Shown piece after piece: positions 1 through 64,000 of a stretch of 64,000 nt of DNA. The DNA lies in the IMG/VR virus record IMGVR_UViG_3300027754_004582, positions 1 through 64,000 of that record; one strand, written 5' to 3'. A program made the translations under genes and the position numbers. Below the pieces are notes generated by a model. It did no database searches. It was given only the letters and a program-made list of their open reading frames with translations, and had not been told where the DNA came from. Numbering within the stretch: the stretch's first letter is position 1; each line of letters opens with the position of its first letter. This stretch comes from a virus.

Positions 1-408
1 GTTCCTTCTGTACCGCTAGTTCCTGAAGTTCCATCTGTACCTGAAGTACCTGATGTGCCATCTGTTCCGCTAGTTCCTGAAGTTCCGTCTGTTCCACTTG
101 TTCCTGAAGTACCTGATGTGCCATCTGTACCGCTAGTTCCTGAAGTTCCATCTGTACCTGAAGTACCTGATGTGCCATCTGTTCCGCTAGTTCCTGAAGT
201 TCCGTCTGTACCTGAAGTACCTGATGTGCCATCTGTTCCGCTAGTTCCTGAAGTTCCGTCTGTTCCACTTGTTCCTGAAGTACCTGATGTGCCATCTGTA
301 CCTGAAGTACCTGATGTGCCATCTGTACCGCTAGTTCCTGAAGTTCCGTCTGTACCTGAAGTTCCATCTGTACCGCTAGTTCCTGAAGTTCCTGATGAAC
401 CTGTATTT
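1..408 (-). repeat. In-frame Gly-Thr-Ser/Gly-Thr-Asp coding repeats
   Basis: Tandem 9-base units (coding strand GGAACTTCA, GGTACAGAT, GGAACTAGC and synonyms) are arranged in higher-order 27 to 36 base blocks. They translate to GTS and GTD triplets. Many copies are nearly identical at DNA level, so the array can expand or contract by slippage and is a likely site of assembly error. Confidence 0.9.
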
Positions 409-1280
409 CCTGTTATTGTTACCGTAATATTTCCACCACCATCATCTATAACTGATGCTCCACTAAATGTAATTCCTGAAACATTAGTAACTGGTGTTCC
501 ACCGTCTCCAACAGATAAAGCTGAGCCTGAACCTGAAGTTATACCTGTAATTGATACCGCAGTACCATCACTATTATTTAAAGTTAAAGTTGAAGAACCG
601 CTATCATATGTTCCGCCAGTTACAGTTCCTGTAAATCCTGTTATAGATAACGTACCTCCTGTATTATTGAATAAATCTAAAGTTGTTGTTGCAGAAAAAT
701 AAGTTCCTCCTGTAATTTGCCAGTCAGTGCCATAAAATATTTTCCATCTAGCATTTTGTGCTGTATAACCACTAACACCTTCAATTGTTGAGCCAGTCCA
801 AGCATTAATGAATGCAGTTCCCGCAGGATATGGGTCACCATTCCCATCAAGATTATAAACCTCATATGCCGCACCTAAATCAACAATAGAACCCTCTGCC
901 TCAGCAGCATTCCATAAAGCGGTATATCCTGAAATTGTGTATTGATAAACAGTATCTGTCTCATGAACATATACCTGCATACCTAATCTTCTACGACCAG
1001 AAGATATCGCATCATTATTAATAGTTAAGGTATTACTTATCGCATATGGTTCATTATAGGTGAAACTAATTGGAATTGAGTTTCCTGAATATAATACAGG
1101 ACCTCCATATAATAATACGTCAGCAGGAATTACCCAATCTAAATTGGATAAATAATATACTTCCATGTAACCACCAATTCCAAGTACACTAAAATTGGTA
1201 CCTATATCAGCTGTTCTAAGGACAGAATCTGGCGCTTGTAATGTGGTTGATGAAATGGGGTTTTTATATTGAAACGGCAT
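1..1280 (-). CDS. Collagen-like tail fibre/receptor-binding protein, 3' end cut by window
   Basis: The ATG is at 1280-1278 (protein begins MPFQYKNPIS). The frame stays open to base 1, so about 426 residues are visible and the C-terminus lies outside. Residues 1 to about 290 are a non-repetitive head rich in Gly, Thr, Tyr and Asn, which looks beta-structured. From about residue 291 the protein is an uninterrupted Gly-Thr-Ser / Gly-Thr-Asp triplet array with Gly at every third position. In phages, collagen-like Gly-X-Y arrays form trimeric fibre shafts. That suggests a tail-fibre shaft with the attachment head at one end and an unseen tip. The gene is the last of the minus-strand baseplate/fibre cluster and has its own TATTTATA motif 18 bases upstream. 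The opposite strand also stays open and gives a Val-Pro repeat, which is an artefact of the repeats. Confidence 0.85.
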   Translation of the reverse strand, partial: MPFQYKNPISSTTLQAPDSVLRTADIGTNFSVLGIGGYMEVYYLSNLDWVIPADVLLYGGPVLYSGNSIPISFTYNEPYAISNTLTINNDAISSGRRRLGMQVYVHETDTVYQYTISGYTALWNAAEAEGSIVDLGAAYEVYNLDGNGDPYPAGTAFINAWTGSTIEGVSGYTAQNARWKIFYGTDWQITGGTYFSATTTLDLFNNTGGTLSITGFTGTVTGGTYDSGSSTLTLNNSDGTAVSITGITSGSGSALSVGDGGTPVTNVSGITFSGASVIDDGGGNITVTITGNTGSSGTSGTSGTDGTSGTDGTSGTSGTDGTSGTSGTDGTSGTSGTSGTDGTSGTSGTDGTSGTSGTDGTSGTSGTDGTSGTSGTDGTSGTSGTDGTSGTSGTSGTDGTSGTSGTDGTSGTSGTDGTSGTSGTEG

Positions 1281-1298
1281 AATTCGTGTTTTTTATTT

Positions 1299-1306
1299 TA
1301 TAAATA
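1299..1306 (-). promoter_or_regulatory. TATTTATA upstream motif
   Basis: Coding-strand TATTTATA lies 18 bases before the start of the collagen-like fibre gene. It is one member of the recurring motif set in this window. Promoter function is inferred. Confidence 0.5.
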
Positions 1307-1314
1307 TCTTTATT

Positions 1315-3564
1315 TTAAGCTATTAATGTTCCTCCTTGGAAATACCAATTATTTCCTGAGTTGGTAATGTTTAATCCTGCACCTGGTTTAGTTGTATAAA
1401 CTCTATACACCCCTGCAGGTATGTTTGTTGAACCTGTATAATTAACAATAAAATTGTAATAAGATGAATTCACCCCTGTGTCAGTTGCTGGTGGATTTGC
1501 ATTTCCGTTTTTAATTGTTGAATACTTTTGTCCGTTTGTTGAACCTGTTGCAACCATCCAAGTATACCAAGCAACTTCCCCTGATGGAACTGTTGTATTT
1601 GAAACTACAATTGTTTGGAATTTGTATGCCGTAATTGCATTACCTTGTGCATCGTTTCCTCCACTTGTTGTTGATATTGGTGCAGTTAGAATTGCAGGTT
1701 CAGATACACCCCACCCACTATAAGAAATATAAGCATTCATTTGAGCCGTGAATGTTACTTGTGATGCGGTGCTAGGTGAAGTAAGATTGAATCCTCTAAA
1801 CGCACTTCCTTGAGCCGCCATATAGTTGTTCAATGCAGTTCTTATTGTAACATCGTTTCTATCAATGAACAAGTAAGCTTGTAATGCTGGTTGACTTGCT
1901 GTTGGTGAAGTTGTTTGTGTTGGCGTTGCACTTGCCGTTTGTGTTTGAGTTAACGTTGCAGTTACTGAAGGTGTAGGTGTCTCAGTTTGACTTGGAGTCA
2001 TTGTTTGAGTCTGAGTTGGTGTCAATGTAGGTGTTGGAGTCATTGTCTGAGTCGGAGTCATTGTCTGAGACTGACTTGGTGTTTGAGTAGGTGTTGCGGT
2101 TTCAGTTGCCGTCAATGTTGTTGTAGTTGTAGGTGTTGGAGTTTGAGTTTCAGTTGGAGTTGTTGTAGGTGTCGGACATACAACAGAACCTGAAATCACA
2201 CCATTAATAAGTTGCCATCCGCTGTTGCTAGGAAGAATTAAGTAACCAGATGGGAAAACATCTGAGAAACTTGTACCACTAAAAATCCAATTATTATATG
2301 GAAGTGAAGAGAATGCATATGCCGTGTACGATGGAATTGATGAACAAGCGTCTGAAAGTGATGTTTCAGAAAATCTTGTATTATAACTAACTACACTCCA
2401 AGAACCAGGTGTTTGGGTTGGTGTTTGAGTAGGTGTTGGAGTTTCTGTTGCAGTTAATGTTGTTGTAGTTGTTTGGGTTGGTGTTTGAGTAGGCGTTGCG
2501 GTTTCTGTTGCTGTTAACGTTGTTGTTGTTGTTGGTGTTGCAGTTTGTGTTATTGTATTTGTTGGCGTTAATGTTGGAGTAACTGAAGGTGTCTGAGTTG
2601 GAGTTTCGGTTTGAGTCGGAGTTTGAGTTGGAGTTTGAGACGCAGTATTTGTTGGTGTTGTAGTTTCAGTTGTTGTTGGAGTTGGTGTTTGGGTTTCAGT
2701 ATTTGTTGGAGTATTTGTTGGTGTTTCAGACGGTGTTATTGAAGGTGTTACTGTTGGTGTTGCAGTTGAAGTTGGAGTTACCGCTGGAGTTGCACCAGGA
2801 CTTAATGTTGGAGTTGTAGTTGGAGTCTGTGTTGGAGTCTCACTTGGAGTTATTGTATTAGTAGGAGTTTGTGTTGGAGTCGCACTTTCACTTGGTGTTT
2901 GTGTTATGGTTTGTGTTGGAGTTAAAGTAGGTGTAACACTCGGAGTTTGTGTCGGAGTTTCAGTTGTTGTTGGAGTTTGCGTAGGTGTTTCAGACGCAGT
3001 ATTTGTTGGCGTTAATGTTGCAGTATTAGTTGGAGTTTGTGTTGGAGTTTCAGTATTTGTTGGTGTTGGTGAACTTGTTGGTAATGGACTAGCTCCTGGA
3101 CTTAATGTTGGCGTTGTAGTTGGTGTTTGAGTTGGTGTAACACTTGGAGTTTGTGTCACAGTTGGTGTATTTGTTGGTGTTTGAGTTGGTGTAACAGCAG
3201 GAGTTGATGAAGGTGTTGGTGTGTTTGTCGGAGTCTGAGTCTGAGTTGGTGTTTGGGTTGGAGTTTCAGTGTTTGTTGGTGTATTTGTTGGAGTAACACC
3301 TCCAGTAGTTGAGGTTGGTGTCGGAGTAGGTGTAGGTGTTGCACAACCTAAAGGAATTACCACACCATTGAACATGTCTGTTCTTGTATATCCTGAACCG
3401 AATAATGAAGTATCAACATAAATGCTGAATGGACCCAAAGCGTTTGAGTTGGATGCTAACCTTACTATGTATGTTGTACATGTAGTTGCACTAACTTGTT
3501 GTGTTATTGAAGTATCATTACAACCAGGTGCGTTATTTACGACTAATATATTATAAAGGGCCAT
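1315..3564 (-). CDS. Thr-Pro-rich mucin-like surface protein
   Basis: 749 aa in four parts. Residues 1-75 are a folded N-terminal segment with paired Cys ([19 protein letters not shown]). About 75-390 is a long TPTxTPT array rich in Thr, Pro, Gln, Asn and Ser. About 390-465 is a small globular insert (begins GSWSVVSY, ends SVVCPTP), followed by a second TP array to about 555. About 560-749 is a Gly/Asn/Tyr-rich C-terminal domain that should be beta-structured. TP arrays of this kind behave as extended, protease-resistant linkers and are possible O-glycosylation substrates. The place in the fibre cluster suggests a virion surface or fibre component that displays its globular parts on long stalks. 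No enzymatic motif is visible. The family is not recognised beyond its architecture. A TATTTAT motif lies 16 bases upstream. Confidence 0.8.
1900..3345 (-). repeat. Thr-Pro-rich coding repeat arrays (two blocks)
   Basis: Two blocks, about 1900-2175 and 2405-3345, consist of degenerate 6-base units coding [10 protein letters not shown] and TETP. They are separated by a non-repetitive globular insert. Purely coding repeats with strong codon and residue bias. Confidence 0.85.
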
Positions 3565-3580
3565 CCGCTGATTTTATTTA

Positions 3581-3587
3581 ATAAATA
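3581..3587 (-). promoter_or_regulatory. TATTTAT upstream motif
   Basis: Coding-strand TATTTAT lies 16 bases before the start of the Thr-Pro-rich gene. Member of the recurring set. Confidence 0.45.
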
Positions 3588-3636
3588 CCTCGTTGATATT
3601 ATTTGATGAACTTTATTCTAAATTATTTATTTTTAA

Positions 3637-4065
3637 TTAGCAACTTGGGTACGATATTTTGAAAGGTTCAATAAAGCAACTTGGGTCATCAAGTTTTATT
3701 GAATTAATAAAACAACTTGGGTCAGCTAAAGTAACCCCAAAAACACAAGAAGAATTTTGAATATTAATGTCAACAACACAACTTTCCATCTCAATTGTAA
3801 TTTGAAATGTACATCCAAAAGTACATTGAAGAATTTTAAAAACTTGACACCCGTTCGCATCGACCAACAAAAGCATTATTTCAGGTGCAGTTTCAAAAAT
3901 TGAAGGGATTGCCGTATTATAATAAACTGTTGGAGGAACTGTTGTTCCTGTTGCAATTGTGCCTAATAACGATTGATTATTTCCATAAACATCTGCTATG
4001 TAAACATTAATCGGATATGTACCTCCTGATATGTTTGTAATTCTTACCTGCGTCATGTTAAACAC
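3637..4065 (-). CDS. Small virion-cluster protein with C-terminal Cys 12-mer repeats
   Basis: 142 aa; the second Met (MTQVRITN, start 4056) is an equally good start. The N-terminal 90 residues look like a beta-sandwich (ISGGTYPINVYI, LLLVDANGCQVFKI). The last 50 residues hold a Ser-Cys pair about every 12 residues (ESC, SSC, PSC, PSC, ending YPSC). The last copies are visible in the DNA as an identical 10-mer, CAACTTGGGT on the plus strand, at 3641, 3677 and 3713, exactly 36 bases apart. The gene overlaps the end of the SprB-repeat gene by 13 bases, which suggests coupled translation and a shared structure. Function unknown; a small fibre or adhesin accessory fits the context. Confidence 0.75.
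   Translation of the reverse strand: MFNMTQVRITNISGGTYPINVYIADVYGNNQSLLGTIATGTTVPPTVYYNTAIPSIFETAPEIMLLLVDANGCQVFKILQCTFGCTFQITIEMESCVVDINIQNSSCVFGVTLADPSCFINSIKLDDPSCFIEPFKISYPSC
3641..3722 (-). repeat. 36-base coding repeat (Pro-Ser-Cys units)
   Basis: Three copies of plus-strand CAACTTGGGT at 36-base spacing, encoding the PSC element of 12-residue repeats at the protein C-terminus. Confidence 0.75.
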
Positions 4066-6191
4066 ATTATGTCATATACAATAACAATATCAACTACAAT
4101 TGTTTGACCAACAACGGCACCATTACCAGGGATTGTTGCAACTGTTATTTGATTTGTTAACTGATTTATGGTAACTGAACCAATACCAGGAATACTTAAC
4201 AATAAATTTCTAACCGTGTCATAATATAAATTATCACTTGGTGCGTCATTTAATGATGTTGTGGTATAAAAAGGCGTAGTTGCACTGTATCCTGCAGGAT
4301 TCATAGATACTGTCGCAGAATATGTCGCATTTACTAAAGTACAATTTGTATTTCCTGTAGTTAAATCCGCATATCCTTCATTTAACATTTGTAATAAACC
4401 AAATTTTACAGGAGAATTAACATTAAACATTTCTGAACCCATAACATAAGTCTGATAAGAAACATAATTTGTTGTACATTCAATTGTTGTGCTCCTATTT
4501 TGACTACATCCGTCATAATCTGTAATAATAACACTGTAAGTACCTGCAGTTAATCCTGTAACTTGAATTTGTTGTGGGTTATTTGGAACATTGTTTGACC
4601 AATTATACGTAAACGGTGGATTTCCTGTTGAGATAAAGGCAGTTATTGTTCCGTTACTTCCACTACCACACGATGTACTATATAATGAGAAGTCTAAAGG
4701 TTGACTTGTTGGAACATAAACGTTTGAAGTTTGAACACATCCTGATGCATCAGTCACTGTAACAATGTGAGGACCAGGATTTATGTTTGTAAAAGTTACT
4801 GCCGTTAATGTTGTATCAATAATTTTATAAACATCATCTACAGAGTAATCAATTGGTAATGTTGCCCCTGTTGTAGTTGATATTAAAATTTGTCCGTTAC
4901 TTTGACCACAAGTAGTTGATGTTACTGAGGTAGAAATTGTGAATTTATTTTCCGCAATTATTATAACATCTTGGCTGTAAGTACAAGCTGAAAAATCACT
5001 AACAATTACCGTATAATCACCTGATGATAAATTTGAAAAAATCTGATTGGTTTGTTCCGTTATTAAAGTGTCTTGTGTCGCGTCAGGATAAACTAACGTA
5101 TATGTGTATGGTGCAGTACCTCCCACTAAACTAATTGTTATTAAACCATTATTACTTGAACAACTTGAACTTTCTCCAACAACACTAATTTGTGAGATTC
5201 CCTGAGGTGTTTGTAAGGTTGCAGTTGCTAAGGCAGAACATAAACCTGAATCAGTGACCAAGACTTGATAACTACCTGAAGATAAACCATCTAAAGAAAA
5301 ACTTGTTGAATAAGATACCAAAACATCTCCCGTTGAGGCTGAATAATAAAATGGTGCCGTTCCTCCTGTAACCGTTACTGTCAAAGAGCCATTACTTGAA
5401 AAACAAGTTGGTGATACTCCAGATACAGAACCAATACCTATTGGTGCCACAACCTGTACCAACCCTGTTTGAGATTGTACGCAACCATATGAATCAGTAA
5501 CCGTAACCGAATAACTTCCTTGGGTTAATCCTGTGATAAAACTTGTAGTCGCACTATTACTCCAAAGATAGGTGTACGGTCCATTACCTGTTTGACCTGT
5601 CACATAAATTTTACCATTAGGTATGTTTGCACAAGTTGAATTAGGGACAACATATAAACCAAACTCAAGTTGAGTTGATTCACTGATAATGAAGTTTTGG
5701 CTTTTTCCTGTACATCCACCTAAATCTAAAACGGTTGCATAGTAGGTACCAGCGGTTAAGCTAGCTATCGTTGTTGTAGATTGGTTTGTTGTAACTGCAG
5801 ATGTTATATAGGTACCGTTACCTGAATATACATAAAAATTTGTTGATGAATAAAAACTTGAGGACCCCAAAACTACCGAACCGTTATTTAATCCACAAGT
5901 AGTATTTTGTACAGATACAATATTAGCACAAACCCCACTTGAAACTGGTACATTTATATAAAACTGATTGTTTGTCGGTAGTGTACTATCGTTTAATCTA
6001 ACGGCATACGTTCCGAACTGTAACCCCGACCTAACTGAGGCGGCACCATTAACGGTATCAACAGATAAAGAAGGGCTAGTCCATTCTACGGTATATGGTG
6101 GCGTACCACCGTAAGGTAGTATACTAACAATACCCGAACTATTTTGGGAACAATCACCCGTTACATTTACCGTATAATTAAATGATGCCAT
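4053..6191 (-). CDS. SprB-type repeat adhesin-like fibre protein
   Basis: 712 aa with about seven consecutive repeats of roughly 80 residues over residues 4-570. Each repeat has the plan C-x-NG-x-I...G-G-x-x-PY-x-Y-x-W-S...GLxxGxYxVxVTDxxGC, seen most clearly at GNGPYTYLWSN, GLTQGSYSVTVTDSYGC and GLTAGTYSVIITDYDGC. This is the SprB repeat pattern known from Bacteroidetes gliding and cell-surface adhesins. Residues about 570-712 are a unique C-terminal domain with no recognisable motif. The repeats probably form a rod of Ig-like units in a tail fibre or other surface part, and point to a Bacteroidetes host. Start and stop are coupled to neighbours: TAATG overlap with the 1001-aa gene upstream and a 13-base overlap downstream. 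Confidence 0.85.
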   Translation of the reverse strand: MASFNYTVNVTGDCSQNSSGIVSILPYGGTPPYTVEWTSPSLSVDTVNGAASVRSGLQFGTYAVRLNDSTLPTNNQFYINVPVSSGVCANIVSVQNTTCGLNNGSVVLGSSSFYSSTNFYVYSGNGTYITSAVTTNQSTTTIASLTAGTYYATVLDLGGCTGKSQNFIISESTQLEFGLYVVPNSTCANIPNGKIYVTGQTGNGPYTYLWSNSATTSFITGLTQGSYSVTVTDSYGCVQSQTGLVQVVAPIGIGSVSGVSPTCFSSNGSLTVTVTGGTAPFYYSASTGDVLVSYSTSFSLDGLSSGSYQVLVTDSGLCSALATATLQTPQGISQISVVGESSSCSSNNGLITISLVGGTAPYTYTLVYPDATQDTLITEQTNQIFSNLSSGDYTVIVSDFSACTYSQDVIIIAENKFTISTSVTSTTCGQSNGQILISTTTGATLPIDYSVDDVYKIIDTTLTAVTFTNINPGPHIVTVTDASGCVQTSNVYVPTSQPLDFSLYSTSCGSGSNGTITAFISTGNPPFTYNWSNNVPNNPQQIQVTGLTAGTYSVIITDYDGCSQNRSTTIECTTNYVSYQTYVMGSEMFNVNSPVKFGLLQMLNEGYADLTTGNTNCTLVNATYSATVSMNPAGYSATTPFYTTTSLNDAPSDNLYYDTVRNLLLSIPGIGSVTINQLTNQITVATIPGNGAVVGQTIVVDIVIVYDIMCLT

Positions 6192-9100
6192 TAGTTACAA
6201 TTAATACTTATATTTATTCCAACATTTAGTGAAACTGTCTCTTCCAAGTCTCTTGGTGTACAAGTTAAACTTGTTATAGTTAAATTATTTCCATTTAAGA
6301 AATAAGTGTATCCATAATCATAAAGATTAGGTAGATATTGAATTAACGCGTTTCTCCACATTTTATTTGTTGGTACGTCATTATATCCATAACCATTGTA
6401 GAAGTTTTCAAATATAATAGTATCTGTACCTATTTTTAAATTGACAAACCATTGTGTTTGAGTTGAGTTTTGTATACAATCATTTAGTGTCAAATTATTT
6501 GTAGCTAAAAAACTATTAACTCTGTTTGCCAAAATACTACTGAAATTGCTAACATTAACATCACCATTCAACCAAGGATAAATGTAATAGTCAACGTATT
6601 CAGCAGCACATGTAAAATCAAATATATTTGAAATGATGAAACAAGGTTCAACAAGGACGGGTATAAATTCACAACCTCTTTGTCTTCTATAAACAAATTT
6701 TTGTTTTTGGAAGATTGAGTTTTCCATTCTAACTCCTGTATTCCATATTGTAGTTGCTGGAATCATTTGTTCAATCAACTTCATCCAATAAGGACCAATA
6801 CCATTCACATAGTCAATTAACTTTTGATATGTGTATTTGTTGTTTGGAACATTAATTGTTTGTTCTTGCTCAATATACTTCCACCAAATAGATTGGAGTG
6901 TTGGATATCCTCCTGTCTTACCATCTGAGATATATTGTCTGTTTCTAACATTAATCATATTCTCCCAAAATGTTTGGTAGAATTCAAAGAACGTTTTTTG
7001 TTTTGGTTTAGGGTCAACATAAGTCCAATCCACACCACCTGGGACGGGATATCCGACAGTTAAACCTGATTCGGGTATAGGATAGTCATTTCTTACAGAT
7101 TGAACCCATACATCGTATGCCATACCTTGTGACGGATTCAAGAATAAATCAACATTCTTAACATTTAATACTAATTTCTCATCATCCACAAAATAATAAG
7201 CATCATAGTCACCATCAACCGCAACTCTAATTTTATTATCCTCCTCTAACCATGACTTTTTGTTATCAATTACTTTTTGTAATTTAAATCCTTCGGTCAT
7301 GTAAGGGAAACTTCTAAATCTATTAAGATAAGGTTGTCCGTAAGTGAATTGTTTTAATTGTGTTTGTATTGAGTAGTTTTGTCCTGTATATACATCTCCT
7401 GTTAATACAACTTGGTCAGGACTTCTATGTTGTGGCGTTTGTTCATACCAACCCGCTCCAAGTTGGAAGAAATAAGTTTCCGTATTAATTGGTGCCTTTG
7501 GAAATCCTAAGGCGTCAACTGGATAATCCACAAGTCTAATTGATACATCTGAGTAAGTATCAGTTGATGTGAATGCGGTGTATGTTACCCCTTTAATTTT
7601 GTAAGTAACTCCAGCATCATAACTTGGTGATGTCTGAACATATGTTCCTCCTGATATCTGAGCCCACTGATTATAAAAAGAGTCCATATTTATCTTTTGG
7701 TCAGCAAGATAAATGTGTTCGTTATACTCAACCAATGATTCAGGAGCTCCAATCAATCTTAATAAAAATTCAACTGACCTTCTTGTACCTTTTGATTTGA
7801 AAAGGTAAGATGCGTTCATAATTAAATTTCTATAGTAAGCATAGTTTAACTCTGTTGGCGTTTGAGCTCTGGTATAACCAGGATATGTTGGCGTTTGTGT
7901 GTTTCCAAATACTGAACTTAAAAAGTCCTCATTGGTAATTGGTGAGAAATTTGAAGACCATCCTAATGTTTGTGCCAAATTAACTAATAATTGAGAAGGA
8001 ATATCATTCTCAGGATTATAGTTAACCGAATTCATGTAAGCCAATGAATCAATGAATTGTTTTATTTGGTCAAAACTTCTACCATAGATTTGTAAAATCT
8101 TTTCAACTTTTTGATTTAATGTATCAAATTCTCTGAACGAATCTGTAATTAAAAATCTTGAAATTAAATTTGTTTTGAACGAATCCAAATTAACCGCAAT
8201 CTCTTCCAATTCAGACAGGTAACTATCAAATAAGAATGACCTAATATCTAAATTCCACGGTCCGTCTTTTGGCCATGTAACTTGTTGATAATTTGTATAA
8301 AACTCTCCATTGTCAGCTTGAGCTGGAACTTGGAATACAGCAGTATATTCAGGTCTGATTAATCTATTTAAAATGAACTTTTCAACTTCATCAAAGTCTT
8401 CCGCAAAAACTTTATCTGCGATATAGTCATTAGGTCTTATTTGGAAGTTTTCATAAATTGTTGTTGCAGACGTACCAAAAGGAGCACCTGAAACATAAAA
8501 TTCCATGTAACCTGAACTTAAAGTTTCTGAAGGTAAAAATGAAACAACTTTGAATATGTCGTAAGGATTTTCAGTATTCCCTGTATTAGTAATCGCGATA
8601 CAATAATCTAAATAAGTGTTATATAAGTTTCTGTATCTTGATACTTCCAGTTCACGAACATTTAAATTAGTTGAGGCACTTACAGAATAATCAATATCAA
8701 AAGGATTATTAATTCTATCAACATAAACTTTAAAATAAGTTTCATCCATAACAGAGTAATAACTAATGTCCACAGCGGTTGCCCCTGTTTCAAAAGTTAA
8801 GTTTGAAAATTGAACATCCAAAGAAGCTGGGAAATAGTTAATGATTTTAGTAATTGAAACTTGGAATCTCTTAGATAATGAACCATACATTGAGAAGTTC
8901 AAAACTTGTGAAACATCATAGTTTGGATAAACTCTAAACTGTGTTGCAAGTATACTTCTACTTTCAACTAAATCATCAATATTTAAATCAGTTAAACTAA
9001 TGGGTTCTGAGAAAGCACCAACATTAAATGTTCTATTAACCTTTTCAACGACTGAAGTAGTAAATTCAAAGTTACCTTGCGTAAGGCCTCCTCCCTCAAC

Positions 9101-9196
9101 AGTTTGTAATCCTACAATGTTGTCTGAGAAGGTTCCCGCACCACTTCCTGGTCTTGGCGGATAAAAATATTTTGTTGTCCTTATCGTTGTCGCCAT
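6191..9196 (-). CDS. Large tail/baseplate protein with P2 gpI-like segment
   Basis: 1001 aa. The middle part (about residues 290-510) has a pattern seen in phage tail protein I relatives: LIRPEYTAVFQ, then a helical region (LNQKVEKILQIYGRSFDQI), then NLIMNASYLFKSKGTRRS followed by EFLLRLIGAPE. In P2-like phages gpI joins the baseplate to the fibre. The N- and C-terminal thirds are unrecognised and Tyr/Asn-rich; the C-terminal part has several Cys. The gene lies between baseplate genes and the adhesin genes, so a baseplate-to-fibre adaptor is the best guess. It overlaps both neighbours by one base (TAATG), which indicates coupled translation. The gpI link rests on pattern memory, not on a search. 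Confidence 0.7.
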   Translation of the reverse strand: MATTIRTTKYFYPPRPGSGAGTFSDNIVGLQTVEGGGLTQGNFEFTTSVVEKVNRTFNVGAFSEPISLTDLNIDDLVESRSILATQFRVYPNYDVSQVLNFSMYGSLSKRFQVSITKIINYFPASLDVQFSNLTFETGATAVDISYYSVMDETYFKVYVDRINNPFDIDYSVSASTNLNVRELEVSRYRNLYNTYLDYCIAITNTGNTENPYDIFKVVSFLPSETLSSGYMEFYVSGAPFGTSATTIYENFQIRPNDYIADKVFAEDFDEVEKFILNRLIRPEYTAVFQVPAQADNGEFYTNYQQVTWPKDGPWNLDIRSFLFDSYLSELEEIAVNLDSFKTNLISRFLITDSFREFDTLNQKVEKILQIYGRSFDQIKQFIDSLAYMNSVNYNPENDIPSQLLVNLAQTLGWSSNFSPITNEDFLSSVFGNTQTPTYPGYTRAQTPTELNYAYYRNLIMNASYLFKSKGTRRSVEFLLRLIGAPESLVEYNEHIYLADQKINMDSFYNQWAQISGGTYVQTSPSYDAGVTYKIKGVTYTAFTSTDTYSDVSIRLVDYPVDALGFPKAPINTETYFFQLGAGWYEQTPQHRSPDQVVLTGDVYTGQNYSIQTQLKQFTYGQPYLNRFRSFPYMTEGFKLQKVIDNKKSWLEEDNKIRVAVDGDYDAYYFVDDEKLVLNVKNVDLFLNPSQGMAYDVWVQSVRNDYPIPESGLTVGYPVPGGVDWTYVDPKPKQKTFFEFYQTFWENMINVRNRQYISDGKTGGYPTLQSIWWKYIEQEQTINVPNNKYTYQKLIDYVNGIGPYWMKLIEQMIPATTIWNTGVRMENSIFQKQKFVYRRQRGCEFIPVLVEPCFIISNIFDFTCAAEYVDYYIYPWLNGDVNVSNFSSILANRVNSFLATNNLTLNDCIQNSTQTQWFVNLKIGTDTIIFENFYNGYGYNDVPTNKMWRNALIQYLPNLYDYGYTYFLNGNNLTITSLTCTPRDLEETVSLNVGINISINCN

Positions 9197-10104
9197 TAGC
9201 TAGTTATTGATGTGAAATTTTTACTGAAATCAATATTATTACCTCTACCTTGTCTAACCTCGTAAAGTAATGCATTAAATTGGTCTCTAATTTCGTATAA
9301 GTTGTATTGTTTGTATATGTTATTTTGACTATCGTAAATTGTGTAAATACCGTCATCAATAGACTTAGTCTGATTACCGTAAAGAGCAATTGCAAGAGAT
9401 GAAATGTCATACTCAACCATTTCAATTTCAATAGTAACTGGATTAAAGAAAGTATTTGTAATTATAATATCTTGGTCAGGTTGTCCTATAAAAGGTGTTG
9501 CGTTTGGTTTGTTTGTTGGTGATGATGATGGTGATAAAGTTAAAAACAATAAGTTTGAATTTCCATCAACGTATCTATATCTTATCGCCTTTTGAGAAGT
9601 ATTAACTTCATTAGTAACAACTGGCTCACAAAAGAAACATGAAGTAACAACTCTAAAGAAATTAGGTATTTTAGAACCATCAGGATTTAAATATTCTATT
9701 CTAAATCCAACTAAACCTTGAGAGACAAACTTATTAATATATTGTGTAGGTACATTAGCAAGATTTATTACGATTCCTTTTACATTTGGTAAAGCGCTTA
9801 AAACACCACAATCAGTTATAGTTGTTCTAATTTGAACAGGTCTCATATAAAGAGTGTATATTCCTAAGGCATTAAACTGACTTGCAGGTAAGGTTAAGTT
9901 ATATAATCCACCCAAAACTTCAACTCCCGCATTACCCCCTGTTTCGCTATTATTGAAATAAGGTCTTAATATTGTTTGGGCGTCTAATTTAGTTAAGACA
10001 AAAGAATCGGTAACGTCTCTTGTTGCCGTATAATTCATGATTATTTCAACATCTTGTGGTGAAACATCTGATGGTCTTATTGTACCGTATGAACCTATTG
10101 CCAT
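9196..10104 (-). CDS. Unknown virion-cluster protein (302 aa)
   Basis: Begins MAIGSYGTIRPSDVSPQD. Mixed alpha/beta composition with a stretch of beta-type alternation (YTLYMRPVQIRTTITD) and one CFFCEP Cys pair near residue 157. No signal peptide or membrane segment is seen. No family is recognised. It starts the downstream part of the fibre cluster with its own TATTTATA motif 15 bases upstream, and is coupled by TAATG to the 1001-aa gpI-like protein, so the two may work together at the baseplate edge. Confidence 0.75.
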   Translation of the reverse strand: MAIGSYGTIRPSDVSPQDVEIIMNYTATRDVTDSFVLTKLDAQTILRPYFNNSETGGNAGVEVLGGLYNLTLPASQFNALGIYTLYMRPVQIRTTITDCGVLSALPNVKGIVINLANVPTQYINKFVSQGLVGFRIEYLNPDGSKIPNFFRVVTSCFFCEPVVTNEVNTSQKAIRYRYVDGNSNLLFLTLSPSSSPTNKPNATPFIGQPDQDIIITNTFFNPVTIEIEMVEYDISSLAIALYGNQTKSIDDGIYTIYDSQNNIYKQYNLYEIRDQFNALLYEVRQGRGNNIDFSKNFTSITS

Positions 10105-10119
10105 TTGTTTTTATTTTTT

Positions 10120-10127
10120 TATAAATA
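10120..10127 (-). promoter_or_regulatory. TATTTATA upstream motif
   Basis: Coding-strand TATTTATA lies 15 bases before the 302-aa gene, in a 41-base spacer that otherwise holds only A/T tracts. Confidence 0.5.
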
Positions 10128-10145
10128 GTTTAGTTATTTTTTTCA

Positions 10146-11237
10146 TTAACTCATTTTTTTATCAACCACATTAAAAAATCCATATCCGTAGTTAATTAAA
10201 TCTCCAAGGTTATCTACTTCTCCAAGTCTTTGAACTCTTTCGTACGCACTGTTTTTTCCTCTTTCCACAAAGACATTTGTTTGAATTTCTGGTTGACCCA
10301 CAACCTTTAATAAAACTTCATCTTTAGTTATTGGAACCGCAGTTAAATTATATTCAGTAAGTCCCGATGATTGTTGGAAATAAATGCTAGTACCATCAAT
10401 ATAATCATAGTAATCTGTTCCATTAATTGTATAGGCAGTATAAACAAGATTTATATCCGAAATGGCTCCCCATATTTGTCCGTTACTAATAACTGGTACA
10501 CCAACTTGATATTGTGGTGTTCCGTATAAGGCAAGTTCAGTAATTCTTGATTTGGTTAACCCTGAAACAACAAAAGGAACGGAAACATAATTGAATGATT
10601 CTTGTGGTACCACTTCGTTAACCGCATCACCTGAGAAGATATAATTGTAAGAAATTGGTGTTCCAACCCAATTACCCTGAGAAGGAGCAAAAAACGCTTC
10701 TCCTTGTGGATTGTAATCAATCACATTCGCATAAGGTGTTGTTATTGTTTTTGAAACTCTTGTAACACCCCAAGGATTAACTTGCTCCATACTTATTGTG
10801 TATTGAACATCGGCAACAGGGTATGTGTGAACTATTGAATTAGGTGCGTAACTTGTAATAATTTGTTTAGGTGAACCATCTCCCCAATCAATTGTATATT
10901 TTGATAATTCTAAAAACTTTTGAAATTCATTTGAAGTATTATAAACATAATATGTGTATGGACTACCAGTTGTTGCCGAAAATATGAAATTAGCAACAAC
11001 GTCTTTTTGTAAAATTGCACCATCAAATTGTGAATAATAACCGACATCAACCGCACTTTGTCTTAATAAAATAGGAAAAGACAATTGAGTCATTAATGAT
11101 GTACCACCAGTACCTGCACTAACCACTTGGGTCATTGCAGAATAAACCCCTACAGGTGTTCCACTATAATCAACAACTGATAAATCACTAATTATGTTTT
11201 CAGGTGATACAACTATCTTATAATAATCTTGACTCAT
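10146..11237 (-). CDS. PKD-domain structural protein
   Basis: 363 aa. Around residues 105-170 there is a PKD-type beta-sandwich signature: YTIDWGDGSP, then HTYPVADVQYTISM. WGDG and HTYP are hallmark PKD elements. The flanking regions are unrecognised. PKD domains are extracellular protein- or carbohydrate-binding modules, here probably exposed on the baseplate periphery or a fibre. Stop and start are coupled to the 281-aa gene upstream (TAATG). The next gene downstream starts after a motif-bearing spacer. Confidence 0.8.
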   Translation of the reverse strand: MSQDYYKIVVSPENIISDLSVVDYSGTPVGVYSAMTQVVSAGTGGTSLMTQLSFPILLRQSAVDVGYYSQFDGAILQKDVVANFIFSATTGSPYTYYVYNTSNEFQKFLELSKYTIDWGDGSPKQIITSYAPNSIVHTYPVADVQYTISMEQVNPWGVTRVSKTITTPYANVIDYNPQGEAFFAPSQGNWVGTPISYNYIFSGDAVNEVVPQESFNYVSVPFVVSGLTKSRITELALYGTPQYQVGVPVISNGQIWGAISDINLVYTAYTINGTDYYDYIDGTSIYFQQSSGLTEYNLTAVPITKDEVLLKVVGQPEIQTNVFVERGKNSAYERVQRLGEVDNLGDLINYGYGFFNVVDKKMS

Positions 11238-12082
11238 TATTGTGGTGGGTTTACGTATTCAAACCATTTTATGGGTATGTTTGTCCCTAATCTTTGATTT
11301 CTTGTATTAAAAATCTGATAAGTTTGTGTTGGATAATCTAACTTAACAGTATAATAGAAGTACTCAATGTTATCAAAGTTATACTTGGCTTGTCCAATAC
11401 CTGGAATGTCTGATTGTGGACCATTTGTGAAATCTAACGGGTCAACACCATTACCCGTCATCATCTTTGTGAACTGACCTGTTTTAGCATTGAAGAATTT
11501 TGCTGACATATAAAATGTGTCTATTGCCAAAAACTCAACACTTTTCAACCAATAAATGAAAAACCCTTCTTTATCTCCAATGTAATCCAATACAAACTTT
11601 GGTTTTTTAATAGACACTTGAGTTCTTTGCATTTGAGTGTCCATTGTTAATCCTTGTTGTGTTGGAATAATGATTGTTATATAGTTCTTCTGTTTTTTGT
11701 CATCGGGACTATCATATAAATCTAACTTGAAGAATGAATTAGAAAAATTATTTGAATAGTAATATATCTCTTGTGGTGTAAATCCTTCAGAAATATAGTT
11801 TATTCTCCAATTTGTAATGTCGTCTAAAGAGCCTCCAGAATAAAAATAAAATTCATAATTAACTTGTGTTGCATCGGTTGTTCCTGTTGCTGGAGCATGT
11901 GAAAATCTTGACACTTCAAAATCACGTCCAACACCAATTACCTCACTTATAACGTTAGCTTCATATTCATCTATGGCCATGTCCAAACCAAGGTAGTCCC
12001 AAGTAAGTTGTATTGGAATATTAATTTGTTTTGCGTCTGGAACGATTCCTTGTTTAATTACAAAATTATTCACACCTATCAA
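11237..12082 (-). CDS. Unknown baseplate-cluster protein (281 aa)
   Basis: Begins MIGVNNFVIKQGIVPD if TTG at 12082 is used. A GTG three codons later (12073) is an alternative; there is no early ATG. Beta-rich with aromatic strands (YEFYFYSGGS, FFIYWLKSVEFLAI). No membrane segment and no recognised family. It overlaps the 564-aa gene by 17 bases and the PKD gene by one base, so all three are probably co-translated. It could hold one of the wedge-periphery positions that follow gp7 in T4, but I see no sequence proof. Confidence 0.65.
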   Translation of the reverse strand: MIGVNNFVIKQGIVPDAKQINIPIQLTWDYLGLDMAIDEYEANVISEVIGVGRDFEVSRFSHAPATGTTDATQVNYEFYFYSGGSLDDITNWRINYISEGFTPQEIYYYSNNFSNSFFKLDLYDSPDDKKQKNYITIIIPTQQGLTMDTQMQRTQVSIKKPKFVLDYIGDKEGFFIYWLKSVEFLAIDTFYMSAKFFNAKTGQFTKMMTGNGVDPLDFTNGPQSDIPGIGQAKYNFDNIEYFYYTVKLDYPTQTYQIFNTRNQRLGTNIPIKWFEYVNPPQ

Positions 12083-13760
12083 TTAATGGTTTTATCTCTC
12101 CGTTAACTCCTTGAATACGTAAATTTTGATTTGTTCCTTCAGGAATTAAACGAAAAACTATATCGGCAAATGGATACTGAGATTTATTCAAATACGGATA
12201 ATCAACACCTCTACCCAAATTATCTATGAATCCATAAGTATATAAATCTCTCCATCTAAATTGTTGGTCTGACGATGAAAAGAAAGACCAACTTGGCACT
12301 TGTTCTACAAATTCAACATCACCCGTCTCAACATAATCAGAGAAAACTCTAATAGTCATTGGGTTATGCGATTTATAGTAAAATCCTGGTGTGTTTGTGC
12401 TGTAGTTATTTGTTGTTTGAAATACGTTTTGATTGTATTTTATCTTTTGATAATAATGTGAAGCGACTCTTTCTGCCTGTTCGTAATCGTTCCACTCACA
12501 AAAATCACCATCAATAACATCATCAGCTTTCAAATTAAGGTTATAATAAAAAGTTTTAGTTACACCACTTGTCTTTGTATATCCTGAAACAGGGATAGTC
12601 GTATTTGAATTTGTATTATTTAAATCCCACCATGTGTTTGCGGATTTTGTAATATTAAACTCCCATCCTTGTTTAAGTCCAATATTATTATTTGGCTGAT
12701 TAAAATATCCCGAATATCCTTTGAAGATTGCTGTTAAAAATATTTCACTTATAGGTCTTTTTTGATTGTCTTTCAAATTACTAAAATCCAAATCATATGC
12801 CGATGTCATATCATAAGCATTACTACTTGTTTTTTGTGAAATTCTTGAAACCTTGTTAGGTGTTATAGAACTATATTCAAATTTTCTGTCTTCATTAAAA
12901 ACATTTTTTTCAAATGCCGCCTTTGTAACAATTAAATCATCAACATTTGTAAGAACCTTATTTTCTCTCACATAATATTTTGATTTAGTTTCCATGTTGT
13001 CAGGGTTAATAACTCTTTTAAATGTTCCAGTCACACCATTATTAAACGTAGTACCAGTGTATCCTATATTCATAACATTAAAAATATATTCTTCACTACC
13101 AAAATTACCATTACCCAATCTATACACTTGGAAGATATTTGAGTTTCTATAACTTAAAGATAATTCAACATATTCTCCTTCAGTGAGTCCGTGAGATGCA
13201 ACACATTCAAATCTTATCACACCACTTCCATTATTTGTAGAATTTGTTATTGTAAACGGAATACCATCTTTAGCAACCCAATTAATATTATTACCTGTTT
13301 CAGAATAGTATGTTAATTTTTTCTCATAATTGTTATTATAAGCGTATGTTAAATAGAAATTCCAATTATATGTGTATGCACTTTTAGATTTATAATTAAT
13401 ATGTTGGTCATCAACAGGAGGTCTTAAAATATCAAATTCATAGTATTGTGGAAATCCTCTCCATATTGAACTTGTCATTGAACTTATTGAATTAACATAA
13501 AATAAATTATATTGAAATGGTAAGTAATCTGTTGTTCCTGAATAAGTGTTACCGTAAAGATATGTCACTTTAAATGTTGGCCTATAAACATCTGTCGCCT
13601 GTCTTTCGTCATCATAAACTTGCGCTAAACTTAAAGTTTGACTTCTATCATATTCAGTTATTTCTTGACTTGTTTGGTCTAAAGAAATAGAAATTTTCTC
13701 ATCAACAAAAGACGCTGACTTATATAAAAAATTACTCGGTATTATCGTATACTTATTCAC
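12066..13760 (-). CDS. Unknown baseplate-cluster protein (564 aa)
   Basis: Starts with GTG at 13760 (MNKYTIIPSNFLYK), inside the end of the 1645-aa gene. Strongly enriched in Tyr, Asn, Ser and Thr, with repeated strand-like segments typical of fibre or baseplate-periphery proteins. No Cys cluster, enzyme motif or hydrophobic helix is visible. The eight-base overlap upstream and 17-base overlap downstream place it in the same coupled operon. Confidence 0.7.
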   Translation of the reverse strand: MNKYTIIPSNFLYKSASFVDEKISISLDQTSQEITEYDRSQTLSLAQVYDDERQATDVYRPTFKVTYLYGNTYSGTTDYLPFQYNLFYVNSISSMTSSIWRGFPQYYEFDILRPPVDDQHINYKSKSAYTYNWNFYLTYAYNNNYEKKLTYYSETGNNINWVAKDGIPFTITNSTNNGSGVIRFECVASHGLTEGEYVELSLSYRNSNIFQVYRLGNGNFGSEEYIFNVMNIGYTGTTFNNGVTGTFKRVINPDNMETKSKYYVRENKVLTNVDDLIVTKAAFEKNVFNEDRKFEYSSITPNKVSRISQKTSSNAYDMTSAYDLDFSNLKDNQKRPISEIFLTAIFKGYSGYFNQPNNNIGLKQGWEFNITKSANTWWDLNNTNSNTTIPVSGYTKTSGVTKTFYYNLNLKADDVIDGDFCEWNDYEQAERVASHYYQKIKYNQNVFQTTNNYSTNTPGFYYKSHNPMTIRVFSDYVETGDVEFVEQVPSWSFFSSSDQQFRWRDLYTYGFIDNLGRGVDYPYLNKSQYPFADIVFRLIPEGTNQNLRIQGVNGEIKPLIDRCE

Positions 13761-16700
13761 TTACTGAGTATTTTGTTTTGAATTTATCAAGGGAACTTTC
13801 TCCTTTTATAACACCAAAATAGAAATGGAATGGTGCTCCCACAATAAAACGTGAAGATGCCGCTCCTGTTTCAGAATAATTCCCATTAGAGTTTACACTA
13901 AAAATATAACCTCTCTTGTAAGTATCATTACTTGTATTAGGGTCAGCCGCTGGCGCTGAAAGACTTTGAAAATAATTGGTTAATCTATCTAAAGATTGAT
14001 ACGACTTACCTTGTACAATATCAACATAATCTGTTGCCCAATTATTAAGTTCAGTACCAAAAATCGGTGTTCTTGTTTTTATTTCCCATTGATAAAATGG
14101 AACAATTTGTGATTTAATACCATACGGATATGGGTAATATCCAGCATTATTTTCAGGTCTAAAATCAATTCTTCCTGGTGTTAAAAAATCTTTAGATTGT
14201 AAGTCTTGGGTTGTAGAGGAAAACCAAACTTCAATAACAGGTTTTGCCGCAGTTCCTGCAACTTCTACTGGTCCTGTTTGTCCAATAATAAATTGATAGT
14301 ATTGTGGCGAAAATTTAATAACACCAAATTCAGAATTTATTGAAATTAATTGAGCCAAATCAGCATCAATTCTTAGTTGAGGTCTACTAAACAACTGATT
14401 TATTCCACTATCTCCTCCTCCTATAATTCTTTGTAAAAAAGATTCTTCAGTAATTCTTGAAATCACAAATAAATTTATTAAATCTGATGGGTCGGAATAT
14501 GAAGTTGAATTAAGTTGTTGCATCACATATGCTGCAGTATCTCCTTGTCCTAATATAACTTCATTATAAAAACTATCTTTGAACCCCAAATTCATAATTG
14601 TGGTTGGTGATAATAAATTCAATTTATTAATATGTCCTGGTTGGTCGGCTAGTTTACCAACAAACTTATTTGTAAATTCATTATACGGGCTACTTCTATA
14701 ATAAAAATTATTAGTGTTTTTATCAAAATAAATTAAGTCTTTACAAAACAAAGGAGCCTCTGGTTTATTTTGTTTATCAAAATAGGTATCAACTTGGATT
14801 GGGTACATATATAATCCGCCATTAATCCAGTTATTAACAAAAGATTGTGATAACACTCCTTGGCACAAAGCATAGAAAAATCTCCATCTAAATGCCCATT
14901 CATTAAAGTTTTTTATATCTTTAGGAATATCCAGTAAAGGTCTTCTCAAAAATTGATAACAACCGTTAATAACCGCGTCTTTGTCCGCACAAGTAGAATT
15001 AACTTGAAAATCAGTTCCTATACCCTCATAACAACCTAAACTAACAATATTTTTACATGTACTTAATGTGTCAAAAACATTTTGAGATGCATATTGGTCT
15101 TCAATGTCTTGAGTTGAAATCGTTGCTCCACCCGAATAATTTGTCCCCTGTATAGTGACACCATCGTCAGTTATTACATAAACCGCAAATCCTAAATTTT
15201 GTTGTAATAATGATGGGTTATAATCCCAACTTTTACCATCTAAAACATCCGAGGATGGAAGTCTATCTGTTCTCATAACATTTTTAGTACTCGTACTAAT
15301 ACTCATTGGATTAGCGGTAAGACTAGGTAAAAGAACATTACTGAAATAAGTAAGTTTTGTTGTTGAAAAAATATTACTTCCGTCAACATAATAATAAGCC
15401 CCTCCTGATAAATCTTCTGACGTTTCATATTTGGCTGGTTCGTTGAGTCCACTTGTCCATGAATCGTTACCTGTTGACGTTACTAAACAATTCACGCCAT
15501 TCACATTTGCAACATCACTAAACTGTGGTGCATTTAATGCATCATAACTACCATAAAATCCAACAACACCTGTTGTAAATGCTGACCATGATTGACCAGG
15601 TACACTCGAACCATCTATTCCTCCTTTGAAAAAATGTGAAGGGTAAAAAATGTTATCTTGTGAACTAAAACTTTGTACTGAAATTGTACTATTTGGTAAT
15701 TTTTGTATTGGTATATTCAATCTTGTATTTGCAGTAATTGTCAAATCATCTTCATTTGCTAACCCAAATAGTTTTCCTAAACCATACTTATTAGTATACG
15801 TTGGTGAATATGGGTCAACTCCTCTTTGTAAGATTAAAATATATTTTTCTGAAAATGATTCAAATAAATCCGAGATTTTATATTCAGGTGAGTTGTATGT
15901 TGTTACAGTTGCTCCTGAAGTTTCAGTATAAATTACGACTGTTTCAGAGTTCATTACATTTGGTAAAAATCCACTGGATGTTGTATCCCATACTTTTGAG
16001 GCCTCTGTGACAGTAAGGCCAGTTAATACTTGAAAATATTCAACGTCTGATGGATAAAGATAATTGGATAACGTAGAGCCTGTACTTAATACATAACTAA
16101 CCGATAAATTACTTAATTGGTTGTTTGGGTCACAATATTCAACATTGTATGTTGATACTCCAGGATTTAATGGTGTTCCACTAATACCTCTAACATATGC
16201 CCCTGTACTTCCTGTATATTTGGCATTAACATCTCTTGTAATTATGGGGTTAACAAATGTCAAAAGGGAACCTGAGTCTAATGGAGCATCATAAATTAAT
16301 ACTAAAGTATTATCATAGTGTTTCGTTGAATTCATATCAAACGAAACACTTATACGATTAAGTCCACTGAAATATTTTTGTCTTAAATTAAAGTTATTAA
16401 TTCTTTCTCCAAATGGTATATAATTTGAATAACTATAAAATGAATCTCCATTCAACAACGTTGATTCTGAAGATTTCATAACTTTATATATTTGATTATT
16501 ATTATTAGTTGTACTGTTAGTACCAATAGCATTGGAAAAAGAAAATGCAACCGATGGTGTGTTATCATCAACAAAACCTAATTGTTTAACGGGTTCTTCT
16601 AAGTTATTATAATATAAAGATTGATTGGAAAACTGACTTAACAAAGAACTTAGTGATGAACTTGAATTTTCTGGGTCAACTTCAGATGTACCACAATCAC

Positions 16701-18690
16701 AAGAAGTACAATCAGGATAAGTTAATACAGGTAATGTAAAACCTTTGATAGGCTGTCCTTTTACTAAATTAAAGATTAAATTGAATCCAATTAAAGCGAG
16801 ACCTATTGCCACAGCAGTCAAAGCGTCTTTGATACCAGTAGCAAGAAAAGCGTATGCAGATACTTGAGCAGTAATCGCTAAGGCTGTAAAGAAAGGTGCC
16901 AATCCAATTGTAAATAAACCAGCTACGGCTACAGCTGCCGCTGCGTACATTGTTGCAACCTCTGTTTGTGCCTTTCCGTATTGAATAAAGTTTTTAATTG
17001 AAAGGAATATATAATATCCAATTAAAATCCCCAATAAAGCCTGAAACCATGGTTTAAACTTAACTAATAGATTCCAAACAAATGCAACGACATGTACCAC
17101 TATTAATAAAGGAATTGATATAATCTGTAGTATTTGCATTAAAATTGAAAAAAGAAAAAACAAAAGATTAAAGTTTTTAAACCCGTCATTTGTTGGGAAC
17201 TTGTTAACTGTACTTTCGCATGCATTATCGTCAATCTCTTTTATTCCAAGGAATCTTCCTCTTCCCACTCCTTTCTTGTATTCATCAATTAAATTGGATA
17301 CAGTATAAACTCTATTAAACTTGAACTCATAGAAAGTATCTTGACAATCAATTATTTCATTCAGTTTTTGTATTTTTTCACTACTCGTAAAACCTGTACT
17401 ACCACCTGGAACATATCCATTCCAATCTAAACCAAAATAATAAGAACTAGCTAATAAATTTTTTCGTCTTACATCAACTGTATTTGTATTTGGGTCAACA
17501 CCTGAGCCCGCCCAACCATATTCTCTAACGTTTGGAACGAGAAAATAAGCTCTTCTAGTTTGTTCGGTTAAACTTGCGGGCTGTTGCCATTTAACTTTAA
17601 ATCTATATTTTGCCTTGGTTGGTATACCAACTGCAGGGTCATTAGATAATGTTTTTTCACCAAACTCATTGGTTACATAATAGTCCAAATTCATTGGTAA
17701 TTCTGTTAACCACGCTCCACTACCATCAATAATGTTTCCAGCCTGTTCTAATTGATATAGTTCCAATATTGGATTACCGTTTGAATCTTGTTGTATTGTT
17801 TGTCTAATTGCCAATATTTGACCTGGCGATGTGGTAAGTCCACATAGATTACCCATATTATCTCTGGGTTTACAATCTCTTTTCAATCTAAAATTGTCTG
17901 CAGATGAAAATATTGAACCCATAAAAACTGATGTTGGTTCAATATTAATATTTGCATCATCCCTTAAATCAAAATCAAGTCGGTTGACTGCAATTTGGCA
18001 CAAATCAGGGTCTCCCCATAATGGAGAAACTTCAACAATTTTTACAAGGTTTACAATTTGAGGCAATGAATTTAAATCACTTGATGTTCTAAATCTACCA
18101 CCAGCAACTTGAGCCTCAGTTGCTAACCCCATTCTTATTAAGTCTTGAGGTGTTAAAGAAAACTCTCCTATATCTGACAAGTCAACATCCATGACAATTG
18201 TTTGAGCCCCTAATGGAGCACCCATAATCATGTAATCACCACTGTCATTTGTTTTTGCCGTGAATTTATAATACTTGTCATATAGTTCTACAGCGGTAGA
18301 ACCTGTTAAAGAATCCGCTCTTGATGGTAATGTACCTGTAGCTGCGTGTGTTGAATATGATTTTTCGTACGGTAAAAGGTTATATCTATACCCGTCCTCA
18401 TTCTTATCTGTTGGCGATTTGTATGGGTAAATTGATGAAATAACTGGATTAGATTCATCAACACTTTCAATTGGGATGAACACAGAAACTCTAGCATTTG
18501 GAATACCAAAACCATTGTTTGCAGTTACTCTTCCAACCAAAACTCCGTAGTTTGCACAATTTCTTGTATAGATGTCAGCCTGTTGAATTTTTAAAGATAG
18601 AATCTCCAAGAATTCAAAGTCTTGTTCTAAATCTACGTTAATTGCTTTATTAACACCAAGTTCAGTTCTTATTCTGTAAGATTGACCCAT
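13753..18690 (-). CDS. Giant baseplate-cluster protein with internal membrane-helix block
   Basis: 1645 aa from the ATG at 18690 (MGQSYRIRTELG); a TTG one codon earlier is unnecessary. Residues about 45-165 look like a carboxypeptidase-regulatory/transthyretin-like fold (GVLVGRVTANNGFGIPNARV ... TNDSGDYMIMG). Residues about 500-645 contain several long hydrophobic stretches (for example NLLFFLFSILMQILQIISI and AAAAVAVAGLFTIGLAPFF) with Lys-containing loops, so perhaps four to six helices. These are followed by a Cys cluster, CTSCDC. The remaining 980 residues are beta-rich and hydrophilic. The gene directly follows gp6 and holds the position of T4 gp7, but similarity to gp7 is not evident. 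A membrane block inside a virion protein could act at cell-envelope penetration. Confidence 0.75.
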   Translation of the reverse strand: MGQSYRIRTELGVNKAINVDLEQDFEFLEILSLKIQQADIYTRNCANYGVLVGRVTANNGFGIPNARVSVFIPIESVDESNPVISSIYPYKSPTDKNEDGYRYNLLPYEKSYSTHAATGTLPSRADSLTGSTAVELYDKYYKFTAKTNDSGDYMIMGAPLGAQTIVMDVDLSDIGEFSLTPQDLIRMGLATEAQVAGGRFRTSSDLNSLPQIVNLVKIVEVSPLWGDPDLCQIAVNRLDFDLRDDANINIEPTSVFMGSIFSSADNFRLKRDCKPRDNMGNLCGLTTSPGQILAIRQTIQQDSNGNPILELYQLEQAGNIIDGSGAWLTELPMNLDYYVTNEFGEKTLSNDPAVGIPTKAKYRFKVKWQQPASLTEQTRRAYFLVPNVREYGWAGSGVDPNTNTVDVRRKNLLASSYYFGLDWNGYVPGGSTGFTSSEKIQKLNEIIDCQDTFYEFKFNRVYTVSNLIDEYKKGVGRGRFLGIKEIDDNACESTVNKFPTNDGFKNFNLLFFLFSILMQILQIISIPLLIVVHVVAFVWNLLVKFKPWFQALLGILIGYYIFLSIKNFIQYGKAQTEVATMYAAAAVAVAGLFTIGLAPFFTALAITAQVSAYAFLATGIKDALTAVAIGLALIGFNLIFNLVKGQPIKGFTLPVLTYPDCTSCDCGTSEVDPENSSSSLSSLLSQFSNQSLYYNNLEEPVKQLGFVDDNTPSVAFSFSNAIGTNSTTNNNNQIYKVMKSSESTLLNGDSFYSYSNYIPFGERINNFNLRQKYFSGLNRISVSFDMNSTKHYDNTLVLIYDAPLDSGSLLTFVNPIITRDVNAKYTGSTGAYVRGISGTPLNPGVSTYNVEYCDPNNQLSNLSVSYVLSTGSTLSNYLYPSDVEYFQVLTGLTVTEASKVWDTTSSGFLPNVMNSETVVIYTETSGATVTTYNSPEYKISDLFESFSEKYILILQRGVDPYSPTYTNKYGLGKLFGLANEDDLTITANTRLNIPIQKLPNSTISVQSFSSQDNIFYPSHFFKGGIDGSSVPGQSWSAFTTGVVGFYGSYDALNAPQFSDVANVNGVNCLVTSTGNDSWTSGLNEPAKYETSEDLSGGAYYYVDGSNIFSTTKLTYFSNVLLPSLTANPMSISTSTKNVMRTDRLPSSDVLDGKSWDYNPSLLQQNLGFAVYVITDDGVTIQGTNYSGGATISTQDIEDQYASQNVFDTLSTCKNIVSLGCYEGIGTDFQVNSTCADKDAVINGCYQFLRRPLLDIPKDIKNFNEWAFRWRFFYALCQGVLSQSFVNNWINGGLYMYPIQVDTYFDKQNKPEAPLFCKDLIYFDKNTNNFYYRSSPYNEFTNKFVGKLADQPGHINKLNLLSPTTIMNLGFKDSFYNEVILGQGDTAAYVMQQLNSTSYSDPSDLINLFVISRITEESFLQRIIGGGDSGINQLFSRPQLRIDADLAQLISINSEFGVIKFSPQYYQFIIGQTGPVEVAGTAAKPVIEVWFSSTTQDLQSKDFLTPGRIDFRPENNAGYYPYPYGIKSQIVPFYQWEIKTRTPIFGTELNNWATDYVDIVQGKSYQSLDRLTNYFQSLSAPAADPNTSNDTYKRGYIFSVNSNGNYSETGAASSRFIVGAPFHFYFGVIKGESSLDKFKTKYSVSE

Positions 18691-18703
18691 CAATACCTTT
18701 TCT

Positions 18704-18711
18704 TATAAATA
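18704..18711 (-). promoter_or_regulatory. TATTTATA upstream motif
   Basis: Coding-strand TATTTATA lies 13 bases before the ATG of the 1645-aa gene. This supports the ATG at 18690 rather than the earlier TTG. Confidence 0.5.
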
Positions 18712-18784
18712 GTTTATGTGTTATTTTTAAAGGTGCACACATACACAATTAAAGTATAAGTCAAATGAATAATAAATAAATGTG

Positions 18785-20623
18785 TTAAGAGAATGTTACT
18801 GATTGGAAATTCTTAACCGAAACTTTAATATCTTTATTTGGATATCTGATTTGATACACCTGAGATGGTTGTGCAAAAATTGTGTCATCAACAGGTGCGA
18901 TTTGTTTTGTTTCAGCGTCAGAATATTCCATAGAAGTTTCTGCAGATGAATATTGTCCTCCAACTAAATTATAAATAGTTACTCCTGCAACGGTTAATAC
19001 ACCATTTTGATTTTGAATAATACTACTTAATTCTGATAGATATACGTTTTGACCAAGTTGTCTTATTTGTGGGTCAAAGTAAGTTGATACTTTATCAATC
19101 ACATTTGTAATAATTTGTCCTGAGTTTTGAGCCGAATCTAAAACAATAGAAACTTCAACACTTAGGTCAATAACTTCAGCCGTTAATATTGAAATGTAAT
19201 CATTCATCATTCTATAGTTAGACAAATAGTTAGCTACGTTTTGTCTTAAAGTATTTGAAACAATACTTGTAAGTTTACCTGAAGTATCATAAGATAATAA
19301 TTGAATTAATATCTTATTATCGTTTTCTGTTACAGATACTTTTGCGGGTGCTCCAAACTCGGATGGCATATTTCTTATGATTGACTCATAGTCTTGAACC
19401 GTTACCGCTCTTTTTTGTGCTGCAAAGTTAAATGATACGTAGTTTCTAATTTCTTCTAATGAAGGAACCCCTGCTCCACCAACCGCTGCGGTTACGTTAT
19501 TAGCTCTTAGTGAATTAACTACTGATGAGTTTGTTAATTCTGAAGGACCATTAACATATAATGAAACGGTACCAATTTGATTAATAACGTTTGTCCCCAA
19601 GTTTGTTGCTAAACCACCACCAACTCTATATTGAATAAACAATGTTGAGTTAGGTATTAAGGTTGAACCTAATGAGAAATTATTTGAATATCTTTGTAAA
19701 TCTAATGTTGTTCCTAAAGTTGTGAATTGGTCAAGAGCGTCTTGGGCTGTATTTGTTCCACCACCAAAAGTCATTTTTTTAAATCCTTCTGATGTATATT
19801 CACTCATAAATCTGTTTGAGGTTTGAATATATTTTCCAACTTTAATACCTGGTTGGTCAGATACTTTGGTTGGGTCTTCAACAAATATTCTGTCTTCGGC
19901 CAAAGCATCTACTTCGTACCATCTATTAGAAAGACCTAAAAATTCTGCGGCTGTTGGTATGTTTGTATACTCTGTTCCACTTTTAAGTAGAACACTTGTA
20001 ATTCCAAGAACATTTTTTTCAGGTAAAAATAATTCAAAGAATGGTACCACATCATTTGGTGTAATAACTTTTTTGAAAACCTTTGTTATACCATTAACAA
20101 CTAATTCTCTCTTAGTTATTGTATAGTTTACCAATACGTTATTGGCATTGAAATTAGGTATTTTTAATCTATTTGGAAATCCTTGAGCGTTATATGGTGA
20201 TGAGAAATCAACATCATAAATGTTTTCAAATACAATTCCCGCACCTGTAACTTGAGAACCTCTTGTTAAAATTCCAAGATATCTTTCATCTTCCTTGTCA
20301 CCATAAGCTGGAACTGTTATTGAAAAATCAACAAGAGCAACTGAAGGTCTTTGTCCTGGAAGTTTTAATCCATAAGTTCTGGCGATGTTATAAATTGATG
20401 ACTTTTGTTGTGCATATTGAAGAACTGTTTCCTGAACACTTCTATCAATATGATAATTCAAGTTATCTGCCACCGCAGCATTCAAATCAATAAAAACTGA
20501 GAATACAGAAGCGTCATTAAAATCTTGAATTAATTCAGGATAATAAGTTCTTACATAATTGAGAAGTTCGGTTCTTATACCTTCAAAATCTCTGGTTGTA
20601 TATGATATTTTACGATTTGCCAT
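18785..20623 (-). CDS. 6: Baseplate wedge protein gp6 (baseplate J family)
   Basis: 612 aa. The N-terminus (ISYTTRDFEGIRTELLNYV, then FNDASVFSVFIDLNAAVADNLNY) is the gp6/baseplate J signature. The C-terminal half has the J-like region with RAVTVQDYESIIRNMP and the later FDPQIRQLGQNVYLSEL. T4 gp6 is about 660 aa, so the length fits. In T4, gp6 forms the inner ring of the wedge and drives the iris-like baseplate expansion. The gene is five bases downstream of gp25, the usual neighbour in contractile systems. The ATG at 20623 is chosen because the conserved N-terminus begins there. Confidence 0.93.
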   Translation of the reverse strand: MANRKISYTTRDFEGIRTELLNYVRTYYPELIQDFNDASVFSVFIDLNAAVADNLNYHIDRSVQETVLQYAQQKSSIYNIARTYGLKLPGQRPSVALVDFSITVPAYGDKEDERYLGILTRGSQVTGAGIVFENIYDVDFSSPYNAQGFPNRLKIPNFNANNVLVNYTITKRELVVNGITKVFKKVITPNDVVPFFELFLPEKNVLGITSVLLKSGTEYTNIPTAAEFLGLSNRWYEVDALAEDRIFVEDPTKVSDQPGIKVGKYIQTSNRFMSEYTSEGFKKMTFGGGTNTAQDALDQFTTLGTTLDLQRYSNNFSLGSTLIPNSTLFIQYRVGGGLATNLGTNVINQIGTVSLYVNGPSELTNSSVVNSLRANNVTAAVGGAGVPSLEEIRNYVSFNFAAQKRAVTVQDYESIIRNMPSEFGAPAKVSVTENDNKILIQLLSYDTSGKLTSIVSNTLRQNVANYLSNYRMMNDYISILTAEVIDLSVEVSIVLDSAQNSGQIITNVIDKVSTYFDPQIRQLGQNVYLSELSSIIQNQNGVLTVAGVTIYNLVGGQYSSAETSMEYSDAETKQIAPVDDTIFAQPSQVYQIRYPNKDIKVSVKNFQSVTFS

Positions 20624-20628
20624 TACTA

Positions 20629-21099
20629 TTAAATATTGATAATAACAAAATCACTTTGTGCAAATGTATTTTTGTTATTTGAATAATCTATCTTGATTTT
20701 AGCGGTATATTCTGCTGTTCCTTTACCAGGGAATCTATATATTGGTGAGTCTGATGTTCCAATAACTGCTTGATTAGTATCTAAATCATATTCTTCTTGT
20801 GGGTCTAACGGAGTTATTGTTATATTATTTAAAAGTAAGTTTGGCATGTATTGTCCTACAGCGTCTCTAATGTCTGATTGTATTGCATCAAATGTTAATC
20901 CATCAAAAGGTTCAAAAATGAACTCATATAATCTTGTACCAAAATCAGGCAAGAAATATCTTGAACCTTTTCTTGTTAAAAGAAGATGAATTAAATCTGA
21001 TTTAATTTCTTCAGATTCAAATTCTGTAAGTGCTAAATAATCCCCTTGAGTTGAATTTCTAAAGGGGAAATACAAACCATATGTTATCCCATCTGCCAT
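20629..21099 (-). CDS. 25: Baseplate wedge protein gp25 (gpW/gp25 family)
   Basis: 156 aa. The core motif is LLTRKGSRYFLPDFGTRLYE, then FEPFDGLTFDAIQSDIRDAV: the gpW/gp25 lysozyme-like fold with its conserved R-x-x-x-P-D-F-G-T element. In contractile tails gp25 sits at the wedge-tube interface and nucleates sheath assembly. The start at 21099 follows a TATTTATC motif by only four bases, so the transcript may be almost leaderless. It lies directly upstream of gp6. Confidence 0.93.
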   Translation of the reverse strand: MADGITYGLYFPFRNSTQGDYLALTEFESEEIKSDLIHLLLTRKGSRYFLPDFGTRLYEFIFEPFDGLTFDAIQSDIRDAVGQYMPNLLLNNITITPLDPQEEYDLDTNQAVIGTSDSPIYRFPGKGTAEYTAKIKIDYSNNKNTFAQSDFVIINI

Positions 21100-21103
21100 A
21101 TGA

Positions 21104-21111
21104 GATAAATA
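21104..21111 (-). promoter_or_regulatory. TATTTATC upstream motif
   Basis: Coding-strand TATTTATC lies four bases before the gp25 start, between the DUF5522-like gene and gp25, where the metabolic block gives way to the baseplate block. Confidence 0.45.
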
Positions 21112-21119
21112 TACTTAGA

Positions 21120-21326
21120 TTATTTTTTTATTAAAGTGTTACCTTTTTGAGCCATTGGTTCATAAGGACAGTGCCTGCACCCATTCCCACAACAATACCC
21201 TCGTTGAATATGATATTCTTCAGTAAAAACGGTAGAGCCGTTTTCTTCATAAAAATGAGAAGGGAGAAGTTTTAGCTTCTCCCTCTTATTATTATCTATT
21301 TCCTTTAATTGAATAATAAACTCCAT
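21120..21326 (-). CDS. DUF5522-like small Cys-rich protein
   Basis: 68 aa. The C-terminal half reads FTEEYHIQRGYCCGNGCRHC followed by PYEP. This is the signature of the DUF5522 family of small bacterial proteins, common in Bacteroidetes, with four Cys in CC-x3-C-x2-C spacing that could bind metal. No biochemical function is established to my knowledge. It lies 35 bases downstream of the ribonucleotide reductase gene and has a strong hairpin inside its first third (21261-21284). Probably acquired from a host. An occasional link with thiol or metal chemistry near ribonucleotide reduction is only a guess. Confidence 0.85.
   Translation of the reverse strand: MEFIIQLKEIDNNKREKLKLLPSHFYEENGSTVFTEEYHIQRGYCCGNGCRHCPYEPMAQKGNTLIKK
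21261..21284 (-). promoter_or_regulatory. Intragenic 9-bp hairpin in the DUF5522-like gene
   Basis: Perfect inverted repeat AGGGAGAAG / CTTCTCCCT with a six-base loop, followed on the coding strand by TCTCATTTTT. It resembles a terminator or attenuator placed at codons 15-22. It may end most transcripts coming from the reductase gene. Confidence 0.5.
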
Positions 21327-21361
21327 TAATAATATTTTGAACTAAATTATCTTTCATGATT

Positions 21362-23224
21362 TTAAACGAGTGTGACTTCACAAGCTCCACCCGCGCATGC
21401 TACCTCTCCACTTAAATCGGTATCATCATCCATTTCAACAATTTTTGATAAATCAACATCATGAAGAGCCTTCATTAATTCTTCGTATTTGTCTTTTGTA
21501 CAATCTTCAAACGGTGCTTGAATATAACTTCCACCATCATAAGGTAATACTGAAAGACCATTGTAATATTCTTTATTTTCCCACATCCACTCTCCAACTG
21601 CTGGCCACTCATGCTCTCTAATTGAGATTGTTGCCGATACGTTATGTGCATTATTTCCATTTCTATGTCCAGGTTTAATCCATTCTTGTTGAACTTTTTT
21701 CACTCTTTCCAATAATTGGATTGGTGATTCGTTTCTTAAGATTGACCCTTCAGGTGCTTTTTGTGGTATTCCAATAACCGCAGTATCGTGTGGTCTAAAA
21801 TATTCATCTTCAACTAATTCAGGATGATTATTTTTTAAATGTGAATAAATTGCTTCATTCTTACCAACTCTAACTCTTCTCACATAATATTCATTATGCC
21901 AAGCGTGAATACCTGATGATGTACCTAAAGTTAATGATGTAGTTCCCGCAGGTTTAACTGTTGTTGTTCTTGCCGATGCGTTAATATTCAATAATTCTGC
22001 AACTCTTTTGTTTTCTTCTTTAACTACTTTAGCAGCTGATTTCATGTTTAAACCTAAAACAGCTCCTGAACCGATACCTGTCATTGATATTCCAATCAAC
22101 GCGTCTTTCTCGGTTGTTCTTTGCCATATTGGTCTCAAATAGTGAAAGTTAGTATATCCCGCTTGTAATGTTCCAATGAAGGATGCCGCTCTAACTCTAT
22201 CTTCATAATCTTCTTGAGATACAACGTTAGATACGTTAACCTCTGTAAGATTACAGAATTGGAATGGTCTTAAAGCAATTTCACAACAAGGGTTAGTTCC
22301 CCAATCTTTATCATTACTTAAGTAGATACCAGGTTCTCCTGCTCCACTTGCTTCAATTCTCTTCCATAATTCCATGAAGTAGTCTTTGGTAATTTTGTGT
22401 CTCATCAAAACTGCAGAGTTATTTGCTCTACCTCTTTGTGGATTTGTTTCCCACCAAGCTCCACTCTTACATCCAATCATTTCTTCGTCAGTTGCTGAGA
22501 ATAATGAAATAAGTGCCGCTCTTCTGATACCACCAGCTAATACTGCATCTGCAATATGACAAACGATATCATGTACTTCAATTGGTTTTAATCTTTCACC
22601 ACCTTCTTTTGAATCTAAGATTCCTTCAACCTTAATTAAACATTCTTTCAATGGTTGAGGACCAGGAGCTTTACCACCTGATGTGATAAGTCTTGCACCT
22701 TTTGGTCTGATGTCACTGAAGTCAAATTCAATTTTTGAACCACCAAAGAAGTATGATTTAACTAACACTTTAACAGCGTCAGCCCATCCTTCAATTGAAT
22801 CGGCTACTAACCATCTTCTTCCTCTTTCTTTATTTGGTTTTCTGATTTCAGGTAAAGTATCAACGTGATGTTTTTGTACTGAGTAACCAACACCTGTTCC
22901 ACCCAAAAGTAAGAACATGATTTCAGAGAATACTCTCCAGTCATCAATCGGTGCGAAGGCACAGTTGTAAATTCTGTTAGGTGAGATTTCAATTGGTTTT
23001 CCTGCGAACTGCATTGACCTCATTGAGGGTAATACTTGTTTTCTGAAAACGTACATGTAATTCTCACGAATTTCTTTTTCTAATTTAGGATATTGCTTAA
23101 TATGCATCTCCACGTTTCTTGAAACTAATTCTTGCCAAGTTTCTCTTCTTTTTAGTTCAGGGATATACTTTGCGTATTTCATATACACAGTTATATCCGA
23201 TAAAATTCTGTTTGAAATGTCCAT
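21362..23224 (-). CDS. nrdJ: Class II (B12-dependent) ribonucleoside-triphosphate reductase
   Basis: 620 aa. The cysteine layout matches the monomeric Lactobacillus-type enzyme: C88 (YNCAF), C313 and E315 in NPCCEIALRPFQFCNL, C324 eleven residues after C313, and the C-terminal redox pair C610/C615 (CAGGAC). By family knowledge, C313 would be the thiyl-radical residue, C88/C324 the reducing pair, and C610/C615 the shuttle to thioredoxin. The enzyme makes dNTPs with adenosylcobalamin and needs no oxygen and no separate radical subunit. It is shorter than the roughly 740-aa prototype, so some regulatory segments are trimmed. It lies downstream of helicase and recombination genes, which suits supply of dNTPs to phage replication. 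A TATTTATC motif lies 52 bases upstream. Confidence 0.9.
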   Translation of the reverse strand: MDISNRILSDITVYMKYAKYIPELKRRETWQELVSRNVEMHIKQYPKLEKEIRENYMYVFRKQVLPSMRSMQFAGKPIEISPNRIYNCAFAPIDDWRVFSEIMFLLLGGTGVGYSVQKHHVDTLPEIRKPNKERGRRWLVADSIEGWADAVKVLVKSYFFGGSKIEFDFSDIRPKGARLITSGGKAPGPQPLKECLIKVEGILDSKEGGERLKPIEVHDIVCHIADAVLAGGIRRAALISLFSATDEEMIGCKSGAWWETNPQRGRANNSAVLMRHKITKDYFMELWKRIEASGAGEPGIYLSNDKDWGTNPCCEIALRPFQFCNLTEVNVSNVVSQEDYEDRVRAASFIGTLQAGYTNFHYLRPIWQRTTEKDALIGISMTGIGSGAVLGLNMKSAAKVVKEENKRVAELLNINASARTTTVKPAGTTSLTLGTSSGIHAWHNEYYVRRVRVGKNEAIYSHLKNNHPELVEDEYFRPHDTAVIGIPQKAPEGSILRNESPIQLLERVKKVQQEWIKPGHRNGNNAHNVSATISIREHEWPAVGEWMWENKEYYNGLSVLPYDGGSYIQAPFEDCTKDKYEELMKALHDVDLSKIVEMDDDTDLSGEVACAGGACEVTLV

Positions 23225-23276
23225 CTTTGTAAATTTTTAGGTGTGGTTATTTTATTAAAAAATCAACGATTTTTAT

Positions 23277-23284
23277 GATAAATA
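23277..23284 (-). promoter_or_regulatory. TATTTATC upstream motif
   Basis: Coding-strand TATTTATC lies 52 bases before nrdJ, giving a longer A/T-rich leader than at the structural genes. The 133-base gap 23225-23357 holds nothing else recognisable. Confidence 0.45.
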
Positions 23285-23357
23285 TGTGGTCGAACACCAA
23301 TCGACCAACAATTTAGATTAAAAAAATAAGTTTTTTTTTAAAAAAGTAGATATTTAA

Positions 23358-24740
23358 TTAAATGGTTTTTTGTTGAGATTCTCTCTCTTTTCTTTTTTCA
23401 AGAAGTTCCTTAACCCTATCTCTCTTTCTTTCCTCTTGTTGCTCCTCAAAGCCCAAGAATGTAACTGATGAGTCAGTATCTATTTCAAGAAGTTCATTGT
23501 TGAACTTACAGTTTTCAAAGACAACTCCGTCTTTACCAAGACGTGACTTTGTAATGGCAATCGTTGCTAAATTCATTTCCTTTTGTTGAAGACTCTTAGC
23601 CACAGTGATGATTACGTGTCCAACTTGAGCTTTCTTAATTGAACCACCCATTTGGTCTGTTGTTACAACTTCAGATGAAATTGAACTTCTATTACCTTGA
23701 GTTGCTGTCCAACCAACAAGATTAAGTTCGTGACACATTGCTTCAAAACCTCTCATTATTGAACCTTCAGCTTTCCACTCATCTTTAGAACTTGATTCAG
23801 GTAATACACAATCAATATAATCCAATAAGATTAAATCAATCTTGTTTCCATCGGCAATCATTTTTCTAACTTGATTTTTGATTTGACTCATGGTTGTTGT
23901 ATCAGAAGCAAGTTTTTTAAGAATTAACTTGTTCTTCATTGTTTCTTGAATCTCAGTAATTTTTCCTATCACTTCTTCTTTGTGAAGAGCCAAATTATCT
24001 GGTTCAATACCTGTCCATATGGTAAAGTGCTTTCTTTGAACAATCTTTGGGTTATCCTCAAAAAATATTTGAAGAACATTGTATCCCAAGTTGAAAGCTG
24101 TGTTTGCAATTTTAGTAAGAATGGTAGTTTTACCAACTCCCGTTGGAGCCAATATAACACCAATCTCACCTTTGGCTAATCCGCCTTTAAGTAATCTATC
24201 AATACCCGCAATTCCCATCGGGATTGGATGTCTATAGTCCTCGTCCAATACTGTGTCAAGTCCCATGAAGATATCAGTAACATTCTTTTCAACTTCACCT
24301 ACCTGAAGGGCCTCTCTAACCAGTCCTTCAACTTTGTCATAAGATTCAAAATCACCCTCTGTGATAATTTTTTGAGCCCTATCCATCGCTTTTTGAAGCT
24401 CTTGTTGTTTACAGAACTTTAAGGCTTTTTCTTGTACAAAAACCGTCCCTTCAAATGGTGCGTCTTTGATTTGCTTTAGAGTATCCAAAACAATCTTCGC
24501 AACCAATTCCTGTGTGATTTCAGACTTAACAATCTGTTCCAAAGTATCAAAGTTAGGACAAGATTCATATTTTGAATGATACTCCTTAATCATCTGTAAA
24601 ATGATTTTAAAGTACTTGTTGTCAAAATAAGAACTCTCAATCACATCAATAATTGATGATGCAAAATCTTTGTCCTCTATGATTTGGTTAATTAATTGTA
24701 GTTGGAATGTATTTCCTAAGTAATCAAAATTTTTATTCAT
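23358..24740 (-). CDS. 41: Replicative DNA helicase (DnaB/gp41 type)
   Basis: 460 aa. Walker A is at about residues 198-206 (APTGVGKTT) and Walker B at about 305 (LILLDYID), followed by EGSIMRGFEAMCHELNLVGW and the TATQGNRSS segment typical of RecA-fold DnaB helicases. The N-terminal 150 residues match the helical primase/loader-interacting domain. The length is close to T4 gp41 (475 aa). It should unwind the fork 5' to 3' as a hexamer. A variant motif, TATTTAA, lies 27 bases upstream. No separate primase gene is visible in the window. Confidence 0.88.
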   Translation of the reverse strand: MNKNFDYLGNTFQLQLINQIIEDKDFASSIIDVIESSYFDNKYFKIILQMIKEYHSKYESCPNFDTLEQIVKSEITQELVAKIVLDTLKQIKDAPFEGTVFVQEKALKFCKQQELQKAMDRAQKIITEGDFESYDKVEGLVREALQVGEVEKNVTDIFMGLDTVLDEDYRHPIPMGIAGIDRLLKGGLAKGEIGVILAPTGVGKTTILTKIANTAFNLGYNVLQIFFEDNPKIVQRKHFTIWTGIEPDNLALHKEEVIGKITEIQETMKNKLILKKLASDTTTMSQIKNQVRKMIADGNKIDLILLDYIDCVLPESSSKDEWKAEGSIMRGFEAMCHELNLVGWTATQGNRSSISSEVVTTDQMGGSIKKAQVGHVIITVAKSLQQKEMNLATIAITKSRLGKDGVVFENCKFNNELLEIDTDSSVTFLGFEEQQEERKRDRVKELLEKRKERESQQKTI

Positions 24741-24775
24741 ATCTTCTTTTCTATCCCCCTTGTATTATTAAATAG

Positions 24776-25228
24776 TTACTTACTCAAATCAAATTCCAAA
24801 TATTTGTAACTTAATTTGTTATTTGAAAAAATGTCAGTCAGTTCTCTTAAGACATCTTTCAAAAATGGTCTTACGTCAACCGTATAACGAACTTTTGGCG
24901 GATATCTTTTTCCGTCAAAAACTCTATGACAAATTGTCTGTTCCCCAACCTTAACAAAAAGGTTAAAAACTTCAGCTTCGTCAGTGAATGATGTGTTCAT
25001 AATTGAAGCATCATGTTCAATAGAATCTCTGTTGTCCATCATATAAACAACTGTTTTCATTTTCAAATAATAATGTAATTCTTCACTCAAAGATTTCATG
25101 AATTCATACAAGTCTAAAGAGTTCTTTGCCTTAGGATTATAATTCCTAACATTAAAGAATCTCTGTACGACAATGTTGTCGTTAAGAGTTAAAAGGAATT
25201 CCATTTTGGTGCTGTCCATCTCTTTCAT
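24776..25228 (-). CDS. Unknown protein with internal duplication (150 aa)
   Basis: Two halves appear homologous. Residues about 12-60 (VVQRFFNVRNYNPKAKNSLD, then L-Y-E-F-M-K-SLSEEL) align with about 95-145 (TICHRVFDGKRYPPKVRYTV, then RPFLKDVLREL). Each has the plan R-x-F-[N/D]-x-[R/K]-x-Y-x-P-K-x3-[S/T]-[L/V]-D, followed by a hydrophobic helix. An internal Met (MEFLL) could also start translation. It sits between the exonuclease and the helicase in the replication block, so a replication accessory such as a loader or adaptor is possible. No family is recognised. Confidence 0.7.
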   Translation of the reverse strand: MKEMDSTKMEFLLTLNDNIVVQRFFNVRNYNPKAKNSLDLYEFMKSLSEELHYYLKMKTVVYMMDNRDSIEHDASIMNTSFTDEAEVFNLFVKVGEQTICHRVFDGKRYPPKVRYTVDVRPFLKDVLRELTDIFSNNKLSYKYLEFDLSK

Positions 25229-25232
25229 AATT

Positions 25233-26228
25233 TTAATTTTTGTTTCGTTTTTCTTTTCTAATAAGTTTCATAAATGGTTTTAGGAAGTTTACCCAAGCTT
25301 CATCATTCTTAGGTAGGTAATTAAAGAGACCGTCTTCCATCATCAGTCTCATTAAATTTTTATATCCTCTATCGGTGGGGTCTATTGTATCGGTGTGAAT
25401 TTGTTCTACAAGTTGTTTTCCTTCATTAGTTATCAGAGGGCTATGAAGGTCAACGATTTTAGAGTTTATTGTATAGAACTCTTCTCCAAGAATACCGCTT
25501 TTTGTCTTACCAGTCAAAATATTTGACAAACTTTTCATAGGTTTCTTTTGCGGGATATTTCGTGCAATATCCAATAATTCTTGGACAGTGCATGTTTTTT
25601 CCTGCATTTGTGGGAATAATTTAACGAGGGTTTTTTCACCTAATCCCTCAATACCTTGAATGTTATCTGATTTATCTCCCGTAAAGATTTTACACACGGT
25701 TACATTCTGATGAGGAATGTCCACCTTGTTAATAGAAATCTTGTCACCATTTTTGTAATACTGTTTGTGAACTGGGGAATAAATTGTAACCCATTCGGAT
25801 ATGAGTTGGGTGAGGTCTTTGTCACCTGAGAATATAATAATGTTTTCGTCTAGGGAAATTTTGCAATAATATGCAATTAAGTCATCGGCTTCGTTATTTG
25901 CCATTTCAACCTGTCGTACAAATATCTCCTCCAAATACGTCTTAACTCTTGCCTTTTGTTGCAAGTAAGATTCATATTTGTACTCGTTCATATCTTGTCT
26001 TCGGTTACCCTTATATTGTGGGTATATACTTTTTCTGATGGATGAATTTGAATCACCATCCCAAAATACTACCACCTTATCGTGGTTATGCTCTTCAAGA
26101 AAACGACGTAGTGTATTAATGAAGTGATACACTCCACCCACATGACTACCGTCTGTATAGAGTTCTTTTACTCCATGAAATCCAATTTTAAATAGGTTGT
26201 CTCCGTCAACCAATAGGGTCTTACTCAC
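25233..26228 (-). CDS. rnh: 5'-3' exonuclease / RNase H (FEN family, T4 Rnh-like)
   Basis: 331 aa. Acidic motifs in order: LLVDGDN (residues 5-11), VVFWDGDSN (about 54-62), NNEADDLIAYY (about 110-120), FSGDKDL (about 132-138) and TGDKSDNIQGIEGLGEKT (about 187-204, including the helix-hairpin-helix). This is the full metal-binding set of FEN-like 5' nucleases. The role is removal of Okazaki primers and flaps. The start is GTG at 26228, which overlaps an unusable ATGTGA. The gene is 20 bases downstream of uvsX and four bases upstream of the duplicated 150-aa gene. Confidence 0.88.
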   Translation of the reverse strand: MSKTLLVDGDNLFKIGFHGVKELYTDGSHVGGVYHFINTLRRFLEEHNHDKVVVFWDGDSNSSIRKSIYPQYKGNRRQDMNEYKYESYLQQKARVKTYLEEIFVRQVEMANNEADDLIAYYCKISLDENIIIFSGDKDLTQLISEWVTIYSPVHKQYYKNGDKISINKVDIPHQNVTVCKIFTGDKSDNIQGIEGLGEKTLVKLFPQMQEKTCTVQELLDIARNIPQKKPMKSLSNILTGKTKSGILGEEFYTINSKIVDLHSPLITNEGKQLVEQIHTDTIDPTDRGYKNLMRLMMEDGLFNYLPKNDEAWVNFLKPFMKLIRKEKRNKN

Positions 26229-26248
26229 ATCTCTTTTTTAGAGGGTTA

Positions 26249-27277
26249 CTAATCTTCTTTCTCTTCTTTTAAATCAAAATCGCCATCCGTACCAATAATG
26301 TCTTTCCAATATTCGGCATATTCTTTCTTATACTTTTCAATTGAAGCTTTTTCTTCAGTTGTTTCTTTTCCTGCCAAGAACCCGTGTGGTGTAACGATAA
26401 TTCTACCGTCATCAAATCCTAAACCATTGATGTGGTTCTTTAACACAGACACCTTACTTCTAACTGCGAACTTAATAGAACGCTTATCTTTAGTTGCAGT
26501 AATCTTAGTTGTACCAGCACCTTTTTGGTTACCAAATAAAAATACTAATGATGAGTTTAACCATACAGCGTTTCCACCTTTAGCCATAATCTTTGGTTGT
26601 CCAAATGGATTATCAGGTAATTCAACCCAAGGTTGATTGATGATAATTAAAGTATTCTCCCATTTAGAATCGGCCTTTCTTGAACCTGAAATTCTTTGGT
26701 TAATACCCATACCAATCTTGTCTGATAATACAGAGGCGTTATGTTGTTTACCACCCTTACCGTCAAAGGTCATCTTACATGGTACAGAACCCACTGAGTC
26801 CCATATAAAGCACAAGCTTGGTGATTGTACTCCATCCTCATCTTCGTAGTCTAATTCACCCTTTTCTTGAGCATCTAACAATGAGTTGATGTAGTCTGTA
26901 ATTTGTTCAATATAACTGAAGTTATTGTTGAAGATGAAAAATCCGCCCCAATCCATTTCTCCTGTTTGTTCGTCAACAATCTCATCACATTCAAAACCCA
27001 TAAGTTTTGCGTGGTCAAAAGACCATTTCTGTTCTGTAATAACAAAAACAGGTAATATCTTTTTCTTTTGACAATCAACTGCCGCCTTAATTGCTGCCGT
27101 TGTTTTACCTGTATCTGAGTGACCCAAGAACATATTCAAGTGTCCAATTGCTGGTCCTGGTAAACCTACCGCGTCTAAGAAATCTCCACCTAAGTCAAGA
27201 AATCTTTGAGGCTTATATTTTGCGGAAGTTGAAAACTTCTCCTTAACTTTATTAAAGTTGTTCTTCTTTATTGCCAT
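26249..27277 (-). CDS. uvsX: UvsX/RecA-type recombinase
   Basis: 342 aa. Walker A at residues 52-60 (GHSDTGKTT), then FVITEQKWSFDHAKLMGF (the catalytic Glu region), Walker B FIWDSVGSVPC at about 148, and the RecA L1/L2-like segment with IIINQPWVE and PKIMAKGGNAVWL. The length fits T4 UvsX (391 aa) with a shorter C-terminus; the tail is acidic (DLKEEKED). It forms filaments on ssDNA and supports recombination-dependent replication. The leader contains AAAGGA six bases before the ATG, one of the few Shine-Dalgarno-like sites in the window. Between the gp32-like SSB and the exonuclease, as expected for a T4-type recombination set. Confidence 0.9.
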   Translation of the reverse strand: MAIKKNNFNKVKEKFSTSAKYKPQRFLDLGGDFLDAVGLPGPAIGHLNMFLGHSDTGKTTAAIKAAVDCQKKKILPVFVITEQKWSFDHAKLMGFECDEIVDEQTGEMDWGGFFIFNNNFSYIEQITDYINSLLDAQEKGELDYEDEDGVQSPSLCFIWDSVGSVPCKMTFDGKGGKQHNASVLSDKIGMGINQRISGSRKADSKWENTLIIINQPWVELPDNPFGQPKIMAKGGNAVWLNSSLVFLFGNQKGAGTTKITATKDKRSIKFAVRSKVSVLKNHINGLGFDDGRIIVTPHGFLAGKETTEEKASIEKYKKEYAEYWKDIIGTDGDFDLKEEKED

Positions 27278-27560
27278 TTTGTATCCTTTTTATGTTCGGT
27301 AATTTATTTATTTTGTTTTGGTTGTAAAATATGCTGTCTTCTTCGTAAAGTACCCCAACCTCATCTTCATGAAATGTAATTAACGAGATTGGTAACTCAC
27401 CTTCTTTACTGTCTTCTCTCAACATACCAAACAAAACAGTATCACCGATTTGTTTACTTCTACCTGAGAAGTAATTCTTGTCTTTTAGTTGACTTAGGAA
27501 TTCATAAGATAAAGTTTTGTTATCTCTTAATTGTAAGTCTATTTCTTCTTTGAACTTCAT
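27252..27560 (-). CDS. Unknown small protein between SSB and UvsX
   Basis: 102 aa from the ATG at 27560 (MKFKEEIDLQLRDNKTLSYE). A longer reading from GTG at 27590 would begin inside the gp32 terminator hairpin and is rejected. Mixed alpha/beta with EVGVLYEEDSIFYN near the end. No recognised family. The last 26 bases overlap the start of uvsX. Its position matches where phages often carry a recombination mediator (UvsY place), but the sequence gives no direct support. Confidence 0.7.
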   Translation of the reverse strand: MKFKEEIDLQLRDNKTLSYEFLSQLKDKNYFSGRSKQIGDTVLFGMLREDSKEGELPISLITFHEDEVGVLYEEDSIFYNQNKINKLPNIKRIQNGNKEEQL

Positions 27561-27562
27561 GT

Positions 27563-27594
27563 GAAAAAAAATAAGGGTGGCTTTCACCACCCTT
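27563..27594 (-). terminator. Intrinsic terminator after gp32-like gene
   Basis: Stem AAGGGTGG / CCACCCTT with a six-base loop, followed on the coding strand by an eight-T run. It lies ten bases after the SSB stop and directly before the next start codon (27560). Confidence 0.85.
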
Positions 27595-27604
27595 GGTTAT
27601 AAAA

Positions 27605-28459
27605 TTAGAACGGTAAATCCGAATCTACGTCAGCGTCAGCTTGTGGGTCTTCAACTTTCTTAGAAGTTGATTTTGAACCTCCAATTGTTTCTTCAGATAC
27701 AGTTGCGTCTCCGTAAACATATCCACCTTTTTCGCTATCCCATTTTGGAGTTTCTCCTCTTGCGATTGCCTCAAGATATTCTACAGGTTTTTTAGAGTAA
27801 ACATCGTTCCATGTTAACTCGTCATTAATCCAAGCGTCTGATTGTTCTTTTTCTGCGTGAACAGGTCCTTGGTCTTCATACATAATTGCAGATACGGTTG
27901 TGTATTCTTTTCCTTTTGGAGTTTTTGACTTAGCCAATTCAATGATAAGGTCACGACCAACTGTTGGGTCAGTGATATCACCTTTGTTTCTCCAAATTGG
28001 AATGATTTTGTCCAAGATACCTTCGTTCTTGTAATTGTGTTTGAATCTCCAAAACTTTGGTCCGTCTTCTTCATGGTCTCTATCAATAACCTTCACGATG
28101 TAAAACTTACGTGATTTGTATTGTTTTGCCAATTCCTTGTCGGATTCTTTTCCTGTTGCCATTAACTCTTCGTAAACCTCATTTAAAGGTGAACGTTCGT
28201 TGTTATTCTTTGCTGGGTCGTAGAACTTTTGCCATTGACCACCAACTTGAATTTCATGATACCAAGCTTCTTTGAATGGTGAAGAACCATCTGGTGTAGG
28301 GAGAATTCTAATCTTCCTTTGACCTGATTTCTCTTTATCCCCAAGGATTAAAGCGAAATACTTTTTCATTCTTTCGTCTTGCGACATTTTTGATTGGGCC
28401 CCGCCCCCAAATTGATTTTTTTCATACTGTGCCAATACGGCGTCTAGTGCATTACTCAT
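27605..28459 (-). CDS. 32: gp32-like single-stranded DNA-binding protein
   Basis: 284 aa. N-terminal basic/helical arm, then an OB-like core (GQRKIRILPTPDGSSPF, WYHEIQVGGQWQKFYDP, KFYIVKVIDRDHEEDGPKFW) and an acidic tail ending DADVDSDLPF, typical of phage SSB C-termini that recruit replication partners. The T4 protein binds zinc through His-Cys3; this protein has no Cys at all, so the zinc site is lost or never existed. It is the first gene of the recombination block, with a variant TATTTAA motif 21 bases upstream, and is followed by a strong terminator, consistent with high expression. Confidence 0.85.
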   Translation of the reverse strand: MSNALDAVLAQYEKNQFGGGAQSKMSQDERMKKYFALILGDKEKSGQRKIRILPTPDGSSPFKEAWYHEIQVGGQWQKFYDPAKNNNERSPLNEVYEELMATGKESDKELAKQYKSRKFYIVKVIDRDHEEDGPKFWRFKHNYKNEGILDKIIPIWRNKGDITDPTVGRDLIIELAKSKTPKGKEYTTVSAIMYEDQGPVHAEKEQSDAWINDELTWNDVYSKKPVEYLEAIARGETPKWDSEKGGYVYGDATVSEETIGGSKSTSKKVEDPQADADVDSDLPF

Positions 28460-28510
28460 TTTTAAGTGTTTTATTGTTTATTAAATATAATTGGGAAATC
28501 CCGATATGTC

Positions 28511-28537
28511 AAATTAAAAAGGGACTTTTCAGTCCCC
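28511..28537 (-). terminator. Intrinsic terminator after the Pro-rich 227-aa gene
   Basis: Stem GGGACT / AGTCCC with a four-base loop, flanked by A5 and T7 runs so that it could work on either strand. It is placed seven bases after the minus-strand stop at 28543. Confidence 0.8.
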
Positions 28538-28542
28538 TTTTT

Positions 28543-29226
28543 TTATCTTTTAAATTCGTTGTCGTAACTATCGCCACCTCCTGGTTGGAATGACCCTTTG
28601 ATATCACTTGTGTTAATATCTTCAACTTCATCTGAAGTTAATACATATTCATGTTTACCAGTCTTTTCCATATCTTCTTGTTTGTCATCAAAGAATTGGG
28701 AAAGTTTTTGGTTAAATGGATATGAATCCAAAGTTCTTAATTCCATTTTTTCTTGTGGAGTTTTTTCTCTGTATTTCTCTATTTTATTTTCAAGAGAATT
28801 CAACTTGTTCATAATAGAATCCATCTCACCTAATTTAGATTCTAAGTTTGAAAGTTGACTGAATAAATTTTGAAAATATTCTTCTTGTTTTGTTTCAATA
28901 TTTTTTTGTGAATCTACTAAATCAGTGATATCTAATTCTTCAGTACCACTACCCTCATCTTTCTTTTTTTCAGAATTTCCTTCATCGTCAATCTTCTCAA
29001 CGTCAGGGTCATTCTCAATATCAATTGGTTGAGGTGTTTCAGGTGCTGCAGGTGGTATTCCTTCAGCTGGCGCTGGTGGAGGTGGTGCTCCCGCTCCTAC
29101 TTCACCAGGTGCTGGAGCTAATGCCCCTAAATCTGGTGGTGGAGGTGCTGCCGCTTGCTCCAAGATATAGTTATTAATATTCCTGTATCTTTCAATCTCG
29201 CTTATAATTTTTTTATCTAAACTCAT
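28543..29226 (-). CDS. Pro/Ala-rich coiled-coil protein (227 aa)
   Basis: Residues 1-22 form a short helix. Residues 24-70 are a Pro/Ala/Gly-rich low-complexity linker (AAAPPPPDLGALAPAPGEV). Residues 70-105 are acidic. Residues about 105-160 are a predicted coiled coil (NLFSQLSNLESKLGEMDSIM, then NKLNSLENKIEKY). The tail is acidic and ends FQPGGGDSYDNEFKR. No enzyme motif. The layout suggests a scaffold, chaperone or internal virion protein. It lies at the end of the giant tail block, after the 74-aa gene, and is closed by a terminator. Confidence 0.75.
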   Translation of the reverse strand: MSLDKKIISEIERYRNINNYILEQAAAPPPPDLGALAPAPGEVGAGAPPPPAPAEGIPPAAPETPQPIDIENDPDVEKIDDEGNSEKKKDEGSGTEELDITDLVDSQKNIETKQEEYFQNLFSQLSNLESKLGEMDSIMNKLNSLENKIEKYREKTPQEKMELRTLDSYPFNQKLSQFFDDKQEDMEKTGKHEYVLTSDEVEDINTSDIKGSFQPGGGDSYDNEFKR

Positions 29227-29230
29227 TTTT

Positions 29231-29455
29231 TTATCCGTTTAATAATGTTTTAACTCCTCTTGAAGTTTCAACTCTAACTTTTCTGTTTATTGTTGTTTGG
29301 TATCCCGCTCTTTCAATAAGACCGTCTCTTTCTCTAACGGTGTAACAATCGCCTGTGTCTAAATCACAAACTTGTTTTGTTCCATCTCCGTTATCTTCCT
29401 CAGAATATCTTACTGATTTTCCAAGGTAATTGTCTAATGCTGATTTTAAATTCAT
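29231..29455 (-). CDS. Unknown small protein (74 aa)
   Basis: Begins MNLKSALDNYLGKSV. The middle holds CDLDTGDCYTVRERDGLIER and the C-terminal half is basic. No recognised family. It starts 31 bases after the 2581-aa hub candidate and has a TATTTATA motif 13 bases upstream. It is followed four bases later by the Pro-rich coiled-coil gene, with which it is probably co-expressed. Confidence 0.7.
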   Translation of the reverse strand: MNLKSALDNYLGKSVRYSEEDNGDGTKQVCDLDTGDCYTVRERDGLIERAGYQTTINRKVRVETSRGVKTLLNG

Positions 29456-29468
29456 AAAAATCTTTTTA

Positions 29469-29476
29469 TATAAATA
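29469..29476 (-). promoter_or_regulatory. TATTTATA upstream motif
   Basis: Coding-strand TATTTATA lies 13 bases before the 74-aa gene. Confidence 0.5.
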
Positions 29477-29486
29477 TATTGTTATC

Positions 29487-32400
29487 CTATAAAGTGAAAG
29501 GCGGACTTGTTACAGTTCCTGTTACTAACTCAACCGAATTAGTATTTGGATTTGTCCATTTCAAATCACTTGAAGTATAGTCTATAGACATTTGGAATGT
29601 TCCTATATTTTTTACTTCAATAACATTCGTGTATTTTGTATCAGTACCATTGGTAATTACAATTGTCGTGTCATTTGAATTTGATATTGCAACCACATTA
29701 GGTGATTTAATTGTTAGTAAATTTGGACATACAAATCTTAATGTAATGTACCCACCCGCAGGTTTTTTAACATTATAATATGATGTTCCGTTATAGTCAG
29801 GTAAACCACCACTAAAAGTTTCTCCCACTCTAATCAAAGACCCTGGTTGAGCATTAAGTACTGATGCAAGTAAAGCTGCAGGAGACAAAGGTGAATCTGT
29901 TACAGGTTTATTATAAACAAAGTTAAAAGATTGTATTGTTGGTTGAGGATATTTAACCTTATCAACCGCATCCGCGGTAATCACAAATTGAATTGATACC
30001 ACCTCATCAGGTTTTATTGGCGTTGTGTTAAATGGTACTATTGGGGTATCAAATAAAAGTGTTTTAATATTGTCATGTGTTATTGCGAAAATATTATTAA
30101 CAACATAATTAGATAACGTAGTTTCAACCGTTGTTTTTAAAGTTTGAGTTGTGTTGTTGTTTACCACTGTTCTATTAAACACAGAAACGGTCATCTTAAC
30201 AAACTTTTTAATATTCCAAACACCCGCATCTGTATTAACACTAACAGTTAATTTATCAGTTACATCAGGTGGAGATTTGGCTTCATATTTTGAAACCAAT
30301 GTTACAGGTGCAGTATTTTGTGGATTAGTATTAGAGTTCATAGATGGTGAAACTGTTGAGGTTTGATTATTACCCGCATACCCACCTGGAGACGCCGCCT
30401 CAGCTGCGATAACTGATGGGTCGTATTTGAATAATGTTGTCGTAAGGTACTCACCATATTCACCACTAACAAGTTTAATTTTTCCTTCTGTGAGAATACC
30501 CGTCCCAATTTGTGGTAAAGTTACTCTTAAGGTTTCTTTATTAAGTATAGTAACATTGTTGTTATCTTTGACAACAATTTCAGTATTTGCTATAAAAATC
30601 TTAGTTACAACATCTAAGTTTGTTCCATTGATTTGTAAAATAGTTCCTTTATTTCCAACTAACGGTGAGAATGTTGTAATTGTGGCTGGTGGACAAACTT
30701 GTCCTGGCAATACAGGTACTGGTGTTGGAGTTGTTTTAACTCCTGTTTGTTTAAGTTTTTCCTCAACCTTTTTCAACTCAGCAATTAACTCTTTTCTTGT
30801 TACTTCTTTAATAATTCCGACCTTAACACATGATTGTAATGCTTCTTTAAATGTATTTCTAACTTCTGTATATAAAGATAAATTGGATTGATAATAACTA
30901 ACACTAACATTTTCTTTTGGCCAGTTACAAACATAATATTGTGGTAAACCACCAGATGTTTGGGCTGGGTCTAAAATTCTTGGCACATTCTTTTCAAGTC
31001 TTGCCGCCATAAATTTAATATACGAATCTACATCAATAAACCCTACCAATGGTTCTGATGTTCCATTTGGTAACCCACTTCCTTTTACATTAATACAAGA
31101 ATATTGTTTTACAAAATACTCTGTTGTTGGTGCCCAATTAATATATAATGAAATACCTCCAAAGTTATTGTTAAATCCATTAAATTGACTATTACCTTTT
31201 GTTCCACTATTTTTAACATAACTTCTAACATATGATATTGAATATATAACCGCTTGTAGTGCCTCTTTTCCTGGTAATAATGCAATTAATTTATTCGCAA
31301 ACTCTTGTGGATTTATGTATGTTGGTTTTGGTGGGACATTTACATAATCAGGATAAGCATTAACATCAACATTACTTACACAACTATTTGAAGCATCTAC
31401 CGTATTGTCCGCTTTTTGAACCACTTGAGCAGTTTTTTGATTATTAGTAATACCTTGAATAGTTGGAATATCTTTTTTGATTTTTAAAATTTCTGAAAGT
31501 TTGGTTAATAGATTTTGATTAATACTTTGTAAGAAATTATCTATCGCAGGTAAATCGTATATACCTTGTCTAACTCCTGTGAAACTAGTTTGGAAATTTC
31601 CTGGTTGAATTTGGTGTTGTACATCCAAAATCATATAAGGTCCATTAAACATGGGAACATGTCTAAGGTTAAAATACATTGATGGTTGTAACATTGCGTT
31701 ACCCAAACAAGTTACCGTTGCCTTATAACTTCTTTGCTTATAGATGTTATACAAACTGGCATTTTGTGTTGCAACATTTTTACCTGTTGCATTGTTGGTC
31801 ATGTTAATTAAAGTGTTAATTGCTTCAGAAGTCGCAAGCCCATTATCTTGTGAAACACTAAATGAATAAAATATATTTTGATTTCTTGTTCCAATATCAA
31901 CATTAAATCCAACACATTTGTTTGATAATCCCCAATCTTTTTTACCTTGTTGATTTTCAATTAACGGATTTTCAGAAGCTCTTCTTAACTCAAATGAATC
32001 ATCTCTGAATCTAAAATTACCTTTAGGTAGGGCCAAATAATTTGACGGTCTTGGAGAATAAAAACAAACCATCTTTGGGCTAGATTTTCTATAATCAACA
32101 TCTAAAAACGTACCCCACATATTATTCGCAAACTCTAATGAACCTTCCGCTTGTGGTACCTCAGTGCCATCAATATCTTGTACATTATAAAAATTAACAT
32201 ACGCAGGTAGATTCATAACCACGAAATTATTCTTGATTAAGATACTTGCAACAAGACTGTAAACACTCATCGCATTATTTAAAGAATCTTTATCAAGCAT
32301 TCCTTGAATATCAAAAATATCTATTAGAATTGTATCTCCGATGTTTCTTGACGCTCTATCCAAAAACAACATATCTTCAAATAAAGTTTTTGTTCTAAAG

Positions 32401-35400
32401 TCATCACCCGCAATCCACTTATCATTTATAGCCTTGAATGTTTCCCAAAGTTCAACTTTAGGTTGTTCTCCACTAACCGCACTTGGTATTGCCTTTTGTG
32501 GTAATTGTTGTTGTATTGGTAATTTATTTCTTACACCTGACAAAACTAAACCTAATAAGTTATTTTGAAAATTCTCTTCTTTTTGAAGATAAAGTGACAA
32601 TTGATTTTTAAATTGAGCTGGTGTTAATTGAGGGCTTTCTAATTTTCTTGCTGCGAACATTTTAATTAGTGGGGCTAAAATAACAACATTTGCCTCAGTA
32701 AATCTAATATTATTTTGAACGAAGAAGTCGGTGATATATGAACCAGTTGAACTATATTCAACATTATTAATTGTTGAGAAACCAACTTCAGTTTCAAGAG
32801 CGAACCAAGCCTTTGGATTGGCAAGTTTTGATTGGCTTAATAAAACGGTTCCACCTGCTGTTGGTAAAGAACCTTGAATGTATGGTTCAAATGATATTGG
32901 GTCTGTAACAACTGGTGATGATAGATAAGACAAATAAGAATCAAAAACTCTTCTTCTATATTTTGACGGATTACCATTTCTAAATAAAATATCATATTGT
33001 AAAAATGCCTTCAATTCATTTTGAAAAGTTCCGTTTTGATTTGTTATTGATGATGTAAAGTATTCTAAATTATTTTGTCCTGTTGTTGGTTTAGGTACCA
33101 CCATAATACTTCTCATCAATGATTGGAAATTTCTAAAATTAGCATTGATATTTGTCGTAGTAGTATTGTATTGAGCCTCAGATTGAATAATATCAGCATC
33201 CGTAATTGGTTTACAGAAATTTAAAAACTCTTGTTCAAATTTATCTAAACTACTCTTTTCAAATACAGAAAAAATTTCTTCTATAGATGAATAATCAATT
33301 GTTGATAAAAGTTTAAATGGTGCTTGCTTTTCTTCTTTAGGGTTAATATAGTTAATGTATTGATATGGTGTTGGCATTACAACTTGATTATTATCAAAAT
33401 AACCAAAGTTTGGTGTTGACCATAGTGTTCTTACTGAACCATTATACATTGATGAGTTGTTAGTTAAGTCTACAATAGTTTGATTGGTTGTTGGTTTTTT
33501 CCCAATACACTCATTATACGTCTGATTAATTTGAGAACCAAATGATGGAACAACATAATATAATACACCATTTGTGTTATCATTAGGATTACAAGTAACA
33601 TCATAATCAACAAAGTCTGGAAGTAATACCGACCATGTATCAAGGTTAAGAGTTTTGGTTCCTTGTTGAGCCGCACTAATTGCCGAATCAGGGAACTTAC
33701 AAACTTTCATCCCTAAATTAATACTACTTTGTATTTCAATACTAGAATATGTTGAATAAAGTTCAAATCCGTTATAAAACCTATTAAAGTCGTTTATCAA
33801 TTTTGGGTAAAATCCAGTTTGTATTTGAATATCAGATGTGGTTTCATTTTGTAACACAATACTATTTGGGTTTCCATTATATACAAAATCATATGTTTGT
33901 ATTTCTGACTTTAATATTGGACTATAATTTGTTTTATAGTCAAAATTTTTCCAAACATCGGTTAGAATGTCTTTACCCGTTTGTTTGTATAATTTATATC
34001 TGTACCAAATTGAACCCATTTTTAACATCCAAGCGTATGGTAATTTATGTATGGCACCAAACTTATTGAAACAAGATGCTATATAATCTAAATCAGTTGT
34101 TGTTGTACCATCAAGTGTCTTATATCTTTCTCTTAATGTTGCCAACGGTAAAGAATTTAAGAATAGATAAGCAGCCTCAATGAAAGGATATTTAGTACTC
34201 CTTCTCAACCCATCAACCCCTTTTTGAATCGCATTAACAAAATAAGGTGTATTCAACATTGATGTTGTTGTTCTGAGTTCTAATATTTGCGCTGGCGATA
34301 ATCCATATTTTTCTCCTTCAGTTGCAACTAAAACCTCTGTTTTTTGTGTTGCATAAAAATCTTTTAAACTATAAGTTCCGTTATATGACGAAAGAGCTAA
34401 TTGAGTTGGGTTAGTCGGATTTAAAAATGAAAAATTTGTAACTGGTCTGTTTATTTTAAAATCATAAACATCATTAAAATTTGCAATAATCTTTCTTGGT
34501 TCAAACACAGTTAAGGTTTTCTTGGTATTATAGACCTCATTATTTTGTGTTGTACCACCATCACTCATGTTATTCAAACACCATGTTGGGTTTGAAAATG
34601 GTAATACATCAACAATTAATTTATCATTGGTAGCAACACTTAATAATTGTCTAAGGGCTGGTGATGATGTATTTGTTTGAGGTACTTGACCCAAATCTAA
34701 AATACTTAATATGCTTGTTGGGTTATCCACCAAAGCTTTCAAATATGGTGTAACATAAAAATCTCTAATGAAATCTTGATACGACTTACCTGTTCCGCCA
34801 TTTGAAAAGTTTTCTAAATTTTGAACATAGTTTGCTGCAGTTAAATTATAGTTTTTTAACTTGAAACTCAAATAAGGTGCTGACACATTAATACTTTCAA
34901 CAATATTATTCACCTCGGTTTCCGTATTAAGAGTTATCAAATCATTAATCTGATTTTCATTAGCCCTAATTAGACCAGAGTAATGTGAAGTAATAAATTG
35001 TCTTTCCCATATTTCATAGAAGAATTTTAATTCCTCTTTGTTCAAATAGGCTAATCCGAATGAAGGAAACTCAATCGCATTTATATTTAAAATATTTGTG
35101 TATTTCTCATTTTCTAATGTGTCAGGTGATTGAGGAACATTAAACTTTTTAGTAATACCTTTAACATATTCTTCAACAAATTCAACCTCAGGCCATTTAT
35201 CAAACAAATACCCTTGAGTTTGTTGAGATACTGATGGGTCTCCAATATACTTTAATTGGAATCTACCCTTTTTATCTTCGGGTGTTTCAACAAAAAATAA
35301 CGGCCATGGATATACAGGTATTTTTGAAGGGTCTAATGTTTCTTCAATATTTAATTGCATATCCAAAAATGGATTAGTATCAACTTGGTCAATAGTTTCA

Positions 35401-37232
35401 GTACTTGGCGCTGAGGATACATTATTTAAAATTGCAGATTTTCTAATAGGGTCATCTTTAACACTCCAAGCATTTGTGTGAACATCATCTAATAATCTAA
35501 CAAAAGCCTCTGCCGATGCCATAATTACTGCCATCATATTTCTAACCGTTGGTCTGAATCCAAGTCCCTTAGTCTTATCTTCCAATTTTTTTAGAAGTTG
35601 AGCACTAATTTTTGATTCGTATTCTTGTAATTTTTTTGTTGCTTGAGAATCTATAGATGCTATTGTTTTATCAAATCTACCATCACCTTCAAATATAAAA
35701 AACTTTGGTCTTTCATCTATAAGGTTACCCTTTGAGTCTTTAGTAATAACAGGAATTGTTAATTTACTATATTGGTTAGTGACTTCATCAATTTGTATTT
35801 GTGAAGGTGGAGATATTCCATATTGAGCAGCAGCAGTTGCAATCCAATCTATTCCATTCAAGGTTATTTTATCATAAACAATTGTTTCATATTTAATTGG
35901 ATTTGGTATTTTTGCTGGACCACCAACACCCAATGTAGGATTCGCAGCTAAATACTTATTGAATACGTCAATATCATTTTTTAATTGCCCAACACCCTTA
36001 TCTATTTCTGTCAAATCCAACTTATTGAAAACATAAACTCTTTCTTTATTAACTAAAATAATAGGTCTTGGGTTCATATATTTGGTAAACCAAGAGTTAC
36101 CATCTCCTCTAATAATATTAAAATATTCCTGTAGGTATTCTTTATACGTTCTAATATTAGTTAACGGTTCTACTTCAGCCTTATTAAATGATTCTGAGAT
36201 TATTTTTTCAAGGTTCTCAAGTTTGTTAACTAATTGCATTAATGTCAATTCAGGAAAATCAGGAGCAATTAAACCTTTTGATTTATACTCGCCGTAAACT
36301 TCAATAATTTTTTGATATCCTTTGTTTGATGTAACTTGAACCGTTAACGATTCTGTTCCTGATGCATTATTTTTTACTTGTCCTACTTGTGTTTTTCCTT
36401 GAGCTTCCACAGACTTGTTTGTTTGTTGAGGACCAACTGGTGTTTCCGCAACATTATAGTTTTGACTATACATGTGTGGTAAAGCCAATAAGTGTCCCAT
36501 AGCAATTTCATTCAAGATATTAAACTTGTATCCCTTAAATTCTAAACTAACTTGATAATTTCCACTAAACGAATTGAATCTAGCATTAAATTTTTCAAGG
36601 TTTAACACATATCTTATTGCTTGACCATAATAACCTTTTAGTGTTAAATTAAATTGAGGGTACGGTAAATTAAAAAACGCAGCATATGGTGAGTTGTTTC
36701 CTAATTCAAATAAAGCTTTTCCTTGGACATCTTCTAATTCAATTCTAACCGTTGGGATAAACGAACTAGTTGTTTGTATTGTAATTTGTGTAATACCCAA
36801 CAATCCATTATCCACAATATTAGTTAAATCTGCTGGTCTATCTACAACGTAAGGTCCTGAACCGTCTGGAGGAACTACCGTTTGAGAAAACATTTGATTT
36901 TCTCCTTTAAATTTGGTCGAGTTTTTACCTGTTAGTTGGTCATAATAACCACTACCTAAGTAAGAATTTTTTGTTGGCTTTAAAAAATTAATTTTTGCAA
37001 CAGATATAGTTCTGATTCTATCGTTTGGTGCACCTCCTACAGCTAATTTAGTTCTTGGCAACATGTCAGCTTCCAAGTTGGCATACATGACTAAGCTTTC
37101 ATGGTCAACTAATCTTTCTTGAATTTTTCCATTAACATCAATTGTTTTGTTTGGGTCAACCACAATGATATTGTTGTAATCAAATTCAACAAAAATGTCT
37201 CCGTTATTGTCTGCTCTAATGTTACCTGCCAT
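29487..37232 (-). CDS. Giant baseplate hub-like protein with TIG domain
   Basis: 2581 aa. Around residue 1850-1890 there is a hub-type segment: CLGNAMLQPSMYFNLRHVPM, then NGPYMILDVQHQIQPGNFQT and SFTGVRQ. This matches the end of gp27/gpD-like hub proteins. Residues about 1960-2095 include FNGFNNNFGGISLYI, which resembles the conserved patch of some glucosaminidase/transglycosylase folds, so a cell-wall-degrading module is possible. Residues about 2178-2275 are an IPT/TIG domain (TTFSPLVGNKGTILQINGTN). The rest is unrecognised. The gene lies next to the gp53-like gene (11-base overlap) in the tail block. A single large hub carrying adhesion and perhaps lytic modules fits; the lytic part is tentative. 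Confidence 0.75.
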   Translation of the reverse strand: MAGNIRADNNGDIFVEFDYNNIIVVDPNKTIDVNGKIQERLVDHESLVMYANLEADMLPRTKLAVGGAPNDRIRTISVAKINFLKPTKNSYLGSGYYDQLTGKNSTKFKGENQMFSQTVVPPDGSGPYVVDRPADLTNIVDNGLLGITQITIQTTSSFIPTVRIELEDVQGKALFELGNNSPYAAFFNLPYPQFNLTLKGYYGQAIRYVLNLEKFNARFNSFSGNYQVSLEFKGYKFNILNEIAMGHLLALPHMYSQNYNVAETPVGPQQTNKSVEAQGKTQVGQVKNNASGTESLTVQVTSNKGYQKIIEVYGEYKSKGLIAPDFPELTLMQLVNKLENLEKIISESFNKAEVEPLTNIRTYKEYLQEYFNIIRGDGNSWFTKYMNPRPIILVNKERVYVFNKLDLTEIDKGVGQLKNDIDVFNKYLAANPTLGVGGPAKIPNPIKYETIVYDKITLNGIDWIATAAAQYGISPPSQIQIDEVTNQYSKLTIPVITKDSKGNLIDERPKFFIFEGDGRFDKTIASIDSQATKKLQEYESKISAQLLKKLEDKTKGLGFRPTVRNMMAVIMASAEAFVRLLDDVHTNAWSVKDDPIRKSAILNNVSSAPSTETIDQVDTNPFLDMQLNIEETLDPSKIPVYPWPLFFVETPEDKKGRFQLKYIGDPSVSQQTQGYLFDKWPEVEFVEEYVKGITKKFNVPQSPDTLENEKYTNILNINAIEFPSFGLAYLNKEELKFFYEIWERQFITSHYSGLIRANENQINDLITLNTETEVNNIVESINVSAPYLSFKLKNYNLTAANYVQNLENFSNGGTGKSYQDFIRDFYVTPYLKALVDNPTSILSILDLGQVPQTNTSSPALRQLLSVATNDKLIVDVLPFSNPTWCLNNMSDGGTTQNNEVYNTKKTLTVFEPRKIIANFNDVYDFKINRPVTNFSFLNPTNPTQLALSSYNGTYSLKDFYATQKTEVLVATEGEKYGLSPAQILELRTTTSMLNTPYFVNAIQKGVDGLRRSTKYPFIEAAYLFLNSLPLATLRERYKTLDGTTTTDLDYIASCFNKFGAIHKLPYAWMLKMGSIWYRYKLYKQTGKDILTDVWKNFDYKTNYSPILKSEIQTYDFVYNGNPNSIVLQNETTSDIQIQTGFYPKLINDFNRFYNGFELYSTYSSIEIQSSINLGMKVCKFPDSAISAAQQGTKTLNLDTWSVLLPDFVDYDVTCNPNDNTNGVLYYVVPSFGSQINQTYNECIGKKPTTNQTIVDLTNNSSMYNGSVRTLWSTPNFGYFDNNQVVMPTPYQYINYINPKEEKQAPFKLLSTIDYSSIEEIFSVFEKSSLDKFEQEFLNFCKPITDADIIQSEAQYNTTTTNINANFRNFQSLMRSIMVVPKPTTGQNNLEYFTSSITNQNGTFQNELKAFLQYDILFRNGNPSKYRRRVFDSYLSYLSSPVVTDPISFEPYIQGSLPTAGGTVLLSQSKLANPKAWFALETEVGFSTINNVEYSSTGSYITDFFVQNNIRFTEANVVILAPLIKMFAARKLESPQLTPAQFKNQLSLYLQKEENFQNNLLGLVLSGVRNKLPIQQQLPQKAIPSAVSGEQPKVELWETFKAINDKWIAGDDFRTKTLFEDMLFLDRASRNIGDTILIDIFDIQGMLDKDSLNNAMSVYSLVASILIKNNFVVMNLPAYVNFYNVQDIDGTEVPQAEGSLEFANNMWGTFLDVDYRKSSPKMVCFYSPRPSNYLALPKGNFRFRDDSFELRRASENPLIENQQGKKDWGLSNKCVGFNVDIGTRNQNIFYSFSVSQDNGLATSEAINTLINMTNNATGKNVATQNASLYNIYKQRSYKATVTCLGNAMLQPSMYFNLRHVPMFNGPYMILDVQHQIQPGNFQTSFTGVRQGIYDLPAIDNFLQSINQNLLTKLSEILKIKKDIPTIQGITNNQKTAQVVQKADNTVDASNSCVSNVDVNAYPDYVNVPPKPTYINPQEFANKLIALLPGKEALQAVIYSISYVRSYVKNSGTKGNSQFNGFNNNFGGISLYINWAPTTEYFVKQYSCINVKGSGLPNGTSEPLVGFIDVDSYIKFMAARLEKNVPRILDPAQTSGGLPQYYVCNWPKENVSVSYYQSNLSLYTEVRNTFKEALQSCVKVGIIKEVTRKELIAELKKVEEKLKQTGVKTTPTPVPVLPGQVCPPATITTFSPLVGNKGTILQINGTNLDVVTKIFIANTEIVVKDNNNVTILNKETLRVTLPQIGTGILTEGKIKLVSGEYGEYLTTTLFKYDPSVIAAEAASPGGYAGNNQTSTVSPSMNSNTNPQNTAPVTLVSKYEAKSPPDVTDKLTVSVNTDAGVWNIKKFVKMTVSVFNRTVVNNNTTQTLKTTVETTLSNYVVNNIFAITHDNIKTLLFDTPIVPFNTTPIKPDEVVSIQFVITADAVDKVKYPQPTIQSFNFVYNKPVTDSPLSPAALLASVLNAQPGSLIRVGETFSGGLPDYNGTSYYNVKKPAGGYITLRFVCPNLLTIKSPNVVAISNSNDTTIVITNGTDTKYTNVIEVKNIGTFQMSIDYTSSDLKWTNPNTNSVELVTGTVTSPPFTL

Positions 37233-37545
37233 AATAATAAAAATGATTTTCTATTGCCGCCTTATAATCCTGTAGAGATGGTAGTAGCGGAAATGGAATA
37301 ATCAATATTGCACCATCAATGATATTATTCTCAAGACCACCATATCTAGGATTTGCCTGTAATATTAACCAACCAAAATACGGTGTACCATAATACTCTT
37401 GGGAAACTCTATCTAATCTACTCTTAGCAACTTTGTAGATATATGCTTTGTCCGTACCCTTTTGAGGTAACAGCACATAAGGAACAACGGTTTGTTGTCC
37501 GTTGATTAAGAATTGACTATATCTGTTCCAATATTGAAATGCCAT
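37222..37545 (-). CDS. 53: gp53-like baseplate wedge protein (LysM-like)
   Basis: 107 aa. Core YKVAKSRLDRVSQEYYGTPY followed by FGWLILQANP is the LysM-like pattern found in T4 gp53 and tail protein X relatives (x-Y-x-G-x-x-x-x-W-x-x-I-x-x-x-N-x). In T4, gp53 clamps the wedges around the hub. The start at 37545 overlaps the stop of the 1699-aa gene (TAATG), and its end overlaps the hub gene by 11 bases, so the three are translated in series. Confidence 0.82.
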   Translation of the reverse strand: MAFQYWNRYSQFLINGQQTVVPYVLLPQKGTDKAYIYKVAKSRLDRVSQEYYGTPYFGWLILQANPRYGGLENNIIDGAILIIPFPLLPSLQDYKAAIENHFYYYGR

Positions 37546-40500
37546 TAGTTAAGTTTTGCTTTTGAGACATATGTTCCGTAAACACTTCCTACTAAATTAT
37601 TCCAAAGTGTTGGTGTATTTGCGTTTATGTTTGTTGACGCTCCCAAACCTTTAATTAAAGTTTCTTGAGCTGTTTTTGTATTTGCAGTTTCATTATTAGT
37701 ATCTGTCGTATAATTTAACACTCTTTCTTTTTTATCGTATGGTGTATATACCAAAAATTTCTTCAATTTATTTTTCTCAATATCATTAATAAATTCTTTA
37801 GCAATATTATTTTCTGTAACAAATTGAGGTTTAGCTTGTGTAAGCCAATAAGCATCAAATTGTTTCTCAATATCATCCATTGAATTTTTTCCAATTATTG
37901 CTTGATTACCAATAATATTACCTATTAAAGCTTTTTTGAATGCTTCGTATTTTTTAGCATCAATAACATCATTAGATAAAATCATATAAGCTCTTTTAAA
38001 TGGTGCTTTATTAAAATCTTCTGTGTTACTGAAAGGAGTAAATACATTTTTTTCCACTGTATCTTTATAAGACGAAACAGAACCACTTGCTTCAACAGGA
38101 AGTACCAATTGAGAGGTATATTCTTTATTATCTCCAACATAAATAAATTTTGAATCTTGGGTTGTTATTACATTAAATTGAACAAGACCATCTCTTATTT
38201 TGTTAATGTCGCTTATCATTGTATTCAATGTACCAGGCGCTTTGTCTGTGTCTGATATAACATAAATTCTTACAGGTCCAGATTTTGCCTGTAATCCATC
38301 TGTACCTGTTGTTTTATCTCCTTTTCCATCAAACCCTATAATATTCATTCTTGCCATTGTTTGAATATATGATTGTTCAACAGTTGTTAAATCTTGTACT
38401 ATCTTAAAAATTGGTGATAAATAAGATGACTTCTTATCTTTCAAGAAATTTTTATAATTATCCTTTACAGTTTGAATTAATCTTGGGGAAAATTGTTTTT
38501 CGGTCTTGGAAATGAATTGTATAAAGCTATCTTCTCCCTGTGAAATGTCAAATGATAAATTATCAAATATTGTATCAACTCTTTGTTGTATATTACTTGG
38601 TTTACCAAAAATTTCTATTTGTTTTTCTGTATCAACTTGTGTTAATCCAACCAAATTTCCTCTGAAATAATCTCTAGATAACATCCACTCTTGTCTCATC
38701 GCATTATTATACTGAGATAAAACCTCTTTGTTTTTATTTACAACGTTTGTAAAATAGTTTTGTGTTTGTGTAATAACACCATTCATGAAGTCGGAATACG
38801 ATATTGTACCTGTCTCAATTGTTGTTGTTACGTTACTTGTTAAGATTGAACCTATAGTACTATTATTATTTTGACCACTATTTGGTACCGCTTGATTAAT
38901 TGCTGGTGGAGCTGGTGGTACAGATTGTCCCAAAAATTCTTTGTCTAATACATCAAGGAACGCCTCTTTGTCTGTCACATCAGCTCTATCATCATAAATT
39001 TCTGTATTGGCGTAATAGTTAAATGTTAACGCATTTTGTAACTTATCAATTGATTCCTTTAATCCGCTTCCACCAACAAAATTAAAACTCAAGGTTACAT
39101 TTGCAATCATTGGTTGAACACCAATACCTTCAGGATTTAAATCCAAATCTTCATATGTAAAAGCCAAAGATGTTGGTATAATTTTGGTATTATAAAAATC
39201 ACCAACTCTTAAAATTAATACTGGTGGTGCGCCAAATGCGGTGTTTGTTGCATTATTATATTGCAATACAGGAGCTCCTCCAATATCTTTAATTGTTGGA
39301 ATTGTGTCTCCTGGTCTCATGCATTGTTGTAAGAATGTCAATCTTGTGTTTAGACCTTCAGGTGTCATTGAGTGGAAAGCTGGTTGGAAGAACTTAAGTT
39401 TCTCCTTAAGGTTATCAAACACCATTGGTGTTTGTTCCTTAATTGTTTCAAAATAATCACACTCAGATAAAAATTGTCTTAATACAAATTTAGTGATATT
39501 GTCTCTTGGTTTCCAAGTTCTTTCAAGTTCTTGAGTTTTGAATGTTTTTGTAACAATTTGGTCAGTAGTTACTGTTGTGTAATTAGGTGTTGGTTCTGTT
39601 TGTGGTTGACTAAGTGTTGAGTTTATTGAACTAATAACCGCTCTTCTACAAGCCATCGCACCTACCGTATATATTTCTTTAGCACCAACTTGTGTATCAC
39701 CACCAACAACATCTTTACTAGGTGGTTCAACGGGGTTGTCTGTACATCTATAATTACCTTTCACATCGTTTGATGTAAGAATTCCACTTAATATTTTTGG
39801 AGATTTTGGTACAACCGCATCCTCACCTAAGATATCCTTCGCATTTGGTTCTTGAAATTTTAATCTACCACTCTTTATAAAATCCTTTAGTGAATTAGCT
39901 GATTCAAAATATTCTCTTGCCGATGCAATTCTTCTTGTCGCAAGTTCTTTATTATACGAATTTGTTTGTGGTGCAGAACAACTAGCGTTGAGAGTTACCG
40001 TTAAATTTCCTTGAGTATTTTGTGTTAACTGTTTAGCAATATCTTCAATGAAGATTTGCATCGCACTATAATTTGTTTCAACAACTGTATTAAAAAATTC
40101 TGTTAAATTATTAGTAGATGTTGATTTTTGAACATATGTATTTTTTTGACCTTCGTATATTGAATATTGATTACTATATGGTGTAACACTTCCTTTTTTC
40201 GGATAATCATTCGCAAAATAAACTCCAAGCTGTGTGTATTTTTCCCAATATTTATTATCTGCGGTTGTTGCCTGACTTATTGAGTCTGCCCCCGAATTTG
40301 GCGCATTGAATCCTGTTTGAATCGTTTGTTTTGATGTGATTAGTTGTTCTCTTGTTAAATCTTTTGAAGTGATAGCCGTTTGAAGTAGATACAAATCATT
40401 TGGATTGATTGTATAATATTTCTTAGCCAACTCATAGATATCATATTTTCTACATCCTGCAAAGAACGAATCCAAAATAGAATTAACTCTTGTCTTATTT

Positions 40501-42644
40501 GTTTCGTTACCCAAAACTTTATCCACAATTGTGTTCAAAATTGATGGATGGTCAACAACTATTTTCCATTGTAATGTTCCACCTCTTGATGTGTTTTTGT
40601 ATGTATACACTGGTTCAGGTCTTCCTAAGAATTCACTTTGGTTCCAGTTCGCTGAAACGTTTTCACTAAATGTTAAACCGTATGGAGGAAACCACATAAC
40701 TCTACCACCATTAGGACCTCTCTCACAAAGAGCCAAATCATTTGTTGAAAATCCCCTTGCACTATTTGAAGTTCTCCAAGCTAAATTTTCAATTGAGAAC
40801 ATGTACTTTTTAGCATAACCAACATTTGTACTTAACCCACCAGGTCCGTTAATCAGGTTAGTTGAACTTTGTCCACCCTCTTGTTTGTTAGGATAAATGT
40901 TTAAGTTATATGTGTTGTCCAAAACCGAATTAGAAAATCTTCTTCCATTTACCGTAATACCGTCAACTTTTTGTAAGTCGTTGTATTGTAAATAAGGGAT
41001 GTCTTTAGCAAAAACTCTACAATATTCCGTACCAACCTCTTGTCCAATCTCTCCTGTATATTTAATAACTCTTGAACCTTTAGTCATTTCTTTATACCCA
41101 TCGTTGAATACTTTACTAACTTGGTCAATTGCATTTCCCGCGTGTTGTAATCTTTTTCCACCTTGTGGTTGGCTGTCAATTATTCTTTGAGTATTATCTA
41201 ATATTGAACCTCCTTTGAATTGGATGTTCGTTGACTCTGTTGAATTATACGATGATGGTTTGAAGTCTGCGTTTTGATTATAAATTGCACCACCAATACC
41301 AACACCGAAACCTGCATTGTTTTTATATTTAGGTGATACCCACGTAAATCCACCTTCAATACCACCACCATTACTATAGGTTGGTCCGTTAGCACCAAGT
41401 CTAATTTCTCTACTTGGTCCTTCATAAAGTTGTGCCAACTCTGATGGACCATATACTGGTGATTGTTGTTCAATACCATATGAGTTTGCAGGTATATCAC
41501 CTGCTGGCGAGAACACTCTTGATGGGTCTGAAGATAATGAACCAACATAATAGTTAGAATTATTCGTTGTTGAACCAACAATCGCCCCACCTAATCTATC
41601 AAATAAAGTTCTATCAAAACTTGGCTTATATTTGTTATAATCAAGGTTATTAAACAATCTTGATTTTTGTCCGCCACCCATGTTGTTATACATGATTTGT
41701 GAACCTGTTTGTCCACCACCTAATAACCTATTAAAGAATCTACCAACAGTGCTTGCTCTGAAAGCGTTGTTCATCTGTTGGATTGTTGTAGATTGTCTTA
41801 AAGACGTGTTAGGGTCAAAATAAGAACCTGGAATTGTTGATACAGGTAAAATACTACCAGCTAGTCTAAGAGCGAAATCTGTAGCGGCTAATATGGGGTT
41901 AGAAGGTATTGTGATTGTGTAGTTGGGTTCAATCAATGGAACTCTACCTGTAACTAAATTAAGAATGTCGGTTCCACTTCTTACATTAAACACATTGGCT
42001 CTACCAATCGTATTTCTTTTGATTTCAGCGGCAATTCTGTTTTCAAATTCTTTCTTTAGAACTTGAGCACCTAAACGGGCAATATATGAATCAGAACTTA
42101 ATAAACCATTACTACCTTGTGGGTCTGGTGATAATAAAATTCCGATTGAAGGATAACTTGATGGGTTAAACGTTGTTGGGTATGGTTGGTTATTATATAA
42201 CTGTAATGATGCAGTGATACCACCTTGGTTTTGATTTGAAATGAATTCACCCGCGTCTAAAACACCTTGTCCTCCGTTGGAGTATGCATTAACCTTTTTC
42301 CAATTCTTGGCTTCAACAATACCTTGGTCAAGTATATGAGCATCTTGTTGACCAGGACCATACTCACCTTGGTTTGAAATACTATTTAAAAGACCATTAG
42401 GGTCAGGAACTTGTCTATATCCACCTTCAGCTCCCCACTCGTTTAAAGGATATAATTTGTTAGCAAATGAAGGTTCGTCAATTAATACATCAGGACTATC
42501 AACAACTGAACCATCGGATTGAATATACTCGTAGTTAGTTGGGGGTGTAGGTCTGTTAGGTGCTTTCGCATAAGGTACCAGGTTCTTAACAATTAGTTTT
42601 TTCCTAAAAGCTTCTGAGTTAACTAAATCTAAGGGACTTGGCAT
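37545..42644 (-). CDS. Giant baseplate/tube-junction protein (1699 aa)
   Basis: Residues about 610-720 read YMFSIENLAWRTSN, VMWFPPYGLTFSENVSANWN, GRPEPVYTYKNTSRGGTLQW. Residues about 1150-1220 read ILRVGDFYNTKIIP, LDLNPEGIGVQPMIANVTLS and GSGLKESIDKLQNALTFNYY. These are patterns I associate with baseplate-tube adaptor proteins of T4-like phages (gp48/gp54 place). Residues about 885-925 carry an OmpA-like stretch (VTLNASCSAPQTNSYNKELA, then TRRIASAREYF). The N-terminal 550 residues are Gly/Asn/Pro/Gln-rich and probably extended. It lies between tape measure and gp53-like genes, exactly where tube-initiating proteins are expected. The role is inferred. A TATTTATA motif lies 13 bases upstream. 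Confidence 0.7.
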   Translation of the reverse strand: MPSPLDLVNSEAFRKKLIVKNLVPYAKAPNRPTPPTNYEYIQSDGSVVDSPDVLIDEPSFANKLYPLNEWGAEGGYRQVPDPNGLLNSISNQGEYGPGQQDAHILDQGIVEAKNWKKVNAYSNGGQGVLDAGEFISNQNQGGITASLQLYNNQPYPTTFNPSSYPSIGILLSPDPQGSNGLLSSDSYIARLGAQVLKKEFENRIAAEIKRNTIGRANVFNVRSGTDILNLVTGRVPLIEPNYTITIPSNPILAATDFALRLAGSILPVSTIPGSYFDPNTSLRQSTTIQQMNNAFRASTVGRFFNRLLGGGQTGSQIMYNNMGGGQKSRLFNNLDYNKYKPSFDRTLFDRLGGAIVGSTTNNSNYYVGSLSSDPSRVFSPAGDIPANSYGIEQQSPVYGPSELAQLYEGPSREIRLGANGPTYSNGGGIEGGFTWVSPKYKNNAGFGVGIGGAIYNQNADFKPSSYNSTESTNIQFKGGSILDNTQRIIDSQPQGGKRLQHAGNAIDQVSKVFNDGYKEMTKGSRVIKYTGEIGQEVGTEYCRVFAKDIPYLQYNDLQKVDGITVNGRRFSNSVLDNTYNLNIYPNKQEGGQSSTNLINGPGGLSTNVGYAKKYMFSIENLAWRTSNSARGFSTNDLALCERGPNGGRVMWFPPYGLTFSENVSANWNQSEFLGRPEPVYTYKNTSRGGTLQWKIVVDHPSILNTIVDKVLGNETNKTRVNSILDSFFAGCRKYDIYELAKKYYTINPNDLYLLQTAITSKDLTREQLITSKQTIQTGFNAPNSGADSISQATTADNKYWEKYTQLGVYFANDYPKKGSVTPYSNQYSIYEGQKNTYVQKSTSTNNLTEFFNTVVETNYSAMQIFIEDIAKQLTQNTQGNLTVTLNASCSAPQTNSYNKELATRRIASAREYFESANSLKDFIKSGRLKFQEPNAKDILGEDAVVPKSPKILSGILTSNDVKGNYRCTDNPVEPPSKDVVGGDTQVGAKEIYTVGAMACRRAVISSINSTLSQPQTEPTPNYTTVTTDQIVTKTFKTQELERTWKPRDNITKFVLRQFLSECDYFETIKEQTPMVFDNLKEKLKFFQPAFHSMTPEGLNTRLTFLQQCMRPGDTIPTIKDIGGAPVLQYNNATNTAFGAPPVLILRVGDFYNTKIIPTSLAFTYEDLDLNPEGIGVQPMIANVTLSFNFVGGSGLKESIDKLQNALTFNYYANTEIYDDRADVTDKEAFLDVLDKEFLGQSVPPAPPAINQAVPNSGQNNNSTIGSILTSNVTTTIETGTISYSDFMNGVITQTQNYFTNVVNKNKEVLSQYNNAMRQEWMLSRDYFRGNLVGLTQVDTEKQIEIFGKPSNIQQRVDTIFDNLSFDISQGEDSFIQFISKTEKQFSPRLIQTVKDNYKNFLKDKKSSYLSPIFKIVQDLTTVEQSYIQTMARMNIIGFDGKGDKTTGTDGLQAKSGPVRIYVISDTDKAPGTLNTMISDINKIRDGLVQFNVITTQDSKFIYVGDNKEYTSQLVLPVEASGSVSSYKDTVEKNVFTPFSNTEDFNKAPFKRAYMILSNDVIDAKKYEAFKKALIGNIIGNQAIIGKNSMDDIEKQFDAYWLTQAKPQFVTENNIAKEFINDIEKNKLKKFLVYTPYDKKERVLNYTTDTNNETANTKTAQETLIKGLGASTNINANTPTLWNNLVGSVYGTYVSKAKLN

Positions 42645-42657
42645 TAATTTCTTTTTA

Positions 42658-42665
42658 TATAAATA
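42658..42665 (-). promoter_or_regulatory. TATTTATA upstream motif
   Basis: Coding-strand TATTTATA lies 13 bases before the 1699-aa gene, in the 37-base gap after the tape measure gene. Confidence 0.5.
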
Positions 42666-42681
42666 GGTTAGTCATTAATTT

Positions 42682-44556
42682 TTAATTACCGTAAGTTGTT
42701 TGGTTTGGAGCCTTTGTTGGGTTCTGTGGTGCGGTTAAACTCATGAAATATTGTTTAGTTTGTGGACTGTTTGCCCAATCATCTAACATTTTTTTTGTCA
42801 ATTCACTTCCATTAGGTGTAGTAAACTCTACTTGTATTTTACCACCCACATCTATTGTAGTTTTGGTATTTGTGGTTGTTGATGTTCCATCACCTGGCGT
42901 TTTCATTGGGAAACGTTTACTACCCAAATCTATTGGGTCTGATTTACCACCCATTAATGCATTATAGGTTGAGAATTTTCCACCATCAATACTTGGTTTT
43001 AAATTATTACCCATTAATCCTTCTAAAAGTTTTTTTCCACCCAATTCTGTTTCTGATTTGCCATTTTCAAGTTTACCTATCATTTGACCAAGAGCTTTTT
43101 GAACACCTTCTTTAAATTCTGAACCGAACTTTTGTGATTGTTTGTCCGCGGTTTCTAATAAAGTTGCACTAGCCTCTCTAAGACCTTTATTAGGGTCATT
43201 CATATCCTTTAAAAATTGTTTGAAGTCACCAATAGCTGTTGATGACATTTGTCTTCCACTTGTTGTTTTTCCGTAAAAATCAGAAAGAGTACTAGTGATT
43301 GCATCAGTTAATTTTCTTCCACCCTCAACCTCTTTATTGATTGTTTGATTACTAGCAAATCCATACATAAATCCATGGTAGATTGCTCTTACATCACCAG
43401 CAACCATTTCACTATAATCTAATTGAGACCTAGCAATTTCTTCTAATGATTTTGGAGCTTCTTTTTGTTCCTTAAGTGTTGCCTCTAATTGTTGTTGACT
43501 TACACTTGTAAGTTTTTCCCAACGTCTTTCACCTGTAGCACTGTCTTTAACACTAATTTCATATTCACCACCATCACCCATTCTAGAAATGTTTGAAAGT
43601 AATTGTTTGTCTTCTTCTTTAACGTTTAAACCAATAGAACTAATCGCTGAAAGCCTTGCATCCGCTTCTTTAGCTGCTAGTCCAAGTTTCATCATCTCAT
43701 TAGCGTTTACACCAGTTTGTTCTTGAAGTTCTTTAAGTCTTATAACCCCTTCAGGTGTTATCTTAAATGTTTTTGTTTGACTATCTAAATAAGTAAATTG
43801 TTTCGCAACGTTAACCAAACTATCCTGTATTCCTTGTGGATTATTAATTGAATCGTTCATTAACCTGAACGGGTCTGCCAAATCACCAACGGCTAACCCT
43901 AATCTTTGAAATGCTGACGCAACTTCAATCGCTCTTTCAGGTTTATATAAATTATCAGCTAAATTAAAGGTTGTATTCATATCAAACCTTAACATTGAAG
44001 CTTGCGCAGCCATTTTTGTTAATCCTTGTACACCACCCTCAAACTGATAACGATTAAGTTGGTCCATGTTGCTGGTAACAACTTTAAAAACCTCTTTTGT
44101 ATTACCCCCAATACTTTGAATATAATTTACTGAACCCTCAATTTGTTTTGACATTTGAGCAACTCCTACACCCACGTCAGCAAAACCACTTACTAAAGTT
44201 CTAATACTTTGTTCAGTTACCTTAGACGCGGCGTAAAGTTTTTCTGTTTGTTCAGTTGTAGCAATAATGTTTCTTCTACTTTCAACTGCAATATCAGAAA
44301 TTGCCTGTTGAGCAGCTATAAGGTCACCACCGAGTCTATCAATACGAGGGGTGGCATCCGCCAAGGCGGTTTTAATATCACCAATCCTTTGCCTTGTTTC
44401 ACCGAAAGCTTTATTGATTGCTCCACCGTAAACATCCAAGTCAGTAATAGCTCTAGTAATATCTGTAAAAAATGCGGACAATGCATTCTTACGGTACTCA
44501 TCCATTTTATCGGTGAGTTCTTTAAAGTAATCAAGAGGATTTTGTTCGCCAGCCAT
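42682..44556 (-). CDS. Tail tape measure protein candidate
   Basis: 624 aa. The N-terminal 330 residues are almost continuous amphipathic helix with heptad spacing (FGETRQRIGDIKTALADATP, GDLIAAQQAISDIAVESRRN), followed by a mixed region and a Gly/Thr-rich C-terminus. Pattern LVNVAKQFTYLDSQTKTFKI with ITPEGVIRLKELQEQTG is typical of tape measure-like proteins in T4-like environmental phages. At about 1.5 angstrom per residue it would set a tail near 90-95 nm, close to T4 (gp29 is 590 aa). It follows the chaperone and frameshift ORF, the classical order. No clear membrane helix is seen. Confidence 0.78.
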   Translation of the reverse strand: MAGEQNPLDYFKELTDKMDEYRKNALSAFFTDITRAITDLDVYGGAINKAFGETRQRIGDIKTALADATPRIDRLGGDLIAAQQAISDIAVESRRNIIATTEQTEKLYAASKVTEQSIRTLVSGFADVGVGVAQMSKQIEGSVNYIQSIGGNTKEVFKVVTSNMDQLNRYQFEGGVQGLTKMAAQASMLRFDMNTTFNLADNLYKPERAIEVASAFQRLGLAVGDLADPFRLMNDSINNPQGIQDSLVNVAKQFTYLDSQTKTFKITPEGVIRLKELQEQTGVNANEMMKLGLAAKEADARLSAISSIGLNVKEEDKQLLSNISRMGDGGEYEISVKDSATGERRWEKLTSVSQQQLEATLKEQKEAPKSLEEIARSQLDYSEMVAGDVRAIYHGFMYGFASNQTINKEVEGGRKLTDAITSTLSDFYGKTTSGRQMSSTAIGDFKQFLKDMNDPNKGLREASATLLETADKQSQKFGSEFKEGVQKALGQMIGKLENGKSETELGGKKLLEGLMGNNLKPSIDGGKFSTYNALMGGKSDPIDLGSKRFPMKTPGDGTSTTTNTKTTIDVGGKIQVEFTTPNGSELTKKMLDDWANSPQTKQYFMSLTAPQNPTKAPNQTTYGN

Positions 44557-44570
44557 ATATTAACTTTTCT

Positions 44571-44578
44571 TATAAATA
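44571..44578 (-). promoter_or_regulatory. TATTTATA upstream motif
   Basis: Coding-strand TATTTATA lies 14 bases before the tape measure start, immediately after a terminator hairpin. The terminator-then-motif order supports a new transcription start here. Confidence 0.55.
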
Positions 44579-44579
44579 C

Positions 44580-44606
44580 AAAAAGACTGAAAATTCAGTC
44601 TTTTTT
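44580..44606 (-). terminator. Intrinsic terminator after chaperone frameshift ORF
   Basis: Inverted repeat AAAAAGACTGA / TCAGTCTTTTT. It overlaps the stop codon of the frameshift ORF (44597-44595) and ends in a T run on the coding strand. Confidence 0.75.
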
Positions 44607-44750
44607 ATTTTCTTCAATCCATTTATCTAATAAATATTTTCTTGTGAAAATCGGCATTTGTAAAAAGTCATTGTAAGAGATATTCAATAACTTGGTCAAA
44701 TAGTAGAATTCATCTAATTGACTTTTCCTATAATCAGAAGAAAGGGCGAA
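44595..44750 (-). CDS. Probable +1/-2 frameshift extension of tail assembly chaperone
   Basis: 51 codons (FALSSDYRKSQLDEFYYLTK ... IFTRKYLLDKWIEENKKD) in the frame +1 (or -2) to the gp26-like gene. It overlaps that gene's last codons and ends just before the tape measure gene. It has no in-frame ATG until 20 residues from its end, and the frame is closed by TAA shortly upstream, so independent initiation is unlikely. The coding-strand run GAC TTT TTT CGC at 44757-44746 is a plausible slip site: a shift there gives a product of about 293 aa. This is the layout of gpG/gpGT tail chaperones, which use a programmed frameshift just before the tape measure gene. Codon and residue use look like real coding sequence. 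Confidence 0.7.
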   Translation of the reverse strand, partial: FALSSDYRKSQLDEFYYLTKLLNISYNDFLQMPIFTRKYLLDKWIEENKKD

Positions 44751-45477
44751 AAAAGTCCACCCCAAAACCAACGTTAACCGTTAGCAATTCTCCTGATGGG
44801 GTTGTTACTGTTTTCTTCATATCTAATTTTGGTTCATTCTCATCCATAAACTTTTTCAAGAATTTGGAATCGGCAATCGGCATTTGTTCAATAAATTTAA
44901 CAATTTCTGATTTGTCAGGTGAACCATTCAATTCAACAATTTGTTTTGTAAGTCTCCAAGTAACTTTTGGTGCAACTCTACCTTGTGGGTATGAGTCAGC
45001 CATTTTTTCAATTTCCATTATTTCACCATATGATAATGGTTTAACTTTAATTGAAGTTTGAGACTTTGGTAACATTAATGAAAATGTACCATCTTCGTTT
45101 GGTTTTTGACCTTCAACAATACTTAACACACCCAAATCAACCGTTGTTTGGAATGGTTTTCTTGTAGCTGGGTCTGTTAGATTTACAACCATTTCATGTC
45201 CGAAAGAAGTGTTTCTTAAGAAGATTAAAATCGCTTCAATATCTCCTTCCAATAAATCTTCTATTCTAATATCTGGTTCGTAAACCTTCGCTCTTAATAA
45301 GTTAACTGCCAAATCGGCAACCCCACCCATTAAGATATTCTCATCAGCGGCGGTTAAATAACCCACTTTTAATGATTTCTTTTTATTTTTGTAGAACACT
45401 CCACCCGATGGTAAAGGAACCACGTCATGTGGAAGTGAAAAGTCTTTCTGTCCGTATTCTCTTGATTGGTCTTGCAT
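44734..45477 (-). CDS. 26: gp26-like tail/baseplate assembly chaperone
   Basis: 247 aa. The N-terminus (LPHDVVPLPSGGVFYKNKKK, then KVGYLTAADENIL) and the central GDIEAILIFLRNTSFGHEM resemble the T4 gp26 baseplate/tail assembly family (small, cytoplasmic, upstream of tape measure). It ends GVDFFRPFF. The last codons contain a six-T slip site, and a second ORF continues in another frame. It sits between tail tube and tape measure, the position of gpG-type chaperones that bind the tape measure. Expression is probably reduced relative to the tube gene by the strong hairpin directly before its start. Confidence 0.8.
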   Translation of the reverse strand: MQDQSREYGQKDFSLPHDVVPLPSGGVFYKNKKKSLKVGYLTAADENILMGGVADLAVNLLRAKVYEPDIRIEDLLEGDIEAILIFLRNTSFGHEMVVNLTDPATRKPFQTTVDLGVLSIVEGQKPNEDGTFSLMLPKSQTSIKVKPLSYGEIMEIEKMADSYPQGRVAPKVTWRLTKQIVELNGSPDKSEIVKFIEQMPIADSKFLKKFMDENEPKLDMKKTVTTPSGELLTVNVGFGVDFFRPFF

Positions 45478-45479
45478 AT

Positions 45480-45517
45480 AAAAAAATTAACCGTATAGTT
45501 TATGTCTATACGGTTAA
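45480..45517 (-). terminator. Intrinsic terminator after tail tube gene
   Basis: Perfect 12-bp stem TTAACCGTATAG / CTATACGGTTAA with a seven-base loop and a T run on the coding strand. The T run ends a few bases from the chaperone start codon at 45477. Confidence 0.88.
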
Positions 45518-45549
45518 ATATAAGGGTTAATAATTTTTTATAAAGAGTA

Positions 45550-46038
45550 TTAGTATACTAACACACATCTGTCCATTCTCAATGTAGCAGCAATTGTAGC
45601 TAAACCGTCTTGGTTGTAAGCTAACTGATTGAAGTTAACATCTGTCATAAATGTACCATACAAAATCCATTTTTCAACCACAACTCCTGTTGGGTCTAAC
45701 ATTTCAATGTCAATGTCTTTTTTGTATCCTGCCGCGTATCCCATACGACCTGTAACTGATTCTGCACATAGACGAACCCACTCCATAAGAGCTTGAGCCG
45801 CTGATGGTCCGATTGGGTCTCTGAACACCACGTTAATGGTTTGCCAGTTGAATCTTCCTGCAACCCATGTTGATGTGTTAAGGAATGGTATCTCAGTAGC
45901 ATTAATTGTAATGTGAGGTCTTGCAGCACTTTCTACAAACCACTCATTAATTCCTAAGCTTGACGGGAATCTTAAAATAAAACGATTCTGACGTTTCGGC
46001 TCATAAGGAAGAGGCATTTTCATTAGTAAATCAGCCAT
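45550..46038 (-). CDS. 19: Tail tube protein (gp19-like)
   Basis: 162 aa, the same size as T4 gp19 (163 aa). Motifs RQNRFILRFPSSLGINEW, ARPHITINATEIPFLN, VAGRFNWQTINVVFRDPIGP and a C-terminal YNQDGLATIAATLRMDRC fit the T4 gp19/Hcp-like tube fold. Stacked hexamers form the inner tube through which DNA passes. The leader is 32 bases, A-rich, with TATTTATC at its head, almost the same geometry as at the sheath gene. Followed by a strong terminator, in keeping with a high-copy product. Confidence 0.93.
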   Translation of the reverse strand: MADLLMKMPLPYEPKRQNRFILRFPSSLGINEWFVESAARPHITINATEIPFLNTSTWVAGRFNWQTINVVFRDPIGPSAAQALMEWVRLCAESVTGRMGYAAGYKKDIDIEMLDPTGVVVEKWILYGTFMTDVNFNQLAYNQDGLATIAATLRMDRCVLVY

Positions 46039-46070
46039 ATTATTTAATTTTTGTTTCTATGTTTATAATT

Positions 46071-46078
46071 GATAAATA
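46071..46078 (-). promoter_or_regulatory. TATTTATC upstream motif
   Basis: Coding-strand TATTTATC lies 32 bases before the tail tube start, followed by an A-rich leader without Shine-Dalgarno. Confidence 0.5.
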
Positions 46079-46130
46079 TAGTGGTGTTGAAAAAATTTTC
46101 CCTTTACTTTGTTTTTTAAAAAGAATATCC

Positions 46131-46961
46131 TTATTTAACTTCCTTCTTAATTCCTCCAGCAGTAGAATAAGTTTTAACTATATTATCTGGTTTATCTTTA
46201 AAATGTTTTTTCATTACTTCTATGTTTTTAGGGTCATCATCTGAAAACCCTATAGAAGGCATCTCTGGTATAAACTTATTACCTATATCATTTTTTAGAA
46301 ATGCTCTTTTATTAAGTATTGCTGCCATACCTTTTATATAGTCCACAAATTCATCCATCGCACGAACCTTCGCTTCTTCAGGATTAGATGCACCTTTTTC
46401 GTCTCCAAAAGAAACGGGGTGGTATTTGTTAAGAGCTAAATAAGTTTTGATTAACTCATTATCAGACATCTCTTCCTCTCCTGAAAATGTTCTATATTTT
46501 TTTAAGTTTTTAACTAACTCATCTTTACTGATTCCGTTGAAATCATTAATGATATAATTGTATATTGCTTGTTTTAATGTATTGGGGTTATGACCTCTTG
46601 CAGTAATAATTGAAAAAATTGAACCACTATTAATTGCTTCTCTAAAATCATCAAACGCAGGTCCTTCTGTGGCTTTCATTGCATCTATTATAAAATCCTT
46701 ATCTCCATCAGTTCTAAAATTTCTGAATGGGTCTTCTGCAAATCCAACAATTGTATGACCCTTATAATTAAAATTTTCTTTACCAATATGATGTCTATGT
46801 TCCGCAAAGTCATCGGTACTCATACCTACCTCTTCTCCATCTTCATCTTTTACAATTATTTTTGTTGGCATGTGAACAATATTATCATCCCAATCAAAGG
46901 CATAATATTTTAAATCTGGTGTTTTTTCGTCTTTAAATCCCTCTATTATTCTTGTTCTCAT
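46131..46961 (-). CDS. HAD-superfamily hydrolase-like protein
   Basis: 276 aa. Motif I is FDWDDN at residues 22-27 (nucleophile D23, acid/base D25), motif II IITARGHN near 118-125, and motif IV GFSDDDPKN near 240. Between them lies a long insertion (about 125-235), the cap region, with no recognised match. HAD enzymes are mostly phosphatases or phosphomutases. The substrate is unknown; a polynucleotide 3'-phosphatase or nucleotidase role is possible. Its place between sheath and tube genes is unusual for an enzyme and may be a stable insertion. The start codon follows the sheath terminator by about seven bases. Confidence 0.82.
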   Translation of the reverse strand: MRTRIIEGFKDEKTPDLKYYAFDWDDNIVHMPTKIIVKDEDGEEVGMSTDDFAEHRHHIGKENFNYKGHTIVGFAEDPFRNFRTDGDKDFIIDAMKATEGPAFDDFREAINSGSIFSIITARGHNPNTLKQAIYNYIINDFNGISKDELVKNLKKYRTFSGEEEMSDNELIKTYLALNKYHPVSFGDEKGASNPEEAKVRAMDEFVDYIKGMAAILNKRAFLKNDIGNKFIPEMPSIGFSDDDPKNIEVMKKHFKDKPDNIVKTYSTAGGIKKEVK

Positions 46962-46968
46962 TGTTGGC

Positions 46969-46994
46969 TAAAAAATGGGGGAGATAAACTCCCC
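46969..46994 (-). terminator. Intrinsic terminator after tail sheath gene
   Basis: Stem GGGGGAG / CTCCCCC with a five-base loop and six T on the coding strand, starting 10 bases after the sheath stop codon and ending about seven bases before the HAD gene start. Confidence 0.9.
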
Positions 46995-47004
46995 CTTATT
47001 TTTA

Positions 47005-50000
47005 TTAGATATTTTCAAATGAAGCCCCTGTTGGTGTGATAAAGAATTCAATATCAATGAATTCAAGAGCTTTAGTTGGTTTAAGATAAATTTTACCTGT
47101 TAAAGTATTTCTATCTAAGTCTTCAGGTGAAGAAGATACCGTTACACGGAAGTCATAAAGACCTCTATCTCTTCTAATACCATCTAAGATTGGGTTAACA
47201 CTATCCAAGAATTGTTGTCTTACAACTTGGTCGTTTTGTTCAAATAACAATCTAACCGCTACAGCTGAAATTAACTTACGAGCTTGTAATAACAATCTTC
47301 TAACATTTAATCTATTAAGAGCTGTGTCAGCAACTTGAAGTGTTTTGTTACCCCAAATTACAGTTCCAACGTCTGCAAATGTTGCGATTGGGTTGATTCT
47401 ACCTTGATAAAGTGTATCTCTATCTTCTTGAGTCAACTTAACTCTTGCTTTGATTGAGTTTACAAGACCTCTTGTATAACCCGCTGATGCGAACCAAGGG
47501 AATGCAATATTATCTGTAAGTGCTAAGTTTCTACAAACCTCACCAGTTGCTGGTAAATAGATTTGTGTGTTATTCACAGTATCTCTTGTTAAAATCCAAG
47601 GATAATAAGTAGCTGTATAGTTTGAATCAATTCCTGTGTTATCTAAGTTATCAACAGCCTCTTGTGGATAGATAATCGCTTGAGGGTCAGTTGAATCTGG
47701 TAGATACATGTTATAGTCAGGTGTTGTTACAATATACACAGAATCAGCTCTTTGATACTGAACCATGTTAATTGCCGCCTCACATAAGTTTGAATTAAAT
47801 ACATAATCAATACTTGCAGTTGCAAATACGTTAATGTTTGTAGCTTCAGGATTTGCGAATGTTAAAATACCAAGTAAGTAAGCGTAGTAGTCAGTGTTTG
47901 CAAAGTCTTGAGTATTATTTTGTACAATAATTCTCTTGAACATACCATCACCTGTTGCTGTAGGATATCTTGATTCAGGATAAGCACCTGCCAAATACCC
48001 TGTAGCTCCTAATTGGAATCTATCGGTATTTGTTCTTGATTCTTCATAAATGTTCCATCCATCAAATCCACCCGCGAAACATACTGTGTATTTTCTTGAA
48101 TAGATATAATAGTAAGGATTTACTTGAGTTTCTGGGTCATTTCTGAAATCTGCCACTCCACACTCAAATGCAGTTTGTCCACTTGTTTCATATACATTAC
48201 CAATTGTTACAACAGTTGCACCTGAATCCATATGGAATCCTTTTGAAAGGACATTCCAAGGAATTGAATCTGTTGCAACTTCCCAACCCGCTTGTGGATT
48301 TTGTTTACCTTTATAAGTTAAGAATGATTCGTCAATACCATATTCAGTTGAAAATCCTAAATAACTTCTTCTAACAATATTACCTGGAGACTCAACAGAA
48401 TTAGGACCACCAAAAGGACTATTAAATGGAGGATTAGCAATTACTTCACCTGGATAATAATACTTTGTTTTGAATTTAGGGTATGGTGATGGATTGTTAG
48501 GACTAGCATATTCTCTTTGTGTGTAACCGTAGAAACCACAAGGTAATGCATCAATAGGATATTCATCAGCTAATTCAATCATAATATATTTTGAAATAAG
48601 TGCAAATTCTCCGTTAGATGAACCAATTTTTTTAGCCACAAAATTATTTGATGCTGGGTCCATGTTACAGTTTGTAAATTTTTCAATAACAACAGGATTC
48701 GCATCTGTATCAAAGAAGTTTCTAACTAAAACATCAAAACTCATGTTATTGAACGATAAGTTAGCGATTGAAACTTTAATTTCAACGTTTGCAGAATCTC
48801 CGTCAGAGATTGATATAAATTTAAATAATCTGTAAACCTTGTTACCTCTTAATTCTGAAACCAAGAATGGTGTTTCGGGTGATTGATATTTTTCTAAATT
48901 CCACGCGATTGATGAAGCACTTCTACTTCTAGCACTTGGTAATCCAACTAATTCACAATTTAAACCTTTAATATAACCTTGATTGTATGCATAGTTTAAA
49001 GTACCAGGATAAATTTCCTCAACAAAAATTGGAGTTTCAAATCTTGATTTACCAAAGTTGTCTAAACCTAATACTTTTGTAATATACTTTGAAGACGCCG
49101 CAGATAACGAAGATTCTAATTGGAAGTTATTGCCATCTTTAGTAACACCCGATAATAAGAAAGTTTCATAAGGTGATTGAGTTACTCCTGAATATTGTCC
49201 ACTACAAACCATTGTAAGTGCACTTAAACCTGCAACTGTTCCCCCTGAGTTAACTTCATAAATTGGTCCGTGTTCATCACCAGTAGAACTATTCGCATAA
49301 AGTGAAATACCTCTTGAACGAAGTGTTGCAATCACCATGTTATTAAATTCAGAGTATGCAGTTCCTGAAAAAGTATAAACATTACCTTCAATTGTACCTG
49401 TATAATTTCCTGTCGCTCCCGTTACTAAGTTTGTTACTGAATAATAGAAAGAGTAACCTGAATAATCATTACCTGAATAATTGTCAAAGTTAGCATAAAA
49501 CCAAGCATCATTATTATTAGAACTTAAATCGTTTGTTTCTAAGTTATTAGTGTCACAAAGATATTCGTTAATTTGATTACTATATTGTGTAACAATTGGC
49601 CAATAGTCTGAACCAGGTATTGCACCATAGAAAGCAACTGTTGTTGCGGATAATGATGGTTGTTGTGCCACACCATTAATCTCACCTGAAAAATCAGTAA
49701 ATAAATTAGATGTATCACCATTATTCATTGTATATTGAACATAAAGATTTGGTGTGATATAACTATCAAACACCGCATCAGGTGTTGTAAAATTAAACGT
49801 ATCACCTGTAGAATTTCCACTGAAATCTATAGAGAAAGCTTGACCAACATTTGTTTCTAATCCAATTGTTGTTGGGTCAACATTAGCTGTTGTTCTAATA
49901 CTCCATGATGGACCCGCATCATAACCAGAAAGACCCAATACTCTCGTAACAAACAATTGGTTAGATTGTTGTAAATAAGATTTTGCGATATACGCAGCCT

Positions 50001-50235
50001 CATATTGTGGGATTTGTGTATTCACAAACTTGACAGGTTCTGTACCACCGAAGTAGGCTTGGAATTCGTCATAGTTTGTTATAAAGACAGGTTCAAAAGC
50101 GGGACCCTTTATAGTCTCACCTACTAAACCTAATGTTGTAACACCCACGCTCTGAGCCACGAACGATAAGTCCGTTTCAGATGTATAAACACCTGGGGAT
50201 ACAAATACTTTTTGATTAACTTGTGCTGTTGCCAT
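47005..50235 (-). CDS. 18: Tail sheath protein (gp18-like), enlarged
   Basis: 1076 aa. The N-terminus FVSPGVYTSETDLSFVAQSV, then GVTTLGLVGETIKGPAF, FITNYDEFQAYFGG, is the classical contractile sheath start. The C-terminal 170 residues (YQGRINPIATFADVGTVIWG, NRLNVRRLLLQARKLI, RDRGLYDFRVTVSSS) are the conserved inner domain that holds the tube and links neighbours. T4 gp18 is 659 aa. About 400 extra residues are therefore inserted in the middle (about 140-700), rich in Gly, Ser, Asn and Tyr and probably exposed on the tail surface. A 32-base A-rich leader carries TATTTATC, as at the tube gene. Closed by a strong terminator. Confidence 0.95.
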   Translation of the reverse strand: MATAQVNQKVFVSPGVYTSETDLSFVAQSVGVTTLGLVGETIKGPAFEPVFITNYDEFQAYFGGTEPVKFVNTQIPQYEAAYIAKSYLQQSNQLFVTRVLGLSGYDAGPSWSIRTTANVDPTTIGLETNVGQAFSIDFSGNSTGDTFNFTTPDAVFDSYITPNLYVQYTMNNGDTSNLFTDFSGEINGVAQQPSLSATTVAFYGAIPGSDYWPIVTQYSNQINEYLCDTNNLETNDLSSNNNDAWFYANFDNYSGNDYSGYSFYYSVTNLVTGATGNYTGTIEGNVYTFSGTAYSEFNNMVIATLRSRGISLYANSSTGDEHGPIYEVNSGGTVAGLSALTMVCSGQYSGVTQSPYETFLLSGVTKDGNNFQLESSLSAASSKYITKVLGLDNFGKSRFETPIFVEEIYPGTLNYAYNQGYIKGLNCELVGLPSARSRSASSIAWNLEKYQSPETPFLVSELRGNKVYRLFKFISISDGDSANVEIKVSIANLSFNNMSFDVLVRNFFDTDANPVVIEKFTNCNMDPASNNFVAKKIGSSNGEFALISKYIMIELADEYPIDALPCGFYGYTQREYASPNNPSPYPKFKTKYYYPGEVIANPPFNSPFGGPNSVESPGNIVRRSYLGFSTEYGIDESFLTYKGKQNPQAGWEVATDSIPWNVLSKGFHMDSGATVVTIGNVYETSGQTAFECGVADFRNDPETQVNPYYYIYSRKYTVCFAGGFDGWNIYEESRTNTDRFQLGATGYLAGAYPESRYPTATGDGMFKRIIVQNNTQDFANTDYYAYLLGILTFANPEATNINVFATASIDYVFNSNLCEAAINMVQYQRADSVYIVTTPDYNMYLPDSTDPQAIIYPQEAVDNLDNTGIDSNYTATYYPWILTRDTVNNTQIYLPATGEVCRNLALTDNIAFPWFASAGYTRGLVNSIKARVKLTQEDRDTLYQGRINPIATFADVGTVIWGNKTLQVADTALNRLNVRRLLLQARKLISAVAVRLLFEQNDQVVRQQFLDSVNPILDGIRRDRGLYDFRVTVSSSPEDLDRNTLTGKIYLKPTKALEFIDIEFFITPTGASFENI

Positions 50236-50267
50236 TATTAAATTATTCTTTGCAGATTTATTTTAAT

Positions 50268-50275
50268 GATAAATA
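50268..50275 (-). promoter_or_regulatory. TATTTATC upstream motif
   Basis: Coding-strand TATTTATC lies 32 bases before the sheath start, the same spacing as at the tube gene. Confidence 0.5.
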
Positions 50276-50353
50276 TTCAATACTAACACAAAAAACTTGA
50301 CTTTTAGATATGTATTTGTAAACGGTATGAATTAATTCTGCCTTTTTTCTACC

Positions 50354-50515
50354 ATGAGAACAAAGAAAGAAATAAAGAACCTAAAAATATCCCCTGAATC
50401 ACATGAGATACTGAAAAAGTATTGTGACAAGAGAGGTATCAAAATTTATAAATTCATTGAGAATTTAATAATTGAAAAGTGTAAAGAAAAAAAAGATATC
50501 TACGGGGAAGATTAA
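50354..50515 (+). CDS. Small ribbon-helix-helix-like DNA-binding protein
   Basis: 53 aa, beginning MRTKKEIKNLKISPESHEIL and continuing KKYCDKRGIKIYKFIENLII. The layout is that of an Arc/CopG-type ribbon-helix-helix: a basic N-terminal strand (KKEIKNLKIS), helix A (HEILKKYCDKRG), turn, helix B (YKFIENLIIEKC), and a charged tail. It lies on the plus strand in the otherwise empty 277-base gap upstream of the sheath gene and its stop overlaps the minus-strand gene end by four bases. A dimeric transcriptional regulator is the likely role, perhaps acting on the nearby sheath control region. The short length lowers certainty, but composition and helix pattern argue for a real gene. Confidence 0.7.
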   Translation: MRTKKEIKNLKISPESHEILKKYCDKRGIKIYKFIENLIIEKCKEKKDIYGED

Positions 50516-51555
50516 ACTAATTTACTATCAAATTGAATAATTGCGTCATTTGAAATATTTTCTTTAGTAACTTCAATTCTTAAGACATCATTAGTTGTTA
50601 TTTGAATTTTTTGAACATTTGTTCCGTAATAGTCGTCGTTGATGTAAACATCGTATGAAGATATGTTACTTGATTTAACAAATTCCATATTTGCGGTAAA
50701 ATCAATTCTTTCAACCAACATATCATTACCAACCACATATAAAAAATTAGTTAAGAATTCATCTGGATTTTCAGGAAACTGATTCTTTTTCTTTTTTAGT
50801 GTTGATGTGTCAATTTCCATCACTTGAAGAACTCTAGCAATTGCGGGTTTAACTTCAAATTCTGCCTCATCAATAAGATAACCTAACATTGTAAAATCGT
50901 AATTTTGAATATAGTATTTTCTATTATCAATTTGCATTTGAGATTCATCGGAAATGTTAGTTGAAATGATTGGAACGTATTGACCTTTTATAAAGGTATA
51001 CGCTTGTCTTGATGAAAATTTTTGCATTACAACCTTGTTAAGTTCATTCAATTCCCTCATTCTATTACAAATAATCTTAACACTATAATTGATATCAACA
51101 GGAACTGGCTGAGGAATTGTATAAATGTCCATACCTTGTTCATTTCCATTCCAAGTCGGAACTGAGGCATAATAGAATTGTTTTCTATTTGGAATTGTAT
51201 ATTGAAGTGATGGGTTTGTACCATACTTAACTTCAGGACTTCTAACAACAGTAATAAATGGTGGAGATGGATTATTATCTAAATCAACAAATTGAGCTGT
51301 TTCAACATATTGAGACCAATTTTGAGTGGTAACAATAATATCAACCATTGGAACAATTTTTCCCGCAGTAACAACTTTTAAATCCCCTTTTACAAAATCT
51401 AACATACCTCTATCCAAATCAGCATGTAAAACAGATTTAGGTAAATAAGTTCCATCTTTGTTGATATATTCCAACAACTGTTCTCTTCTTGAATAAAGAG
51501 TCTTCTGTGGAACCAAAGGTAATGTAGGTTTAACTTGTGTTTTAGGTAATGGCAT
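50512..51555 (-). CDS. Tail terminator / sheath-stabiliser candidate (gp15 place)
   Basis: 347 aa. Central pattern VDINYSVKIICNRMRELNEL, then NKVVMQKFSSRQAYTFIKGQ and YVPI, resembles tail terminator-type proteins of T4-like phages, which have a helix that contacts the last tube ring. The N-terminus is Pro-rich (MPLPKTQVKPTLPLVPQK). The C-terminal 90 residues are beta-rich (SSNISSYDVYINDDYYG). It lies immediately upstream of the sheath gene in transcription order, after the 170-aa gene, matching the T4 order 13-14-15-18-19. The stop/start overlap with the 170-aa gene is one base. The gp15 assignment is inferred from place and pattern. Confidence 0.65.
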   Translation of the reverse strand: MPLPKTQVKPTLPLVPQKTLYSRREQLLEYINKDGTYLPKSVLHADLDRGMLDFVKGDLKVVTAGKIVPMVDIIVTTQNWSQYVETAQFVDLDNNPSPPFITVVRSPEVKYGTNPSLQYTIPNRKQFYYASVPTWNGNEQGMDIYTIPQPVPVDINYSVKIICNRMRELNELNKVVMQKFSSRQAYTFIKGQYVPIISTNISDESQMQIDNRKYYIQNYDFTMLGYLIDEAEFEVKPAIARVLQVMEIDTSTLKKKKNQFPENPDEFLTNFLYVVGNDMLVERIDFTANMEFVKSSNISSYDVYINDDYYGTNVQKIQITTNDVLRIEVTKENISNDAIIQFDSKLV

Positions 51556-52067
51556 TATATTCCTCTAAATTCATTTTCACTTACCCAAGTAGCCGTAACC
51601 GTTCTGTAGAATGGTTTATAACCACCGTAAGTGTGTTTATTATCAGACCTAACAAGTCCGTCATCAATAACAGTATAATATCTAACCCTATCCTCTGTTT
51701 CATAATATCCAAAGTAATCACCCATAAAAATATTAACGTCCATATCCTCAAGAGTTTTTTGGTAAATAGAAAATTTCATATTACCTGGCTCATCTTGTTT
51801 AATCTTAGAATTTCCGAGAAGTTTGTTTTGTGGTGCCATAATTTGAACCAATCCCTTAAGTTCAACAGGTGCCATGAATTGAATACCGTCTTCCAATACT
51901 TCACCATATACACTATCTGTTTTAGTCTTGTATCTATCAATTCTATAAAGAATAACTGTGAAGTTCATATCACCCAATAACCACTCCTCACCCATACCAA
52001 TATCCAAGGCATAGTCTTCACCACCAAAGAATTTTCCTAAACGCGTAATTGGTACTAATTTTTGCAT
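51555..52067 (-). CDS. Neck protein candidate (gp14 place, 170 aa)
   Basis: Begins MQKLVPITRLGKFFGGEDYA, central EWLLGDMNFTVILYRIDRYK, and IFMGDYFGYYETEDRVRYYT near the end. Beta-rich with conserved-looking aromatic positions. It is the first gene of the minus-strand tail block and precedes the gp15-place gene by a one-base overlap. Head-to-tail connector proteins of T4-like phages (gp14) occupy this place, but the sequence is not diagnostic. The start has TATTTATC only five bases upstream, so the mRNA may be near-leaderless. Confidence 0.65.
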   Translation of the reverse strand: MQKLVPITRLGKFFGGEDYALDIGMGEEWLLGDMNFTVILYRIDRYKTKTDSVYGEVLEDGIQFMAPVELKGLVQIMAPQNKLLGNSKIKQDEPGNMKFSIYQKTLEDMDVNIFMGDYFGYYETEDRVRYYTVIDDGLVRSDNKHTYGGYKPFYRTVTATWVSENEFRGI

Positions 52068-52072
52068 ATATT

Positions 52073-52080
52073 GATAAATA
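52073..52080 (-). promoter_or_regulatory. TATTTATC upstream motif at divergent gene start
   Basis: Coding-strand TATTTATC lies five bases before the 170-aa gene, in the 47-base region between divergent minus and plus operons. Confidence 0.4.
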
Positions 52081-52114
52081 CTTAAAGAGTTATTATATTT
52101 CCAACAAAGACATT

Positions 52115-52513
52115 ATGAGATTAGATACTCCGAGTAAAATTTATGTTGACAATAGTCCAATACATGGATTAGGAATCTTTGCTAAAGAAAAAATATTAGT
52201 TGACGAAGTGTTTGAGGTTTGTCCTGTAATTGATATGGGAATGAAGTTTGGTGAGTCTAGTCACATATTAATTGATTATAGATTTAATTGGCCACAAGGT
52301 GGTGGTGAATGGACAAAACAAGTTGTAACTGCAGGTTTTGGTATGTTATATAATCACAGTAATAATGCCAACGCAAATTGGAGGTCTAACTTTGAAACAA
52401 ACTCTTTTGAGTTCTTTGCAACAAAAGACATTAACCCTGGTGATGAAATCTTTGTTTGGTATGGTGATATGAGTTATTGGAACGATGGAAGAAATCATAT
52501 GAATATTATTTAA
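52115..52513 (+). CDS. SET-domain lysine methyltransferase-like protein
   Basis: 132 aa from the ATG at 52115 (MRLDTPSKIYVDNSPIHGLG); an upstream TTG reading is rejected. SET signatures: SPIHGLGIFAKEKI at residues 14-27, NHSNNANANW at 80-89 (the NHS pseudoknot element), and NPGDEIFVWYG at 107-117 with the catalytic-type Tyr. Small SET proteins methylate lysines in histones or other proteins using S-adenosylmethionine. In a phage the target would be a host or phage protein. Six bases separate it from the SNF2 helicase gene, so the two are probably co-expressed. Origin by transfer is likely. Confidence 0.85.
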   Translation: MRLDTPSKIYVDNSPIHGLGIFAKEKILVDEVFEVCPVIDMGMKFGESSHILIDYRFNWPQGGGEWTKQVVTAGFGMLYNHSNNANANWRSNFETNSFEFFATKDINPGDEIFVWYGDMSYWNDGRNHMNII

Positions 52514-52518
52514 TTAAA

Positions 52519-54270
52519 ATGGAAGTTAGTTTAGAATCTAAGGCGTTAACATTGTTGGAAACATATGAAGGAGCAAACAACTATATATTGGAGCTGAAAA
52601 GAAAATCTCAAATTAATAGAAAGTTTTACCCAACAAGAAGTCAATCTGAATACATTATTAACAACCACGACAAACAACCTAAGGTTGCTAAGAAGTGGGT
52701 TATACTTGATGCTTATTTTGCCCAGAAACTTGCTGATGATAGATTAATGACTGAAATACCTGAAAAGGTTTGGGTTGAGAAGTTATTGGCAGACAAAGAA
52801 AAAGCTTTTCATATTTGGGGTAAAATTACTGAATCTCAAGAACTACATGATTTTTGGTTACCTAAAGCGTCAATAATTAAAGATAACACAGTTAAAGATG
52901 TTGTTATCAGTTATGAAAAATATTCTAATCGTCCTCCGTTAGCACATCAAAAAGAAGCAATTCAAAAATTAGTTGAGAATAAGAAATTTATCTTGGCTGA
53001 TGATATGGGCCTTGGTAAAACCACGTCCACGATTATTGCCGCTCTTGAAGCTGGTGCTAAAAAAATATTAATCATTTGTCCCGCAACTTTAAAAATTAAC
53101 TGGAAGAGAGAGATTGAAAACTACACAGACAGGTCAACATATATTGCCGAAGGAAAAAACTTTTCAACCGAACATGACTTTGTTATCATAAACTATGACA
53201 TTATAAAAAATTTCCATGACCCTAAGAAAAAAGATGATTCGCAAATTCTTAGAGCCGATTTTGATTTGGTTATCATTGATGAAGCACACTATATCAAAAA
53301 CGCTCAAGCCCAAAGAACAAAACTAATTAATGATTTAGTAAAGAAAGTTGACCGACTATGGTTATTAACGGGAACACCAATGACTTCTCGCCCGATTGAC
53401 TATTATAATCTATTAAGTCTAATAGATTCTCCTGTTGCCAAGAATTGGATGGCATATGTTATAAGATACTGTCAAGGATATCAATTTAAAGTTGGTCCAA
53501 GAAAAGTTTGGAATGTCATGGGTGCTTCAAATTTAGAAGAACTAAGAGATAGAACAGTGGGATTAACATTAAGGAGATTAAAAGAAGATGTATTAGATTT
53601 ACCAGACAAAATTATTACACCTGTTTACCTTAGATTAAAATCTAAATTGTATGAAGAAGTAATGGGTGATTACTATAATTGGTACGAAAAAAATCCTGAG
53701 GAATCAAAATCACTTACGGTTCAATTTACAAAACTTACTAAAATAAGACAAATCATTGCCGATGAAAAGATTACTCAAACAATTGAATTAGCCGAGAATA
53801 TTATTGAGCAGGATAAGAAGGTTATTATATTCTGCAACTTTACAGATTCACTTAATAAAATTTGTGAACACTTTGGTAAAACAGCCGTTAAACTTGACGG
53901 TTCAATGTCAAAAGGAGAAAGACAATTATCTGTTGACCAATTCCAAGACAATGAAAAAGTTAAAGTTTTTGTTGGAAACATTAAGGCGGCTGGTGTTGGA
54001 CTTACTCTCACCTCTGCCGAGGCGGTTATTATGAATGACCTTTCATTTTTGCCATCCGACCACTCTCAAGCAGAAGACCGAGCTTACCGATACGGTCAAA
54101 AAAATAATGTATTAGTTTACTACCCAATATTTGAAAACACAATTGAAGGAATTATCTACGACATATTAGCAAATAAAAAACAGGTTATATCTACAATCTT
54201 AGGCGATAACCAAAACAGTCCTGATGCGGCTGAAGAAATCTTAAAAAGAATTAATGAAATGCGTCGTTAA
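52519..54270 (+). CDS. SNF2-family DNA-dependent ATPase/helicase
   Basis: 583 aa from the ATG at 52519 (MEVSLESKALTLLETYEG); an earlier in-frame reading overlaps the SET gene and is rejected. Motif I ADDMGLGKTT at about 162-171, motif Ia ICPATLKINWKREI, motif II IIDEAHYIKN at about 252-261, motif III LLTGTPMTSRP, motif V AAGVGLTLTSAEAV, motif VI QAEDRAYRYGQ at about 515-525. The DEAH and GQ-type ends are SNF2/SMARCAL1-like, which translocate on DNA and remodel or anneal forks. It may take the fork-remodelling role that UvsW plays in T4. The N-terminal 145 residues are a separate unrecognised domain. Confidence 0.9.
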   Translation: MEVSLESKALTLLETYEGANNYILELKRKSQINRKFYPTRSQSEYIINNHDKQPKVAKKWVILDAYFAQKLADDRLMTEIPEKVWVEKLLADKEKAFHIWGKITESQELHDFWLPKASIIKDNTVKDVVISYEKYSNRPPLAHQKEAIQKLVENKKFILADDMGLGKTTSTIIAALEAGAKKILIICPATLKINWKREIENYTDRSTYIAEGKNFSTEHDFVIINYDIIKNFHDPKKKDDSQILRADFDLVIIDEAHYIKNAQAQRTKLINDLVKKVDRLWLLTGTPMTSRPIDYYNLLSLIDSPVAKNWMAYVIRYCQGYQFKVGPRKVWNVMGASNLEELRDRTVGLTLRRLKEDVLDLPDKIITPVYLRLKSKLYEEVMGDYYNWYEKNPEESKSLTVQFTKLTKIRQIIADEKITQTIELAENIIEQDKKVIIFCNFTDSLNKICEHFGKTAVKLDGSMSKGERQLSVDQFQDNEKVKVFVGNIKAAGVGLTLTSAEAVIMNDLSFLPSDHSQAEDRAYRYGQKNNVLVYYPIFENTIEGIIYDILANKKQVISTILGDNQNSPDAAEEILKRINEMRR

Positions 54271-54283
54271 ATAATTATTGGAT

Positions 54284-54290
54284 TATTTAT
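54284..54290 (+). promoter_or_regulatory. TATTTAT upstream motif
   Basis: Plus-strand TATTTAT lies 20 bases before the SOD-nuclease gene. It has the same orientation relative to its gene as the minus-strand copies. Confidence 0.45.
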
Positions 54291-54310
54291 TATATGGATA
54301 ATCCAAACAT

Positions 54311-55849
54311 ATGAAGAAATTAGAAGAAAAGGTAGAACAACTGGAAACCAAAATACTTGAAAACCACGTTAACAAAGAAAAAGAACAGTTACTTACCGAA
54401 ATGAAGAAAATTGGAATAGAGAAATTACCCTATTCCTACTCAGCCCTTAAACCGTTCATTGACCCCGAGACAATGGACTTTCATTATAACAAACATTATA
54501 AAGGGTACGTGGATAAATTGAATGATGCTCTCTCAAAGAAAAAAAACGGGGATTTAGAATTAGAGCAAATCATTAAGAACATTAGTCGTTACGACAAGTC
54601 AATCAGAAATAATGCAGGTGGAGCATTCAATCACGCATTATTTTGGAATATGTTGACACCAAACCCAAAAAAACTTGAGGGGGAACTTTATAAAAAAATT
54701 GTAAATCAATTTGGTAGTTTCACACAATTCAAGAAAAAATTTGAGGCCGTTGCTAAAGATAGATTTGGTTCAGGATGGGTATGGTTAGTTCTAACCGCAA
54801 AGAATACATTAAAAATAATGTCCACACCAAACCAAGACAATCCATTAATGAATGTGATTGAAGGTGGTGGGTTTCCACTATTAGGGTTGGACCTATGGGA
54901 ACACGCATATTATTTAAAATACAGGAACAAAAGAGACGAATATATTGTAAACTTTTGGAAAGTTGTTAATTGGGATTTTGTTACAAAAATGTATGAAATG
55001 AAAACCCAAACAAAGTTAATGGAGTCTGTTGAGTTAGGTAAAATTATTACTGAATCGGCAGATGCAAAGTTCTGTGACGCAAAAGAAATTTTATTTTTTA
55101 AAGATTTAATTAACAATTCTAAAATTAAAAGAAGATACCAAGATGGAGTAACTGACGTATTAAGAACAGTATTCCATGATTTTTGGGTTGAGAGTACGAC
55201 AAAAGAAATGTCAGGATTCTACGGAGTTGAATCTAAAGAAGGTAGGTCAATTCTTAATAACCTTAACACCAATTTCAATGCATTTTGTTTATTGGTTAAA
55301 GCGGTTAACAGACAAATTGAAAATATTGGTAGAACCGATAAGATTTTTAATTTTAGTTTTAAAGAAAATAGAACACTGAAAGAAGTAGAAAGATTTCTTA
55401 ACGCTTTAGACCATTTCAAAAAACAAATTTTTACAAAAAACAATGAAGACTTTATTAACATTATTAAAGTTTTAAAAAAGTTATGGGACAGAGGACAAAA
55501 ATCTGAAGATAACGTTCAAAAGAAACTTGAAGATTATTTTGAAGGGGATGCAAAAGTTGAAAAAATTGGAGGTCACGGACAAAAAAGAGATGCCTTTAAA
55601 GGTGTTGATATGGTTATTGAAAAGGATGGTAAAACACATACCGCCCAAGTAAAACCATATTCAACGGCAAGTATAGATGGTGATAAGGTATCGTTATCAG
55701 ATACTGGTAATGTTAAACCTTATAACGTGAACTGGTTAATTTTTATTCAACCTAAAACTAATAAGATATTAATATTTGATAATCATCCATTACAAAACGA
55801 AAATCAATATATATTTAAGTTAAGTTCACTTCTTCACGAAATAGAATAA
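54311..55849 (+). CDS. Mn/Fe superoxide dismutase fused to PD-(D/E)XK-like nuclease domain
   Basis: 512 aa. Residues 1-35 are a charged helix. Residues 38-225 are a complete SOD: ligands H58 (FHYNKHY), H108 (NHALFW), D194 and H198 (LDLWEHAYYLKY), with AGGAFNH and STPNQDNPLM (Q175, as in Mn-type enzymes). Residues about 235-395 are helical and unrecognised. Residues about 395-475 carry GHGQKRDAFKGVDMVIEKDG and then AQVKPYS: D433 and the Q446-V-K448 pair give the core of a PD-(D/E)XK-type nuclease fold, followed by strand NWLIFIQP. The superoxide-removing domain is probably active. The nuclease assignment is tentative. No signal peptide, so cytoplasmic or virion. It lies between SNF2 helicase and neck protein genes. 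Confidence 0.85.
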   Translation: MKKLEEKVEQLETKILENHVNKEKEQLLTEMKKIGIEKLPYSYSALKPFIDPETMDFHYNKHYKGYVDKLNDALSKKKNGDLELEQIIKNISRYDKSIRNNAGGAFNHALFWNMLTPNPKKLEGELYKKIVNQFGSFTQFKKKFEAVAKDRFGSGWVWLVLTAKNTLKIMSTPNQDNPLMNVIEGGGFPLLGLDLWEHAYYLKYRNKRDEYIVNFWKVVNWDFVTKMYEMKTQTKLMESVELGKIITESADAKFCDAKEILFFKDLINNSKIKRRYQDGVTDVLRTVFHDFWVESTTKEMSGFYGVESKEGRSILNNLNTNFNAFCLLVKAVNRQIENIGRTDKIFNFSFKENRTLKEVERFLNALDHFKKQIFTKNNEDFINIIKVLKKLWDRGQKSEDNVQKKLEDYFEGDAKVEKIGGHGQKRDAFKGVDMVIEKDGKTHTAQVKPYSTASIDGDKVSLSDTGNVKPYNVNWLIFIQPKTNKILIFDNHPLQNENQYIFKLSSLLHEIE

Positions 55850-55854
55850 TAAAG

Positions 55855-55861
55855 ATATTTA
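55855..55861 (+). promoter_or_regulatory. TATTTAT upstream motif
   Basis: Plus-strand TATTTAT lies six bases before the gp13-like start, implying a very short leader if it is a promoter -10 element. Confidence 0.4.
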
Positions 55862-55867
55862 TTTGAT

Positions 55868-56992
55868 ATGGCAGCAATACCAGAACCAGAAAGGTCAAAA
55901 ATTTATACGAGAATTAAACACCAATTAGGTGCGCCCTTAAGAAGTGTAGAACTTGAGGACGAAATGTTAGACTCATTGATGGAATTAGCAATTGGAGATT
56001 ATGAAGAATATATCCTTCAGTGGTTAATTGATTCTCAATGGGTTAACTTGGTTAATTTAAACATGAATGAAAGGTCTGTGGCAAGAGCCCTTGTTACAAG
56101 AACAATGGATTTTGAACAACAATTCTCATATTCGTATTCTAAAATTGTAGGTCTTCAAACTGAAGGTCCTTGGGTTTTAAAGAAAGATTATTTTGTTCTT
56201 GAACAGAATGTGCAAACTTACGAAATTCCTGCAGGTAGAGAAGTAAATGAATTATTATGGTTTTCTGACCAAGCTTGGAGTGCATATGGTTTAGGTGGTG
56301 CTGGTGGGTTTGGTGGATTTGGTGCGTTGGGTGGTGACCAAGCGGGTTACGCTCAAATGGGAAATGGTGGTTCTTATTTTATGATGTCAGGTTTTGATTA
56401 TTTAATTAGAATGCAAGAAGCCAACATCCTTAGTAGAATTTTAGGTGGTTCATTAACATATAGAATAACAGGACTACCTGACGGTAAAAAGTTAATACAT
56501 TTAATGAACACCCCTGGTGGTAAATTTAATTGGTCAAGTTATAGTCAATATGTGGGTAAAGCCGTTTGGTATTGGTATTATGATGTAGAACCTGATAGTA
56601 GAGCCGATTGTTTGAAAAATAATCCTGATATTATTAAATTACCAACAGACGTACCTATTGAAGAGTTAACTTGGATTGATTTAAATGTTCCTGGTCAACA
56701 ATGGGTTAGAAGATGGTTTACGGCTTACTGTAAAGAAACTTTAGCGAGAGTTAGAGGAAAATATAGTGGCAACCTTAAAACACCTGATTCTGAAATTGTT
56801 ATGGACTATCAAAGTTTATTAACAGAGGCCAAAGATGAAAAATCAAAATTAATTGAAGAATTGATTGGTGCTGAAGGTTGGTTAACCAGAATGAGACCTG
56901 ACAAAGTAATGGAGAGAGAAGCATTAATCGCTGAAAACCTAAATAAACAAATGAAGTTCAGAGCAATGCCTCGTCAAATTTACGTAATATAA
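55868..56992 (+). CDS. 13: Neck protein gp13-like
   Basis: 374 aa. The N-terminus (YTRIKHQLGAPLRSVELEDE) and the region WVRRWFTAYCKETLARVRGK followed by YSGNL match T4 gp13-like head-completion proteins (309 aa). A Gly-rich insertion (GGAGGFGGFGALGG, about residues 145-160) is unusual and may be a flexible loop. The C-terminal helix region reads SLLTEAKDEKSKLIEELIGA. In T4, gp13 with gp14 seals the filled head for tail attachment. It is on the plus strand, apart from the minus-strand tail genes. One-base overlap with the next gene. Confidence 0.82.
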   Translation: MAAIPEPERSKIYTRIKHQLGAPLRSVELEDEMLDSLMELAIGDYEEYILQWLIDSQWVNLVNLNMNERSVARALVTRTMDFEQQFSYSYSKIVGLQTEGPWVLKKDYFVLEQNVQTYEIPAGREVNELLWFSDQAWSAYGLGGAGGFGGFGALGGDQAGYAQMGNGGSYFMMSGFDYLIRMQEANILSRILGGSLTYRITGLPDGKKLIHLMNTPGGKFNWSSYSQYVGKAVWYWYYDVEPDSRADCLKNNPDIIKLPTDVPIEELTWIDLNVPGQQWVRRWFTAYCKETLARVRGKYSGNLKTPDSEIVMDYQSLLTEAKDEKSKLIEELIGAEGWLTRMRPDKVMEREALIAENLNKQMKFRAMPRQIYVI

Positions 56993-57327
56993 TGGCTATA
57001 ATTAAAACAGTACCAGTAAGAAAATTCATCAATGGTCACCAAATAGAAACTTCTGAAATTACATTAGTTTCAGAATTAGATTATCGTACAAATGGTGAAG
57101 ACTGTTGTATTATAAGAGGTGTGGCACAATCATTTGTAACATTAGATTCAAGAACATCTGACCACGTCACAGTAAAGGCAATGACTCACTTAACAATCAG
57201 ACCTGATGTTGGAAAGATTGATGAAGAATACGACGAGATTGTTGCCGATAAGTTTGCATGTATTGAATTCAGGTTTGTTGGTGGAAACTGGTATATCTTA
57301 TCTTCAGATGGTCTGAAGCAATCCTAA
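56992..57327 (+). CDS. Unknown small protein (111 aa) coupled to gp13
   Basis: Begins MAIIKTVPVRKFINGHQIET. Beta-rich throughout, with ITLVSELDYRTNGEDCCIIR and FRFVGGNWYILSSDG. The ATG overlaps the gp13 stop (TAATG), so it is translated together with gp13 and could be a small head, neck or decoration protein. Its 3' end overlaps the 3' end of the DNA polymerase gene by 24 bases on the opposite strand. No recognised family. Confidence 0.72.
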   Translation: MAIIKTVPVRKFINGHQIETSEITLVSELDYRTNGEDCCIIRGVAQSFVTLDSRTSDHVTVKAMTHLTIRPDVGKIDEEYDEIVADKFACIEFRFVGGNWYILSSDGLKQS

Positions 57328-60093
57328 CCTTTCCTTCCAATTTTCTTCAGCTAAATCATACATATAATCTGACTTAAGACCACGTCTTTCCCAATAATTT
57401 AATTCTTGTTCAGTAATATCCAAAACATCTTTTTGTAAATCATCTTGGTCTCCTTCACCTAATGGATGTCCATTAATTAATTCACACTGAGATGTTGTAA
57501 AAATACCTCTCTCTGCAGGGTCAGAAACAATTAAAGCATTTCTAACTTCATCTTGAAAAACAACCATCAAAGGTTCAATTCTTTTATTGAATGTTGATAC
57601 AGCTCTTGGTACATTATAGTCACCCGTTAAATCAGGGTCGTTCTCTAAAATATCTTTATCCAACATATAACAGTTAACCATAACCCCATCTGTAATTGGT
57701 TTTGCCTTAGGGTTATTAAATAAGTTTACTGCGTTCGTATCTTTAATTTGTTTTACAGTCATCTTCTGAACATCACCTTGTGAAGCCTTTGTTCCGTTAT
57801 TAACATACATAATCACATCACCCAAGTTAACACTCAAACCGTCTTGTATTGCAAGTTCCATATGAGCCATACGAGACATACTATTACCTGATTTAGTCTT
57901 AGTTGTTAATCTTTTCTTATACTCATCAAGAGTTAACTTAACCTTTGCTCTCTGTGCAATCTTACTTAACGCAACCTTCTTATCAAATATCTTCTGTAGA
58001 TACTCATAATAATATTCAACAAATGCCTTACCATCACCTTGTAATAACATCTTAATTCCCTTATCCAAGAACTCTTCAATATATAAAGGTAACTTCTTTG
58101 ACTTAATGGAGTTGCCAGTCAACTTTATCTTTCCTTTGGCATCCATAACAGCGTAATTTTTCCTGGCAAGATTTATACATGACGGCCATACCCCATCGGT
58201 ATCAAGAGCCATCTCTCCTCTCATGAATATATCGTTGTATTCTGCCACGTCAGCCTCAGGTCCATAATACTCCTTACCTTCCTTAACCTTCCAATTCAAA
58301 CCACGACCTATATACACACGGTCTTTAGCTTCAGGTGGGGTTGAGAAGTTCACACCATCCGTATCCATAACCAATGGAACATATCCTTTTGTCATAAAGA
58401 ATCTAATCATCTGACGAAGATATTGTCTACCTGTACAGGTAATTTGTTCTCCCATATACATGTCACCCCAAGCATAAACCTGAGGGGCAGACAACGCACC
58501 GAACATTGAGTTAATGAATATTTTAATCGGTAATTGTTTGTTACCATATGTTGCAGACTTCTTTGGGTCGGTTGTATAAAATTCTTCAGCGAGTTCTTTG
58601 TATTTGATACGGGTATTACGGAAATAACTTAACATTCCTTTCATTGCACCTGTAACATCACAGTCGGGGAATACATCGTGAACCAATTGAATAGATGGAT
58701 ATAGTGAACTAAAGTCCAACTTAAGTACGTCCTTGGAATATCCAACCTTCAATAATCTTGATAATCCACCGACAAAATCTGTCTTAGCTTCTTTTGCGGG
58801 AATTGCTAATCCGTGTTTGTATGACCAAGCCAACATCAACATCTTCCATAATGTTGCGGTACCCATTGTGGACACTCTCTCATATGTTGTTGGAATCATT
58901 GCGGCAAGTAGAAATGAACCTTGGTTAAACTCCGTATCAACCTTTAATGTTTCATCCAAGTCATCGTCAAGATATCTCTCAACAAGGTTATCGCCAGTAG
59001 TTTTTACATATACTTCAGGAAACTTAACATCTAAGTCTTGGTATTCAGAAGCCTTTTTATATTTTCCGTTCTGAACATTTAACCAATACTCCTCTTTGTT
59101 AATATACATTTTACCGATACTCTCGTGGTCAATATAAACACGGTCAGGAGCCTCAGCATTAATAAACTTCGTAATGTATTTTAATCCCGCAGCTTTAATA
59201 CTTGAGTTGATTGCCTGTGCTCTACGAACAGCATGAATAATGTCAATTACGTTATAACCCCAAATAGATGTCTGAACATATTCTTCCACCTCATTCGCAA
59301 GTTTTAACATACTGTCCTTTCTTGTGAATGAATGTTGGGGGTGTAATGAACGACAAGCTTTTTTTGGGTCAACCCCTAAAATTTTACATCTTTCAAATAT
59401 CCAATGCCAGTCAAAGTTTGCTGAATTATATCCACCAATAATACTTGGTTTGAGTTCATCTATAACTTTAAAGAACTCAATGATAGAATTCTTCTCCTGA
59501 GACTCATCAAGACACTCAATTACTCTGTGGTATCCTTTATTAGTCTTTATTCCAATCATGAAAATACGACCATCTTTAGGGTCAAGAGCAGTCGTTTCCA
59601 AGTCAAATACAAGTCGGGTGACTTGTTCGTAGTCTTCGTATCCTTTAAATAATCTTTTTTCTTTTGAAATTAGGTATTGTTCTACAGGAGGTAGAATCAT
59701 TATTTTATCCTTTGACTTATCTCCCCAAGGGTCACAACCACCATCTCTAAAAAACTGAATAAGCTCTCTATAACCTTTAAGAGATTTAACCATATATGTA
59801 AGACCTTTTTCAAGTCTTTCATTATCTTTTGTTTCCAACTTATCAATCATGATTCCGTACTTAGTCATAGCCTCTTTTTGAGCGGCTTTGGAATCACCAT
59901 AAAACTTTAATCCACGCAAATCACCGACCCAAGCAAACGGAATAAACGTATCCTTACGGATTTCTTTTCCTTTACCAGGTGCTTCTTTAATTTTGTAAAT
60001 TGAGTTGGATGCGTAGTCAAATTCTATTGCGACTATAAATTCTTCAGGGTCGTTGCCATGTAGGAACGATTCTATCTCTTCGTTAGATATCAT
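57304..60093 (-). CDS. 43: Family B DNA polymerase (gp43-like)
   Basis: 929 aa (T4 gp43 is 898). Exo I FDLETTALDP at about 164-173, Exo II IIGGYNSANFDWHWIFE at about 212-228, polymerase motif A LDFSSLYPSI near 461, motif B KIFINSMFGALSAP near 520, motif C VMDTDGVNFS near 577. All proofreading and polymerase carboxylates are present, so it should be active in both functions. The C-terminal thumb (about 690-860) and the short final helix ending ENWKERLGLLQTI fit a clamp-binding tail. A TATTTATA motif lies 57 bases upstream. The 3' end overlaps the plus-strand 111-aa gene. Confidence 0.95.
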   Translation of the reverse strand: MISNEEIESFLHGNDPEEFIVAIEFDYASNSIYKIKEAPGKGKEIRKDTFIPFAWVGDLRGLKFYGDSKAAQKEAMTKYGIMIDKLETKDNERLEKGLTYMVKSLKGYRELIQFFRDGGCDPWGDKSKDKIMILPPVEQYLISKEKRLFKGYEDYEQVTRLVFDLETTALDPKDGRIFMIGIKTNKGYHRVIECLDESQEKNSIIEFFKVIDELKPSIIGGYNSANFDWHWIFERCKILGVDPKKACRSLHPQHSFTRKDSMLKLANEVEEYVQTSIWGYNVIDIIHAVRRAQAINSSIKAAGLKYITKFINAEAPDRVYIDHESIGKMYINKEEYWLNVQNGKYKKASEYQDLDVKFPEVYVKTTGDNLVERYLDDDLDETLKVDTEFNQGSFLLAAMIPTTYERVSTMGTATLWKMLMLAWSYKHGLAIPAKEAKTDFVGGLSRLLKVGYSKDVLKLDFSSLYPSIQLVHDVFPDCDVTGAMKGMLSYFRNTRIKYKELAEEFYTTDPKKSATYGNKQLPIKIFINSMFGALSAPQVYAWGDMYMGEQITCTGRQYLRQMIRFFMTKGYVPLVMDTDGVNFSTPPEAKDRVYIGRGLNWKVKEGKEYYGPEADVAEYNDIFMRGEMALDTDGVWPSCINLARKNYAVMDAKGKIKLTGNSIKSKKLPLYIEEFLDKGIKMLLQGDGKAFVEYYYEYLQKIFDKKVALSKIAQRAKVKLTLDEYKKRLTTKTKSGNSMSRMAHMELAIQDGLSVNLGDVIMYVNNGTKASQGDVQKMTVKQIKDTNAVNLFNNPKAKPITDGVMVNCYMLDKDILENDPDLTGDYNVPRAVSTFNKRIEPLMVVFQDEVRNALIVSDPAERGIFTTSQCELINGHPLGEGDQDDLQKDVLDITEQELNYWERRGLKSDYMYDLAEENWKERLGLLQTI

Positions 60094-60150
60094 AATATAT
60101 TTTTTAGAGTGGTCTATTAGCTTTCACAATATGTGAAATTTACCTTCTTC

Positions 60151-60158
60151 TATAAATA
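60151..60158 (-). promoter_or_regulatory. TATTTATA upstream motif
   Basis: Coding-strand TATTTATA lies 57 bases before the DNA polymerase start; the longer leader resembles that of nrdJ. Confidence 0.5.
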
Positions 60159-60183
60159 TAAAAAATGTTATGAATTAATCAAA

Positions 60184-60561
60184 TTAACAACAAGCAGTTT
60201 CAGAAATAAAACTATCTTGAATATTAACATAAAGTTCTTCTCTGATTGGTAAAATTAAATTTCCCTCATCATTCTTGATTAAGAATTGACCTTGGTATCT
60301 ACCAACAGTATCTGTGTCGTATTTTGTAAATTTAAAATAGATATAATATTCTGTGGACGCACCCTCAGGTAAAATTAAACTAACAATTTCACATGGGGCA
60401 GAAACTATCTTAGGTATACCTGTTTCTACGTTAATCATAGAAAAATAAATTGAGGATACTTCAAGTGCCTGCATTAGCTCAAGATATCCAGCTCTACCGT
60501 CTTTAACAACCTGCATTTTTAAAACAGGTAACGTTGCATTCTTTTTGATAAAAAATTCCAT
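60184..60561 (-). CDS. Unknown protein (125 aa)
   Basis: From the ATG at 60561 (MEFFIKKNATLPVLKMQVVK). A longer reading from 60666 lies inside the glycosyltransferase gene and is rejected. A compact beta-rich protein (EYYIYFKFTKYDTDTVGRYQ, GNLILPIREELYVNIQDSF) ending ETACC. It may be a small structural or decoration protein. A TATTTATT motif ends three bases upstream. No recognised family. Confidence 0.75.
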   Translation of the reverse strand: MEFFIKKNATLPVLKMQVVKDGRAGYLELMQALEVSSIYFSMINVETGIPKIVSAPCEIVSLILPEGASTEYYIYFKFTKYDTDTVGRYQGQFLIKNDEGNLILPIREELYVNIQDSFISETACC

Positions 60562-60564
60562 AAC

Positions 60565-60572
60565 AATAAATA
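60565..60572 (-). promoter_or_regulatory. TATTTATT upstream motif
   Basis: Coding-strand TATTTATT lies three bases before the ATG of the 125-aa gene and supports that start choice. Confidence 0.4.
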
Positions 60573-60577
60573 TATTG

Positions 60578-62254
60578 TTATGACTCTTTACGAAGGTCTC
60601 CGCTATAATGTTCAAATCTATTGTGCTCAGTTGGTGTTGCCAACAATAAACCAGGATAAAGTTCATCCTTTTTTATTAGTTGATACATATGACTCATCCA
60701 TGTTTGTTCAAACGGATGTGCCCATGTTACATCTAAGAACATTTTTTTATTTCCTGGTCTGCTAACAAGTTGAGGCCAATTACAATAATAAACATCACCC
60801 ATAGTATATGGTAATCCTTTATGACTTAAAACATGAGTATATACTGATTTCGGTGCATTTGGGTCTAATCCTTGAACAGGTAATCTGTTTTTACCTGGCC
60901 AAAATTGTTCTCTAACACTTTGTGGTACGTTATACCAAGCCCATTGAGTTCCGTTATCACCATAAAATTCTGAATAGTTAAGTTTCAAGAAATCAAAGTT
61001 TTCTTTCTTCATAACTTCTAATGACTTTGTATAAAGATTTGGGATGTATCTATTAAATCCATTTCTACATACTTGACCCTCATTTGGGAAAAAGAACATA
61101 TCATCTTCAAAAAATAAGTAATAATCTAAATCAGTAGTATCAAAGTGCTCTGCAATAAATTGTCTTCCACCACATATACCTAAATTATCCTTCTTTATAT
61201 GTGTAAAATTATGTTCTTCACAAAGTGACGCATATTCATCAAAAGTTGATTCATCAGAAGAGTTGTCTAATAAAAACTTTTTAGTCTTAAGTAAGTAATC
61301 TTTATCGTATTCAGTCATTGATTTAATCAACGTTCTGAATTGATTTGGACTATTAAAAGTAATAACATATAATCCAACTTTAGATGTGTCTAAGTTATTA
61401 ACAGATTCAATAACTTTAGCTTCATTCTTAATCTTTAAATTATCATTCTTTAAGTCCTCAAAGAATTTTCCAACTAATCCATTCCCCTCAATTTCAAAAT
61501 AATTTATTAAATCAGAATGTTTGTAGCACATAATACTGAAAATAGACTCTTCAGTACCCATATAACCTTCTTCTAAGGTTGTTTTTAACAATGAATAATA
61601 AATTCCATTAATATCACCAATAGAGTCTTTAGGTCCACCAAAAAACCCACCTCTAGCAACTTTATTTACCTTATCACCAGCAATTGAATTTAATTTATTA
61701 TATTCAAACCCATGAATTTCAGTTTCAGCATCATAAGGAAAACAAATGAATGAAAACTTAGAAATATATTTCGGTAGTTTATCTAAAACTTTATCGTGTG
61801 TAAAATAACCAGGATGAACAGTATTTGTTAATCCACCATCAATCCAAAAAAGATATTCTGAATTAAATTGGTCCATAATCTTAGCATCATTTAATAAAAA
61901 TACTTTAGACATAACCAATGGATTATAGTTTTCTAATCTGGCTTGTGTTGAATCTTTTAGCCAACCAGATAAATTAGACCAACTTTCGTTAGCTCTAATC
62001 TTTTGAATCATGTCAAAAAATTCATTTTCTCTAAACCAACTCAAAGGTCTTGTAATGAATTGAGTATTATCCTTTGACCTTCTTTCAAAAACAAAATCTC
62101 TAAGTTCTTCATCACCAAAAATAATCATATTGGCATCAACACCTAATAATGAACTAAATTTGTCCAAATAATGTTGATAAGTTCTTGACCATCCTTCAGT
62201 TAGTTCATCTCTACCGATGTTCCATATTCCTGTTACTAATGTTATCTTACTCAT
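60578..62254 (-). CDS. Two-domain glycosyltransferase (HtrL/YibB-like + GT-A)
   Basis: 558 aa. Residues 1 to about 290 match the HtrL/YibB/WlaTC-like pattern: ITLVTGIWNIGRDELTEGWS, MSKVFLLNDAKIMDQFNSEY, LFWIDGGLTNTVHPGYF, and RGGFFGGPKD. Residues about 290-558 are a GT2/GT-A-type domain: LYVITFNSPNQFRTLIKSM, DNSSDESTF, NLGICGGRQFIAEHF, and YLFFEDDMFF with its acidic metal-binding motif. It probably glycosylates a phage or host surface molecule, or DNA. It overlaps the next YibB-like gene by eight bases and ends just before the 125-aa gene. Confidence 0.82.
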   Translation of the reverse strand: MSKITLVTGIWNIGRDELTEGWSRTYQHYLDKFSSLLGVDANMIIFGDEELRDFVFERRSKDNTQFITRPLSWFRENEFFDMIQKIRANESWSNLSGWLKDSTQARLENYNPLVMSKVFLLNDAKIMDQFNSEYLFWIDGGLTNTVHPGYFTHDKVLDKLPKYISKFSFICFPYDAETEIHGFEYNKLNSIAGDKVNKVARGGFFGGPKDSIGDINGIYYSLLKTTLEEGYMGTEESIFSIMCYKHSDLINYFEIEGNGLVGKFFEDLKNDNLKIKNEAKVIESVNNLDTSKVGLYVITFNSPNQFRTLIKSMTEYDKDYLLKTKKFLLDNSSDESTFDEYASLCEEHNFTHIKKDNLGICGGRQFIAEHFDTTDLDYYLFFEDDMFFFPNEGQVCRNGFNRYIPNLYTKSLEVMKKENFDFLKLNYSEFYGDNGTQWAWYNVPQSVREQFWPGKNRLPVQGLDPNAPKSVYTHVLSHKGLPYTMGDVYYCNWPQLVSRPGNKKMFLDVTWAHPFEQTWMSHMYQLIKKDELYPGLLLATPTEHNRFEHYSGDLRKES

Positions 62255-63131
62255 AAATTCTATTAAATTCTTCTAATATTTTAAAAAAGCTTTTATTTTT
62301 TTGGAACAACTCATCTGTTGTTCCTTGAGGTGCATTATCTCTACACCACCATATATCAAAATGTTTTCTGTAAAATAAATCTTGATGGTTAAAGTACATC
62401 AAAGTCATAATTTGTTCTTCATGTGGTAACCCATTATCACTACCCAAAACACTTTGAGCATAGTTTTCAAAAGTTGTTACTATATTGTCCCACTTATCTC
62501 TATGACCCCCAAACATTCCACCTATAATATGAATACTTCTATCATAGTTAACATACCATTTTGGGTCTACAGTTCCTGACCAATAATTTCTATCATTTTC
62601 TTTACCAAATAACAAAAATTTATCTCCTGTGTCTTCAATAACATTTTTTAAGAAATTATTATTAAAAAGATGACTCTCATAAAACCTTCTCATTGAATGA
62701 TGTTGTTCGTCAAGATATTTTAAAGGAATAAGCCCACAATGAGATAATCCCGCATCAACCCAATAATAGTTGTCATATGATTTATCTTCATTCCACCACC
62801 AACTAAATTTTGAATATTGAATTTCAATACATCTATCTCCTCTCTTAATGTCATCAACATTCTTCCTTGAATTAATTAAATCTTTAAACTTACAATTCTC
62901 AAGGTCAAAAACTTGGAATTTTAATTGATTCTCAGATATCTTATATTCAGAATAAAAAAATTCTTTTAAAGATTCAATTTCTCTGTCTGATGTATAACAA
63001 AGAAAATCGGCATCTGTCATTTTAAGTAATGAAAGAAGACTAAATCTGTAATGAGAACCCCTATTAGGTCTACCACCTAATTCTGTTCCGTTTAAATCAC
63101 TATAAATTGCAGTAATAATTTTAGTTGACAT
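62247..63131 (-). CDS. HtrL/YibB-like glycosyltransferase family protein
   Basis: 294 aa. Pattern YYWVDAGLSHCGLIPLKYLD, then IHIIGGMFGGHRDKWDNI and LPHEEQIMTLMYFNHQDLFY, is the same plan as the N-terminal domain of the neighbouring 558-aa protein. The two are diverged relatives, probably from a local duplication. YibB/HtrL-like proteins occur in surface polysaccharide clusters. The acceptor here is unknown. The gene overlaps both neighbours (8 and 11 bases), so all three glycosyltransferase-type genes are translationally coupled. Confidence 0.78.
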   Translation of the reverse strand: MSTKIITAIYSDLNGTELGGRPNRGSHYRFSLLSLLKMTDADFLCYTSDREIESLKEFFYSEYKISENQLKFQVFDLENCKFKDLINSRKNVDDIKRGDRCIEIQYSKFSWWWNEDKSYDNYYWVDAGLSHCGLIPLKYLDEQHHSMRRFYESHLFNNNFLKNVIEDTGDKFLLFGKENDRNYWSGTVDPKWYVNYDRSIHIIGGMFGGHRDKWDNIVTTFENYAQSVLGSDNGLPHEEQIMTLMYFNHQDLFYRKHFDIWWCRDNAPQGTTDELFQKNKSFFKILEEFNRIYE

Positions 63132-63864
63132 TATATGGTAAGTGTTGTTTTTGAATTTTTATTTTTTTGTTTTCACTTTCATTTAAATATTGCCTATGAA
63201 TTTTAATTGGAGAATATTGATTCCAATTATATGTTTGAGTATAAAAATTATTGTACATACCATGAGATACATCAGAATAAGAATTTTTTTGTGGTGCTAT
63301 AGGTAATACTGGTGCAAAACATTGAACAACAGGATAAACATGTTTAACCAATTGTTCATCAATAGGAAGAACATAATCTCCGCTTTGGAAAGCATATTCT
63401 TTAATATTTTCCACAAGTTGGAATGATGACACATCATAGATAAGAATATTTGTTGCAAATGTTTCTGTTAATCTATCATGTGGTTTTGGTGGTAAATTAG
63501 TTAAGTCTAACAACATGTTATACTTTTCACTAATATTCATTGGTCTATTTAAAGTTGGGGCCAAATTCATAACACCAAACTCAATGCCATCAATTTGTTT
63601 TTCCAAATCCTCAATAAACGATTTTGAATATGGCATCACATCACAATCATCTTCTATAACCATTACACGTTTATACCCTCTTTCTTTAGCAATATTTATA
63701 ATTCCTAAATGAGAAAGGGTACAACCCATATAGCTATTCCTATTAACAGCACTGAATACCTCGTAGTCCCAACCAATATAATCCAATTCAAATTTAATAT
63801 CCTCTAATCTATCTGGTCTTGTTTCTAAATTGACTACAAACTTTGGTAGTTCGTTGAATTTCAT
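63121..63864 (-). CDS. Family 25 glycosyltransferase
   Basis: 247 aa. GT25 signatures: KFVVNLETRPDRLEDI at 8-23, MGCTLSHLGIINIAKERGYK at 46-65 and MVIEDDCDV at 68-76, then FATNILIYDVSSF and a late PIDEQLV. GT25 enzymes transfer hexoses onto lipooligosaccharide or onto collagen hydroxylysine. That is of interest because this phage carries collagen-like and Thr-rich fibre proteins, although the target is unknown. It overlaps the YibB-like gene by 11 bases and starts inside a TAATG overlap with the cut upstream gene. Confidence 0.85.
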   Translation of the reverse strand: MKFNELPKFVVNLETRPDRLEDIKFELDYIGWDYEVFSAVNRNSYMGCTLSHLGIINIAKERGYKRVMVIEDDCDVMPYSKSFIEDLEKQIDGIEFGVMNLAPTLNRPMNISEKYNMLLDLTNLPPKPHDRLTETFATNILIYDVSSFQLVENIKEYAFQSGDYVLPIDEQLVKHVYPVVQCFAPVLPIAPQKNSYSDVSHGMYNNFYTQTYNWNQYSPIKIHRQYLNESENKKIKIQKQHLPYNVN

Positions 63865-64000
63865 TAACTAACGTTATTATGGTTTAATTGGCCTGTTAAT
63901 CTATCACACCAACCTTTTGATTCTGAGTGTGGCCAAACAACCCAATATGATGGTAATTCAGTTGTTTGGAATTCTCTCCAAACTTTACAATATCCGTCAG
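63864..64000 (-). CDS. Unknown protein, 5' part outside the window
   Basis: The last 44 codons of a minus-strand gene (reads ...DGYCKVWREFQTTELPSYWV ... WCDRLTGQLNHNN) end in TAA at 63866-63864, which overlaps the GT25 start by one base. Probably another gene of the glycosyltransferase operon. Too short to classify. Confidence 0.65.
   Translation of the reverse strand, partial: DGYCKVWREFQTTELPSYWVVWPHSESKGWCDRLTGQLNHNNVS

Follow-up and report, generated by a model that had tools for sequence, protein, structure and literature searches.

We found that a gp26-like gene on the minus strand of the window (the whole 64,000-nucleotide stretch of viral DNA analysed here) very likely gives rise to the two forms of a tail assembly chaperone of the T4 type, the long one being produced by a programmed +1 ribosomal frameshift at a UUU_CGN site near the 3′ end of the gene. 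The features of the locus that bear on this reading are the following:

44734..45477, minus strand: gp26-like gene, short tail assembly chaperone (TAC-N) of 247 aa (PF12322, phrog_150, AlphaFold model)
44749..44754, minus strand: TTT TTT, codons 242-243, the second TTT being the proposed P-site slip codon (conservation across relatives)
44746..44748, minus strand: CGC, rare A-site Arg codon, whose C is the base proposed to be skipped or re-paired (codon usage, CGN conservation)
44595..44747, minus strand: +1-frame extension (TAC-C), 50 codons plus TGA (coding signature, AlphaFold, phrog_150 match of the fusion)
44734..44736, minus strand: zero-frame TGA stop of the short form (variable among relatives)
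44760..44763, minus strand: GGGG, codons 239-240, synonymously frozen upstream element (conservation)
44798..44801, minus strand: CCCC, codons 226-227, frozen and complementary to GGGG (conservation, alignment fold)
44788..44796, minus strand: TCAGGAGAA, codons 228-230, frozen, loop of the candidate stem (conservation)
42682..44556, minus strand: downstream tape-measure gene candidate (position and length; weak profile match to phrog_10613 tape measure, E 0.42)
45550..46038, minus strand: upstream tail tube gene (phrog_4542 tail tube, E 1e-24)

The gp26-like gene ends ...GGT TTT GGG GTG GAC TTT TTT CGC CCT TTC TTC TGA on the minus strand. A first-pass annotation had noticed a hidden reading frame here, and re-derivation of the coordinates confirmed it: the gp26-like CDS runs from 45477 to 44734, the TTTTTTC run occupies 44754-44748 as described, and the 51-codon frame corresponds to 44747-44595, that is, 50 codons plus a TGA (44595-44597) that stops just short of the tape-measure gene (start 44556), the ATG of this next gene lying 38 bases further on. 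The fused product, announced at roughly 33 kDa, comes to 293 aa and 33.3 kDa by computation from the sequence. The overlap of the 2 frames had been put at 16 or so codons and is longer, as the upstream +1-frame stop leaves about 22, and the remark that the frame has no usable ATG holds for the window, where none occurs in the overlap; TTG codons are present.

Profile searches and position gave the gene order sheath (47005-50235), one further ORF, tail tube, gp26-like gene, extension, and tape-measure candidate; the sequence of tube, chaperone, chaperone extension, and tape measure is the lambda-type order. At 1076 aa the sheath protein is unusually long, and its C-terminal part holds the sheath domains that were recognised. 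The locus also has two strong hairpins flanked by U-rich sequence (44606-44580 and 45517-45487; z −4.0 and −5.6), one including the stop codon of the extension and the other directly preceding the gp26-like ATG, and both look like terminators separating single late genes. The motif TATTTATA, the reverse complement of the T4 late promoter box TATAAATA, was seen on the sense strand approximately 11 to 23 bases 5′ of several minus-strand starts (44578-44571, 42658, 18704, 10120, and others). Shine-Dalgarno signals were present in 3 of 29 start regions of the window (1.3 expected) and leaders are A-rich, as in Bacteroidota phages. The scarcity of these signals offers at most a hint of a Bacteroidota host; a search of genome contigs for the host returned no relative of the gp26-like gene.

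Profile and structure comparisons were used to place the 2 predicted products. The short form matched PF12322 (T4_baseplate) at 32.7 bits, above the cut-off of 24.5. Within the 282 positions of phrog_150, the short form matched 15-219 (47.9 bits) and the +1 fusion (P0001) 17-281 (53.0 bits), compared to 14-235 for T4 gp26 and 13-280 for T4 gp51. By these spans gp26 is the counterpart of the short form and gp51 that of the fusion; the two T4 proteins appear in the literature as hub assembly chaperones (PMC3004832). On this evidence the window gene belongs to the T4 gp26-type chaperone family, and its predicted long form reaches the gp51-type C-terminal part; T4 likewise has a short and a C-terminally extended form from the same family (PF12322, phrog_150), but encodes them in 2 separate genes, whereas the window clade would use a +1 shift at UUU_CGN. 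In AlphaFold, the short form and the extension were modelled separately. The short-form model (pLDDT 84.7) had as its top Foldseek match in the PDB the HK97 tail assembly chaperone 2ob9, a weak match (E 0.19, prob 0.93); its VIA Z of 5.2 with 2ob9 (3.9 A over 94 residues) was tied with those of YqbN (5.6) and 3fgx (6.2), all of them low. A further 56 predicted viral proteins matched this model at E ≤0.001, many of them named T4-type baseplate hub proteins. The extension was modelled as 3 helices (pLDDT 88.8).

To assess conservation, viral contigs were scanned for relatives of the gp26-like protein. Of the 415 obtained, the best 80 were read, and with the window this made 81 loci. The +1 extension was present in 81/81 of these window-clade loci, continuing for approximately 45 to 51 codons beyond the site with a common protein pattern in the 80 relatives and the window, except for one ended by its contig end. 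The −1 frame was closed in all 81 (extension <20 codons), so that the open, conserved −1 frame expected of an X_XXY_YYZ tandem slip was sought in these loci and found absent. A second set came from a degenerate pattern scan with the wobble bases left free, which returned 79 further matching sites; in 77 of these a gp26-like frame was accompanied by an extension that was complete or nearly so, the other 2 being cut by contig ends, and 50 were diverged enough to count. Since this set was selected for TTT_CGN, it is uninformative on TTT_CGN itself and informative on wobble bases and upstream codons.

Among 33 dereplicated relatives, 74% of the single-base codon differences beyond the overlap were synonymous when read in the +1 frame, compared to 17% and 8% for the remaining frames, and differences at +1-frame codon positions 3, 1, and 2 stood at 5269 : 1298 : 347; because the compared pairs share ancestry, these values are proportions and not counts of independent events. 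In the same relatives, the other 2 frames of the extension hold on average 4.5 and 6.2 stops. These comparisons indicate that the extension is translated as protein, evolving as such in the +1 frame only, and that its presence is not due to chance. The first-pass annotation had named relatives without the second frame, or with a normal start in place of the shift, as grounds for giving up the idea; none of the former was seen among the clade loci read, and no such start replaces the shift throughout the clade. The comparison of relatives thus lends good support to its proposal that a programmed shift near the end of the chaperone gene leads into the +1 frame.

Across the best 80 of the 415 relatives and the window, the site reads TTY TTT CGY CCT TTC TTC, the conservation of CGY and CCT being partly forced by dual coding. 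Codon 243 is TTT in 33/33 representatives and codon 242 can be TTC; several relatives read GAT TTC TTT CGY or GAG TTC TTT CGG and retain the extension. The A-site codon is CGN in all relatives examined, including the second set, which was chosen for CGN; in the 50 diverged sites it was CGT in 26, CGC in 18, and CGG in 6. These are seldom used codons: CGC accounts for 2 of the 17,894 codons of the window, and CGN for 9% of its Arg codons compared to 84% for AGA. AGA stood at the site in 0 of the 80 relatives read; it would destroy UUU_C because it removes the C. The only constant of the site is UUU followed by C, within an Arg codon of the CGN box, at which tRNA-Phe can re-pair one base on as UUC. 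The T-run to which attention had been drawn is present in the window; the invariant part is UUU_CGN, and the run of 6 T is broken in several relatives. The stop of the short form is TGA or TAA among relatives, or is displaced by 2 codons through a TGA-to-GGA change (L043, L046, L047, L050, and others) with the shift arrangement unaltered, and such variability means that it is not part of the signal. A downstream hairpin was also considered as a conserved stimulator and rejected, with z-scores from −1.4 to +1.5 in 5 relatives and no common structure.

Taking the observed reading frames, conservation, coding signature, and family match as a basis, we infer a slip event, with its direction and efficiency, and assembly roles that would run as follows. 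The majority of ribosomes would terminate at TGA and release the 247-aa gp26-like short form. In a minority, tRNA-Phe would sit on UUU (codon 243) in the P site with the rarely used CGC waiting in the A site and re-pair from UUU to UUC one base forward; translation of a further 50 codons in the +1 frame would then give the 293-aa long form with its small helical end domain. If lambda G/GT and T4 gp26/gp51 are a guide, the portion shared by both forms would be expected to cover the tape measure, and the extra domain to bring in tail tube subunits. The computed junction peptide of the fusion is TVTTPSGELLTVNVGFGVDFFALSSDYR. A +1 shift predicts DFFALSSDYR at the junction (...GVDFFALSSDYR), and a −2 shift would leave an extra Phe, DFFFALSSDYR (...GVDFFFALSSDYR).

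Alternatively, the extension could be a small gene in its own right, with coupled or independent initiation at a TTG or GTG codon inside the gp26-like gene (e.g., the TTG at 44771). Nearly all relatives have a +1-frame TTG (from TTT GGG) 6 codons 5′ of the extension, many have an ATG approximately 9 codons 5′ of it, and cyanophage records annotate the corresponding frame as a gene of its own from an internal ATG. That ATG is missing from the window and several relatives, however, and in 2 relatives (L016 and L017) a +1-frame TAG lies immediately 5′ of the site, between the TTG and the extension, with no start codon beyond it, so that internal initiation cannot yield the extension there. Separate initiation would moreover leave the frozen UUU_CGN codons unexplained, in a phage with little Shine-Dalgarno enrichment and a family whose long form, T4 gp51, is a single continuous chain. 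We therefore regard an internal start as improbable.

Slightly less probable again is a −2 ribosomal frameshift on the T6 run, which would reach the same frame and is the type of shift used by the phage Mu chaperone (PMC5009743, PMC3498833). The relatives reading GAT TTC TTT CGY or GAG TTC TTT CGG offer no good −2 re-pairing and keep the extension, and from the first suggestion of "+1 or −2" only the +1 part therefore stands. The same relatives bear on RNA polymerase slippage, by which homopolymer runs in AT-rich phages can give a mixed mRNA pool: 6 bases are short for such slippage, and the arrangement is kept where the run is broken to TTCTTTC, making this very improbable. Although a single-base shift can mimic a programmed one, a broken gene or an assembly or sequencing error is refuted by the relatives and deserves almost no weight, since 81 loci drawn from numerous metagenomes share the arrangement, both frames are under purifying selection, and isolated phages carry extensions of a comparable kind.

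Returning to the +1 shift at UUU_CGN, we asked which bases upstream of the site are constrained beyond the protein. The short form has 56 four-fold degenerate codons, and in 33 relatives the wobble base is invariant at only 4 of them (codons 226, 229, 239, and 245). All 4 fall in its last 22 codons; as approximately 10 of the 56 lie there, such clustering has a probability of about 6 in 10,000. The second frame accounts for codon 245 but not for codons 226, 229, and 239, because +1 translation begins only after codon 243. The frozen codons spell CCCC (226-227), UCAGGAGAA (228-230), and GGGG (239-240). Codon 239 is GGG in 33/33 relatives and 50/50 diverged sites, though GGG represents 6.5% of Gly codons. 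The wobble C of codon 226 is kept in 33/33 and 49/50, its sole exception (L304) being also without the fourth G, and codon 229 is GGA in 33/33 and 49/50, with TCA in 47/50 of the diverged set. In the alignment fold from RNAalifold, CCCC and GGGG form a candidate pairing, to which covariation cannot speak because these bases do not vary. AGGAG lies 38 bases 5′ of the slip codon and is followed by no usable start in the +1 frame, and the 8 bases from GGGG to the P codon do not fit the short RF2-type spacing of Shine-Dalgarno-type stimulation. These patterns suggest that a CCCC / AGGAG / GGGG RNA element just upstream probably tunes the shift, and the frozen codons are a candidate stimulator.

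The direction of the shift was then compared across the gp26 family. In the clade of Flavobacterium phage immuto, a +1 extension was seen in essentially all of 81 loci (2 were short, through contig ends or nearby stops) at TTT_(CTT, TTT or CTA) TGG CCT GAC, i.e., UUU_Y. The +1 layout with UUU_Y sites also occurs in SP-15, LIS04, GXN1, RM378, and Mel-JY01, and +1 was seen in LR756508 and L253 as well. The cyanophage S-SM2 clade has a −1 extension at T_TTT_TTC in 81/81, and −1 was further seen in XacN1, Atu_ph07, Astolliot, Moby, Vibrio D532 and 6E35.1a, RHph_I9, CBA120, ME01, P-RSM6, AG-345-D19, LR756511, and L092. In cyanophage loci of the L085 type, GAG GGN (Shine-Dalgarno-like GAGGG) occupies codons −5 to −4, 10 bases 5′ of T_TTT_TTC, and an element of this kind at a 10-base spacing stimulates −1 shifts. 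Scans with XacN1, LR756511, and GXN1 as queries gave few or no further loci. Judged by their reading frames, one part of the family uses +1, the cyanophage and most proteobacterial members use −1 (mostly at T_TTT_TTC), and T4 has the separate genes 26 and 51. In a tree built from 49 short forms, 1 or 2 changes suffice for the +1 members, compared to approximately 16 with shuffled labels, the exact number being uncertain because of long branches (RM378, T4, and others). The +1-encoded domain resembles the −1-encoded cyanophage domain weakly by itself (E 0.013, probability 3%), and the Flavobacterium-type domain links both. We tentatively propose, at a little under even chances, that the shift direction switched between −1 and +1 within one orthologous tail chaperone with its two-form product kept, and that in the +1 clade of the window a cis-acting RNA element lying upstream (CCCC / UCAGGAGAA / GGGG, which may form a stem behind the ribosome) stimulates +1 without downstream structure, in a phage that lacks Shine-Dalgarno signals.

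That chaperones of T4-like phages can be frameshifted is already known. Vladimirov, Gautam and Davidson (2022, Virology 566:9) reportedly identified the chaperones of T4-like phages, with several T4-like groups using a frameshift and T4 itself using separate genes. Because of that work, and because cyanophage and other relatives shift −1 at the same place, frameshifting in itself is not unique here among T4-like phages. A 2025 paper cites the 2022 study for T-rich −1 signals in T4-like phages (PMC12846349), and tail chaperone frameshifting of −1, −2, or +1 in various phages is textbook knowledge, to which T4 was the stated exception in 2016 (PMC5009743). A literature search for +1 in T4-like chaperones found nothing, with the reservation that the 2022 study may already list +1 cases. 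The +1 UUU_CGN type, the change of direction, and the frozen upstream element appear to be new.

Several known systems resemble the locus. Lambda G/GT (−1), Mu (−2), and HSTV-2 (very likely +1) also have a short and a frameshift-extended chaperone just before the tape measure (PMC5009743), a likeness of layout; lambda and Mu differ from the window clade in shift direction and HSTV-2 in host domain. The tail chaperones of Vandenendeviridae and Andersonviridae have a T-rich site at the 3′ end of TAC-N and are often annotated as 2 genes, but shift −1 (PMC12846349). Listeria phage PSA likewise has a +1 frameshift in a tailed phage, but in capsid and tail shaft genes, with a Pro codon and a pseudoknot or stop as stimulator (PMC5009743).

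At the site itself, there is a likeness to influenza A PA-X, which is made by a +1 shift at UCC_UUU_CGU through re-pairing of P-site tRNA-Phe to UUC, with an effect of the rare Arg codon (PMC3498833). Its authors predicted in 2012 that UUU_C sites with a limited choice of A-site codons form a broader class (PMC3498833), and TTT_CGN in all clade members combines the 2 marks of that class, a possible P-site re-pairing and a seldom used A-site codon. PA-X differs in its eukaryotic ribosome, its unrelated product, and its E-site codon, UCC as opposed to UUY; with TTT or TTC there, the window site would work like PA-X at UUU_CGN, although the motif is not identical. The 2 cases are independent uses of the motif.

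Together, these results suggest that having both a short and a long tail chaperone is an old requirement, and that the decoding trick that provides them is exchangeable within one family, be it +1, −1, or separate genes. The window clade apparently holds a natural bacterial UUU_CGN +1 site, with an upstream element that is a testable stimulator. Many deposited genomes of the gp26 family miss or misannotate the long chaperone, as in immuto, LIS04, XacN1, SP-15, and CBA120, where the extension is a truncated hypothetical gene or unannotated.

What the first reader, a model, noticed from the sequence alone, without database searches (positions are those of the whole stretch)
54311..55849. Superoxide dismutase fused to a nuclease-like domain
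All four SOD metal ligands and the Mn-type Gln are intact, and the C-terminal part has a D...QxK core of a PD-(D/E)XK-like nuclease. I know of no described SOD-nuclease fusion. The pairing suggests a redox-linked DNA-processing or defence/counter-defence protein, or a redox-protected virion component. It sits in a small plus-strand island with SET and SNF2 genes.
Basis: partly seen in the sequence, partly recalled or inferred. Interest (0 to 1): 0.82.

Follow-up and report, generated by a model that had tools for sequence, protein, structure and literature searches.

The report
Superoxide dismutase–nuclease fusion in jumbo phages
A family of large freshwater phages, probably infecting Bacteroidota, makes one protein that joins an antioxidant enzyme (Mn superoxide dismutase) to a new type of DNA-cutting domain; conserved cut-site motifs between the parts suggest it is packed into the virus head, cut apart there and perhaps injected into the host.

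Summary
The 512-aa ORF at 54311-55849 joins a complete Mn-type superoxide dismutase (residues 36-230) to a C-terminal domain matching no Pfam, PADLOC or NCBIfam family and no PHROG convincingly. AlphaFold plus Foldseek and invariant E399-D433-Q446-K448 identify that domain as a PD-(D/E)XK nuclease, nearest to I-Ssp6803I and Hjc resolvases. The fusion is no assembly error: 68 distinct full-length versions occur in IMG/VR in conserved synteny, both domains under purifying selection.

It is not obligatory. Sister phages carry the nuclease alone at the same locus with no SOD found in 272-309-kb genomes; L193 has adjacent separate SOD and nuclease genes, the nuclease replaced by a standalone allele; the 735-kb phage LR756501 has a standalone homolog. 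A covalently coupled, redox-controlled nuclease is therefore unlikely.

New lead: L/I-x-E motifs, the cleavage motif of T4-type prohead proteases, are conserved in all or nearly all 68 proteins at the leader/SOD boundary (E30) and twice in the linker (E238, E248), with variable P2. All five large relatives encode an S77 prohead protease, and their capsid protein keeps a T4-like processing site. I infer a capsid-internal polyprotein, cleaved in the prohead into SOD and nuclease (about 50%). Virion location, cleavage and both activities are untested.

The parts
54311..55849 (+). SOD-nuclease fusion gene, 512 aa
   Evidence: 68 distinct full-length homologs
54311..54400 (+). N-terminal leader, residues 1-30 (predicted helix), ending in the L/I-x-E30 motif (LLTE|M); a further L/I-x-E17 inside
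   Evidence: E30 motif in 68/68, E17 motif in 66/68; helix 2-34 (low confidence)
54416..55000 (+). Mn-type superoxide dismutase domain, residues 36-230; ligands H58, H108, D194, H198; Q175; G192-L193 before the Asp ligand
55016..55027 (+). Putative prohead-protease site 1, residues 236-239 (L-M-E|S)
   Evidence: L/I-x-E in 68/68, P2 = L/M/T/N/V/Q/I, P1' S/T in 68/68
55046..55057 (+). Putative prohead-protease site 2, residues 246-249 (I-T-E|S)
   Evidence: 67/68 L/I-x-E (the other M-x-E)
55055..55846 (+). PD-(D/E)XK nuclease module, residues 249-512: helical part then core with E399, D433, Q446, K448
52477..54270 (+). SNF2-type helicase gene immediately upstream (intact here; carries intein-like inserts in some relatives)
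52049..52513 (+). SET-domain gene; divergent or missing in relatives at the same place
   Evidence: a SET gene also flanks the standalone nuclease of LR756501
55868..56992 (+). Neck / head-tail adaptor (Ad2-like) gene immediately downstream
   Evidence: (phrog_211, E 4e-10), synteny

Best explanation
The gene encodes a precursor with three parts: a ~30-residue leader, a Mn superoxide dismutase with an intact active site, and a PD-(D/E)XK nuclease of a family so far seen only in jumbo/mega phages. I infer that the leader takes it into the prohead core, that the phage's T4-gp21-type (S77) prohead protease cuts after E30, E238 and/or E248, and that the mature head then holds separate SOD and nuclease, which may enter the host with the DNA as T4 internal proteins do. 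There the SOD would blunt superoxide at the start of infection and the nuclease would act on DNA (host genome, or branched replicating or packaged phage DNA). Shown: gene, SOD family and intact active site, nuclease fold and motif, synteny, purifying selection, natural splitting and SOD loss, conserved L/I-x-E motifs, presence of the protease and of a T4-like site in the capsid protein. Inferred: catalysis, virion location, cleavage, ejection and biological role.
For: SOD. Nuclease: invariant E-D-QxK; model pLDDT 84 with Foldseek hits to I-Ssp6803I (prob 0.99-1.00), Hjc 1gef (0.99, TM 0.53 by target), SPARDA nuclease and RecU. Conserved synteny, purifying selection. Processing: of eight L/I-x-E motifs in the protein, those at E17, E30, E238 and E248 are kept in 66, 68, 68 and 67 of 68 relatives, all in leader or linker with variable P2; the other well-kept one, E197, is the structural D-x-W-E-H of SOD. 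Requiring a P1' of S/A/G/Q/T/M leaves exactly three, at the boundaries. gp21 cleaves C-terminal to L/I-X-E (PMC9026906). Peptidase_S77 at E about 1e-22 to 1e-25 in five of five large relatives. Their major capsid protein keeps [FYH]LINE|A at about residue 60, as in T4 gp23 (T4 comparison from general knowledge). Conserved L/I-x-E with variable P2 is 2.9-fold enriched in the first 35 residues over 166 ortholog groups, the highest of ten residues tested. T4 packages and processes leader-fused foreign proteins, nucleases included (PMC9026906).
Against: No proteomics or biochemistry. P1' after E30 is Met, unusual for such a site. L/I-x-E is a short motif and could be structural (helix capping). 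Motif enrichment at N-termini is modest, and Q and S in the same place are also enriched (2.5- and 2.1-fold). The P1' set used was chosen after seeing the sequence. The gene lies beside SNF2, neck and polymerase genes, not in the core-protein cluster. The window's own contig (94.5-kb fragment) does not include the protease gene. A nuclease inside the head would have to be held inactive.
Confidence: 0.5

Rival explanations
1. Cytosolic late-infection enzyme, not cleaved: an Hjc-like nuclease for branched DNA during recombination or packaging, with a host-derived SOD attached mainly for co-expression or dimerisation, detoxifying superoxide in the infected cell.
For: Fold neighbours include Hjc and RecU resolvases; gene lies between SNF2 helicase and DNA polymerase; the distant homolog in LR745206 lies next to a DNA polymerase gene; MnSODs are dimers or tetramers, so the fusion would bring two nuclease domains together (general knowledge).
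Against: Does not explain L/I-x-E motifs with variable P2 exactly at the domain borders. SOD is lost at least twice while the nuclease stays.
Confidence: 0.28
2. Redox-linked nuclease: the SOD protects or regulates the attached nuclease, so that covalent coupling is the point.
For: Fusion kept in 68 distinct proteins; SOD is the slowest-evolving part.
Against: Nuclease standalone in sister phages at the same locus, with no SOD found elsewhere in their 272-309-kb genomes; SOD and nuclease as two genes in L193; the linker is variable except for the protease-like motifs.
Confidence: 0.1
3. Counter-defence protein: the nuclease destroys plasmids or defence-island DNA and the SOD counters a superoxide-based defence.
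For: T4 internal proteins ejected with DNA include an anti-restriction protein (PMC9026906); compatible with the best explanation.
Against: No PADLOC match for the fusion or the nuclease; no defence or counter-defence neighbours recognised; SNF2 matches to ZorD/DpdE are generic helicase similarity.
Confidence: 0.08
4. Artefact: chimeric assembly or frameshift of two genes.
For: Separate SOD and nuclease genes exist in one relative (L193).
Against: 68 distinct full-length fused proteins from many samples, same synteny, no stops; purifying selection across the junction region.
Confidence: 0.01

Closest known systems
Fe/Mn superoxide dismutase family (SodA type; Sphingobacterium 6gsc, E. coli and Deinococcus MnSOD)
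   Same: 45-49% identity over the whole SOD, all ligands and Mn-type Gln
   Different: Carries an N-terminal leader and a C-terminal nuclease; phage-borne
PD-(D/E)XK nucleases: I-Ssp6803I, Hjc/Hje Holliday junction resolvases, RecU, SPARDA nuclease
   Same: Core fold and E-D-(Q)xK site
   Different: No sequence match in Pfam, NCBIfam or PDB, none convincing in PHROGs; extra ~150-residue helical part with an invariant N-x-N-T motif
UniProt A0A6J5L953, 'superoxide dismutase', 501 aa, uncultured Caudovirales phage
   Same: Structural match over 283 columns of the nuclease module, TM 0.79 by query; by name and length very probably another member of this fusion
   Different: Record names only the SOD; SOD part not inspected here
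Standalone nuclease of the 735-kb phage LR756501 (L001:5998-6870), and LR745206 (L241:4617-5372)
   Same: Same nuclease module and catalytic residues; a SET gene is the neighbour in LR756501
   Different: No SOD domain; no Sod_Fe_C match in the whole LR756501 genome
T4 internal head proteins (IPI-III, Alt) and SPN3US ejection proteins
   Same: Proposed logic: N-terminal propeptide, x-x-E prohead-protease sites, packaging and ejection (PMC9026906, PMC10052503)
   Different: No sequence similarity tested or expected; none is known to me to be an SOD or a two-enzyme polyprotein
SODs in other phages: PA5oct-like Pseudomonas jumbo phages, Vibrio phage 2.275.O
   Same: Phage-borne Fe/Mn SOD
   Different: About 29% identity, hits confined to the SOD part, no match to the nuclease module
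Cu,Zn-SOD of Megavirus chilensis and other giant viruses
   Same: Virus-encoded SOD listed among virion-packaged redox enzymes of giant viruses (PMC9405923)
   Different: Unrelated enzyme family, eukaryotic viruses, no nuclease

Membership tests
Mn superoxide dismutase | Sod_Fe_N + Sod_Fe_C above curated cut-off | tested here: met
   (85.9 and 136.1 bits against 27 and 20.9)
Mn superoxide dismutase | Ligands His-His-Asp-His, gateway Tyr, Gln at the Mn-type position | tested here: met
   H58, H108, D194, H198, Y66, Q175 invariant; motif check 64/66 by strict pattern
Mn superoxide dismutase | Dismutase activity and Mn preference | not testable with these tools
   needs expression and assay
PD-(D/E)XK nuclease superfamily | Core alpha-beta fold with the active site on helix 1 and the central hairpin | tested here: met
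   AF2 pLDDT 84, pTM 0.75; top PDB Foldseek hits nearly all PD-(D/E)XK; E-values only 0.008-0.05, so met mainly by probability and consensus
PD-(D/E)XK nuclease superfamily | Catalytic acidic-D-(D/E/Q)xK residues conserved | tested here: met
   E399, D433, Q446, K448 invariant including ~27%-identical homolog
PD-(D/E)XK nuclease superfamily | Nuclease activity | not testable with these tools
   needs expression and assay
Hjc-type Holliday junction resolvase | Sequence match to a resolvase family | tested here: not met
   no Pfam, NCBIfam or PDB sequence match; fold similarity only
T4 gp4 head-completion protein | Profile similarity to gp4 | tested here: not met
   hhalign probability 0.05, single-sequence comparison
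Known anti-phage defence proteins | PADLOC model match | tested here: not met
Prohead-protease-processed internal head protein | L/I-x-E sites at the leader and domain borders, conserved | tested here: met
Prohead-protease-processed internal head protein | S77 prohead protease in the same phages | tested here: met
   five of five large relatives; not on the window's own 94-kb fragment
Prohead-protease-processed internal head protein | Presence and cleavage in virions | not testable with these tools
   needs virion proteomics

The most novel reading that the evidence does not exclude
A phage head polyprotein: one gene delivers two enzymes, a Mn superoxide dismutase and a nuclease of a new PD-(D/E)XK family, into the capsid. 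The prohead protease separates them there, and they are ejected with the genome to disarm oxidative stress and process DNA in the first minutes of infection.
Probability: 0.4. Interest if true: 0.85.

Novelty: new variant of a known kind. Interest (0 to 1): 0.68.

Why it matters
If right, an abundant freshwater jumbo-phage lineage packages an antioxidant enzyme and a nuclease as one cleavable precursor, a two-enzyme version of the T4 internal-protein logic. It would suggest that superoxide matters at phage entry and give a simple rule (L/I-x-E sites) to list capsid-delivered proteins of uncultured jumbo phages. Even without the virion claim, it defines an unannotated PD-(D/E)XK family shared with megaphages and a natural series of fused, split and SOD-less alleles that shows which part is dispensable.

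Tried and rejected
Close-relative scan with the LR756501 homolog in IMG/VR: no relatives. First AF2 model of the whole protein: SOD part poor because the alignment was shallow, Foldseek dominated by SOD; replaced by a C-terminal model. T4 gp4 head-completion protein as ancestor: no profile match. Chimeric assembly or frameshift: rejected. 'Fusion as a derived novelty of one lineage': not favoured, since the fused form occurs in all three deep branches of the backbone tree, though the root was chosen by me. Late-promoter motif TATAAATA: no excess over shuffles. Literature: no description of an SOD-nuclease fusion found in the held library; subscription papers and preprints are mostly missing.

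Full report
OBSERVATION. The ORF at 54311-55849 is intact, 512 aa. Residues 36-230 are an Fe/Mn SOD (Pfam Sod_Fe_N E 2.7e-24, Sod_Fe_C E 5e-40; best PDB sequence match Sphingobacterium MnSOD 6gsc). Ligands H58, H108, D194 and H198, Y66 and the Mn-type Q175 are invariant in 15 diverse full-length homologs. The residues before the Asp ligand (G192-L193) are as in Mn-specific rather than cambialistic staphylococcal SODs (general knowledge). Residues 236-512 match no Pfam, PADLOC or NCBIfam family and give only weak, chance-level PHROG hits in some homologs.

THE C-TERMINAL DOMAIN HAS A PD-(D/E)XK NUCLEASE FOLD. Across the family, including a ~27%-identical standalone homolog, E399, D433, Q446 and K448 are invariant. 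A 26-sequence AlphaFold model of residues 237-512 has pLDDT 84 and pTM 0.75. E399 lies on the long helix, D433 at the start of one strand and Q446-x-K448 on the next, as in PD-(D/E)XK enzymes. The best PDB Foldseek matches are I-Ssp6803I, Hjc, SPARDA nuclease chains and RecU (probabilities up to 1.00, but E-values only 0.008 and higher). Among viral models the best match is A0A6J5L953, a 501-aa protein named 'superoxide dismutase' (TM 0.79), followed by an 1113-aa uncharacterised marine phage protein. The fusion therefore probably already sits in UniProt with only its SOD recognised.

DISTRIBUTION. The first IMG/VR scan returned 80 loci, essentially all with the full-length fusion. A search with the C-terminal profile found 126 relatives and a core-only profile reached distant ones. 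Gene order SNF2-fusion-neck-111 aa gene-polymerase is conserved, with a divergent or missing SET gene in front. Several relatives have contigs of 309-326 kb. Sixty-eight distinct full-length fused proteins, the window's included, were aligned. dN/dS is low in every part: median 0.04 for SOD and 0.19 for the nuclease core, over unsaturated pairs.

NATURAL DISSECTION. In one clade (L162, L164, L165, L168-L173, L207, L219-L223) the same locus holds a 294-aa nuclease without SOD; another clade (L211-L216) holds a 278-aa nuclease without SOD. Sod_Fe_C was not found anywhere in the 272-, 308- and 309-kb contigs of these phages, nor in the 735-kb phage LR756501, whereas six fused or split records each had one copy. 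L193 has a 241-aa SOD gene followed by a separate nuclease gene. In the backbone tree (neck, 170-aa protein, polymerase) L193 and L211/L215 sit inside the fused clade. Their nuclease groups instead with the standalone clade at 100/100 support. The simplest reading is replacement of the fused gene by a standalone allele, with SOD left as its own gene in L193. Fused members occur in all three deep branches, so fusion is probably old with SOD lost at least twice; the root was my choice and LR756501 is too distant to fix it. The standalone proteins of L171/L207 keep a leader resembling the fused leader (1-2 of 2000 shuffles as good), consistent with an internal loss or gain of SOD.

WHY I PROPOSE CAPSID PROCESSING. 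T4 gp21 cuts after L/I-X-E (PMC9026906) and the SPN3US protease after A-X-E (PMC10052503). All five large relatives searched encode a Peptidase_S77. Their capsid protein has a conserved LINE|A at about residue 60, as T4 gp23 has FLTE|A at residue 65 (the T4 sequence is general knowledge). The scaffold, protease and several other proteins carry L/I/V-x-E motifs after short leaders. In the fusion, L/I-x-E is kept at E30 in 68/68, E238 in 68/68 and E248 in 67/68, with P2 drawn from several residues; an extra one at E17 in the leader is kept in 66/68. The other well-kept case is E197, part of the SOD active-site D-x-W-E-H. If a P1' of S/A/G/Q/T/M is also required (a set chosen after seeing the sequence), the window protein has exactly three matches, all at domain borders. 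Across 166 ortholog groups, conserved L/I-x-E with variable P2 is 2.9-fold enriched in the first 35 residues, more than for nine other residues, although Q and S are also raised. T4 heads can carry leader-fused foreign proteins, nucleases included, process them and eject them (PMC9026906). This is consistent, not proof: the motif is short and Met at P1' of E30 is unusual.

HOST AND KIN. Only 2 of 28 window genes have an SD-like site and GC is 33%. The nearest bacterial SODs found are Fluviicola and Sphingobacterium (a seed-limited search). The polymerase is closest to those of Salinibacter phages. A Bacteroidota host is likely but unproven. Distant standalone relatives of the nuclease occur in the 735-kb LR756501, beside a SET gene, and the 635-kb LR745206, beside a DNA polymerase gene. 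Further paralogs lie elsewhere in the relatives.

VERDICT. A real, conserved and, as far as the held literature shows, undescribed domain fusion. The nuclease identity is well supported. The capsid-polyprotein mechanism is a testable inference at about 50%. A purely redox-coupled nuclease is unlikely because nature separates the two parts.

Noticed in passing
L193:1763-4609: SNF2 gene of a relative carries an intein-like insert inside the DEAH box, and a 267-aa out-of-frame ORF (2769-3572) that looks like a zinc-ribbon + Vsr/DUF559-type homing endonuclease overlaps the insert in another frame.
   Followed up: partly
L215:2488-5376, L211, L076: In L215/L211 the SNF2 gene has a different, LAGLIDADG-like intein in the Walker A motif; L076 SNF2 is also enlarged (959 aa).
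   Followed up: partly
G006:202754-205567 (portal gene): Portal protein of the 309-kb relative is 938 aa instead of about 620 and has an intein-like start (CIAGDTKIATPDG).
   Followed up: no
L234:1246-2517 and L250:892-2019: Additional paralogs of the same helical + PD-(D/E)XK architecture elsewhere in the 317-kb and 272-kb relatives, without SOD.
   Followed up: partly
G002, e.g. 98879-99343, 177517-178391, 217278-217736: Recurrent N-terminal leaders such as MKKIVRLTESDLVRLVKRVVKE on unrelated proteins; may be capsid-targeting propeptides.
   Followed up: partly
window 10120, 18704, 42658, 44571: TATAAATA on the plus strand (TATTTATA on the coding strand) lies 11-23 nt upstream of start codons of minus-strand genes; number not above chance but placement looks non-random.
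   Followed up: no
window 52049-52513: SET-domain gene at a hypervariable spot: divergent or absent in close relatives, yet a SET gene also flanks the standalone nuclease in LR756501.
   Followed up: partly
L338:2920-3645: Stand-alone SOD on a contig filed as Fluviicola, closest bacterial-collection match to the phage SOD, with its own short leader (ILRE|G); the contig might be phage-derived.
   Followed up: no
window 54271-54310: 7-bp inverted repeat GGATTAT/ATAATCC between the SNF2 and fusion genes.
   Followed up: no
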